NCBI GenBank assembly: GCA_020345745.1
Contig: CP070768.1
Location: forward strand, 3,287,900-3,328,980
Source: Desulfobacterales bacterium
GTDB lineage: Bacteria > Desulfobacterota > Desulfobacteria > Desulfobacterales > UBA11574
DNA length: 41,081 nucleotides
Reading direction: 5' to 3'
This document shows positions 1 through 41,081 of this stretch, one piece after another. Within the stretch, counting starts at the first letter, position 1. The number at the start of each line of letters is the position of its first letter. The position numbers were made by a program, and so were the translations under genes. The notes beneath the pieces were generated by a model. It was not told where the DNA came from, ran no database searches, and was given only the letters and a program-made list of their open reading frames with translations.

Positions 1-672
1 ATCGAAATCGAACGCAGATTATTATCAAAAGGATTTTGTCCAGAAGATCTTGATGCCATCCTCGTATCCCATGAGCATAGCGACCACGTACACGGCGTGG
101 GGATATTGTCACGCCGTTTTAGCCTACCGGTTTACATCAACCGAAAAACACAAAAAGCTGCCACCATACAGCTGGGAAATGCTTACGATGTAAAGAACTT
201 TAAATGTGGCTCAACCTTTATGATAGAAAACCTCACCATTCACCCATTTTCCATATCTCACGATGCAGAAGATCCAGCCGGTTTTACCGTAAGCCAAAAC
301 GGCGCAAAAATTGGCATTGCCACCGATCTGGGCGTGGCAACCTCTGTGGTTAAAACCCATCTTCGATCCTGTGACGTGTTAATTTTGGAAGCGAATCATG
401 ATACTGACATGCTCACGCACGGCCCCTATCCATGGCCTTTAAAGCAACGCATCAAGGGAAGGCTTGGCCATTTGTCCAACGAATCGGCGAAAAACCTGTT
501 AAAAGAAGTGCAGCATGATCGGCTTGTGCACGTTATGTTGGCTCATCTTAGCGAAATTAACAATACGCCCCAAAAAGCAATAAGTGAAGTGCGCCAGGCG
601 ATAACGCATTGTAATGCACAAATTGATGTTGCGAGCCAGGATGTGTGTGGTGAGTTATTATGTATCAAGTAA
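1..672 (+). CDS. MBL-fold metallo-hydrolase (YycJ/WalJ-like), 5' partial
   Basis: The reading frame is open from base 1, so the gene starts left of the window. An ATG or GTG further in (GTG at 97) would cut off the metal site. The visible N-terminal part holds the metallo-beta-lactamase motif S-H-E-H-S-D-H (bases about 67-87), the HxHxDH zinc ligands. Later metal-ligand candidates are the D of IGIATDLG and the H of MLAHLSEINNTP near the C-terminus. The order and the LAHLSxxNN C-terminal motif fit the YycJ/WalJ branch of small single-domain MBL phosphodiesterase or nuclease-like hydrolases. That branch assignment is by recalled motif; the exact substrate cannot be told. It converges with the sigma factor gene on the other strand, with 116 bp between them. 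Confidence 0.85.
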   Translation: MEIERRLLSKGFCPEDLDAILVSHEHSDHVHGVGILSRRFSLPVYINRKTQKAATIQLGNAYDVKNFKCGSTFMIENLTIHPFSISHDAEDPAGFTVSQNGAKIGIATDLGVATSVVKTHLRSCDVLILEANHDTDMLTHGPYPWPLKQRIKGRLGHLSNESAKNLLKEVQHDRLVHVMLAHLSEINNTPQKAISEVRQAITHCNAQIDVASQDVCGELLCIK

Positions 673-788
673 CGAAACCTGCTGCAGCTCCCGCCGCCCC
701 GCTAGTCGGGATTTCCGTTGCACTCCAACAGGCGGACGGGGTATTAAAAAATCATAATGAAACCGCTGCCCATTGCTTCAAACTTTCT
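673..788. other. Convergent intergenic spacer with GC-rich hairpin
   Basis: This gap between two converging stop codons holds a GC-rich stretch (about 690-740) with a short hairpin CCCG-CTAGT-CGGG. No T-run follows, so it is not a standard intrinsic terminator. No gene was seen, and no anti-sigma factor gene follows the sigma factor. Confidence 0.4.
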
Positions 789-1379
789 TCAGAATTTATC
801 ACCATTATGTCGAAGAAATTCGATTAAGCTAGACTCTTTTCTGAATTTTTTAAGCGCGCGATACAGGTGTGTTTTGACCGAGCTCTCACTCTTTTTCAAA
901 ATTTGCGACATGTCCTTAATGGTTAGCTGATTCAGGAATCGTAATAAAAACACTTCCCGTTCCATGGGTGAGAGTTTGCCCAAAAGGACCTCAACGCGTT
1001 TCCAGAAAGCTTGCTTGATAAGATGGTCCAGAGCATCCGTTGACTCGTTTTTAAAAGCCTCGGTTGCATCAACCATATGATTTTCGAAACGTGTTCCGAA
1101 TATCGCCATAATCCGTTTTTTCCGATAAAAGTCACGTATCTGGTTGAGAGTTATTCGGTATAACCAGGGGCGGAACCGCTCTACCTGTTTTAGTTTTGGC
1201 AGATGCTTGTAAGCTTTAATAAAGATGTCCTGGGTGATGTCCTCGGCATTCATCCGATCACGTGTTCGATAATAGACCGTACGAAAAATCTCTTGGTGAA
1301 ACAGATTGACCAGTTCACCAAAGGCGTTTTTATCTCCGGCCTTGGCTTGCTTAACCAACGCCTTAGTCTGGGGCGTCAT
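789..1379 (-). CDS. ECF-type RNA polymerase sigma factor
   Basis: The 196-residue protein has the two-domain layout of extracytoplasmic-function sigma factors. Region 2 (about residues 10-80) contains DITQDIFIKAYKHLP and the RFRPWLYRITLNQIRDFYRKKR stretch that binds the -10 element. Region 4 (about 135-190) contains LSPMEREVFLLRF and the helix-turn-helix QILKKSESSVKTHLYRALKKFR. It would direct RNA polymerase to an unknown regulon. No anti-sigma gene is found next to it: downstream is a convergent gene and upstream is a repeat element. It therefore looks like an orphan ECF. The ATG overlaps the stop of a short upstream reading frame (see 1376-1438), and no good Shine-Dalgarno sequence lies just before it. 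Family assignment is firm; target genes are unknown. Confidence 0.9.
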   Translation of the reverse strand: MTPQTKALVKQAKAGDKNAFGELVNLFHQEIFRTVYYRTRDRMNAEDITQDIFIKAYKHLPKLKQVERFRPWLYRITLNQIRDFYRKKRIMAIFGTRFENHMVDATEAFKNESTDALDHLIKQAFWKRVEVLLGKLSPMEREVFLLRFLNQLTIKDMSQILKKSESSVKTHLYRALKKFRKESSLIEFLRHNGDKF

Positions 1380-1438
1380 GTCAGAAGTGTCGTCTCTATA
1401 ATATTTTCGATTGCCAATTTACTCATGTTTCGTACCAT
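1376..1438 (-). CDS. Possible 20-codon leader peptide of the sigma factor
   Basis: A short frame (MVRNMSKLAIENIIETTLLT) ends with TGA that overlaps the ATG of the sigma factor as ATGA, the usual arrangement for translational coupling. It has no convincing ribosome binding site, with starts possible at 1438 or 1426. It may be chance, but the sigma gene also lacks a strong binding site of its own. Confidence 0.25.
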   Translation of the reverse strand: MVRNMSKLAIENIIETTLLT

Positions 1439-1467
1439 AATTTTGATGGTAATCTACAGCACGGGAA

Positions 1468-1680
1468 CGGCTGGATAATATTTTTAAAAAGGCAAAATAT
1501 TATCGGATCCAGTGAAAAAAACTAAGATCGTTCACTTTATATGAAACAGGCGCAACGGTATAGTTCATCGAAGACACATAGTTCATTCTTTAATACAAAT
1601 CTCATTTGATATGTACGCGCCGTTGCTAGTGCGAAAATGCTTTATTTCTATTTTACCTTTTTAAAAATATTATCCAGCCG
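1468..1680. repeat. Inverted-repeat element family 1, copy 1 (MITE-like)
   Basis: This 213-bp non-coding element is bounded by perfect 25-bp inverted termini: 1468-1492 begins CGGCTGGATAATATTTTT and 1656-1680 is its exact complement. A second full copy lies at 21180-21391 and a solo end at 8584-8607. The most conserved internal part is about 31 bp ending near 1634, containing GTACGCGCCGTTGCTAGTGC; GCAACGG further left can pair with its CCGTTGC. No protein frame and no clear target duplication were seen. It fills most of the 351-bp gap between the sigma factor and the acyl-CoA dehydrogenase. Confidence 0.85.
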
Positions 1681-1730
1681 CATTCCACTATAGATTATGA
1701 GTAAAGATAGAGATGCGAAAATCGAGTAAT

Positions 1731-2894
1731 CTATCTATCGGCCTTTCGGATCCCTATCTGATCTTGAGCGATAATCCACTTGCAGATATTCGCCGATCCC
1801 TCCACCATGGTATACGTCGGCGTGTCTCGATAGAATCGGGCCACCGGATATTCAGTTGAATATCCATATGCACCCAAAATCCGCATGGCAAAGTTGGCAC
1901 ATTTCGTGACCACTTCACCGGCAAAATATTTGGCCTGGGCAACACGGAGGCCATTGTTCAGATTCCCCTGATCCTTTTCCCATGCCGCCTTGTAAACCAG
2001 GAGGCGGGCAGCCTCAATTTCGGTGGACATCTGGGCAACCATATCCTGATTCATCTGAAACGTGCCGATGGGCTTGCCGAATTGTTTGCGTTCATTACAA
2101 TACTTGAGTGACACATCAAGGCATGCCTGGGCAACACCCACAGCACCGGCAGCCGCGGAAAGGCGTGTCTGATTGAGAGAACCGAAAAGAATCCTTGTGC
2201 CGTCGCCTGGATTGCCGATAATATTTTCTTTGGGAACTTGGGTATTATTCAAGAATATTTCACCGGTGGGAGAGGAGTGCGATCCCATTTTCTCCAGGGC
2301 AGACGTCTTAACACCGTTAAAGTTTTTTGGTTCTATCACAAAGGCTGATAGACCCTTTGAGCCCTTATCTTTGTCTGTATAAGCATAATAAATAATCACA
2401 TCAGCCACATCAGCATTGGAGATCCAGGTCTTGGAGCCGTTTAAGAGCCAGTGACCTCCCATATCTTCTGCTGTCGATGACATGGCCATAACATCGGAGC
2501 CGGCATCGGGTTCCGTAATAGCAAATCCTCCGAGATATTCGGCTGTGATCAGTTTGGAAATATACTTTTTCTTTAAGTCTTCACTGCCATACTTGTATAT
2601 GGTGTAAGCACTTCCTAGAAGCTGCATGTTGACCTGAACCCTCAGCGAGCTGGAGGCTTTTGCAATTTCTTCTGTCACAATCATTGCCGCCAACCAGCCC
2701 ATGTCCTCTCCGTCGTATTCTTCAGGGATAACCGTTCCAAAAAAACCCAGCTCTCCCATGGGCCTGATGGCTTCCTTGTACGGTAAATAATGGTTTGCAT
2801 CCCATTCATCGGCATTGGGGGCAATCTTCTTGGTTGCAAACTCGCGAACCGCTTTTCTCAGCATCTCAAGTTCTTTGGATAAAGCAAAATCCAT
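1731..2894 (-). CDS. Glutaryl-CoA dehydrogenase, non-decarboxylating type
   Basis: This 387-residue flavoprotein has the full acyl-CoA dehydrogenase fold: the helical N-domain (MGELGFFGTVIPEEYDGE), the FAD/substrate motif GGFAITEPDAGSDV near residues 122-135, WISNADVADV, and the C-terminal ERKQFGKPIG and RILGAYGYSTEYPVARFYRD motifs. It closely resembles, from memory, the Desulfococcus multivorans glutaryl-CoA dehydrogenase, which oxidises glutaryl-CoA to glutaconyl-CoA without losing CO2. The catalytic base is E365 in M-V-E-G-S-A. The preceding residue is Val, where decarboxylating enzymes have Tyr (YEGT), a change tied to loss of decarboxylation. It probably passes electrons to an electron-transfer flavoprotein. 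It lies 66 bp downstream of the CoA-transferase on the same strand, with an AGGAG-type site before the ATG. Another short-chain acyl-CoA is possible. Confidence 0.85.
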   Translation of the reverse strand: MDFALSKELEMLRKAVREFATKKIAPNADEWDANHYLPYKEAIRPMGELGFFGTVIPEEYDGEDMGWLAAMIVTEEIAKASSSLRVQVNMQLLGSAYTIYKYGSEDLKKKYISKLITAEYLGGFAITEPDAGSDVMAMSSTAEDMGGHWLLNGSKTWISNADVADVIIYYAYTDKDKGSKGLSAFVIEPKNFNGVKTSALEKMGSHSSPTGEIFLNNTQVPKENIIGNPGDGTRILFGSLNQTRLSAAAGAVGVAQACLDVSLKYCNERKQFGKPIGTFQMNQDMVAQMSTEIEAARLLVYKAAWEKDQGNLNNGLRVAQAKYFAGEVVTKCANFAMRILGAYGYSTEYPVARFYRDTPTYTMVEGSANICKWIIAQDQIGIRKADR

Positions 2895-2960
2895 AATTAC
2901 TCCTCCTAATTAAAGGTATTTAAGTTTTGTGGGCATAAAATAACCTTTAGATCAAATGTT

Positions 2961-4163
2961 TTAAATGACCCCGTTTTGACGGAGTTCTTCTATTTTTTTT
3001 GAATTATAGCCAAACGTTTCCTTCAATATTTCATCGGTATGTTCTCCTAAAAGAGGCGGGTGCCTGGTGATTTCGCAGGGGGTTTCGTATAGTTTCATAG
3101 GACTTGGGACCATCTTTACGGTTTTTGCCGTGGGATGAGGCACTTCGGCCACCATGTCTCTTGCCAAAACTTGGGGATCTGAAAAGACCTTATCCAGCGT
3201 ATTAATCGGGCCACAGGGTATTTGTAAGCTATCCAACTCCCTGAGCCATTCTGCACCCGGTCGATTCAGCATAATATCTGCTATAATTGGAATTAATGCT
3301 TTGCGGTTGCGAACCCGCTGGGGGTTTGTGGCAAAACGAGGATCTGAGGCCAAAGCATCCATACCCGCAAAAGCGCAGAATTTTTGCCATTGCTTATCAT
3401 TACCCACGGCAAGGATTATATATGTTCCATCCTTGGTATTGAAGGGTTCATAGGGTACAATATTCGGATGGCCATTACCGTACCGTATGGGTATTTCATC
3501 GGAGATAAGGTAATTACTTCCGACATTTGCCAACCACGCTATCATGGAATCCAGAAGCGATATATCAATGTATTGTCCTCTTTTTGTTTTTTCTCGATGT
3601 CTTAACGCCGCCAAAATGGAACTGCAGGCAAAAAGGCCTGCCGTAATGTCCACGATCGCTACGCCCACCTTCATGGGCGGGCCGTCTGGATCACCGGTGA
3701 AACTCATAATCCCGCCCATGCCTTGAATCATAAAGTCATATCCTGGTTTGTCTTTGTAGGGTCCGTTTTGACCAAATCCGGTGATGGAGCAATAGATCAG
3801 ACCGGGGTTATTTTTCTCAAGATCCTCGTAGCCAAGCCCCATCTTTTGTAAGGTTCCCACCTTGTAATTTTCAATTACAACATCACTTTTTTTTGCCAGT
3901 TGCCGGATAATCTCCTGGCCTTCCGGAACCTTTAGATTTACCGTTAAACCGCGTTTATTTCGGTTCACACAAAGATAGTAGGCCGCTTCACCACCTGCAT
4001 CCGGTGGACCCCATTGTCGCGTTTCATCTCCGATCCCGGGCCGTTCGACCTTAATGACTTCTGCGCCAAGATCACCAAGCATCATGGTACAATAGGGTCC
4101 TGCCAAAACCCGTGAAAGGTCAAGCACCGTTACATCACTAAGGGGTTTCAGGTTTGATATCAT
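2961..4163 (-). CDS. Family III (CaiB/BaiF) CoA-transferase, succinyl-CoA:glutarate type likely
   Basis: I place the start at the ATG at 4163 because AAAGGAG stands 7 bases before it and the family N-terminus (LSDVTVLDLSRVLAGPYCTMMLGDLGAEVIKVE) follows at once; an upstream frame to 4247 lacks this. The 400-residue product has CaiB/BaiF hallmarks: the GPYxxxxLGDLGAEVIKVE nucleotide-binding segment, NRNKRG, and GYDFMIQ near residues 141-147, whose Asp143 should be the acyl-anhydride-forming nucleophile. It moves CoA between organic acids by an ordered mechanism. Family III includes the human succinyl-CoA:glutarate transferase SUGCT. Being beside a glutaryl-CoA dehydrogenase makes glutarate activation the best guess, but sequence alone does not fix the acid. 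Confidence 0.8.
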   Translation of the reverse strand: MISNLKPLSDVTVLDLSRVLAGPYCTMMLGDLGAEVIKVERPGIGDETRQWGPPDAGGEAAYYLCVNRNKRGLTVNLKVPEGQEIIRQLAKKSDVVIENYKVGTLQKMGLGYEDLEKNNPGLIYCSITGFGQNGPYKDKPGYDFMIQGMGGIMSFTGDPDGPPMKVGVAIVDITAGLFACSSILAALRHREKTKRGQYIDISLLDSMIAWLANVGSNYLISDEIPIRYGNGHPNIVPYEPFNTKDGTYIILAVGNDKQWQKFCAFAGMDALASDPRFATNPQRVRNRKALIPIIADIMLNRPGAEWLRELDSLQIPCGPINTLDKVFSDPQVLARDMVAEVPHPTAKTVKMVPSPMKLYETPCEITRHPPLLGEHTDEILKETFGYNSKKIEELRQNGVI

Positions 4164-4270
4164 ATTTTCGTCTCCTTTATCGAATGATGTTCCGATTGAA
4201 TCAATATTCTGGACTACGGTTTTGAAAGTTTGTGGCATATTCAACACTTTTTTTCAAACGCAATTTTCGC

Positions 4271-4307
4271 ATCAAGTTTTCTTTTTCTCGGGAAGAAAAA
4301 CCTTGAT
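4271..4307. promoter_or_regulatory. Imperfect palindrome overlapping the -35, possible operator
   Basis: ATCAAG (4271-4276) and CTTGAT (4302-4307) form the outer arms, with TTTTTCT and AGAAAAA inside. The right arm overlaps the -35 hexamer of the plus-strand operon, and the palindrome sits between the two divergent operons. This is the position expected for a shared repressor or activator site. No regulator gene is nearby apart from the ECF sigma factor. Confidence 0.4.
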
Positions 4308-4330
4308 TCTGGAATAAAGTCTGCTATATA
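4303..4330 (+). promoter_or_regulatory. Predicted sigma-70 promoter of the TRAP-TAXI operon
   Basis: TTGATT at 4303-4308, a 16-base spacer, and TATATA at 4325-4330. Transcription would start near 4337, leaving a leader of about 100 bases before the lipoprotein gene. Confidence 0.5.
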
Positions 4331-4355
4331 TACTCAATAAAAATCCATAAATGAT

Positions 4356-4415
4356 ATTTCAAAACCCGTTACTTCAAACCGACTGACTTCAAACCGACCA
4401 ACCGCAAACCTAATA
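4356..4415 (+). repeat. Four tandem 15-bp imperfect repeats in the operon leader
   Basis: Units at 4356, 4371, 4386 and 4401 follow a 15-base period. The two central ones share ACTTCAAACCGAC exactly; the outer two are ATTTCAAAACCCGTT and ACCGCAAACCTAATA. The array ends just before the Shine-Dalgarno AAAGGAGGG of the lipoprotein gene. It may bind a regulator or be a slippage product. Confidence 0.65.
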
Positions 4416-4433
4416 ACTATAAAGGAGGGATTT

Positions 4434-4862
4434 ATGAATCGATTGATAGGAGTATCGACCTGGTTGTTGGTAATCTCTGCAGCAGCATTGCTGGTAATTG
4501 CGGGCTGCGGGGGTGCAAAGCCCAAACCTGGCGAGGTCTTTCCTTGTGTCGCCGACGGCAAGCTCGATAAGACCATAGCTCCTGAAGCCTCGCTGGAAGA
4601 CTTCTCCTGCGTCTATAAAACTTGGAAAGGTAGCGAAACATTGCATTTTAATGTGGCTGTCAAAAACATTAGCAGTACAGATCAGCGTTTCAGGGTCAAT
4701 ATCTTTTTAGATAACGGTAAAGGCGTCGGCGGGCTCATTCCAAGAAAGACCAAAAAAGGTCTGGTAAAGCCCGGCCAGATAGCAAAATTTACCTATCCGG
4801 TAAAGGGCATGGACAAAAACCCCAAAGGAGTAATACTCATCATAAAAACCATGGCAAAATAG
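4434..4862 (+). CDS. Small lipoprotein of unknown function, first gene of TRAP-TAXI operon
   Basis: The 142-residue product begins with a signal sequence and lipobox V-I-A-G-C, with the acylated Cys at 25, so it should be anchored to a membrane facing the periplasm. The mature part has a short cysteine-containing stretch (FPCVADGKLD, DFSCVYKTW) and then a beta-rich region, LHFNVAVKNISSTDQRFRVNIFLDNGKGVGG, resembling an immunoglobulin-like fold in pattern only. I do not recognise the family. A strong AAAGGAGGG site precedes the ATG. It is 32 bp upstream of the TAXI binding protein and probably co-transcribed with it, so it may help ligand capture or anchor the binding protein. That role is inference. 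Confidence 0.75.
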   Translation: MNRLIGVSTWLLVISAAALLVIAGCGGAKPKPGEVFPCVADGKLDKTIAPEASLEDFSCVYKTWKGSETLHFNVAVKNISSTDQRFRVNIFLDNGKGVGGLIPRKTKKGLVKPGQIAKFTYPVKGMDKNPKGVILIIKTMAK

Positions 4863-4894
4863 AATTGATCAAGCTTAATAAGGAGGTTGCTAAT

Positions 4895-5860
4895 ATGAAA
4901 AGAGTGAGCATTATATTGTCTCTATGTGTCGTTCTGGCCTTAGCAGGACCGGCGGCTGCTAAAATAACGTTTGTCAGTATCGGAACCGGCGGGACCGGCG
5001 GCATTTACTATCCATACGGCGGTGGTGTGGCAGAGATCTGGTCCAAGTACGTAAAAGGCGTAAAGGCGGTTGCAGAAGTTACCGGGGCAAGCGTGGAAAA
5101 TGTCAAGCTGGCCCATAAGGGAGAAACCGTCATCGGTGAAGTCATGGGGGATGTGGCCGTAGCCGGATACAACGGACTTTCCAAGTTCAAGGGAAAAAAG
5201 CACAACATCCTGTCCATGGCCATTATGTACCCAAATTTGCTGCAAATTGTCGCACTGAAAAAGAGCGGCATCACCAACATCGAGCAGGTAACGGGCAAAA
5301 ATATCAGCACCGGCAGTCCCGGCAGTGGGACCAACTTCATGGCCGAAGTTGTTTTAAAAGCTCTTGGTATTCCTCTGGATTCTTTTAAAGACAGCAGACT
5401 TTCCTTTACCGAAAGTGCAAACGCTTTAAAAGACGGTACCATAGACATCGGCACATGGTCGGTTGGGCCCGGCACCAGCTCTATTCTGGACCTGGCCACC
5501 ACCCATGATATCAACATTATATCATTCACCCCGGACCAAACCAAAAAAATCCTGGAAGCAAACAAGACGTACTCGTCGGTAGATTTGGCAGGCGGTGTGT
5601 ACCGTGGCGTTGACAAAGCCGTACCCACCATCGGTGTTTGGAACGTGATGATCTGTCAAAAATCTTTGGATGCGGACCTGGTTTATAAATTGGTCAAGGC
5701 GCTTTATGAGCATAACGACTACTTGCGCAAGATTCATCCCTCGGCCGCTTACACAACACCTGAAAACGCCGTGAAGTATTCTCCGATTCCGTTACATCCT
5801 GGAACGATTAAGTATCTGAAGGAAAAGGGAATAACCGTTCCCGCAAAACTGGTGCCGTAA
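4895..5860 (+). CDS. TAXI-family TRAP transporter substrate-binding protein
   Basis: The start is the ATG at 4895, which follows AAGGAGG by 8 bases and opens a signal peptide (MKRVSIILSLCVVLALAGPAAA). An upstream TTG in frame lacks these. The mature protein begins with the TAXI signature TFVSIGTGGTGGIYYPYGGGVAEIW and contains ISTGSPGSGTNFMAEVVLKALGI, both typical of TRAP transporter solute receptors of the TAXI class. It binds an organic anion in the periplasm and hands it to the fused permease encoded two genes downstream. Known TAXI ligands include glutamate and 2-oxoglutarate-like compounds. The divergent glutaryl-CoA pathway genes suggest a C5 dicarboxylate here, which is an inference. 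Confidence 0.92.
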   Translation: MKRVSIILSLCVVLALAGPAAAKITFVSIGTGGTGGIYYPYGGGVAEIWSKYVKGVKAVAEVTGASVENVKLAHKGETVIGEVMGDVAVAGYNGLSKFKGKKHNILSMAIMYPNLLQIVALKKSGITNIEQVTGKNISTGSPGSGTNFMAEVVLKALGIPLDSFKDSRLSFTESANALKDGTIDIGTWSVGPGTSSILDLATTHDINIISFTPDQTKKILEANKTYSSVDLAGGVYRGVDKAVPTIGVWNVMICQKSLDADLVYKLVKALYEHNDYLRKIHPSAAYTTPENAVKYSPIPLHPGTIKYLKEKGITVPAKLVP

Positions 5861-5870
5861 AGGTGCAATA

Positions 5871-6404
5871 TTGACCAGGTCGCACAGACGCATCGGCTTT
5901 TTTTTTGTCGGCCTGGTCTTTTTATTGCTTTTGGTTGCTTACCTTGTGCCGGCAGGTTTAGCGTTGCAAGTTACGCTTGTAGACAGCGGCAAGCCATTGT
6001 TGGTTTTGCCTCTTAAACCAGGGGAACGTTTTACCCTGCACTACTATCACTCAGTAGAAAACGCACCCATTTGGGAAGTCCACAGTGTGGATAAAGAGGG
6101 GCGTATCTATATCGAAGAAGAGCGTTATTTAAAATTTGGGGCCGGCATGGGACGGATGCCTGGTGTGGGACGGATGGTACAACGGGGTCCATATGAGGTG
6201 ATTGAAAATATGCATTTGCCCACCGGCAATTTCATCCTTAGAGTCGGAAGCCCGGGTGTGGATCATACTATCATATGGCGAGGTGTAAAGAAAAACCTCT
6301 CCCATTTGGTTCCCCATAAAGCTGTGCAGTTCTCTGCAAAACCTGTGAGCTTACTTTACAGAATGTGGCAGTATATAATACCCCGTCGCGTTATTCCGGG
6401 CTAA
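5871..6404 (+). CDS. DUF1850 domain protein
   Basis: The 177-residue protein starts with TTG at 5871, preceded by AAAGG seven bases upstream. It has one N-terminal membrane segment (FFFVGLVFLLLLVAYLVPAGLALQV), followed by a beta-rich domain with PGERFTLHYYHSVENAPIWEVHSV, the recognisable DUF1850 core. DUF1850 proteins are commonly encoded between a TAXI binding protein and its fused permease, as here (10 bp after one, 114 bp before the other). Their function is not established. A periplasm-facing accessory role in TAXI transport is the usual suggestion. Three tandem-like GxGRM units (GAGMGRMPGVGRMVQRGPYE) lie in the middle. Confidence 0.85.
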   Translation: MTRSHRRIGFFFVGLVFLLLLVAYLVPAGLALQVTLVDSGKPLLVLPLKPGERFTLHYYHSVENAPIWEVHSVDKEGRIYIEEERYLKFGAGMGRMPGVGRMVQRGPYEVIENMHLPTGNFILRVGSPGVDHTIIWRGVKKNLSHLVPHKAVQFSAKPVSLLYRMWQYIIPRRVIPG

Positions 6405-6518
6405 CCTTGAATCTAAATTGTTTTATATCAATAAGCATTGCCGATATTTTTCAAAGATTATTCATTTCATCATATGAATCCAATTGTTTACGGAACAATA
6501 AGTGATTAAGGTTCGCTA

Positions 6519-8534
6519 ATGCCTGAAAACCAAACCGATAAAGCCAAACTTCCTTCCGCAAACAGCAAAATATCGGCTGATCGCAGCCAGGTGCTGGTTG
6601 ATATAACGGCTCGGATTGTGCTGGTAATAGCTGTCAGCTTAAGTCTTTATCAATTATATACGGCCGGTATCGCGGCACTTACCGCGCTGGTGCAGCGCTC
6701 CATCCATTTGGGTGCCATTCTTTGCCTGACATTTTTACTCAAGCCGGCTTTTAAAACCGCCCGCAAAGATAGGCTCTCTTTTTGGTTTTTACTCGACTGG
6801 ATCCTGGTTCTGGCATCGGTATATTGCACCTTCTACATCTGCTATAATCTTACGGCAATATTTGAGCGTCAGGGGGACTGGCTGACTAGTGATCTGGTGG
6901 TTAGCATCATCGGTACCCTTCTGGTGCTGGAGGCCTGCCGACGGGTGATCGGCTTTATCATGACCGGCATATGTTTAGTCGGCATCTTATATGCCATGTA
7001 CGGGCCTTACATGCCGGAGCTGATCATTCACAAAGGCTACAGCATCGAGCGCATTGCCACCACCCTATGGCTCACCACAGAAGGGATTTTCGGCTTGCCC
7101 ATTGGTGTAGCCGCCACCTTTGTTTTTGTATTTGTACTCTTTGGCGCCATCCTGGAGACCACCGGCGCAGGAGCCTTTTTCATCGATTTTGCCTATGCTC
7201 TCACCGGCCGCTTTTCAGGCGGCCCGGCCAAGACCTCCGTCGTCGCTTCGGGGTTTATGGGTTCCGTTTCCGGCTCAGCAGTGGGTAATGTGGTAGCCAC
7301 CGGTTCTTTTACCATTCCCATGATGAAAAAAGTCGGGTACAGGGCACATGTTGCGGGAGCTATCGAAGCAGCGGCATCAACCGGTGGTCAACTGATGCCG
7401 CCTATCATGGGTGCTGGTGCATTTTTAATGGCCGAGTTCACCAATACGAGCTACCTTACCATCATAAAAACAGCCCTGGTACCGGCGATCATGTATTACA
7501 TCACGGTTTTGATATTCGTACTCTATGAAGCTCAAAAATTTGGGCTGAAGGGGCAACCCAAAGAGAGTCTGCCTCGGGTCATGAACGTCATCAAAGAAGG
7601 ACTACACTTTATTATTCCTGTATTGATACTGATTTATGTGCTGGTTGCAAACTTCTCACCCATGATGGCCGGATTTGTTGCTGTAGTGAGCACTCTGGCC
7701 ATCAGCCTGCTTGCAAATAGTTTGAGATGGGCGGTGCAAACCACTCGCCTGGAAAGGGATGATCCACAGCGCATAAGCCTAGGCAGGTTCGGTCTTAACG
7801 AATTCGTATTATTCATCAAAGCCCTTGAAAATGGAGCAAAAAACGCCATCATGGTCTCTGTGGCCTGTGCCGCAGCAGGGATCATCGTAGGTATGGTGAC
7901 CCTCACCGGTATGGGGCTTAAATTCTCTAGTCTGGTTTTGGATCTTAGTTTTGGAATTAAAGCCCTTGCTATTCTTTTGATTGGTGCTGCATCGCTGGTA
8001 CTCGGCATGGGGCTTCCGGTGACTGCCAGCTATATCGTACTGGCAACCCTGGCCGGTCCCGCACTGTTGGATATGGGCGTGCCCATAATGGTTGCCCACA
8101 TGATCGTCTTTTGGTATTCGCAGGATGCCAACGTAACCCCTCCGGTGAGTCTGGCAAGCTTTGCAGGCGCAGGGGTTGCAGGGGCCAACCCCATGAGAAC
8201 CGCATTCACTTCCTGGAAGCTTGCCAAGGGCCTTTATATCATTCCCATTATAATGGCCTACCGGCCGCTTTTAGGTATTGGTAAAGATTATGATTTGCTG
8301 CACTGGGAGGTGGGGCTGACCATGCTTGCGACGACGTTGGGTCTGGTAGCCTTTGCCAGTGCACTGGAACGCTTCTTTCTCCATCGGACCAAATGGCCGG
8401 AAACGATTCTATTTTGGTTGGCTGCTGCGGGGCTCTTTTGGCCGGAATACTGGGCTGATCTGGCCGGCTTCATTGCCCTTGTTGGCGCTGTTTTGATGCA
8501 AATATTTCACCGGTCTCAAAAGAAGGCTGAATAA
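6519..8534 (+). CDS. TRAP transporter fused permease (4TM/12TM, TAXI class)
   Basis: This 671-residue membrane protein joins the small DctQ-like unit (about residues 25-150) to the large DctM-like unit. Typical motifs are FGAILETTGAGAFFIDFAYALTGRFSGGPAKTSVVASGFMGSVSGSAVGNVVATGSFTIPMMKKVGY, spanning roughly residues 208-275; EAAASTGGQLMPPIMGAGAFLMAE; and the second half VLGMGLPVTASYIVLATL with DANVTPPVSLASFAGAGVAGANP. It uses a sodium or proton gradient to import the ligand delivered by the TAXI binding protein. The ATG follows AAGG by 8 bases. The last about 80 residues add two further hydrophobic segments. It is followed by a convergent glycosyltransferase gene. Confidence 0.95.
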   Translation: MPENQTDKAKLPSANSKISADRSQVLVDITARIVLVIAVSLSLYQLYTAGIAALTALVQRSIHLGAILCLTFLLKPAFKTARKDRLSFWFLLDWILVLASVYCTFYICYNLTAIFERQGDWLTSDLVVSIIGTLLVLEACRRVIGFIMTGICLVGILYAMYGPYMPELIIHKGYSIERIATTLWLTTEGIFGLPIGVAATFVFVFVLFGAILETTGAGAFFIDFAYALTGRFSGGPAKTSVVASGFMGSVSGSAVGNVVATGSFTIPMMKKVGYRAHVAGAIEAAASTGGQLMPPIMGAGAFLMAEFTNTSYLTIIKTALVPAIMYYITVLIFVLYEAQKFGLKGQPKESLPRVMNVIKEGLHFIIPVLILIYVLVANFSPMMAGFVAVVSTLAISLLANSLRWAVQTTRLERDDPQRISLGRFGLNEFVLFIKALENGAKNAIMVSVACAAAGIIVGMVTLTGMGLKFSSLVLDLSFGIKALAILLIGAASLVLGMGLPVTASYIVLATLAGPALLDMGVPIMVAHMIVFWYSQDANVTPPVSLASFAGAGVAGANPMRTAFTSWKLAKGLYIIPIIMAYRPLLGIGKDYDLLHWEVGLTMLATTLGLVAFASALERFFLHRTKWPETILFWLAAAGLFWPEYWADLAGFIALVGAVLMQIFHRSQKKAE

Positions 8535-8583
8535 TTAAGTCAAGTTTCGCACCCTACTTTTTACCACAACTCATATTGCAAAG

Positions 8584-8607
8584 CGGCTGGATAATATTTT
8601 TTTAAAG
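8584..8607 (-). repeat. Solo terminal repeat of element family 1
   Basis: CGGCTGGATAATATTTTT followed by TTAAAGG matches the left end of the full elements at 1468 and 21180, but no body or right end follows. The TAA stop of the glycosyltransferase (bases 8602-8604 on the minus strand) lies inside it. It looks like a remnant that now supplies the gene end. Confidence 0.7.
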
Positions 8608-9570
8608 GTCTCTGGAGATACTTTCCATAAGCACATCGAAAACCATCTCAGGGATTGTCCTGTCAAAACATTTCCAATCGTTGCACCGGTTGTCGGTTGC
8701 AAAACAGGGGTTGCAATCAAGATCAGGCTTTAAGATACTCACTGATCGGCCGATCGGCCGCCAAACAACAAAATCTGAAGGTCCAAAAACAACAACGCTA
8801 GGAAGGCCGAGGAATGCTGCAAGATGGCTGACACCGGAATCGTTTCCCACAAAGCCGCCTGCTGTTTTAAGTATTGATGCAAGCTCGATGAGGCTATCGG
8901 TCAAATGGATGCTGTCTTTGTTTCCATCTTGCTGAAGCAATTCGTTTGCCATAAAATGTTCCGCAGGTCCGAGAATAAACACCACCCGCTTTCCTTTTGA
9001 TCTAAGAACCGAGGCTGTTTTGATAAAGTTTGAAAGCGGCCAGCATTTTGTTGGACTGCCCGATCCCGGGTGAAGTATGATCTTTAACGGGTCGTATTGT
9101 GGGTTTCTTCGATCAGGATGCTGGTCGGCTAATAGCATCGAATGGGGTGTTGTGTCATCAGGCCCAAAGCATGGGTATTGAATCAACTGCGATAGAAGAT
9201 GATGGGTGACATGGCGTGTTTTTTTAATTCCGGGTCGGGGGTGAATTCGGTGGACCGGTTTTCCGGTGGTTTTGCTGATAATGTGTTCCAGTTGAGTGGA
9301 AATAGAGAAGATTGCGACATCCTGATAGGAACACAAAATGCTTGTTACCATTGGATCGACAGCATCGGTAAAGAGAGAGGCAAAGGCAGCTGACTCCAGG
9401 GGAAAGTATGTATCGACAACATGAAGTGCTTGCGCTAATTTTCCAAGTTTAATTTGACAAAGAAGATCGATGTGGTGATAAATTTTCTTAAGCCTAATAA
9501 TAATTGGAAATGTTAGGACAACGTCACCCAATGCCCCGTGATGCACAATCAAGAGCCTCTTTTCTTCCAT
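8602..9570 (-). CDS. Glycosyltransferase family 9 (heptosyltransferase-like)
   Basis: The 322-residue protein has the GT9 two-domain GT-B layout: the N-terminal RLLIVHHGALGDVVLTFPIIIRLKK motif and the C-terminal donor-binding motif GGFVGNDSGVSHLAAFLGLPSVVVFGPSD near residues 236-264. It also has ILHPGSGSPTKCWP at mid-protein. Such enzymes add ADP-heptose or related sugars to the lipopolysaccharide core at the inner membrane face. A C-terminal CNPCFATDNRCNDWKCFD cysteine cluster is common in this group. It is the last gene of a minus-strand series, 23 bp after the universal stress gene. Its stop codon lies in a repeat remnant, so the natural C-terminus may have been altered slightly. The exact sugar is unknown. 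Confidence 0.88.
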   Translation of the reverse strand: MEEKRLLIVHHGALGDVVLTFPIIIRLKKIYHHIDLLCQIKLGKLAQALHVVDTYFPLESAAFASLFTDAVDPMVTSILCSYQDVAIFSISTQLEHIISKTTGKPVHRIHPRPGIKKTRHVTHHLLSQLIQYPCFGPDDTTPHSMLLADQHPDRRNPQYDPLKIILHPGSGSPTKCWPLSNFIKTASVLRSKGKRVVFILGPAEHFMANELLQQDGNKDSIHLTDSLIELASILKTAGGFVGNDSGVSHLAAFLGLPSVVVFGPSDFVVWRPIGRSVSILKPDLDCNPCFATDNRCNDWKCFDRTIPEMVFDVLMESISRDL

Positions 9571-9593
9571 AAAACAAAGCTTTCAACAGCGCT

Positions 9594-10421
9594 TTAACTG
9601 GTGGCAACGTAGTTCGGCCCGACAATCAACAGATTATTTGAAATGGTCGATTGTATTTTTTCCATTTTGCTGCCAAAGACAAAGTTCTTTATCAGACCAT
9701 GACCATAGGCACCTAAAATAACAAGGGCGGTGTGGGGCACTTCATATAGATTTTCTTCAAAGATTCCCTTTTCAAATATGTGCCACTTGTTTACAAAATA
9801 ATCCATTTCCTTTTTAAGATTTTCATCTTTAATCACCTGTTCATACGATTCCAGAGACACTTTTCCCACATAGGTAAACACATCCAGAGGTAGGCCGGTT
9901 TCTCGGCTTATACGGAACCCTAATTTAAGGGCATTGACGGCATTGGCGGATCCTCCGAAAAACACAGCGATTCTGTCCCACTCTTTATAGACCGGACTCG
10001 TAATCAGCACCGGAAATCGCGCTGAATTGACAATGCGTCTCACTTTTGGCCCGATGTAACCCAGACCGATCTTGGTGGATAGATCGCTGATGCTTCTGGG
10101 GCATGCCATATAATCAAAATTCGTATGAATATCCGGCAGCGTGGTGGCAGTATAATGCTTGGGTTCGAAAAACCTTACCGATAAGCCGCCTTCCTCAAGC
10201 AGTTCGGTCGCGTGTGATATGGCAGTATCCGGTGATGAAAGATACGAGCTGTCAAGATCAATTTGAACCACGTCATTTTCAAAATACATTAAAAATTTGG
10301 TAAACTTGGGAATGTAGACAACTGGAGAGGCACCCATCTTCTTACAGAAATAGATGGATTGCAACAGGGTTTCTCTCCCAAAAGGATTGTTTCTAAATAT
10401 ATGAAACAGCTGAGCTTCCAT
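9594..10421 (-). CDS. Universal stress protein family protein
   Basis: The 275-residue product resembles a tandem UspA-type protein. The first half (1-130) has the fold pattern but weak motifs. The second half carries DRIAVFFGGSANAVNALKLGFRIS and, near the C-terminus, LVILGAYGHGLIKNFVFGSKMEKIQSTISNNLLIVGP, which corresponds to the G-x2-G-x9-G-S/T nucleotide-binding loop of Usp proteins (here GAYGHG...FGSKME). It probably binds ATP or AMP and acts in stress adaptation. An AAAGGAG site stands 6 bases before the ATG. It follows the CLC gene by 55 bp, and pairing of Usp with ion transporters is frequent. Target unknown. Confidence 0.8.
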   Translation of the reverse strand: MEAQLFHIFRNNPFGRETLLQSIYFCKKMGASPVVYIPKFTKFLMYFENDVVQIDLDSSYLSSPDTAISHATELLEEGGLSVRFFEPKHYTATTLPDIHTNFDYMACPRSISDLSTKIGLGYIGPKVRRIVNSARFPVLITSPVYKEWDRIAVFFGGSANAVNALKLGFRISRETGLPLDVFTYVGKVSLESYEQVIKDENLKKEMDYFVNKWHIFEKGIFEENLYEVPHTALVILGAYGHGLIKNFVFGSKMEKIQSTISNNLLIVGPNYVATS

Positions 10422-10476
10422 TTACATCTCCTTTCGTTGCATCATAAAAATAGCGGAGCCTTTCGGCCGGGATTCT

Positions 10477-12201
10477 TTACTGGCTGGTCTGAACAACCAG
10501 TTCTTTACGATATTGATCAAGTATTGTTGCTTTTGAAATCAAACCGAGGAACTTATTATTTGAGACAACCGGCATTGAAAACAGCTGATGGGCATCCATT
10601 TTGCGTAGAACTTCGGACAGATCATCGTCAGGATGAACCACGTCAACTTTCGTGTCCATGATTTGTCCCAAAACCACCGCGTCATACATGTCTGGATTGA
10701 AAAGATACGCCCGAATATCATCTAAATGGATGATCCCTAAAAAATTATTGGTCTTTTCATCCTCAACCGGGAAATAGTTTCTGGGAGATATTTTTATAAT
10801 ATTAATAAAATCACGAAGCAACATATTCTGCTTTACGGTAATGCAGTCCTCTTCGATAATTTCCCTCACATTTAAATCCGACAACACCCTGGCATCGGTT
10901 CCGGGCCGCAAAAGATGACCACGCTCCACGAGTTCTTTCAGATAAAAGGAGGCAGGCTCAATATAATGGCACAATGACGTTGAAATCGCCGAAACGATGA
11001 TTAACGGCAAAATGACCTCATACCCTCCGGTAATTTCAACAATCAAGAAAATACCGGTCAATGGCGCTTGCAACATCCCGCTAATCAGTCCTGCCATACC
11101 GAGCAGTGCAAAACATCCTTCGTTGACCCATGATATTGACGGCCAAAGTAAAATAAGGCAGTGATGATATGTTAGTCCCGCAAGGCTTCCAATAACAAGG
11201 CAGGGAGCAAATATGCCGCCGGATCCACCCCAGCCGAGTGTCAATGCTGTCGCAACGACCTTGGCAAGCGTAGCAATTGCAACCAATGCAAGGCCTTGAG
11301 AAAAGGTGCCTCCAATCATCGCTTGCACGGCGTGGTAGCCTTCGCCAAGAACAACTGGAAGAAAAAGACCGATAATGCCGACCGCACAACCGCCTACAGC
11401 AGCACGCACCCAAATCGGTGCTGATATTTTGTGTGATATTCCATACATGGATCTTAGCATACGGGTCAGTACAATTGAAGCAACAGCTGTCAATATCGCC
11501 AGGCCAAGGCAGGCAAAAATATCTAGAAGGTCGATATTAAATTGCAGGTGACTGAAAACAATCTGGTTTCCCTGAAGTATCCTACTGATTTCAGTTCCTG
11601 CTACGGCGGCAATAGCAATCGGAACAATGTTAACAGATTTCCATTCTCCGAGAATCACTTCGATGGAGAATACCATACCGGCTATTGGCGCATTGAATAT
11701 TGAAGATATCGCCCCGGCAGCACCACAACCGACAAGGGTTACCCTTTGACGATCATTTAAGGAAAAGTATTTTGCGATATTCGACCCTATGGCCGCTCCG
11801 CTCATAACGACCGGGGCTTCAGGACCTGCTGATCCGCCACTACCAATGGTAAGACAGCTGGATATGAGCCTGGAATAGCTTGAACGAAAACGCAACAAGC
11901 CTCCATATCGTGATACGCTGTAAATAACCTCCGGTACCCCATGCCCAGCCCCCTCGACGACAACCTTTTCTAAAAAGAGTGAGGAAAGGGCCGCACCAAT
12001 GCCCGGCAGCACAAATGCCCACCAGATATGATGATACTTGTGCAGCCAGTTAAACATTGCGATGAGCGACCGGTTAAGCGCTAACGCAGCCAATCCACTA
12101 CATAAACCCACAATGACAGCCATTAACATGAGCAAAAGGCGATCGTCTAAACGGAAAAACTTCCAGCTTGCAGGATAGCGCCATGATTTAAAAATGCGCA
12201 T
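10477..12201 (-). CDS. CLC-family chloride channel/transporter with C-terminal CBS pair
   Basis: The 574-residue protein has the CLC membrane core (about 20-430) and two CBS domains (about 445-570). CLC motifs are GAGHGVPE (84-91), GSAGPEAPVV (123-132) with gating Glu128, FNAPIAGMVFSIEVI (169-183) and GWGGSGGIFAPCL. Compared with E. coli ClcA, the chloride-binding Ser of GSGIP is His87 and the internal proton glutamate position is Val182, as in vertebrate CLC channels (SIEV). It may therefore be a passive channel rather than a 2Cl-/H+ exchanger; this is inference. The CBS domains (FPVEDEKTNNFLGIIHLDDIRAYL and FSMPVVSNNKFLGLISKATIL) could sense adenine nucleotides. It starts 11 bp after the HTH-EIIA gene. 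Confidence 0.93.
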   Translation of the reverse strand: MRIFKSWRYPASWKFFRLDDRLLLMLMAVIVGLCSGLAALALNRSLIAMFNWLHKYHHIWWAFVLPGIGAALSSLFLEKVVVEGAGHGVPEVIYSVSRYGGLLRFRSSYSRLISSCLTIGSGGSAGPEAPVVMSGAAIGSNIAKYFSLNDRQRVTLVGCGAAGAISSIFNAPIAGMVFSIEVILGEWKSVNIVPIAIAAVAGTEISRILQGNQIVFSHLQFNIDLLDIFACLGLAILTAVASIVLTRMLRSMYGISHKISAPIWVRAAVGGCAVGIIGLFLPVVLGEGYHAVQAMIGGTFSQGLALVAIATLAKVVATALTLGWGGSGGIFAPCLVIGSLAGLTYHHCLILLWPSISWVNEGCFALLGMAGLISGMLQAPLTGIFLIVEITGGYEVILPLIIVSAISTSLCHYIEPASFYLKELVERGHLLRPGTDARVLSDLNVREIIEEDCITVKQNMLLRDFINIIKISPRNYFPVEDEKTNNFLGIIHLDDIRAYLFNPDMYDAVVLGQIMDTKVDVVHPDDDLSEVLRKMDAHQLFSMPVVSNNKFLGLISKATILDQYRKELVVQTSQ

Positions 12202-12212
12202 ATTACCAACAC

Positions 12213-12902
12213 CTAGTATCGATCGGCCCTGTCGAGCTGTTCCTCAAAATCGGCAATTTTTAGCAAAAGCCTGTCAGAGCTCGGAAAAGTTTTCAAAAAC
12301 TCTACAAATGAATCGTCACGAATACAAAACGCAAGCCTTGAAAGAAGGTAGAGGTGACTCTTTACGGATGGGCATAAGAGTATGAACATAACAAAGACGG
12401 GCTTGTTGTCCAGTGCTGCAAATTCTATGGGTTTTTCTAGAAAACAGGTGGTTATAAAAGGTCGAAAATCAGCATCTGGCAAAGGGTTGTGAGGATGCGG
12501 AATTGCAACACCTTTGCCAATACCGGTCGATGTGAGGTTTTCTCTTTCGAGTAGTCTTTGGTAAAGCTTTTCTTTTGCATGGCTATCTAAAACGTTAATA
12601 TGCTCTACGGCGGCCTTAAGCGTTGAGGCGCCATCATCTCCCTTTATATCGTAAAACACACCACCACGCTTTAGGGCCGAAGAAAGGGTTTCCAATTCAG
12701 GATCCTGTTGCTTTTCCGGACTTTTTTTTGGCGGTGAAAAGGTTAAATGATGTGCTGCAGCCCATTTACTTAAAATGGCTTCATTAAATACAAAGCCATT
12801 TCCGCTTTTGTGAATTGGAATTCTTCCTTGGCGTATCCAGCGCCTTACCGTGCCCAAGGGTAAATAAAGGCTTTGAGCGATTTCATGTATGGTGAGCTTC
12901 AT
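12213..12902 (-). CDS. HTH (excisionase/MerR-like) - PTS EIIA (PtsN-like) fusion
   Basis: The 229-residue protein joins two domains. Residues 1-50 are an excisionase-type helix-turn-helix (LTIHEIAQSLYLPLGTVRRWIRQGRIP). Residues 80-229 are an EIIA domain of the nitrogen/fructose class, with phospho-acceptor His136 in GKGVAIPHPHNP and the later PVFVMFILLCPSVKSHLYLLSRLAFCI segment. A spacer rich in Pro and Lys lies between. No other PTS component is in the window. EIIA-Ntr proteins regulate potassium uptake and stress responses by phosphorylation state, so a DNA-bound version next to an ion channel suggests phospho-dependent control of these genes. It is 11 bp upstream of the CLC gene and very likely co-transcribed with it. 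Confidence 0.87.
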   Translation of the reverse strand: MKLTIHEIAQSLYLPLGTVRRWIRQGRIPIHKSGNGFVFNEAILSKWAAAHHLTFSPPKKSPEKQQDPELETLSSALKRGGVFYDIKGDDGASTLKAAVEHINVLDSHAKEKLYQRLLERENLTSTGIGKGVAIPHPHNPLPDADFRPFITTCFLEKPIEFAALDNKPVFVMFILLCPSVKSHLYLLSRLAFCIRDDSFVEFLKTFPSSDRLLLKIADFEEQLDRADRY

Positions 12903-12988
12903 ATAATAACTATTGCCTCAATGTTACACAGAAAAAATATAAAATGTTGTTAATAGCTTCAAATGTTAAGCAAATCAAGACATTTTAT

Positions 12989-14101
12989 TTATTGTTTCTG
13001 TTTCATCGTCTCCTGAGGCAAGTTACTGGTAATCATAATATCTCTTTTGGGATAAGGTATTTCAATGCCATTTTTATCGAATACTTCCTTTACATTGTCT
13101 GTAATATAGGAGATGGTATGTATTCGTTTTCTTGCATCCTTAATCCAAACACGCAATTGAAGATCTACAGAAGATTCTCCGAAATTTTTGACCACAACCA
13201 CGGGGGGCGGTTCTTTTGAGATCCAATCGGCGGATTTGGCCACCTCGACAATTAATTCTTTTGCTTTGTTAATATCCGCGTCGTAAGCGATGCCAATATT
13301 GATTCGAACCCTGATCTTGGTCGAAATAATAGTATAGTTGACGATATCCCGTTTCATGATCTCATTATTGGGTATGATGATAATAATATTATCGGTTGTT
13401 TTGATTTTTGTGGCTCTTAGACCGATATCGATAACATCCCCCCAGGTAGCACTTCCGACAGGAGCACTCCACACCTCGATTCGATCACCGATTTCAAACG
13501 GTCGATCGATAATAAGCAGCACGCCGGCAATGAGGTTGGACAGGGTGTCTTTGGCTGCAAAACCGATGGCAATACCTGCAACCCCTGCTCCGGCGATAAA
13601 TGGCATGACATTGATCCCCAGCACGTCGAGGGCCAAAATAACAGCGATGGCATAGATTGTGGCCCCTAAAAATTTTCTTAAAAGATCAAAAACGATATCG
13701 TCGGTTTTGGTTTTTGTCTTCTTTACGAAATTACTTTCCAGGTATACGACCATTATTAATAGTAAATCTTTTACAGGTCCTACCAGGGCGATAATCAAGA
13801 CCGCATGGAAAATGTTTTCCACAAGTAAGACATGGAAAAGTCTGATCAGATACGTGCCGGTAACGAGAAAAAGGCCGTACAGAACCGCTCTACGGGTAAT
13901 GTCAAAAATTTCTAGGTTGGCCTGGATGAATGCGGATGATTTTGTTTTTTTCTCAAAAGTTGAAATAACGCTCTTTAACACCATCCAAACAATATATGAT
14001 GCAATGACGGCAAGTAGCGCTTTAAATAGCGTGTTGATATATATAACTTTAATACCCAGTGTTGCGGAGATTTTATCAAAAAATGCTGATATTTGACTCA
14101 T
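12989..14101 (-). CDS. Small-conductance mechanosensitive channel (MscS family)
   Basis: I choose the ATG at 14101 because GAGGTGG lies just before it; a GTG two codons earlier overlaps that site. The 370-residue protein has four or five N-terminal membrane helices, then the MscS pore helix and beta domain: MPFIAGAGVAGIAIGFAAKDTLSNLIAGVLLIIDRPFEIGDRIEV, and after it the conserved TTDNIIIIIPNNEIMKRDIVNYT. It opens under membrane tension and releases solutes on hypo-osmotic shock. The C-terminal region ends ...GIEIPYPKRDI, typical of the family. It is 86 bp upstream of the HTH-EIIA gene on the same strand, and may be the first gene of the ion/osmotic series. Confidence 0.93.
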   Translation of the reverse strand: MSQISAFFDKISATLGIKVIYINTLFKALLAVIASYIVWMVLKSVISTFEKKTKSSAFIQANLEIFDITRRAVLYGLFLVTGTYLIRLFHVLLVENIFHAVLIIALVGPVKDLLLIMVVYLESNFVKKTKTKTDDIVFDLLRKFLGATIYAIAVILALDVLGINVMPFIAGAGVAGIAIGFAAKDTLSNLIAGVLLIIDRPFEIGDRIEVWSAPVGSATWGDVIDIGLRATKIKTTDNIIIIIPNNEIMKRDIVNYTIISTKIRVRINIGIAYDADINKAKELIVEVAKSADWISKEPPPVVVVKNFGESSVDLQLRVWIKDARKRIHTISYITDNVKEVFDKNGIEIPYPKRDIMITSNLPQETMKQKQ

Positions 14102-14107
14102 AGCCAC

Positions 14108-14356
14108 CTCATTTTTTCATCGGTAACCCTAATTCGTAGACGTTCAGAGAGTTTTCCATTTTCCTGCAACCTGAATTTTGCACAAGTCGAAGGCTTTTTA
14201 TATGCGAACTCGCTTGCCTGCCACGGCAAGGCGAGACGACCTGGGGCTTGTATAGGTGAAGCCATGATGAACTTTTTGCAAGCCCTTCATAGCGTGGCAT
14301 ATGCAAGCCTCCGGCTCGTCCAAGGCTTACCAGGGAGGGTTAATCACTTGTGTGGA
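14108..14356. repeat. Non-coding palindrome-rich spacer between frdB and mscS
   Basis: This spacer holds a hairpin CTTGCC-TGCCAC-GGCAAG (14213-14230) and, further on, GGCTTG/CAAGCC and two TGCAAGCC direct repeats (about 14276-14320). Short open frames cross it on both strands but look like chance products of the repeats. Similar GC-rich islands are common in intergenic DNA of this bacterial group as I recall; that is not verifiable here. Confidence 0.45.
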
Positions 14357-15121
14357 CTACATGATGGATGAAAAAAATCCTGCTTTAATAAATTCACGGT
14401 TGAGTCGGGCAATATTGGTAATGGAGATTTCCTTAGGGCACTCTGCTTCACACTCTCTTTCATTGGTACAATTTCCAAAACCAAGTCCATCCATTTTAGA
14501 GACCATAGCTAATGCGCGTCTGGCTGCTTCAGGTTTTCCCTGGGGCAAAAGCGCCAGGTGAGAGATCTTGGCTCCTGTAAACAGCATGGCTGACGCATTG
14601 GGACACGAAGCGACACAAGCTCCGCACCCGATACAGGCCGCGGCATCCATTGCCATTTCCGCTGTATCCTGAGGTATGGGAATCGTATTTGCCTCTGGCG
14701 CTCCTCCTGTATTGACTGAAATGTAACCACCGGCTTGAATGATCTGATCCATAGCACTTCGATCCACCGCCAGATCCTTTATCACCGGAAAAGCCCTTGA
14801 TCGCCATGGCTCAACAACAACGGTATCTCCGTCTGAGAAATGCCTCATATGGAGCTGGCAAAGCGTTGTGCCCTTTTCTGGTCCATGGGGACGGCCATTG
14901 ACCACGGCGCCGCACATCCCGCATATACCTTCTCTGCAATCATGATCAAAAGCGATCGGATCCTTTCCGTCAAGGGTGAGCTGCTCATTGATGGTGTCGA
15001 TCATCTCTAAAAAAGACATGTCAGTTGAAATGTTACTGGCATGATAAGTTTCAAGTTGACCCTTGGCACCGGATGTTTCCTGACGCCAAATTTTTAAGGT
15101 TAAATTAATGGTCTTTATCAC
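14357..15121 (-). CDS. sdhB: Succinate dehydrogenase / fumarate reductase iron-sulfur subunit
   Basis: The 254-residue subunit carries all three cluster motifs. The [2Fe-2S] ligands are C62, C67, C70 and C88 ([10 protein letters not shown]...LCQL). The [4Fe-4S] and [3Fe-4S] sites use [12 protein letters not shown] (162-173) and [14 protein letters not shown] near 213-226. It wires electrons between the flavoprotein and the membrane haem subunit. The gene overlaps the end of the flavoprotein gene by 4 bases (ATGA), so translation is coupled. The C-A-B gene order and a single cytochrome b subunit indicate a B-type, menaquinone-linked complex. Direction (succinate oxidation or fumarate reduction) cannot be read from sequence, so frdB would be an equally fair name. 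Confidence 0.95.
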
Positions 15122-17031
15122 TTGTAACTCCTTTGTGTTAATTCGACGTTCTCAAAGGCAAGCTGTTCTTTATGAAGCACAGGTTCTAGCTCGTCACCTT
15201 TAAATTCCCAAGTGGCTACATATTTAAAATGATCATCATCTCTTTTGGCTTCATTTTCCTCTGTTTGGAAGGCTTCATTGAAATGGCATCCGCAGGATTC
15301 CTTCCGCGCCAGTGCATCGATGATCATCAGTTCTCCAAATTCAAGAAAGTCCGCAACACGTCCCGCCCGTTCTAAACTTTGATTAAAATTTAAATTAATG
15401 CCTGGAACGATGACATTTTCCCAAAACTCTTCTCTAAGTTCCTGTATCATCTTTCGAGCTGTCACCAAGCCATGGTCGTTTCTTGTCATGCCGCAGTATT
15501 CCCACATAATCAGTCCGAGTTTTCTATGATAGTAATCAACAGTCCGGTTGCCGTTTACAGAGAGAAGTTTTGAGATTCTCTCTTTGGCGATTAGGGCGGT
15601 GTCTACAAAAGCCTGATGACTGGTATTTATTTCCGACAGGGGTGTTCCTGCGAGATATCCGCCGATAGTGTAAGGGATAATGAAATATCCGTCTGCCAAT
15701 CCCTGCATCAGGGCACTGGCCCCCAAACGATTGGCTCCGTGGTCTGAAAAGTTGGCTTCACCTAAAACAAAAAGACCGTCAATGGTGCTCATCAAGTTGT
15801 AATCGACATACAACCCCCCCATGGTGTAATGCACTGCTGGATAGATCATCATTGGTGTTTCATAAGGATCTTCAGCAGTTATCTTTTCATACATCGAAAA
15901 TAGATTACCGTATTTTTGTTCTATGAGATCTTTGCCGTCACATTTGATGGCGTCAGCAAAGTCCAAAAAGACCGCCAGCCCTGTGTCGCCAACGCCTTTG
16001 CCTTGATCACATTGGTGTTTAGAATTGCGAGATGCCACATCTCGAGGCACCAAATTGCCAAAACTGGGGTATTTTCGTTCGAGGTAATAATCTCTCTCAG
16101 ATTCAGGTATCTGACGGGGCGGACGCTTATCTCCAGGATTTTTTGGAACCCAGACACGGCCGTCATTCCTTAAGCTCTCACTCATCAGTGTCAATTTGGA
16201 TTGATAGGTGCCGTGTACCGGAACACAGGTGGGATGAATCTGGGTAAAGCAGGGATTGGCAAAGCCAGCCCCTTTTTTATATGCTTTGAAAATCGCTGAA
16301 ACATTACACCCCATAGCGTTGGTAGACAGGAAATAGATATTGCCATAGCCGCCGGTACTCAAAACAACCGCATGGGCAGAGTGGGTTTCAATTTCTCCGG
16401 TCACCAGATTTCTGGCCACAATACCTCTGGCTTGCCCATTAACTACAACGATATCGAGCAATTCTCTTCGGGGAAATAAAGTGACTTGCCCATCCGCAAC
16501 CTGGCGCATCAATGCACTGTATGCGCCCAGCAAAAGCTGTTGTCCGGTCTGGCCTCTGGCATAGAAGGTTCTTGCAACTTGGGCCCCCCCGAACGATCGG
16601 TTTGCCAGCAGCCCTCCGTAATCCCTAGCAAATGGCACCCCTTGGGCAACACACTGATCGATGATATTGTTGCTGACTTGAGCTAGGCGGTATACGTTTG
16701 CCTCCCTGGCTCTAAAGTCACCACCCTTTATGGTATCGTAAAAAAGACGCCAGATACTGTCCCCCTCATTCTTGTAATTCTTAGCGGCGTTGATGCCTCC
16801 CTGGGCGGCAATGCTGTGGGCACGCCGGGGGCTGTCCTGGATACAAAATGTCTTAACGTTATAGCCAAGCTCGGCAAGCGAAGCCGATGCACTCCCGCCG
16901 GCAAGTCCTGTACCCACAACGATGACGTCAAATTTTCTTTTATTGGCAGGATTGACAAGTTTGAGCTCAAAACGGTGTCGGTCCCATTTTTCAGTCAGCG
17001 GACCGCCCGGAATTTTGGTATCTAGTTGCAT
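15118..17031 (-). CDS. sdhA: Succinate dehydrogenase / fumarate reductase flavoprotein subunit
   Basis: The 637-residue flavoprotein shows the FAD dinucleotide motif [14 protein letters not shown] (35-48) and [14 protein letters not shown], with His72 the expected covalent FAD attachment site. Substrate-site stretches include [12 protein letters not shown] and [24 protein letters not shown]. It interconverts succinate and fumarate at the cytoplasmic face. The size and the long N-terminal lead (about 30 residues) match B-type enzymes of delta- and epsilonproteobacteria. An AGGAG site precedes the ATG. It lies 88 bp after the cytochrome b gene and overlaps the iron-sulfur subunit gene. In a sulfate reducer it would oxidise succinate, with energy-driven reverse electron flow to menaquinone. 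Confidence 0.96.
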
Positions 17032-17119
17032 GTTTTTCTCCTGATTAGCGAGATTCTACAATCGACATCTAATGTGCAACCCATCACAAAAAAGCCTTGT
17101 AAAAAGGAACTAAAACAGT

Positions 17120-17761
17120 TTATGTCATCAGCGCGACATATATTGGAAGACATCCAAAACCGATGCCGACAACAAGGCTGAGTAAAATGCTGGCACCTTT
17201 GATATAGGGCATGTATTTCGGATGATTGGCGCCTATTGTTTGAAATGCACTCCAAAACCCGTGACTCACATGAATGGCTGCAATAATCATTGCAACAACA
17301 TAGATAAATACGTATTCGGGTTTTAAGAATGCGCTCGCTACGATCTGGAAAATGGTCGTATTGGTTTTATCTGCAAAATGAAAGTTAGCCAGGTGAAAAA
17401 TAACAAATAAAAGCAATACCAAACCAGTATACGGCATCGTTGCTGAGCCAATCGTGCGTCCGCCTGCTCTGCTATTAACGGAATATCTGACGGGCCTCGC
17501 TTTAAAGTTTTGGTAGAATAGCGTTGCGCCGGTTGCAATATGGACAACAGCAAAAAATAAGAGCCCTAGCTCTGCAATTGTGAGGAACGGGCCCAACGAA
17601 TGTACATGCTCTGCATAAGCGTTAAACGCGTCTTTGCCGGCGTAAAGGGTCAGATTTCCGGCAAGATGTGCCACCAGGAATACGCTGAACCCGATTCCAG
17701 TGACTGCCATCATCAGCTTTTTCCCGACAGAAGACCAGAGCGTGTTTGTTAACCAGTTCAT
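17120..17761 (-). CDS. sdhC: Succinate dehydrogenase / fumarate reductase cytochrome b subunit
   Basis: The 213-residue membrane subunit has five predicted membrane helices and the family motif GKKLMMAVTGIGFSVFLVAHLAGNL at its N-terminus. Histidines at conserved helix positions (VAHLAGN, FAVVHIATG, VIFHLANFHF, AAIHVSHGFWSAFQ) supply axial ligands for two b haems. This makes it a di-haem B-type anchor that exchanges electrons with menaquinone. A GGAGG site stands 6 bases before the ATG, and it is the first gene of the sdhCAB operon. The 88-bp spacer before it holds no clear promoter. The upstream HD hydrolase is on the same strand, so shared transcription is possible. Confidence 0.94.
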   Translation of the reverse strand: MNWLTNTLWSSVGKKLMMAVTGIGFSVFLVAHLAGNLTLYAGKDAFNAYAEHVHSLGPFLTIAELGLLFFAVVHIATGATLFYQNFKARPVRYSVNSRAGGRTIGSATMPYTGLVLLLFVIFHLANFHFADKTNTTIFQIVASAFLKPEYVFIYVVAMIIAAIHVSHGFWSAFQTIGANHPKYMPYIKGASILLSLVVGIGFGCLPIYVALMT

Positions 17762-17849
17762 CTTTTCCTCCAGATCGCCGAATCGAATTTATGGAAGGGG
17801 TAATATTTTATCTTTTTCAGACAAACAATCACGAATAAAACATTAATTT

Positions 17850-18419
17850 TTAGTTGTTTCCATGAGGTCTGTCAACATAATTCTCAAGCCACCATTCATC
17901 CCAATCTGTTGTCATTATGCTTTCGGCAAGATTTCGGCCTATTTCAGTATCCAGTCGCTTTAACGCATACGGCAACCATTTTTTTGGAGAATGGTAACCG
18001 ACGTCAGAAAGCGCTTTTAAGTCGAGAATAAGTGCGATTTGATCGGCATCCCGCGCCAGTTTGGCTTCAATGGACTCACCGTTATTAAACTCGTTTATCA
18101 AATCAGCAAAAAACGTTCCAAACGGCAGATTTTTGGTCATATCTTTGACAGCGCTGGTTTCATCTGTCGTCACATATTGCTTTTGCACGTAGTTAAGATC
18201 ACCGATGGTCGCCTCCGGAAGATCGTGTAACAAACACATGGTTATGAGCTTGAAAGCATCGGCACGGGGTTCCAGTTGAGACATAACATAGGCAATGATT
18301 GAGGTGCTGAAAGTGTGCTCAGCCACCGACTCTTCTCCCACACCAAGGAATTGATATCCTGACCTGGGAATTTCTTTCAATATTTTTGCCCTGAATAGAA
18401 AATTAACAATATGTTTCAT
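17850..18419 (-). CDS. HD-domain hydrolase, YfbR/HDDC2-like (5'-deoxynucleotidase family)
   Basis: The start is the ATG at 18419, five bases after AAGGAG; a GTG two codons earlier overlaps that site. The 189-residue protein has the HD metal motif: H in ESVAEHTFSTS, HD in MCLLHDLPEA, and D in LARDADQIALILD. This pattern matches the YfbR/HDDC2 group, which removes phosphate from deoxynucleoside 5'-monophosphates. The C-terminal WDEWWLENY is also a familiar ending for the group. Its substrate here is unproven. It stands alone, 88 bp upstream of sdhC, and the 512-bp region beyond its start is non-coding. Confidence 0.85.
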   Translation of the reverse strand: MKHIVNFLFRAKILKEIPRSGYQFLGVGEESVAEHTFSTSIIAYVMSQLEPRADAFKLITMCLLHDLPEATIGDLNYVQKQYVTTDETSAVKDMTKNLPFGTFFADLINEFNNGESIEAKLARDADQIALILDLKALSDVGYHSPKKWLPYALKRLDTEIGRNLAESIMTTDWDEWWLENYVDRPHGNN

Positions 18420-18931
18420 AGCCACTCCTTAATAAAAAATTCTGCAGTTTCGGCAGTCTTTTCTGTGTACTTTTAGCACGTTTCAAAAGCAATACCAAAG
18501 TGAACGCTCAGGCAAACAACCACCAAATTCCTTGACACCATATACAGGTTCATATAGTTACAACCCTAACTGAGCGTAAACAAAACCGAGAAAGACTATA
18601 ATATATTTATCGATACGTATTTTGATGATTCGCTTCCATATTAATATCTCGACCGTTAGTGAGATGTGAACGCTGCTGTTTTTTTCTCGATATTGTTTGC
18701 CCTACGGGAAAGCCGAAGATACCCCATCTTCAGCGATGTCAAGGGTTCGCAGTAGCTGATTACGGCTTCACCCTCGACGCCTTGAATCTGGGGCATCCTC
18801 GACTTTCGCTCAAATAGAATACTGCCATAATTGATTCACCTTTAAATACATATTTTGCTTTATTCGACATATTATATTACGATTACCGGTAAAGTATGAT
18901 TTTTATGTACGGTTAAGCTTGGAGCTGTTTT
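18420..18931. other. 512-bp divergent intergenic region upstream of tolQ
   Basis: No gene was found. It holds a possible promoter with TTGACA at 18532-18537 and TATAGT at 18553-18558 (short 15-bp spacer), flanked by ACGCTCAG (18504-18511) and its complement CTGAGCGT (18570-18577). A long imperfect palindrome follows at 18714-18801. The tolQ ATG has GGAG seven bases before it. Confidence 0.4.
18714..18801. repeat. Imperfect 88-bp palindrome (REP-like) upstream of tolQ
   Basis: Arms CGAAGATACCCCA (18714-18726) and TGGGGCATCCTCG (18789-18801) pair with two mismatches, both of which would be G-U pairs in RNA. The interior also shows partial pairing. There is no coding potential, and it is much richer in GC than the flanks. 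Confidence 0.5.
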
Positions 18932-19654
18932 ATGGATCCTGCGAGGATGGATATAATAAACATCGTATCAAATGCCGGCCCCATGGTTCAATTTGTACTG
19001 GCGCTGTTGCTTTTTTTTTCCATTGCATCATGGACAATCATGATATTGAAATATCGCTATATCAAAAAAGCATTTTATGAATCCGCTATTTTTATTGATT
19101 TTTTTTGGAAAAGCAAAGACCTGTCCGATGCTTTCAACAAAGCCAAACAGCTCAAGGGAAGCCCGATAGCAAGAATTTTTCGTGTCGGGTACATGGAACT
19201 TAGAAAATTGAGTCCGGCCAGCGGTTCGACAACCGCTGAAACATCAAAGGCGCATGGAGTGGAAAAAGGTTCTTTAAAGGCAAGGTTTGCTGGGATCGAT
19301 AATGTAAAAAGGGCTTTGCGCCGTGCCATCAATACCGAAACCACGCGCATGACGCGAATGGTCCCCTTTCTAGCAACAACTGGGAACACAACCCCTTTTA
19401 TCGGTCTATTCGGAACCGTTTGGGGCATCATGAATTCTTTTCATGGGATTGGGATTAAAGGATCTGCCAGCCTTGCTGTGGTTGCGCCGGGTATTTCTGA
19501 AGCACTCATTGCAACAGCGGCCGGCTTGGCTGCTGCTATACCTGCTGTCATTGCTTTTAATCATTTTATGCATAAAATTAGAATCATCGAATCTGAGCTG
19601 CAAAACTTTTCGGCCGATTTTTTAAATATTATTGAACGCAGTATCATGAAATAA
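18932..19654 (+). CDS. tolQ: TolQ, MotA/TolQ/ExbB proton channel subunit
   Basis: The 240-residue inner-membrane protein has three membrane segments (about 15-38, 147-170, 185-208) and the family core MVPFLATTGNTTPFIGLFGTVWGIMNSFHGIG, followed by APGISEALIATAAGLAAAIPAVIAFN. With TolR it forms a proton-driven motor that powers TolA and outer-membrane constriction at division. A loop at about residues 92-112 (SGSTTAETSKAHGVEKGS) is longer than in typical TolQ. GGAG lies 7 bases before the ATG. It begins the tol-pal gene series, but unlike most species it is separated from tolR by an inverted-repeat element. Confidence 0.93.
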   Translation: MDPARMDIINIVSNAGPMVQFVLALLLFFSIASWTIMILKYRYIKKAFYESAIFIDFFWKSKDLSDAFNKAKQLKGSPIARIFRVGYMELRKLSPASGSTTAETSKAHGVEKGSLKARFAGIDNVKRALRRAINTETTRMTRMVPFLATTGNTTPFIGLFGTVWGIMNSFHGIGIKGSASLAVVAPGISEALIATAAGLAAAIPAVIAFNHFMHKIRIIESELQNFSADFLNIIERSIMK

Positions 19655-19660
19655 ATGATT

Positions 19661-19802
19661 GAGACCTTTGAAAAATGTTCAATTTTGTTCAAGGCCAAGG
19701 AAGACGAAAATTATAACCACAGACATACATTGAGTATTTCGAGGATTAAAATTTGAGTCTGACGCCGGGATTGGGCAAAAGGGGATGTTTTTCAAAGGTC
19801 TC
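19661..19802 (+). repeat. Inverted-repeat element family 2, copy A
   Basis: This 142-bp element begins GAGACCTTTGAAAAATG and ends with the near complement ATGTTTTTCAAAGGTCTC. Copies at 24644-24747 and 34539-34672 (reverse orientation) share the ends and flanking inner sequence such as TTCAAGGCCAAG and GATTGGGCAAAA. It separates tolQ from tolR and starts 6 bases after the tolQ stop. Confidence 0.85.
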
Positions 19803-19817
19803 GGGGGTGTTATCGAA

Positions 19818-20249
19818 ATGATGTTCGGTGGCAACAGTGATCGATTAATGTCCGATATTAATGTAACACCGTTTGTTGATGTTATGCTCGTGCTCCTGGT
19901 CATTTTTATGGTAACGGCACCCATGATGATGCAAGGTGTCGACGTTGCGCTGCCGGAAACAACTTCACAACAGCTACCGTCATCAAAAGAGCATCTGATC
20001 ATCACGATCAACAATAAAAATCAAATATTTATTAATGACTATCAAATTACAATCGGTTTTTTGCAAGAGAAACTGCGTAAAATTTTAGCAGGGCGTGAAC
20101 AGCGGGAAGTCTATCTTCGGGCTGATAAGAATATATCTTACGGGGTTGTCGTCAACGTTATGTCTGAGATCAAAGGGGCTGGTGTTGAAAAATTAGGCAT
20201 GGTGACCGAACCGGCAGACCTTAAGAAAAAAGAAAAGCGAAAAAAATAG
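19818..20249 (+). CDS. tolR: TolR, ExbD/TolR proton channel subunit
   Basis: The frame is open from 19785, but its first codons lie in the right end of a repeat element. I therefore place the start at the ATG at 19818, giving 143 residues. The protein has a short cytoplasmic lead with LMSDINVTPFVDVMLVLLVIFMVTAPMMMQGVDVALPE; the Asp in FVDVMLVLL is the proton-carrying residue of the TolR membrane helix. A periplasmic domain with LYxRADKNISYGVVVNVMSEIKGAG follows. It works with TolQ. Only a weak G-rich site precedes the ATG, so the inserted element may have changed how tolR is translated. Confidence 0.92.
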   Translation: MMFGGNSDRLMSDINVTPFVDVMLVLLVIFMVTAPMMMQGVDVALPETTSQQLPSSKEHLIITINNKNQIFINDYQITIGFLQEKLRKILAGREQREVYLRADKNISYGVVVNVMSEIKGAGVEKLGMVTEPADLKKKEKRKK

Positions 20250-20256
20250 GAAATTG

Positions 20257-21129
20257 ATGAAAGGAATTGCAGATCCTTATGCTTATCGGCTCCAAGGCGT
20301 AGAGGGCGACCGTAAGACCTTTTTTATGACCCTTGCTGTCTCCAGCATATGCCATCTGCTGCTATTTGCCATCTTAATTTTTTTTCCAGATCGCGCATGG
20401 GATAGAAAGTCGCCGCCTTCCTTTATCAATGTCAGCATCGTTACATTGCCAACCCTTGAAAAAAGTCCGATGCCTTATGATACGGCGCCTAGCGAATCTG
20501 AGAGACAACCACCACCACCCCAAAAAAAACCGACAACCACCGCTAAATCGATTCCGGTAGCGGCCAAAAAGCCTTCCGCAGCCATATCCATTCAGAAAAA
20601 ACCGAAAAAGACCAAACAATCTCTTAAAAAAAAGACATTTAAATCTGCCAAAGTGGTGAAAAGTGCCATAGACAAAATTGAAAAAAGCGTTGAAGAATCC
20701 AGACCCGATCAAATTACCCGAGCCCTTGATCGTTTGAAAGATCAAGTGAAAAAGAACGGGGTTGTCGGCAAGCAAAGGCATCAAGGTGAAACAGCTTCAA
20801 GGACACCGGAAGGTACTGGCAGCAAACAGGTTTTGGAGTTAATCACAATATATCAGCATGATATTGCTTTTCAGGTTAATAAAAACTGGGCGTTTTCAGA
20901 GCAACTGGCGGGAGGACGCACAGATCTTGTGGCTGAACTGGCATTTACAGTGATGCCGAACGGAGAAATAAAGGATATATGGTTTGATAAACGCTCGGGC
21001 AATAAATATTTAGATGATTCTGCCAAAAAAGCAATTTTGAAATCGAATCCGGTGCGACCACATCCACCGGGCATCAGAAAACCGTATATGACTATGGGGC
21101 TGAGGTTTACACCATCAGGTGTACAATGA
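20257..21129 (+). CDS. tolA: TolA/TonB-family energy transducer
   Basis: The ATG at 20257 follows AGGA closely and is preferred over a TTG one codon earlier. The 290-residue product has a short cytoplasmic tail, one membrane helix (TLAVSSICHLLLFAILIFFP), a long Pro/Lys-rich spacer (about residues 70-190) with lysine-rich repeats, and a C-terminal domain, NKNWAFSEQLAGGRTDLVAELAFTVMPNGEIKDIWFDKRSGNKYLDDSAKKAI, typical of TonB/TolA domains (about 205-290). It carries force from TolQR through the periplasm to Pal and TolB. It starts 7 bp after tolR, so they are co-transcribed. TolA rather than TonB is chosen from the tol neighbourhood. Confidence 0.88.
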   Translation: MKGIADPYAYRLQGVEGDRKTFFMTLAVSSICHLLLFAILIFFPDRAWDRKSPPSFINVSIVTLPTLEKSPMPYDTAPSESERQPPPPQKKPTTTAKSIPVAAKKPSAAISIQKKPKKTKQSLKKKTFKSAKVVKSAIDKIEKSVEESRPDQITRALDRLKDQVKKNGVVGKQRHQGETASRTPEGTGSKQVLELITIYQHDIAFQVNKNWAFSEQLAGGRTDLVAELAFTVMPNGEIKDIWFDKRSGNKYLDDSAKKAILKSNPVRPHPPGIRKPYMTMGLRFTPSGVQ

Positions 21130-21460
21130 TCAACTCATGTTTCACACTCTGAACGCTAACCATAGACGGGACAACGACAAGGCTGGATCATGTTTTTTTA
21201 AAGGCAAAATATTACCGGACTCAGTGTAAAAATTGAAACTGTGCAATTTATGTGAACCAGGCGCAATGGTACAGCTTATCGAATGCATTTCAAGCACTTA
21301 TTAATAAAAAACTCTTTTGATATGTACGCGCCGTTGCTAGTGCGAATACGTTTTAGCTAAATTTTGACTTTCAAAAAATATTATCCAGCCGCTATGTGGC
21401 TTGGTTTTCGATCAAGAATAGGGTGCAAAACTTAAATTTTAAGTTATCCATCGAAAAAAG
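21130..21460. other. 331-bp tolA-tolB spacer
   Basis: No gene here. It is mostly the family 1 element at 21180-21391, with about 50 bp before it and 69 bp after. A purine-rich GAAAAAAG precedes the tolB ATG. Confidence 0.6.
21180..21391. repeat. Inverted-repeat element family 1, copy 2 (MITE-like)
   Basis: The 212-bp copy matches the element at 1468-1680 along its length. The right end is ATATTATCCAGCCG; the left end (GGCTGGATCATGTTTTTTT) has drifted. The internal block with GTACGCGCCGTTGCTAGTGC is unchanged. It is inserted between tolA and tolB in the same relative orientation as copy 1. Confidence 0.85.
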
Positions 21461-22795
21461 ATGGCAGCAATGAAAGTATATTTAAAAACGGTAATATGTC
21501 TAATAATAGTAATGCATTTATTAAGGGGCGTCGGGCTGTGTCGAGATGACTATGACTATATTGATATAACCAATCCGTTTTTAAGGAAAATTCCCATAGC
21601 TATTCCTGTTTTTAAAAAGATGTCTCTTGATCATGCCACAGCGAAATTATCAAAAGAGACTTCTGATTTGCTTTCGACCACACTGGAATTTACCGGTTAT
21701 TTCAAGATCATGGACCGTGATGCCTTTCTTTTGGATCCGCAGAATGCGGCGGCTTCGTCCGCTGTCAAATTCCACAACTGGACCAGTATTGGCGCAGAAC
21801 TCCTGGTAACCGGCGGTGTGGCGATCAAAGACAACCGTCTCGAAATAGAACTCCGGGTGTATGACACGTTTAAAGAGCATATGCTGGTGGGTAAAAGATA
21901 CAAAGCAGGCTTAGTTGATAAGCGAAAAATAATCCGTCGCTTTTGCAGTGAACTGATTTACATATTGACCGGGGATAGAGGAATTTTTGACAGCAAAATC
22001 GCTTATGTTTCCACAAATTCAGGCCACAAAGAAATTTATATATGCGAATTTGATGGGTACAACCCAAAGCGATTGACGAACCATAAAAGTATTACGCTTT
22101 CTCCGGCATGGTCATCGGATGGAAAATGGCTCGCGTATACATCATATTTAAAAGGCAAGCCCGATCTTTATATCAAGCACCTAACAGAAAATCGCCGCTC
22201 GGTCATTGCAAAAGAGGGTATAAATATCTCTCCTGCCTGGGTTCCAGGAGAATTTCGCCTTACCGCAACCCTTTCATTTTCAGGTGATCCGGAAATTTAT
22301 CTGTTGACTGGAACGGGGAAAATGATTAAAAGACTGACCAAAAAAAGAGGAATTGATGTGTCTCCTACCTGGTCCCCGGACGGCAAGAAAATGGCTTTTG
22401 TATCCAAAAGGTCCGGATCTCCACAAATCTATATTAAAGATATAGATTCCGGGCGGGTCAATCGATTAACATTTGAAGGACATTATAATACCCAGCCTAG
22501 CTGGTCACCCAAAGGAGACAGGATAGTATATTCCGGGATGAAGCAAGGTCGTAGCGATATCTACGTTATAGCATCGGACGGTCAGAATCTGGTTCAATTG
22601 ACTCATAACGAAGGCAATAATGAGTCGGCTTCTTGGTCTCCGGACGGCAGCCTCATTGTGTTCAGTTCAACCCGTGAGGGGCCTTCTAGGATTTACGTTA
22701 TGACCGCTTTCGGAACCGATCAAAGGCGCCTAATTGCATTTCCCGGCGAACAAACAGAACCCCAATGGTCGCCAAGGTTGTCGACGGGTCATTAA
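21461..22795 (+). CDS. tolB: TolB, periplasmic Tol-Pal beta-propeller
   Basis: The 444-residue protein opens with a signal peptide ([24 protein letters not shown], second Met). It continues with the TolB N-terminal domain (about 30-170: [37 protein letters not shown]) and a six-bladed propeller of WD40-like repeats, visible as recurring P-x-WSPDG-x-x-xxFVS units ([60 protein letters not shown]). It binds Pal and TolA in the periplasm. It sits downstream of a repeat element and 22 bp upstream of pal. The first ATG (21461) or the one at 21470 could be the start. Confidence 0.95.
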
Positions 22796-22817
22796 CGGTA
22801 CGTGTAAGGAGGAAAAC

Positions 22818-23393
22818 ATGCGAAAGAAATTATGGATAAAATTGATCTTGTTACTGATAATACCTGGATTGCTGTTTACCGTTTCGTGTGCAAAAAAGAC
22901 GGTTACATCGGATACTGGTGTGACGCAACCTATTGAAGATGAAGATCTCAAAGCAAAAGATGCCGCCGAAAAGGCCAGACAGGAAGAGTTGGCCAGACAG
23001 CGGGCAATCGAGGAGGAGCGTTTAAGGGAGGAGGCCGCCAGACGCGAGGCTGCCAGAAACCAGTTTTTAACACAGGATATTTACTTTGAATTTGACAGTT
23101 TTGCGATTCTTCCAGAAGCGCAAGACATGTTATCGAACAAGGCAGAATGGCTGCAAAACAACCCCGACGTCACAGTGACGATTGAAGGTCACTGCGATGA
23201 ACGTGGTACCATCGAATATAACCTTGCCTTAGGTGACAGGCGCGCTGAAAGTGCTAAGGCCTTTTTGGTTAATCTCGGCATTGCCGAATCTCGATTAAAC
23301 ACCATTAGTTATGGCGAGGAACGCCCGATGGACCCAGGCAATAATGAAGATGCATGGGCAAAAAACCGCAGAGCACACTTTGTTATAAACTAA
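22818..23393 (+). CDS. pal: Pal, peptidoglycan-associated lipoprotein
   Basis: The ATG at 22818 follows AAGGAGG by 6 bases and opens the signal peptide, so the longer upstream frame is rejected. The 191-residue product has a lipoprotein signal ending L-F-T-V-S-C (Cys24; the -3 residue Thr is unusual), a charged helical stretch with repeated ARxEE/REEAAR (about 50-90), and an OmpA-like domain (about 95-191) with [39 protein letters not shown] and [25 protein letters not shown]. It links the outer membrane to peptidoglycan and is the load-bearing partner of TolB and TolA. Confidence 0.96.
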
Positions 23394-23514
23394 ATTATAC
23401 TGGCATATCTTTTTTGGACCTTGCTTAAAGATGGATCAGTAAAACCGCCAGCTTGTATCGATGTCTTGCTGATCCGTGTTATAAAAACATCCGATAATAG
23501 GATGGTAAAATAGA

Positions 23515-24381
23515 ATGGATAAATTTTTGGTAATTGTGCTGTTATTTACACTTGTTTTCAGTGGATGTGCGACGCAGCAAGACGTAACGACAATCGATTA
23601 TCGCTTGGCACTGATTGAAAAGCAATATAGCGAGTCAGTGAAAAAAAGAAAAGAATTAGAATCTCGTTTAGCTACCTATAAAAAAGCAAAACATCAAAAC
23701 GATCAGGAGTTAAGGAGTCGATCGGCCGGTCAATACGCCCAGATCGATGAAATGCAAGAAGAAATTGCCGCCATTAGAGGAAAGATCGAAGAGACGGAAT
23801 ATTTTATAAAAAAGCAAGTAAAGGATTTAGAACGTGTCGATGACAAGAAAGGGGGGCAGTTAGCTCGAATAGACGAGACGGCAAAATCCAATAAAAACCG
23901 GCTCGATCGGATTGAGAAATATCTTGATCTTGAGCCCAGCGAATATGATTCTAAAATCGATGTGCGTTCAGATTCAACACCCGCTATTAAAACAGGAAAA
24001 CAACTATCAGAAAGAGAAATGTACATCGCAGCAAAAAAGGCCTTTGATCAAGGTGAAATTGAATCCGCTAAGGTAAGGTTTCAAAATTTATTAAAAACAT
24101 ATCCAAAGTCAACACATGCGGATAACGCACAATTTTGGATTGGTGAAATCTACTACCGAGAAAAATGGTATGAAAAGGCCATCTTAGAATATCAAAAGGT
24201 TATAGAAAAATACCCGAAAGGAAATAAAGTACAATCCTCTCTTTTAAAACAAGGTCTCGCTTTTTATAATATCGGTGATCGTGCTAACGCCCGTCTTATC
24301 TTAAATGAACTGATTAAAAAATATCCAAAATCGAATGAAGCAAAAATTGCGAAACGAAAATTAAAAGGATTTACCCCTTGA
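23515..24381 (+). CDS. cpoB: CpoB/YbgF, Tol-Pal system TPR protein
   Basis: The 288-residue protein has a lipoprotein signal (LVFSGC, Cys18), a long coiled coil (about 25-125: repeated ESxxxRKELESRLATY, QIDEMQEEIAAIRGKIEETE) and C-terminal TPR repeats (about 168-288: MYIAAKKAFDQGEIESAKVRFQNLL, NAQFWIGEIYYREKWYEKAILEYQKVIEKYPKG). This is the YbgF/CpoB plan; the lipobox differs from the soluble E. coli form but is frequent in this phylum as I recall. It coordinates peptidoglycan synthesis with Tol-Pal constriction. It is 121 bp after pal and ends the tol series. Confidence 0.92.
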   Translation: MDKFLVIVLLFTLVFSGCATQQDVTTIDYRLALIEKQYSESVKKRKELESRLATYKKAKHQNDQELRSRSAGQYAQIDEMQEEIAAIRGKIEETEYFIKKQVKDLERVDDKKGGQLARIDETAKSNKNRLDRIEKYLDLEPSEYDSKIDVRSDSTPAIKTGKQLSEREMYIAAKKAFDQGEIESAKVRFQNLLKTYPKSTHADNAQFWIGEIYYREKWYEKAILEYQKVIEKYPKGNKVQSSLLKQGLAFYNIGDRANARLILNELIKKYPKSNEAKIAKRKLKGFTP

Positions 24382-24757
24382 TGCTTGATCTCAGGGCTGT
24401 CTAGTTGCTGATTTCTGATCGTATTCCAAGGTTATGGTCTCTTGAGAAAGATCTGAAAACTTCGGGTAAAAGGGCCCTTTGGTTTATTTGGAAGGAGATA
24501 TCTTTTTCGTTTAACACGAGGTTGCCAGCGAGCAGATATTTATGATTTTTTTAATTGACTTGGTTTTGTAGAATAGAAGCTCAAATCATAAATATTGGTT
24601 CACATGTTTGTAATCGAGTGTCGAGTGCCCAACGTCCATAAGAGAGACCTTTGAAAAATTCTCAATTATATTCAAGGTCAAGTAGAAGGTCATGGACCTT
24701 GAATCCAACACAAAGATGGGATAAAATGAGACGTTTTTCAGAGGTCTTTAAGAGAGC
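24382..24757. other. 376-bp cpoB-ruvC spacer with 13-bp inverted repeat
   Basis: No gene seen. A perfect 13-bp inverted repeat lies at 24536-24548 (ATATTTATGATTT) and 24583-24595, with a 34-base loop. A ribosome-site-like AAGGAGATAT (about 24492-24501) is followed by no start codon. The family 2 element fills 24644-24747. Confidence 0.5.
24644..24747 (+). repeat. Inverted-repeat element family 2, copy B
   Basis: This 104-bp copy begins GAGACCTTTGAAAAATT and ends GTTTTTCAGAGGTCTT. It is shorter than copy A but shares the inner TATTCAAGGTCAAG part, and has its own inner pair ATTCAAGGTC/GACCTTGAAT. It ends 10 bases before the ruvC ATG and therefore overlaps its translation-start region. Confidence 0.8.
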
Positions 24758-25267
24758 ATGAGGATGATAAAGGTTATCGGCATAGATCCAGGTTTATCGG
24801 CAACCGGCTTTGGAATTGCAAGGGGAATGGGTCTCAACGTTGACAGCTTTTCTTTTGGCAGTATCAATACCTCAAAAAACCTATCTTTACCAAACCGCCT
24901 CGATCAGATCTTTTCAAAAACGCTACATATGCTGAAGGATGAAACGCCCGATTTGATGATCGTTGAAGACATATTTTCCGTCGCAAAGTTTCCAAAGGCA
25001 GGGATGACATTAAGCAAGGTTACCGGTGTCGTGCTCCTTGCCGGATGTCAATCGGGTGTATCTGTAGTAGAGGTTCCTGTTCGTGAAGCCAAACAGGTGT
25101 TGACGGGAAACGGCAATGCCACTAAGATTCAGCTAGAAAAGGCTGTTCGGCGTTTATTAAATCTGACAACGCCAATAAGACCGCATCATGCGTCTGACGC
25201 AATGGGACTAGCCCTTTTAGGCCTATTTCGATACAATGTCGAACGCTCCAAACAAACAGCAGGTTGA
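24758..25267 (+). CDS. ruvC: RuvC, Holliday junction resolvase
   Basis: The 169-residue endonuclease has the RNase H-like fold and expected acidic residues: D in VIGIDPGLSATGFG, E in LMIVEDIF, and the C-terminal HHASDAMGLALL. It cuts four-way junctions on the RuvAB complex during recombination repair. The start could be this ATG or the one two codons later; AAGAGAG lies before the first. It leads a ruvC-ruvA-ruvB group, with ruvA 19 bp downstream. The upstream boundary is a repeat element rather than the yebC gene that often precedes it. Confidence 0.95.
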   Translation: MRMIKVIGIDPGLSATGFGIARGMGLNVDSFSFGSINTSKNLSLPNRLDQIFSKTLHMLKDETPDLMIVEDIFSVAKFPKAGMTLSKVTGVVLLAGCQSGVSVVEVPVREAKQVLTGNGNATKIQLEKAVRRLLNLTTPIRPHHASDAMGLALLGLFRYNVERSKQTAG

Positions 25268-25286
25268 ACTGAAATAATCAAAAAAA

Positions 25287-25907
25287 ATGATAGGCTATCT
25301 GGAAGGCAAACTATTAAAAAAAGAAGATGACCGCATACTTCTTCTGGCGAATCAGATTGGATACGAGGTTCTCCTTCCTGTATATGTGATGGAAACCTTT
25401 AAGGCAAAAAAAGTTGGGGATGAGATTTCCCTATACATTTATCATCAGCAGACTGACCGACAGCCAAAGCCAATGCTGATCGGCTTTAATCTTGAGGTTG
25501 AAAAAGAATTTTTTCAACATTTTATTTCTGTTGAGGATATTGGTGCGCTCAAAGCAATCAAAGCTTTAAATATTCCTGTTCGTGAATTGGCAAGATCAAT
25601 AGAGGCAAAAGATATAAATAGACTCAAGCGTTTAAAGGGTATTGGTGATCGAACGGCACGGAAAATTATTGCCACACTTGAAGGTAAGATGGGTAAATTT
25701 GCACTAATCCGAACCGCAGACAAATCAGAATTGCCTGAAGTAGAAGATTTTTCGCAAAAGGTTTTGGACGTACTCGTTGCGCAATTGGGCCACAGAGTAT
25801 CCGATGCCAAGCAAATGATCGCAGAAGCCATGAAAAGAAACAGTGGTATCGCCAGTCCTGAGGAGCTGTTTGAAGAAGTCTATCGTGGAGAGAAGGTACA
25901 AGGTTGA
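25287..25907 (+). CDS. ruvA: RuvA, Holliday junction DNA-binding subunit
   Basis: The 206-residue protein has the N-terminal OB-fold (MIGYLEGKLLKKEDDRILLLANQIGYEVLLP), the helix-hairpin-helix region (about 70-130: FFQHFISVEDIGALKAIKAL..., LKGIGDRTARKIIATLEGKM) and a C-terminal domain that touches RuvB (about 155-206, LVAQLGHRVSDAKQMIAEAM). In the usual G-x-G-P-K-x-A motif of the first hairpin the sequence here is ISVEDIGALKAIKAL, a modest departure. It holds Holliday junctions in square-planar form. It lies between ruvC and ruvB (72 bp to ruvB). Confidence 0.94.
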   Translation: MIGYLEGKLLKKEDDRILLLANQIGYEVLLPVYVMETFKAKKVGDEISLYIYHQQTDRQPKPMLIGFNLEVEKEFFQHFISVEDIGALKAIKALNIPVRELARSIEAKDINRLKRLKGIGDRTARKIIATLEGKMGKFALIRTADKSELPEVEDFSQKVLDVLVAQLGHRVSDAKQMIAEAMKRNSGIASPEELFEEVYRGEKVQG

Positions 25908-25979
25908 TACGCGAAATCAAAAAACGTTGATATTTATAAAACAGATAAGAAAAAATAATTATTCTTTTTTAGATACGTA

Positions 25980-27026
25980 ATGATGTCAGACGATTTGTCG
26001 AAAAATTCCCATGATAAACAGGGCATCCTCACAGGAACGTGCCTGCCTGTTGACGAACAGAAGGCAATCCTGTCGCTGAGACCGGAAAAACTATCCGATT
26101 ACGTCGGTCAGGTTGAGGTGGTGGAAGCACTTAAAATCGCCATTGAGGCATCAACGCAGCGCCAGGAGCCGGTTGATCATATCCTTTTCCATGGACCTCC
26201 CGGATTAGGAAAAACAACGTTAGCATATATTGTGGCCAATGAAATGGGAGGCAATTTTACTGCGACGTCAGGACCTGCACTCGAAAAAGGGGGTGACCTG
26301 ATCGGTATCCTCACCCATCTTGAAGAAGGCGATATCTTATTTGTAGACGAGATACATCGAATACCAAAAGTGGTGGAGGAGTTTTTGTATCCTGCCATGG
26401 AGGAATTTGCAGTTGACTTCGTATTTGATAAAGGCATACATGCACGTAGCCATAGGTATCGTTTGAATCGTTTTACCCTGGTGGGTGCGACCACTCGTGT
26501 TGGACTTTTGTCCGCCCCTTTACGCGACCGTTTTGGCATTTTCAGAAGTCTCGACTTTTATAGCGAGAAAGACCTCGTAAAAATTATTAAGCGTTCGGCT
26601 GCATTATTAAATGTATCGATTGATGAACAAGGCGCCATTGAACTTGCGAAACGATCCAGGGGAACACCGAGAATCGTTAATCGACTTCTCAAACGTGTGA
26701 GAGACTATACGCAAGTCAGATCAAGTGGCGTCATTACACAAAAAACCGTAGAGGCCGCGCTATCTCTTGAAGGCGTCGATGAGAAAGGGTTAACCAGTCT
26801 TGATCGTCGATATCTGCAGACAATTATCGAGTTTTATAAGGGCGGACCGGTCGGCATTGAAGCGATCGCCGCAACCCTTCAAGAAGAAGCAGATACGCTT
26901 GTTGATGTCGTTGAGCCCTATCTTTTAAAAATCGGGTTTGCTATGCGGACATCGTCGGGAAGAAAGGCTTCACAGGGAGCATACAAGCACCTGGGTTTCA
27001 GTTTTCAAAAAGGCATGTTCCAATAA
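25980..27026 (+). CDS. ruvB: RuvB, Holliday junction branch-migration ATPase
   Basis: The 348-residue AAA+ motor shows [12 protein letters not shown] at its N-terminus, the Walker [13 protein letters not shown] (about 70-81), Walker [12 protein letters not shown], sensor 1 region [21 protein letters not shown] with the arginine finger, and a winged-helix C-terminus ([15 protein letters not shown]). It drives branch migration with RuvA. The first residues before LRPEKL (about 30) form a slightly long variable lead. The start is the first of two adjacent ATG codons, with a weak upstream site. Confidence 0.96.
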
Positions 27027-27089
27027 TAAATTGGCAATTCGTTTTAGCAAATTCGCAATTCGCTCAATTTAGGCACCACATTTTTTTCT

Positions 27090-27932
27090 ATGTCGATAGT
27101 TACACTGCTTACGGATTTTGGCATTGAAGATGCCTATGTAGGTACCATGAAGGGCGTTATCCTATCAGTGAATCCTTCTGCAGTGATTATCGATATTACA
27201 CACCACGTCGAGCCTCAAAACATAATTCAAGCTGCATATATTATATCGTCTTATTACAGATATTTCCCTAAGAAAACTGTCCACATTATAGTGGTAGACC
27301 CTGGCGTCGGAAGTGATCGCGATATCATCGCCGTTAATGCAAGGGGCAATATTTTCCTTGCACCGGACAACGGTGTACTAACGCTTTTGATCGATGAAGG
27401 CAAGGTCGATACCATTGTCCGGATCGAAAACACACGGTTTTTTTTAAAGCCTGTCAGCCAGACGTTTCACGGTCGGGATATTTTTGCTCCTATCGGTGCT
27501 CATATATCCAAGGGTATAGATATCAAGGCGTTAGGTCCACCACTCGAGCAAAAGGATCTGGTCCACTTTAGAATCAGCAAACCGTATGTCACTGCAAAAG
27601 GTGCCCTTGTGGGTGAAATAGTTTCCGTAGATCGTTTCGGGAACTGTATCACCAATATTGATGAAAACTGTCTAGCAAAACTGTATCGAACCGCTCAGGA
27701 CGAAAGGCTAGAGATCATTATCGGTGATAAAAGGATTCATGGGGTATCCCACAGCTACTTCAACGCTGAACCCCAGAATCCTCTTGCCGTTATGGGCAGT
27801 TTCGGATATCTTGAAATTGCTTTAAATCATGGAAATGCCAGAAACTATTTTAATACAAAAATAGGAGATACCATACGGTTGGTATTGAAACAAAAACTGG
27901 ATGATGCAAAATCTACCAAAACGTTTGCATAG
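27090..27932 (+). CDS. SAM hydroxide adenosyltransferase (DUF62 family)
   Basis: The 280-residue enzyme matches the DUF62/SAM-hydroxide adenosyltransferase family: VTLLTDFGIEDAYVGTMKGVIL, TVHIIVVDPGVGSDRDIIAVNARG, FLAPDNGVLTLL, TFHGRDIFAPIGAHIS, and VDRFGNCITNI. The aspartates of TDFG and PGVGSDR are in the expected substrate-binding spots. Family members split S-adenosylmethionine to adenosine and methionine using water; relatives make chlorinated or fluorinated products, but nothing here points to halogenation. It is 63 bp after ruvB and overlaps the next gene by 32 bp. Cellular role is unclear. Confidence 0.9.
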   Translation: MSIVTLLTDFGIEDAYVGTMKGVILSVNPSAVIIDITHHVEPQNIIQAAYIISSYYRYFPKKTVHIIVVDPGVGSDRDIIAVNARGNIFLAPDNGVLTLLIDEGKVDTIVRIENTRFFLKPVSQTFHGRDIFAPIGAHISKGIDIKALGPPLEQKDLVHFRISKPYVTAKGALVGEIVSVDRFGNCITNIDENCLAKLYRTAQDERLEIIIGDKRIHGVSHSYFNAEPQNPLAVMGSFGYLEIALNHGNARNYFNTKIGDTIRLVLKQKLDDAKSTKTFA

Positions 27933-28788
27933 AATTGCCGATGTGCTTCGTTCTTTGAAGCACGAGAAAATGAGTGGCCAGTGGTCATTTCTCTTTGTAA
28001 GGGAGAATGGTGAGGTCATATCGATTGACCGGTTTAAAGAAATAGTGATGACACTTGCCGTGGTTATGGCAATCATGTTTGCTATAACCACCTGCTTGTA
28101 TGTCCTCTATAAAGGTGTCAAGCAAGAGAATGAAAATCTTGCAACGGCTTTGAAGACCACCGAAAAGAAGCTGGTTACCTTGCAGGATGAAAAAGATGTT
28201 CTCATGGTTCGCCTTGTCCTAGCTCAATCCAAGATAAATAACCATCAGCCCGACGTTAGAAAAACGATAAATGATCAAACATCCGAAACGTTATCGAATG
28301 GGGGTAGGCTAGAAAAAACAAATTTTAAGAAAAAAACATTTGAATCTGATGAAAATCATCCTGCACCAAAACAGAAAGCAATTTTATCAGCGTCAATGGA
28401 TACTACAGGTAAGATCAATAAAGTTGCAATATTAACGACTGTTGATGTCGAAGATATGGATGTTTATCATGACGCAAAGAAAAATATATTGAGGGTAAAG
28501 TTTATTTTAAGAAAAATAGAACCGACAATAAAAAGCATCTCAGGGCGTGCCTTTGTCGTATTAAAAAGCGACACCAACGAAAAGGATTCCTTGGTAATAC
28601 CCTCTGTGCCGCTCGCTTCAGGAAAACCCTCTCAGAAAAATAGGGGGCAATACTTTTCAATCGCCCACTTTAAATGGATGAAGTTTGAAAAAAGATATCA
28701 GCCAGAAACGGTATTATTTCAACGTGTTAAGGTATTTGTTTTTTCAACGAAAGGAGAACTGATTTTAGAAAAAGATTTTGCAATATAG
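27901..28788 (+). CDS. Unrecognised single-pass membrane protein with coiled coil
   Basis: I do not recognise this 295-residue protein. It has about 45 cytoplasmic residues with WSFLFVRENGEVISIDRFKE, one membrane segment (about 48-72: IVMTLAVVMAIMFAITTCLYVLY), a coiled coil (about 75-112), a low-complexity linker (about 115-165) and a C-terminal beta-rich domain (about 170-295: DVEDMDVYHDAKKNILRVKFILRKIEP, GRAFVVLKSD, VKVFVFSTKGELILEKDF). The layout suggests a periplasmic sensor or scaffold. The frame overlaps the preceding gene by 32 bp; a later ATG at 27970 would avoid the overlap. It stands 73 bp before bactofilin, so a link with cell-shape structures is possible. Confidence 0.8.
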   Translation: MMQNLPKRLHRIADVLRSLKHEKMSGQWSFLFVRENGEVISIDRFKEIVMTLAVVMAIMFAITTCLYVLYKGVKQENENLATALKTTEKKLVTLQDEKDVLMVRLVLAQSKINNHQPDVRKTINDQTSETLSNGGRLEKTNFKKKTFESDENHPAPKQKAILSASMDTTGKINKVAILTTVDVEDMDVYHDAKKNILRVKFILRKIEPTIKSISGRAFVVLKSDTNEKDSLVIPSVPLASGKPSQKNRGQYFSIAHFKWMKFEKRYQPETVLFQRVKVFVFSTKGELILEKDFAI

Positions 28789-28861
28789 TACAATAATGTT
28801 TATTTAATCTTGTTATAATTTGTATGCAGTTTTTAGTTAAAATACGAATAGGAGACATATT

Positions 28862-29314
28862 GTGAAAAATAAATCAAAGGATTTTTCTATCATTGATAAA
28901 GAGCTAACCGTCGATGGTAATGTTGCAACAAAAGGGAAGCTTGTTATCAAGGGCGTGGTAAAGGGCGTGCTTACCGGAGATGTAGTGGTAATTGCTGAAG
29001 AAGGTGCTGTTTTTGCTGAAACAAAGGTGACCAGCATGACCATTGGCGGAACCTTTGAGGGAGAAGTAGAAGCCTCGAACGAATTGATTATACTACCAAC
29101 TGGCAAGTGCTCAGGAAAAGTGGTTTGTAAAGATTTTGTCGTAGAACCCGGTGGTATATTAAACGCGCAGGTCAACTGCATTACCGGCGCAGAAGATAAT
29201 CCAGAAACCAACCGAATGTCATCGGGTAAAAAAGAGACTGCGGAAAAAGCGACACGGGTCGTGCAGAAATTTTCAAAAAAAACCCTGCCGGACGACATGT
29301 CTGGGGAAAAATGA
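28862..29314 (+). CDS. Bactofilin (polymer-forming cytoskeletal protein)
   Basis: The 150-residue protein starts with GTG, which follows AGGAG by 7 bases. Its centre (about 12-115) is the bactofilin beta-helix of short repeats: ELTVDGNVATKGKLVIKGVVKGVLTGDVVVIAEEGAVFAE and SMTIGGTFEGEVEASNELIILPTGKCSGKV. Bactofilins polymerise without nucleotide and organise cell shape, stalks or polar complexes, often near peptidoglycan enzymes. The C-terminal tail (120-150) is charged and probably unstructured. Partners here are unknown, though the gene just upstream is a membrane protein of unknown type. Confidence 0.94.
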   Translation: MKNKSKDFSIIDKELTVDGNVATKGKLVIKGVVKGVLTGDVVVIAEEGAVFAETKVTSMTIGGTFEGEVEASNELIILPTGKCSGKVVCKDFVVEPGGILNAQVNCITGAEDNPETNRMSSGKKETAEKATRVVQKFSKKTLPDDMSGEK

Positions 29315-29607
29315 GTACAAGCCATCGCAAAAATATAGATCGCGTTCGAGGACAAAACGTCAGACGCCATAGGCGTCATGTGTAACATATGAAAAAGCGC
29401 AGTCCCGCAACATAGGCGGGATGAGCATTTTAAAGCGGCTCACAACACCGTAATTGGAAGTTAGATGTATTTTTTAGATGGCATGTAACTTCTGATGCCC
29501 AATTTTCGTACTCCCATCCGATAACAAGACTGGGTCTTTGGTTAAGCTGAATAATATTTATTAAAAGGTAATATATTTCGGGCTTCAGGGTTTTGATGAA
29601 ATGATAT
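29315..29607. other. Convergent spacer with two GC-rich hairpins
   Basis: Hairpins GACGCC-ATA-GGCGTC (29363-29377) and TCCCGC-loop-GCGGGA (29403-29421) lie in tandem between the bactofilin and HD-GYP gene ends. Neither has a T-run, so transcription arrest is uncertain. The rest is AT-rich with no gene. Confidence 0.4.
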
Positions 29608-30843
29608 TTAAGGGGTTTCTTTGTATCGTTTTTGAATTCCGCGGAGGATGTTGATTCGAGAAAAAAAGATTTCCACCAACTCGGGGTCCAGCTTGTAACC
29701 GGCCTCTTGTTCTATATTTAATAGAACTTCGGGCTCATCCCAGGCCTCCTTGTAAATTCGTGCATAAGAAAGCGCATCGTAGAGGTCTGCCAATGCGACA
29801 ATTCGCCCAAATATAGGAATTTCTTCTCCCTTCTTTCCTCTTGGTCTGCCATCAGGCAAAGTAAATCCTTTCAATGGGGCTCCGGTTGCCACATCGATAT
29901 GGCCTGGATATCCCTCTCCGTCCCAGCGTTCGTGATGGTTCAAGGCGACTTCTAAGGCCAACTCGTCAAAATCCGACTGAGCGTCTAAGAACAACCGCGC
30001 GCCAAGGGTGGTATGTTCCTTCATTATTTCAAATTCTTTTTCACTCAAACGACTCGGTTTTTTCAATATCCTATCGGATATAGCGACTTTTCCAACATCG
30101 TGTAGCATGGCTGCCATGCGAAGAGAGTCTCGGTTGCTCTCGATTTCTTTAGCATCAATGTTGTTCCGGCGAGCCCAATTTGTGTAGAGCTCCACGGCAT
30201 AACCACCCACGCGGTTGACATGGGCACCCGTCTCTTTGGGGTCACGCAATTCCGACATACGGATCATTCGAAGCAGAAGGGTTCGGGTCATTTGAGCGCG
30301 TGACAAGGCGACGGCTGCAATGCTGGCGAAATGTAGCAGCATTATTTCATCATTTTCGGAAAAAGGAATGATCCTTCCCGATCCATCTTGGGCGTTGATA
30401 ATCTGTAAAATGCCCAAAATATCTTCTCTCGGAGTGATTAAAGGAACAGTAAAGACTGATCCTGTTTTATAGCCTGACTGTTCATCGAATTTTTTACTGA
30501 AGCTATAGGGCGCAGTAGCGTCGATGTTATATACATCCGGTAAGTTTACAGGTTGACCGGTAAAAGCAACATATCCCGCGATGCTTTTTTTGTCGATGGG
30601 CATCGAAAAGGTTGAGTAAATGAGTTTATCGCCCTCACGTAGCCGGCGTTGCAAGGTGTCGTTCTGTGAATAGGTAAAATCGAGAGAGTCTTGCTCCCGG
30701 ATATATATGGACCCGGCATCGGCATTAACAACCTGTCTGGCGTCATAAAGGACGCGTTCCATAAGGATATCCAAGTCCTTGACCTTATTGAGCTCAACTC
30801 CCAAATTGGCTAGCTTATCAAGCTTTTCTTTGTCACTGAGCAT
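29608..30843 (-). CDS. GAF - HD-GYP cyclic-di-GMP phosphodiesterase
   Basis: The 411-residue protein has an N-terminal GAF sensor (about 10-185: DLDILMERVLYDARQVVNADAGSIYI, FTVPLITPREDILGILQIIN) and a C-terminal HD-GYP domain (about 200-400). The key motifs are intact: LHDVGK (247-252), EHTTLGARLF, HHERWDGEGYP (303-313) and LADLYDAL. It should hydrolyse cyclic-di-GMP in response to an unknown ligand or redox signal read by the GAF domain. It has no receiver or membrane domain, so it is cytosolic. The start has GGAAAGG upstream. The gene after it on the same strand is an EEP-family protein, 84 bp away. Confidence 0.93.
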   Translation of the reverse strand: MLSDKEKLDKLANLGVELNKVKDLDILMERVLYDARQVVNADAGSIYIREQDSLDFTYSQNDTLQRRLREGDKLIYSTFSMPIDKKSIAGYVAFTGQPVNLPDVYNIDATAPYSFSKKFDEQSGYKTGSVFTVPLITPREDILGILQIINAQDGSGRIIPFSENDEIMLLHFASIAAVALSRAQMTRTLLLRMIRMSELRDPKETGAHVNRVGGYAVELYTNWARRNNIDAKEIESNRDSLRMAAMLHDVGKVAISDRILKKPSRLSEKEFEIMKEHTTLGARLFLDAQSDFDELALEVALNHHERWDGEGYPGHIDVATGAPLKGFTLPDGRPRGKKGEEIPIFGRIVALADLYDALSYARIYKEAWDEPEVLLNIEQEAGYKLDPELVEIFFSRINILRGIQKRYKETP

Positions 30844-30927
30844 AGAATTGCCTTTCCAACATAGGTCTCATTCATGTCGAACATAACTTTAGAGGAAAAT
30901 TATGTCAAGACAGGATGCTGGCAGGGA

Positions 30928-31695
30928 TCAAGTTATCCACTCAAACGTGGCATAAAGAGGAAAATGATCAGATGGATATATACCGTTAATTGTCTCCTGG
31001 ATGATCTTACCATCTTTATTAATAATTTTGCCATAATACAGAATCCAATCGATGTGCTCTCTATATAGATCTCCAGTAAAACCATGATATGTTCCAGGGT
31101 AGGGTTTGTTAAAGGCATTTTTAAAACAACCGACGGGTGCTGTTGGTTTTCGGGTCTGCCCGGTAAAAATATTGTAGCAGGGACTTAATGGCGCGGCATT
31201 AAAGTCTCCCATGAGAATGACAGGGACATCGGCCGGGAGTCGCGATAAGCGTTCCAGAATAATATTGGCGCTAGCAACCTGAACCGAGACGTCAAAATCA
31301 AGGTGGGTGTTGACGCATATGAGCTTACGGTTGCTATTTTTGAACATTCCGATCGTGCACTGCCTTGGCCAGAGGCTGCCGCGAAAGCGGCTCGGTACGG
31401 TAGGGGTATGGCTTAAAAAAAAATGTTCATGATAAATGCAATGCCATGATTGTTTATGAAAAATGATGTTATTCTGCCAAAAGGGCGGCGAAGGGCTCCG
31501 TTTCCCAATAAAATTGTATGCCATAAGGGTGTCATTAAGAAATTCTACCTGAAAATCATTGGCTTCCTGAAAACCGATAAAATCGGCATGATATCTTTCC
31601 AAAAGATTGGGAAAACACCTTTTGCGAAATCGCCAGCTGTTGCGCCCGTCGTCTGCCAATCCAAAACGTAAATTTAGTGTTAAAACAGAAAACAT
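30928..31695 (-). CDS. Endonuclease/exonuclease/phosphatase-family protein
   Basis: The 255-residue protein shows the EEP fold signature: LTLNLRFG (Asn8), IGFQEAND (Glu44), NTHLDFD, VILMGDFNAAP and a final SDHFPLYATFE (His of the catalytic pair). It belongs to the magnesium-dependent phosphoesterases that include exonuclease III, sphingomyelinase and inositol phosphatases. No signal peptide is present, so it acts in the cytosol. The DNA-repair versions have extra DNA-contact loops not obvious here; a small-molecule or lipid-linked phosphoester substrate is as likely. GGAG lies 9 bases before the ATG. Confidence 0.87.
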   Translation of the reverse strand: MFSVLTLNLRFGLADDGRNSWRFRKRCFPNLLERYHADFIGFQEANDFQVEFLNDTLMAYNFIGKRSPSPPFWQNNIIFHKQSWHCIYHEHFFLSHTPTVPSRFRGSLWPRQCTIGMFKNSNRKLICVNTHLDFDVSVQVASANIILERLSRLPADVPVILMGDFNAAPLSPCYNIFTGQTRKPTAPVGCFKNAFNKPYPGTYHGFTGDLYREHIDWILYYGKIINKDGKIIQETINGIYPSDHFPLYATFEWIT

Positions 31696-31724
31696 CGTAA
31701 TCTAGCTCCAAGTACCATTTTCAT

Positions 31725-32339
31725 TTATTCGTAGCTACCCACCTCGATAAGGTGGAGATATTGATTCATGTTAACGTTGATATTTTTAAAATTATCGAAC
31801 GTGATCTTAGAATAAGGAACATTTGTTTTTTTTCTGATGATGTCAAATATGGCTAGATAATTGAGTACAATCCTTTTTTCCCAACGCATCCCGATTTGTA
31901 ACGCTAATTTTTTTATTTGCTCTTTTGACCCTTCTATTTCAAGAAAATCGCCATACGGCATGGAATCTAAGCATAGAAGCGTATCCTTTAAAATAAACGT
32001 TTCACGGCGTTTTTCGTATCGTTGTTCTTCACGGAATCCCAAAGATTCCAATATTCGTTTCATGGTAGAGAAATGACTGACCTCAACTTCCAATTCCCTA
32101 AATATCTTGTATTGATTATCTTTGCTACGAGGTTCCGATTTATAGGTGAGCGTTGTTTTGGTGTCCTTTCGTAACCTCAAAAGAGATTTGTTTCGAATCA
32201 GGTTTTTACCATCATCTTCAAATCGGATATTTGTTTCAAATACCTGACCCCTATTTTCAGCACCCAATTCAATAATGCAATAGCGTATGGCGCTTATATC
32301 TGAAAGATAAAATTTGACTTCGATTTCAAGGTGATTCAT
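31725..32339 (-). CDS. CYTH-domain protein, class IV adenylate cyclase CyaB-like
   Basis: I use the ATG at 32339, which starts MNHLEIEVKFYL, the position of the family's N-terminal ExExK motif (E-I-E-V-K); an upstream start adds unrelated residues. The 204-residue protein has the CYTH tunnel-fold pattern: FETNIRFEDDGKNLIRNKSLLRLRKD, TLTYKSEPRSKDNQYKIFRELEVEV, RYEKRRETFILKD, LCLDSMPYGDFLEIEG. CyaB-type proteins can make cyclic AMP from ATP, and relatives are thiamine or inorganic triphosphatases. Which activity this one has is not visible. The stop is 29 bp before the EEP gene on the same strand. Confidence 0.85.
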   Translation of the reverse strand: MNHLEIEVKFYLSDISAIRYCIIELGAENRGQVFETNIRFEDDGKNLIRNKSLLRLRKDTKTTLTYKSEPRSKDNQYKIFRELEVEVSHFSTMKRILESLGFREEQRYEKRRETFILKDTLLCLDSMPYGDFLEIEGSKEQIKKLALQIGMRWEKRIVLNYLAIFDIIRKKTNVPYSKITFDNFKNINVNMNQYLHLIEVGSYE

Positions 32340-32803
32340 TGGACAAATCCTGTCACCTGAATGTTGCATGAAAATTGATGAAAATCTTCAAGAAACGAAT
32401 TGATTCCTATTTAAACAAGATCATACCCCAAATATTTTATCCAATTGGACGATTAGATGATATTTTTTAATCATCGATTTTCATCCGAAGGGCGATTCTG
32501 GGGCTTTCATCTGCTGCGTTATTAAGGGCTCGCAATAGGTCTAACTATGGCTTCCCTCTTAAGTGCCTTGTATATAAAAACCTCTGACTCGTACAACATT
32601 CAGGTGCTATGATGGATAACCATTCCCATGTGTAAAACTAGTTATATTCGAAATGTCTTCGGGTGTCAATTTAAGGTTCTGTTTAAATTCAACTTATTAA
32701 TTTTTCTGTAATATCCTTTTAAATATCTAATTTCCTTTTTTCCCTTGACACGAACATTATTTTTAACTACATTCCTTCGATTATATTTAAGGAGTATGCC
32801 AAG
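32340..32803. other. 464-bp divergent intergenic region upstream of rplM
   Basis: No gene was supported. It holds the promoter of rplM at its right end, and a GC-rich island at about 32490-32600 with the imperfect palindrome AAGGG...CAATAG/CTATGG...CCCTCTT (32522-32562). The remainder is AT-rich. Confidence 0.45.
32745..32773 (+). promoter_or_regulatory. Predicted sigma-70 promoter of rplM-rpsI
   Basis: TTGACA (32745-32750), a 17-base spacer and TACATT (32768-32773) sit 30 bases before the GTG start. Hexamers and spacing are close to the consensus, so the leader is only about 20-25 bases. No conserved ribosomal-protein leader fold was seen. Confidence 0.75.
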
Positions 32804-33238
32804 GTGAAAAAGTATACAACGAGTGCAAAATATGTCGACAACAAAGCGAAATGGTATGTTGTTGATGCAGAAGGCGCGGTTCTTGGAAGACTCGCAAGTA
32901 CCATAGCCGCCCGACTGCGAGGGAAACACAACCCGCTGTTTACCCCTCACGTCGATATGGGTGACTGGGTCATTGTCATCAATGCTGATAAGATTGAATT
33001 GACGGGCAGAAAATGGGAAAAGAAACAATATTATCGACACAGCGGTTACATTGGCGGGTTGAAGACGATTACTGCCCAGAAGCTTTTGGAAAAAAAACCC
33101 GAGGAACTTGTACGCCTTGCCGTTAAAGGCATGCTGCCCAAAAACAGACTGGGAAGAAAACTTTTTAAAAAGTTAAAGGTCTATGCCGGAGGTCACCACC
33201 CCCACGAGGCCCAGATGCCTGAGGTGCTGGAAATTTAA
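32804..33238 (+). CDS. rplM: 50S ribosomal protein L13
   Basis: The 144-residue protein is a full-length L13: [102 protein letters not shown]. It is an early-assembling large-subunit protein. Start is GTG, with AAGGAG 9 bases upstream. It is followed 49 bp later by rpsI, the usual conserved pair. Confidence 0.98.
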
Positions 33239-33287
33239 TGGAGTGCGCCGGAACGATCAGTTTTAATTTTATATATCGGTGAGTTAT

Positions 33288-33683
33288 ATGGAAAAAGAAA
33301 ACGTCTATTATGCAACAGGGAAACGAAAATCGTCTATTGCCAGAACGTGGTTAAAGCCTGGAAACGGTGAAATCACCGTCAACGGTCGTCATGTGGACGA
33401 TTATTTTAAGATAGGATCTGCCAAAGCATTTTTACTCCAACCGCTGGTACTGACGAATACCATTGGATCATTTGATGTAAAGGTTAGAGTTTCCGGTGGT
33501 GGTTTTTCAGGACAAGCCGGTGCAATAAGACACGGCATCACCAAAGCACTGATTATATCTGACTCCGATTTGCGGCAAGCATTGAAAAAGGCCGGCTACG
33601 TGAGACGCGATCCTCGCACAAAGGAACGAAAGAAATACGGTCAAAAGGGTGCGAGGGCTCGTTTTCAGTTTTCAAAGCGTTAA
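33288..33683 (+). CDS. rpsI: 30S ribosomal protein S9
   Basis: The 131-residue S9 contains [27 protein letters not shown], the [19 protein letters not shown] core and the C-terminal [26 protein letters not shown], whose last basic residues reach the decoding centre tRNA. The ATG at 33288 is preferred over a GTG three codons earlier, since GGTGAG forms its ribosome site. Gene order and the terminator downstream mark the end of the rplM operon. Confidence 0.97.
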
Positions 33684-33704
33684 TATTCTTCATATAATAT
33701 AGAA

Positions 33705-33734
33705 GGGGAATAGGGTTGCCCTGTTCCCTTTTTT
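33705..33734 (+). terminator. Intrinsic terminator of rplM-rpsI
   Basis: GGGAATAGGG (33706-33715), loop TTG and CCCTGTTCCC (33719-33728) form a 10-bp stem with one G-U pair, followed by six T residues. It lies 22 bp after rpsI and 9 bp before the end of the convergent enoyl-CoA hydratase-like gene. Confidence 0.88.
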
Positions 33735-33743
33735 AGTATCAGG

Positions 33744-34520
33744 TCAACGATGCTTCCATTCAGCCTTCCGTTTTTCTAAAAAAGCCGTCATGCCTTCCTG
33801 TGCATCTTCAGCAAGACAATTCATTACCATAGCATTCGACGCATAATCGTAAGCCGATTGGGCATCCAGATCGATTTGCTTATAAAACGTTTGCTTACCA
33901 AAGGCCAGGGTGTAGCGGCTGTACTCAGCCAGTTCCATGGCCCAGGCTCTGGTTTGTTCGGCGAGCTTGTCCGGGGCAACGATTCTATGAACAAGCCCGT
34001 AGGTTTCGGCTTCCTTGGCCGAGACAAATCGTCCGGATATCAACATTTCAATGGCCCGCTTTCTGCCAATCGCGCGGACCAATGGAACAGCAGGCGTCGA
34101 ACAGAAAAGCCCAATTTTAACACCTGGTGTAGCGAACCTGGCACCGGTTTCTGCAATGGCAAGGTCGCATGCGGCAACCAATTGTAAACCTGCTGCGGTT
34201 GCGACACCATGAACCTGGGCAATCACGGGCTGTGGAAGAGCATTAAGCGTTTGCATCATCTCAGCACACAACGAAAAAATCCTGTGAAAATGATTGGCAT
34301 GAATATCGGGTCCGGTCATTTCATTGAGATCATGCCCGGCACAAAACCCTGGACCATTACCTCTGATAACGGCGATACGAATGCTCTCATCTTTTGCCAA
34401 AAGATGGAGTTTATCCAGCATGTCATCCATCATTTCCAGCGAAAGGGCATTCCGCTTCTCAGGCCGATTCAATGTCAGCCACCCAATAGGACCATCTTTT
34501 TCAAATATTACAGGTTGCAT
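33744..34520 (-). CDS. Enoyl-CoA hydratase/isomerase family protein, ECHDC3-like
   Basis: The 258-residue crotonase-fold protein has the CoA oxyanion-hole segments GFCAGHDLNEM (about 60-70) and GVATAAGLQLVAACDLAIA (about 104-122). The two catalytic glutamates of classical hydratases are not conserved: the first is Gln in GLQLVAAC and the second is Gly in TPGVKIGLF. This matches the ECHDC3-like group rather than FadB/EchA hydratases, so a hydratase activity is not assured. AAAGGAG is placed 7 bases before the ATG. It is 152 bp downstream of oppF on the same strand, separated by a repeat element, so co-transcription is uncertain. Confidence 0.88.
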   Translation of the reverse strand: MQPVIFEKDGPIGWLTLNRPEKRNALSLEMMDDMLDKLHLLAKDESIRIAVIRGNGPGFCAGHDLNEMTGPDIHANHFHRIFSLCAEMMQTLNALPQPVIAQVHGVATAAGLQLVAACDLAIAETGARFATPGVKIGLFCSTPAVPLVRAIGRKRAIEMLISGRFVSAKEAETYGLVHRIVAPDKLAEQTRAWAMELAEYSRYTLAFGKQTFYKQIDLDAQSAYDYASNAMVMNCLAEDAQEGMTAFLEKRKAEWKHR

Positions 34521-34538
34521 TTAAAAATCTCCTTTTGC

Positions 34539-34672
34539 GAGATCCTTGAAAAACGTCCTTTTTTACCCAATCTCGGCCGTTGGTGCAAATTTTAGTCTGC
34601 CAAAGTTCGGTGGTCGACTAAAATTTGCGTCTTTCTTGGCTTTAAACCAAATTGAATGTTTTTCAAAGGTCT
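34539..34672 (-). repeat. Inverted-repeat element family 2, copy C (reverse orientation)
   Basis: This 134-bp copy has ends GAGATCCTTGAAAAAC and GTTTTTCAAAGGTCTT. Read on the minus strand its inner sequence aligns with copy A (CAATTTGGTTTAAAGCCAAG, GAGATTGGGTAAAA). It also contains a strong inner pair GCAAATTTTAGT/ACTAAAATTTGC. Its edge abuts the TAA stop of oppF. Confidence 0.85.
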
Positions 34673-35671
34673 TTATACGTTGTTTTTTGGTACTTTCCAG
34701 CACCTTACAAAATGGTCTTTTTCAACCTCTGTGAAAATAAGGTCTTCTTGCCCGCAACGAGGTTCGTCCATGGGGCATCTTCCCTGGTAATTGCAGCCAT
34801 CAGGAGGTATAAGGGTGTCCGAAAAATCTCGCGCCGGAAGCTTAACCTCCTTTTTCACGCTCGACTCAGGATCAGGAATAGCTGACAGCAACGAAATCGT
34901 ATAGGGATGATACGGATGGCTAAAGAGCGCTTCAGCTGATGCAGACTCGACAATTAGACCTTTATACATCACCGAAATGGTGGTGCACAAATAACCGATG
35001 ACATTAAGATCATGGGAGATAAAAAGATAGCTTAACTCGAGTTGATCTTGCAGGTCTTTTAAAAGGTTAATGATCTGAGCTTGGATAGAGACGTCCAGTG
35101 CTGAAATCGGTTCATCACAGATAACCAGGGACGGTTCAACGCTCAGCGCTCGGGCAATACCGATTCGTTGGCGCTGTCCACCACTGAATTCGTGAGGATA
35201 ACGGTCTGAGCTGTTGGTGGACATACCCACCATTTCCAAAAGTTTTTTGAGATGCTCTTTTCGTTTTTTCCGGCTTTTAATCCCCAAAATGCTCAGCCCT
35301 TCTTCAATGGACTGGCCGACGGTCATCCTGGGATTCAATGATCCGTAAGGGTCCTGGAAAACCATCTGCATCTCTTGTCGGTATGGCTTCATTTCTTTTT
35401 CAGACAATTCGCTGATCTCGGTATCCCGAAAGATAATTCTTCCTTCATCCATCTTCAACAGTTTAAGGATAAGCCAGGCCACAGTCGTTTTACCACAACC
35501 ACTTTCACCAACCAGACCTAAGGTTTTCCCGCGCTCAATCTCAAAGCTGACGCCATCAACAGCTTTGATCCATCCGCGGATGTTTTGAAAAAAACCTCTT
35601 CGAATGGGAAAGTATTTCTTCAAATCCTCAACTTTCAGAATAATGTTCTGGGGGGTATGACGTGTTTCCAT
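34673..35671 (-). CDS. Peptide ABC transporter ATP-binding protein (OppF/DppF-like)
   Basis: The 332-residue ATPase has Walker A GESGCGKTT (about 54-62), the Q-loop MVFQDPYGSLNPRMTVGQSIEEGL, signature FSGGQRQRIGIARAL, Walker B LVICDEPISALDVS, and the C-terminal oligopeptide/dipeptide domain with a C-x-YQGRCPMDEPRCG cysteine motif that may bind an iron-sulfur cluster. It pairs with the OppD-like subunit to energise peptide import. It is the last gene of the transporter operon, 5 bp after the other ATPase, with only a weak ribosome site, so translation is probably coupled. Its stop touches a repeat element. Confidence 0.93.
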   Translation of the reverse strand: METRHTPQNIILKVEDLKKYFPIRRGFFQNIRGWIKAVDGVSFEIERGKTLGLVGESGCGKTTVAWLILKLLKMDEGRIIFRDTEISELSEKEMKPYRQEMQMVFQDPYGSLNPRMTVGQSIEEGLSILGIKSRKKRKEHLKKLLEMVGMSTNSSDRYPHEFSGGQRQRIGIARALSVEPSLVICDEPISALDVSIQAQIINLLKDLQDQLELSYLFISHDLNVIGYLCTTISVMYKGLIVESASAEALFSHPYHPYTISLLSAIPDPESSVKKEVKLPARDFSDTLIPPDGCNYQGRCPMDEPRCGQEDLIFTEVEKDHFVRCWKVPKNNV

Positions 35672-35676
35672 CTATG

Positions 35677-36678
35677 CTATTTATCGTCGATCGTTTTCTT
35701 TGTTTTTTCAAATAATACTGGGCAACGGGCCAAATGCCCTTCACCATAATCGCACATCTGGGGGTATTCGCTCCAGCAACTAGGGATGGCATGAGGACAT
35801 CTGGGGTGAAAGGGGCAACCTTCTGGCTTGTGTGCTGGGTCTGGCACCGATCCGGGGATGCTATAAAGCCTTTTTCCCCGTTTTGAACGGCTAGGTAGAG
35901 ATGCCAAGAGCCCTCTTGTGTAAGGATGTTTGGCATGATTAAAAATTTGAGATGTGAACCCCTGTTCAGCAATAACGCCGGAATACATAACATAGACCCG
36001 ATCAGCGATGTGGGTGACGACACCCAGGTCGTGAGTAATATATAGAATCGACATGGCCCGGGTTTTCTGTATGTATTTAAACAGGCGCAATATTTGATCC
36101 TGAACGGTTACATCCAGGGCGGTTGTCGGTTCGTCAGCAATAATAAGCTCCGGATCACACGCCAGTGCCATAGCGATCATCACGCGCTGTCTCTGTCCGC
36201 CACTCAGCTGGTGGGGGTAGTCATTGAGGCGTTGCTCCGGTGCGGCGATGCCAACATCCCTTAACAGTTGCACACAACGCTCACGCTGGGTGCCGGTGTC
36301 TATGTTTTTATGGATGCTGATGGCTTCGCTGATTTGGTCGCCGATGGTGAAAACAGGATTTAATGATGTTAAAGGTTCCTGGAATACCATTGCAATGTGG
36401 TTTCCGCGAATGCTCTGCATATTGTTATCATCAAGATCCAAAAGGCCTTGGCCCTTGAACAGAATTCTACCGCCAGCGATGTCTCCGGGAGGTACCGGAA
36501 CGAGACCGAGGATGCTGAGTGCCGTGACCGTCTTGCCACACCCGGATTCGCCGACAAGACACACTGTTTCTTCTCGATCCACTTCAAAAGTGACACCATC
36601 CACGGCACGAGCGGTGGTAGCGTTGCTTCTGAAATACACCTTTAAATCTTGAACAGAAATCAGGCGGTTATCTTTCAT
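35677..36678 (-). CDS. Peptide ABC transporter ATP-binding protein (OppD/DppD-like)
   Basis: The 333-residue ATPase has Walker A GESGCGKTVT (about 38-47), Q-loop MVFQEPLTSLNPVFTIGDQ, signature LSGGQRQRVMIAMALACDP, Walker B LIIADEPTTALDVTVQ and the C-terminal CPFHPRCPHAIPSC cysteine motif of the Opp/Dpp ATPase family. It forms a heterodimer with the OppF-like subunit. It is separated from the upstream permease gene by 90 bp that carries a probable family 2 repeat end. The ribosome site (AAAGAG) is close to the ATG and weak. Confidence 0.93.
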   Translation of the reverse strand: MKDNRLISVQDLKVYFRSNATTARAVDGVTFEVDREETVCLVGESGCGKTVTALSILGLVPVPPGDIAGGRILFKGQGLLDLDDNNMQSIRGNHIAMVFQEPLTSLNPVFTIGDQISEAISIHKNIDTGTQRERCVQLLRDVGIAAPEQRLNDYPHQLSGGQRQRVMIAMALACDPELIIADEPTTALDVTVQDQILRLFKYIQKTRAMSILYITHDLGVVTHIADRVYVMYSGVIAEQGFTSQIFNHAKHPYTRGLLASLPSRSKRGKRLYSIPGSVPDPAHKPEGCPFHPRCPHAIPSCWSEYPQMCDYGEGHLARCPVLFEKTKKTIDDK

Positions 36679-36751
36679 CTCTTTAATTTTATACTCCAGT
36701 TTCGCATCCTTATTCAGTAATGCAGCCGAAGCTCCGGCAAAAACAGATAAT

Positions 36752-36768
36752 GCTTTTCAAAAGGTCTA
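36752..36768. repeat. Probable solo end of element family 2
   Basis: TGCTTTTCAAAAGGTCTA resembles the right end ATGTTTTTCAAAGGTCT of the full copies, with small changes. It stops exactly where the oppC TAA begins. No matching left end was seen. Confidence 0.4.
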
Positions 36769-37944
36769 TTAGTGCCTTTCTCTTAGCTTTGGGTTCATCA
36801 CATCCCTAAGACCTTCTCCGAAAAGGTTAAAAGATAGCACAACGATCAGAATAACAATCCCGGGTATGAAGGTTAACCAGGGAGCGTCGAAAATAAACCG
36901 TTTACCATCGGAGAGGATATTCCCCCAAGTGGCGTGAGGCGGTGGGACCCCGAATCCTAGAAAACTCAACCCAGCTTCAGTTAATATTGCCGTGGCAATA
37001 CCAATGGTCGCAGAGACAAGTACCGGGGCAATAGCATTCGGCATCATGTGGCGAAAAATAATTCGATAGTTGCTAACGCCTAAAGCCCTTACCGCTGCCA
37101 CGAAATCCTGTTCTCTTAAAGAGAGAAATTCAGCACGGACAAAGCGCGTAGTCCCCATCCAGCTGGTCAGTCCAATGACAATCATAATGTTATAAATGCT
37201 TGCCGGAAGCAGCGCAACGACGGTTAAAATTAAGAAAAAACTCGGAAAGCAGAGCATAATGTCTACAACCCGCATAATCAGAGTATCGACAGAAATAGCG
37301 TTTTTAAATAGAAACCTTGTCCATGATGGCATCGATTTTTTTCTTGGTTTTCTTTTCGTAAGGGCCTGGTAACAGATCAACAAGAAACCAAGAACAAGAC
37401 ATGCGGCTCCCAAATGGGGCGATTGGACGGCGATTAAACCAACGCCGAAGATGAAAAGAGATGCCAACACAATGTGATTGATCCGCATATAATGTTGCCC
37501 GAAATAGCCTGCGATTCCTCCTAAAAATATACCGATGAGAACCGATATCCCTACGGCCACAAACCCAACGGTTAAAGAAACCCAAGCACCTTGAAGCATT
37601 CTTGCAAAAACATCTCGCCCTAAATCGTCAGTCCCCATCAGATAAAAGCCTATTGCGGGAACGTCTTCGGGTGCCAAAGAATCAAGATTCGGTTTGGCAA
37701 GTGGCGGCAGCAATTTCTCCTGGAGACGGATGCGGGCGGGATCGAACAAGGGGTCCTGCCCGGAAGTCAAAACAAGGCCTACGATGGCACTTAAGAAAAA
37801 TAGAACGAAAATGAAGAATCCGATGATGGCAAGTCGGTTTTGTCTAAAAATTAGCCAGAATTCCTGAAACCTTGTTTTTTTCGGCGCCAGTGGTTCTTCC
37901 AATTGAAAATCTTCTTTAAATTCCTTTTGTGCTGAGTTCTTCAT
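36769..37944 (-). CDS. Peptide ABC transporter permease OppC/DppC-like, with insertion
   Basis: The 391-residue permease has an N-terminal cytoplasmic lead, a first helix (about 38-60), the periplasmic GTDDLGRDVFARMLQGAWVSL segment, and the EAA loop EFLSLREQDFVAAVRALGVSNYRIIFRHMMPN (about 272-303). Typical OppC/DppC proteins are near 300 residues. The extra length is an insertion of about 70 residues (150-219), between GGIAGYFG and MRVVDIMLCFPSFF, containing two more hydrophobic stretches. This is unusual; see findings. Start and the upstream stop overlap by one base (TAATG), so translation is coupled to OppB. Confidence 0.93.
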   Translation of the reverse strand: MKNSAQKEFKEDFQLEEPLAPKKTRFQEFWLIFRQNRLAIIGFFIFVLFFLSAIVGLVLTSGQDPLFDPARIRLQEKLLPPLAKPNLDSLAPEDVPAIGFYLMGTDDLGRDVFARMLQGAWVSLTVGFVAVGISVLIGIFLGGIAGYFGQHYMRINHIVLASLFIFGVGLIAVQSPHLGAACLVLGFLLICYQALTKRKPRKKSMPSWTRFLFKNAISVDTLIMRVVDIMLCFPSFFLILTVVALLPASIYNIMIVIGLTSWMGTTRFVRAEFLSLREQDFVAAVRALGVSNYRIIFRHMMPNAIAPVLVSATIGIATAILTEAGLSFLGFGVPPPHATWGNILSDGKRFIFDAPWLTFIPGIVILIVVLSFNLFGEGLRDVMNPKLRERH

Positions 37945-38903
37945 TACAGTCGTATCCTCGGATCTGCTATAATATATAGGATATCCGATATAAAGGTGCC
38001 GGCCAGAACAAGTACGGCCGAAACAAAGTTTACCGTCAAGATGACAGGATAATCCCTGGCCAAAATCGCTTCATAAGCCATTCGTCCCATACCCGGCCAG
38101 GAAAAAATAGACTCGATAATGACGGAACCTCCGATCAGACCCGGTAAAATGAGACCAAACATGGTGATAAAGGGTAACAAGGCATTTCTTAGTGCATGTT
38201 TATAATGAACTTGCTCTTGCGGTAGCCCTTTGGCTCGTGCCGTACGAATATAGTCTTGGCCGCCGACTTCGAGCATCTGACTGCGAACATATCTGGAAAG
38301 GACGGCAATACCTCCTGTCGCACCGAGGACAGAGGGAAGCAGAAGATGCCAGGTCCTGTCCATAACGACAAATACTGTGGACGTGTTGCCAGTTCCAAAA
38401 GTTTCCATTCCGATGACCGGCACATGAAAATGGGTTACCACAAAGATGATGAGTACATAAGCGAAGAAAAAACCGGGAATGGAAATCAAAAGATAGGACA
38501 GAAAAGTGGCACTGCGATCGTAAAGCCTACCTCGATAAATGGCCGAGCGAATCCCAACTGGAAAAGAGAGCGTCCACGTTAGCACAGTTCCGACAATAAA
38601 CAGCGGTAAGCTGTTTAGGAATCGTTCCCAGATCTTTTGCAGCACCGACTGGTTATCTTTCCAGGAAACGGTTTTCCCGGTAAAGAGATTTTGGTAAAAA
38701 TAAATATATTGGACATGGAGGGGTTTATCAAGATGAAATTCTTCTCGAAATCGTTCCACAACTTCGGGTGTAAATTTGGGATTCATTGGATCCACCTGAC
38801 TGGGTTCACCCGGCGCGATGTGAATAATTAAAAAAGAGACGACGGAGACAAAAAAAAGTGTAATAATCTTCTGTACGACACTTCGGCCAATAAATGATAG
38901 CAT
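37944..38903 (-). CDS. Peptide ABC transporter permease OppB/DppB-like
   Basis: The 319-residue permease shows six membrane helices and family motifs: FLIIHIAPGEP near the N-terminus, VVERFREEFHLDKPLHVQY, and the EAA loop MLEVGGQDYIRTARAKGLPQEQVHYKHALRNALLPFI. It forms the membrane channel with the OppC-like protein. AAAGGG lies 6 bases before the ATG. The 96-bp gap upstream separates it from the binding protein and holds a strong hairpin that could reduce its expression relative to that protein. Confidence 0.94.
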   Translation of the reverse strand: MLSFIGRSVVQKIITLFFVSVVSFLIIHIAPGEPSQVDPMNPKFTPEVVERFREEFHLDKPLHVQYIYFYQNLFTGKTVSWKDNQSVLQKIWERFLNSLPLFIVGTVLTWTLSFPVGIRSAIYRGRLYDRSATFLSYLLISIPGFFFAYVLIIFVVTHFHVPVIGMETFGTGNTSTVFVVMDRTWHLLLPSVLGATGGIAVLSRYVRSQMLEVGGQDYIRTARAKGLPQEQVHYKHALRNALLPFITMFGLILPGLIGGSVIIESIFSWPGMGRMAYEAILARDYPVILTVNFVSAVLVLAGTFISDILYIIADPRIRL

Positions 38904-38931
38904 AGTTTACCCTTTATCATATCAGCTTACT

Positions 38932-38990
38932 GGGGTCAGGGGTCAGGTTTCAGAACATTTTCTCAATCGTATTCCCTGATCCCCGACCCC
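38932..38990 (-). terminator. Hairpin between binding-protein and permease genes
   Basis: GGGGTCAGGGGTCAGG (38932-38947) and CCTGATCCCCGACCCC (38975-38990) pair over 16 bases with two mismatches. No U-tract follows, so this is more likely an mRNA-stabilising or attenuating hairpin in the operon than a full terminator. Confidence 0.5.
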
Positions 38991-38999
38991 TCTGAGCAT

Positions 39000-41081
39000 T
39001 TATCCTTCATCCAATAAACGAGGCATGTGTGAAAGTTTAATCCATTTATTGAAGTGGAAAGTATAACTCCCCGTTTTTGTAGGAACTATTCTTTCATATT
39101 GTGCATTTCCGGCAGCATCAACCTTTTTTATGACGATACGCTTGTCTAGGACGGCAGTCCATTTGCCAACATATAGGAATGTATACGGCTGTTCATTATT
39201 AATGATCTCATGAAGCCTGTGGCAATATGCTATCTGTCGGCCAAGGTCATATTCCTGTCGGATTTTGATGATCAAATCATCAGCCTCTTGGTTTTTGAAA
39301 CCGATAAAATTGAGCTGGTAAGGATGGGACTGACTTGAATGCCAAATTTGATACAAATCAGGATCAATTCCCATCTGCCATCCCAAAATCAACGCATCAA
39401 AATCGAGCTTGTTTACCCGTTCCTGCAGAAAAACCGACCACTCTATGAGATCCGTACTGACATCAATGCCGATCTGTCTCCAAGCATTCTGGGCGATGGC
39501 AAGGACAGCTTTCCGTAAGTCATTGCCACTGTTTGTAATAAGGGTGAACCGAAATGTGTCGCCGTTTTTTTCCAACAAGCCGTCTTTTCCTCGTTTCCAA
39601 CCGGCTGATTTTAATAATGCCAAGGCTTTTTTAGGATCATAAGGAATCGGTTCAATATTGTGATTATAATATTCCGTCTGTTTCACAAACGGTCCTGTAA
39701 TTCTCTCTCCTTGACCATAAAGAACGTATTCGATGATTTTTTTTGTATCAATGGCCATTCCAAGCGCTTTTCGTACTCGTGCATCATCAAAAGGCTTTCG
39801 TCTGAGGTTGTAACCGATATAGGTATAACCAAAGGCGGTTCCAGAAAAGCTTTGAAAACGAGGGTCTTTATCAAGGCGTTTCACCTGATGGGGCTGGACC
39901 CCATAGCTGTCAATCGTACCTGCATAGAATTCCATTTCCTGAGTGAGGAGATCAGGTATCACCCGGAACACATATCGATTATAATTAGGTGGTCCTTCCC
40001 AGTAGTCATCGAATCGATCTAAGGTGATGTATTGATCCGATTTCCACTGGCGAAATACAAAAGGGCCGCATCCTATGGGATTTCTATTGAACGTGCTTTG
40101 ACGCATGGAAAAGGTGTTCGGGTCTTTTCCAAGATGCAGAGCTTCATCTTTAAGGGCTTGGTCGTTAAGCAGGTGTTCTGGAAGAATTCCCATTCCCCAG
40201 GTGCCGATGGCAGGAGAGTAAAGTCGCTTATAAACGATTTTGACGGTCAGCGGATCAATCACTTCCACAGCTTTGACCGGTTCATAATCCGAGATACGAG
40301 GCGAGAGATTTTTCGGATTCATTATCGATTCATAGGTAAACTTGACATCCTTTGCATCGAACCTGTGCCCGTCATGAAACTTGACCTTCGGCCTTAAGTG
40401 AAACATTAATACCGGGTTGTGCTCAATAACTGGTAACAGCTCTCTGGCATATTCAGTTAATCTTTCCTTTTCTATTATCGGGTCAGTCTCCAGATAGTCT
40501 TCACCGTTGAAAAATGCAAAGTAATCATTACCGAAAAGCTGAGAAAGATGTTGAAAAAGATTCTGATCGACCTGATGCAGGATCAGCTTTATTCTCGCAG
40601 GTGCTGATATCGTGATGGCTACCTTTTGTGGTTCGCTCGACTTTTGACGTTTTACTTGCTTGACCACAGAATGCTTTTCTGGCGGGATAACAATAATTTG
40701 GGAAATATTATTCAAAGAATCGATGAGCTCCGGACTTTTGTCACTTTTGCTTTGCTTTGCTTTTCTCAGAAAACCGGCCACTTCTTGAGGATTTAATTTG
40801 CCGATCCCTGGTAGGGAAGCGGAAGCGTTCACATAAAAAAAAGCTTCCTCATATACTTCCCAAGAGGCTGCCAACCGCCCTCTAAAACGCAATTGCTCAT
40901 CCCGATCGATAAGACCTTCAAAGACCATATTTTCGATGGCACTACTCGCTGAATCGGCGGATAGAATGGGATTCAAGAGGCTGGCATCACCGATGGATCC
41001 GGTAATATACTCATCAAGGCGTTCAGGATTTCCCTTTGTTTGCTGTTCATAAGTAGGTACCCAAAAATAGGATTGTATTAA
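39000..41081 (-). CDS. Peptide-binding protein, SBP family 5 (OppA/DppA-like), N-terminus cut
   Basis: The frame continues unbroken past 40976 to the window edge, so the signal peptide and first residues are off the end; 693 codons can be read. Family 5 landmarks are GDASLLNPILSADSASSAIENMVFEGLI, FHLRPKVKFHDGHRFDAKDVKFTYESIMNPK, PIGCGPFVFRQW, IGYNLRRKPFDDARVRKALGMAIDTKKII and DFDALILGWQMGIDPD. It captures peptides or nickel/opine-like compounds for the adjacent permease. A segment of about 130 residues (40422-40823), rich in Lys, Ser and Gln, interrupts the first lobe after AASWEVYEEAFFYVNAS, well beyond normal family length. The gene is first in the operon. Confidence 0.93.
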   Translation of the reverse strand, partial: LIQSYFWVPTYEQQTKGNPERLDEYITGSIGDASLLNPILSADSASSAIENMVFEGLIDRDEQLRFRGRLAASWEVYEEAFFYVNASASLPGIGKLNPQEVAGFLRKAKQSKSDKSPELIDSLNNISQIIVIPPEKHSVVKQVKRQKSSEPQKVAITISAPARIKLILHQVDQNLFQHLSQLFGNDYFAFFNGEDYLETDPIIEKERLTEYARELLPVIEHNPVLMFHLRPKVKFHDGHRFDAKDVKFTYESIMNPKNLSPRISDYEPVKAVEVIDPLTVKIVYKRLYSPAIGTWGMGILPEHLLNDQALKDEALHLGKDPNTFSMRQSTFNRNPIGCGPFVFRQWKSDQYITLDRFDDYWEGPPNYNRYVFRVIPDLLTQEMEFYAGTIDSYGVQPHQVKRLDKDPRFQSFSGTAFGYTYIGYNLRRKPFDDARVRKALGMAIDTKKIIEYVLYGQGERITGPFVKQTEYYNHNIEPIPYDPKKALALLKSAGWKRGKDGLLEKNGDTFRFTLITNSGNDLRKAVLAIAQNAWRQIGIDVSTDLIEWSVFLQERVNKLDFDALILGWQMGIDPDLYQIWHSSQSHPYQLNFIGFKNQEADDLIIKIRQEYDLGRQIAYCHRLHEIINNEQPYTFLYVGKWTAVLDKRIVIKKVDAAGNAQYERIVPTKTGSYTFHFNKWIKLSHMPRLLDEG

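Follow-up and report, generated by a model that had tools for sequence, protein, structure and literature searches.

A putative module for the import and CoA activation of a C5 dicarboxylate, probably glutarate, with a Desulfococcus-type glutaryl-CoA dehydrogenase

The non-decarboxylating glutaryl-CoA dehydrogenase of Desulfococcus multivorans (GDH-Des; structures 3mpi and 3mpj, family model NF045552) is the reference for an enzyme type that is usually treated within the degradation of benzoyl-CoA (PMC6129605, PMC5852087) and is often encoded next to gcdA. Coenzyme A is transferred to C5 dicarboxylates by unrelated enzymes, exemplified by human SUGCT (C7orf10; 9br6), a succinyl-CoA:glutarate CoA-transferase, and by the family I glutaconate CoA-transferase GctAB of Acidaminococcus (1poi). 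Very few TAXI-type TRAP transporters have a known ligand. In the solute-binding protein VcGluP (8s4j) three residues, Y45, Q93 and E125, contact the amino group of glutamate, and Q93 and Y45 matter most among them; a TAXI transporter of Proteus mirabilis imports 2-oxoglutarate (PMC11574862). TtGluBP (1us4/1us5) is another glutamate-binding TAXI protein. A literature search joining glutarate, CoA-transferase and TRAP transporter found nothing, and one on glutarate and TAXI-type TRAP transporters gave a single hit.

The locus described here lies in a 41,081-nucleotide stretch of a Desulfobacterales genome, which is called the window below. Its six genes are arranged divergently: two enzyme genes on the minus strand, with the CoA-transferase first and the dehydrogenase after it, and a four-gene TAXI operon on the plus strand (4434-8534) encoding a lipoprotein, the solute-binding protein (SBP), a DUF1850 protein and a fused permease.

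1731..2894, minus strand: glutaryl-CoA dehydrogenase, assigned to the Desulfococcus type (NF045552, 778 bits; relative of 3mpi)
2961..4163, minus strand: family III (CaiB-type) CoA-transferase of SUGCT-like sequence, with glutaryl-CoA as its proposed product (PF02515; best PDB match 9br6)
4164..4433, no strand: divergent intergenic region of 270 bp, with an imperfect inverted repeat at 4271-4307
4434..4862, plus strand: predicted lipoprotein of 142 amino acids, predicted Ig-like beta sandwich, outside Pfam and NCBIfam families
4895..5860, plus strand: TAXI solute-binding protein (TIGR02122, 290 bits)
5871..6404, plus strand: DUF1850 membrane-anchored accessory protein (PF08905, 58 bits)
6519..8534, plus strand: fused TRAP (DctQM) permease (TIGR02123, 668 bits; PF06808)

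An earlier note on this DNA had described a TAXI operon facing away from the enzyme genes across 270 bp, and all these genes were found in their places; the 142-residue lipoprotein that leads the operon had not been named there. We consider it probable that the six genes form one module for importing and activating a C5 dicarboxylate, with glutarate as the likeliest candidate and glutaconate as a possible further one. The enzymes are of known kinds, and what would be new is the ligand that we infer for this TAXI clade, together with the signature of its binding pocket.

The dehydrogenase (387 amino acids) scored 778 bits against NF045552 (GlutCoADH_Des), for which the curated cut-off is 470, and it is the single copy above this cut-off in the genome. 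Its nearest solved relative, 3mpi/3mpj, aligns with it from end to end and is of nearly equal length. In the motif T362-M-V-E365-G-S a valine precedes the catalytic Glu365, as in GDH-Des; valine stands before the glutamate in 93 of the 93 motifs listed for relatives (MVEG or IVEG), and tyrosine occupies the same position (IYEG) in two further acyl-CoA dehydrogenases that this genome encodes. According to Wischgoll and colleagues (work of 2010), this Tyr-to-Val exchange reportedly distinguishes the non-decarboxylating from the decarboxylating type. Family score and valine uphold the previous assignment: judged from its sequence, the enzyme is of the non-decarboxylating Desulfococcus type, and glutaconyl-CoA is its putative product. 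Its neighbourhood departs from the usual one, as gcdA is missing from the window and a CoA-transferase and a transporter are present instead.

The CoA-transferase is the sole full-length match to PF02515 in the genome (465 bits, all 366 model positions covered). Its closest solved relative is human SUGCT (9br6; E 2e-118, 401 residues aligned), and its YIDISL segment aligns with SUGCT FIDCNL, which contains the catalytic aspartate; in family III CoA-transferases this residue is the nucleophile. The best NCBIfam model, NF052585 (succinate--glutarate CoA-transferase), gave 459 bits against a cut-off of 750, and for this reason we call the enzyme SUGCT-like and not a member of that group. The earlier placement in the family that includes SUGCT holds, and a SUGCT-like substrate is putative. 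The start codon is best placed at ATG 4163, corrected from GTG 4247, with the Shine-Dalgarno sequence AAAGGAG ahead of it; the gap to the TAXI operon is therefore 270 bp. A gene for an IclR-family regulator precedes the CoA-transferase gene in several relatives (L009, L248, L254, L258-L261) and is absent beside that of the window.

On the opposite strand, the SBP exceeded the TIGR02122 cut-off of 84 with 290 bits, as the only protein of the genome to do so, and the permease reached 668 bits against TIGR02123 (cut-off 321) and also matched PF06808, so that an SBP and a single fused permease, both above their cut-offs, place the transporter in the TAXI type of TRAP systems. The SBP start was corrected from TTG 4865 to ATG 4895, which has AAGGAGG ahead. 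The DUF1850 protein (58 bits against PF08905, cut-off 27) has a predicted structure of an N-terminal helix followed by a beta domain; its cluster occurs beside TAXI genes at 60 loci and is as conserved as the lipoprotein, and a literature search on DUF1850 found nothing. The lipoprotein, which had no match in Pfam or NCBIfam, is the first gene of the TAXI operon in most relatives (clusters of 38 and 12 loci), and its alignment contains eight invariant columns among 31 sequences. The AlphaFold model (pLDDT 86) is all-beta past the signal helix, and an Ig-like beta sandwich is predicted; neither this fold nor that of the DUF1850 protein matched a PDB entry at E<=0.001. In L206 and the f12 loci related to it, the TAXI operon is directly preceded by another TRAP operon, DctP-type in appearance (genes of 331, 164 and 438 amino acids).

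The window SBP belongs to the same TAXI family as VcGluP and TtGluBP (about 33% identity) and keeps Tyr45 and Ser75, but differs from them by Met for Q93, Asn for E125 and Trp for Y200, and by its link to CoA enzymes for C5 dicarboxylates. The Gln at 93 and Glu at 125 that mark glutamate-binding TAXI proteins are accordingly absent. In the binding-site columns the exchanges to Met and Asn occur in the window SBP and in 73 of 73 orthologs, all of which also retain Y45 and S75 and carry a tyrosine at position 123 and a tryptophan at position 200. Glutamate was rejected as the ligand since the known contacts to its amine are lost. Loss of the amine-holding side chains in all 73 orthologs points to a C5 dicarboxylate without an amine; it argues against an amino acid and does not single out glutarate, given that 2-oxoglutarate and 2-oxoadipate likewise have no amine. 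Glutarate or glutaconate is our best guess for the ligand of this clade. More distant TAXI proteins at dehydrogenase loci carry Leu-Tyr-Asn-Trp-Ser, that is, Leu at 93 and Asn at 125, and those encoded away from this dehydrogenase (L257, L262, L263) differ at 125 and 201. In the tree the divergent proteins sit on long branches at a great distance from the clade of the window, a position that fits either common descent or convergence of the signature.

The linkage of these genes was followed in 80 loci of the dehydrogenase and in 80 stretches around orthologs of the TAXI protein or of the CoA-transferase. A CoA-transferase was present in 10 of the 80 dehydrogenase loci and the TAXI in 5 (L029, L031, L032, L051 and L056), all of which are among these 10 (p ~1e-5, kinship ignored). 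L029 has the gene arrangement of the window, L031 combines the same CoA-transferase with a TAXI that is only 35% identical, and L051 and L056 combine a close TAXI with the family I GctAB. Seen from the transporter, 28 of 70 TAXI-ortholog loci contain a CoA-transferase (GctAB in 25, the family III enzyme in 3), 7 the dehydrogenase and 5 GcdA. Since the best solved relative of GctA is the Acidaminococcus enzyme 1poi, two unrelated C5-dicarboxylate CoA-transferases adjoin one transporter: in 25 loci the same TAXI operon is accompanied not by the family III enzyme but by relatives of the family I enzyme, which is itself absent from the window. The transporter is replaced as well, for a divergent TAXI (33-36% identical) accompanies the same CoA-transferase or GctAB together with the dehydrogenase in L031, L032, L260 and L261. 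Dehydrogenase and TAXI orthologs are linked in five families (f6, f17, f28, f31, f37) besides that of the window (f1).

Where at least 5 kb could be read on both sides, a CoA-transferase was found in 18 of 35 loci and the dehydrogenase in 5 of 35, against a chance rate of 0.55% (p ~1e-6), which is a rough figure set from about one dehydrogenase copy per genome. Against the module, about 60% of the TAXI loci lack a C5 enzyme within the stretch read, though many contigs are short, and in family f12, where GctAB lies beside TAXI in 15 of 22 loci, the stretch does not contain the dehydrogenase. Among 389 genomes of the class the dehydrogenase was found in 63 of the 80 with a TAXI ortholog versus 173 of the 309 without one (Fisher p 1e-4, kinship ignored). 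A search for conserved co-occurrence had been proposed as a check, and linkage that recurs in several families, through replacements of both the CoA-transferase and the TAXI, is not an accident of the window genome.

In the working that we propose, enzymes and transporter, presumably co-regulated, would act in sequence. The TAXI SBP would bind the acid in the periplasm as a free dianion, making no contact to an amine, and the fused permease, aided by the DUF1850 protein and the lipoprotein, would import it. The family III CoA-transferase would then charge the imported acid with CoA donated by succinyl-CoA or a different acyl-CoA, and the dehydrogenase would convert glutaryl-CoA to glutaconyl-CoA without decarboxylating it, with ETF receiving the electrons. 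In relatives a Na+-pumping decarboxylase of the GcdA type, whose gene adjoins that of the dehydrogenase, would take over from there; the GcdA subunit was not found here. Import, CoA activation and oxidation of a C5 dicarboxylate had been suggested before for this locus. The first two, together with dehydrogenation, are supported by the recurring linkage, the replacement of CoA-transferase and TAXI and the loss of the amine-binding residues; oxidation in this organism is weaker than claimed, because the absence of a glutaconyl-CoA decarboxylase, previously noted for the window, extends to a GcdA-type subunit in the whole genome.

The best matches to GcdA in this genome reach 23-24% identity, and the better of the two sits in a cluster resembling that of leucine breakdown. 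Within the same family, 12 of the 24 genomes encode GcdA at 74-78% identity, and it lies near the dehydrogenase in 47 of 80 loci. The window genome consists of one contig with an estimated completeness of 92%, which makes the absence likely without making it certain, and the pathway seems to break off after glutaconyl-CoA. The one gene for the beta subunit of a sodium-pump decarboxylase (OAD-beta) is present at G000:C1:2874507-2875565 (L265:8451-9581), beside a small oadG-like gene; its product is 50-52% identical to full-length GcdB-linked beta subunits, and no alpha subunit was found among the ORFs listed around it. Between the dehydrogenase and decarboxylase genes, L187, L197, L213, L247, L248 and other loci regularly encode a protein of about 145 amino acids that resembles carboxymuconolactone decarboxylase.

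The pocket and the linkage can also be read differently. The oxidation of 2-oxoadipate yields glutaryl-CoA, and the transporter might carry, in place of glutarate, a related C5-C6 dicarboxylate, for instance 2-oxoadipate or 2-oxoglutarate, that leads to the same CoA esters. Genes for a two-subunit 2-oxoacid:ferredoxin oxidoreductase are found repeatedly next to the dehydrogenase gene and at times next to the TAXI operon (L013, L189, L205, L219 and others): the pair adjoins the TAXI operon in L189, L205 and L219, its beta-subunit cluster occurs at 16 dehydrogenase loci, and perhaps it is a 2-oxoadipate oxidoreductase supplying glutaryl-CoA. These neighbours and the uptake of 2-oxoglutarate by the Proteus mirabilis TAXI (PMC11574862) favour a 2-oxo acid. 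Yet a 2-oxo acid oxidised straight to its CoA ester would need no CoA-transferase, and TAXI loci with a CoA-transferase number 28 against 3 with the oxidoreductase, so we regard such a ligand as unlikely. That the dehydrogenase serves the intracellular breakdown of benzoyl-CoA, lysine or tryptophan next to an unrelated TAXI operon seems to us distinctly improbable. This reading agrees with the usual discussion of the enzyme type in connection with benzoyl-CoA degradation (PMC6129605, PMC5852087) and with the 75 of 80 dehydrogenase loci that have no TAXI nearby; it is at odds with a linkage that several families share and that involves two divergent TAXIs as well as two CoA-transferases unrelated to each other, and a benzoyl-CoA role is made unlikely here by the lack of any Oah/BamA above the cut-off in this genome.

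A module running in reverse would reduce glutaconyl-CoA to glutaryl-CoA; the CoA-transferase would then free glutarate, to be taken back or exchanged by the transporter. The missing GcdA, which would otherwise draw glutaconyl-CoA forward, speaks for this reading, as does the fact that both acyl-CoA dehydrogenases and CoA-transferases can in principle work in either direction. But TRAP transporters that depend on a binding protein are importers, and those relatives that combine CoA-transferase, dehydrogenase and TAXI have an adjoining GcdA (L248, L260, L261); we give this direction very little credence. Uptake and activation of glutarate, the reading that we prefer, may extend beyond this locus. 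The suggestion that the clade is a glutarate/glutaconate-specific TRAP family, with a Met/Leu-Tyr-Asn-Trp-Ser signature common to divergent lineages and the Ig-like lipoprotein as an extra component, is tentative, and we hold it to be somewhat short of an even chance. The clade is present in about a fifth of the 389 class genomes searched, and the pocket signature with the repeated linkage to C5 CoA enzymes offers a specific ligand guess for a transporter common among relatives of sulfate reducers. If true, glutaryl-CoA metabolism in these anaerobes would extend from an internal step of aromatic and amino-acid breakdown to the uptake of dissolved glutarate.

The palindrome that the earlier note described as shared by the two divergent gene sets was rejected as an operator. 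The inverted repeat at 4271-4307 forms 12 of 15 pairs, and 7% of dinucleotide shuffles do as well or better. Its left arm has not been preserved in L185, the closest relative that shares the gene order. The repeat is neither significant nor conserved. Sigma-70 promoters in the intergenic region were no more numerous than in shuffled sequences, and no Rfam element was found in the window. A gene for an ECF-type sigma-70 factor adjoins the dehydrogenase gene. MITE-like elements, each about 210 bp long and alike over most of that length, occur at 1469-1679, just 3' of the dehydrogenase gene, and at 21181-21390 of the window, with a single end at 8585; their terminal inverted repeat, GGCTGGATAATATTTTT, has 60 copies in the genome (at most 1 mismatch) versus 0 for a reversed-pattern control.
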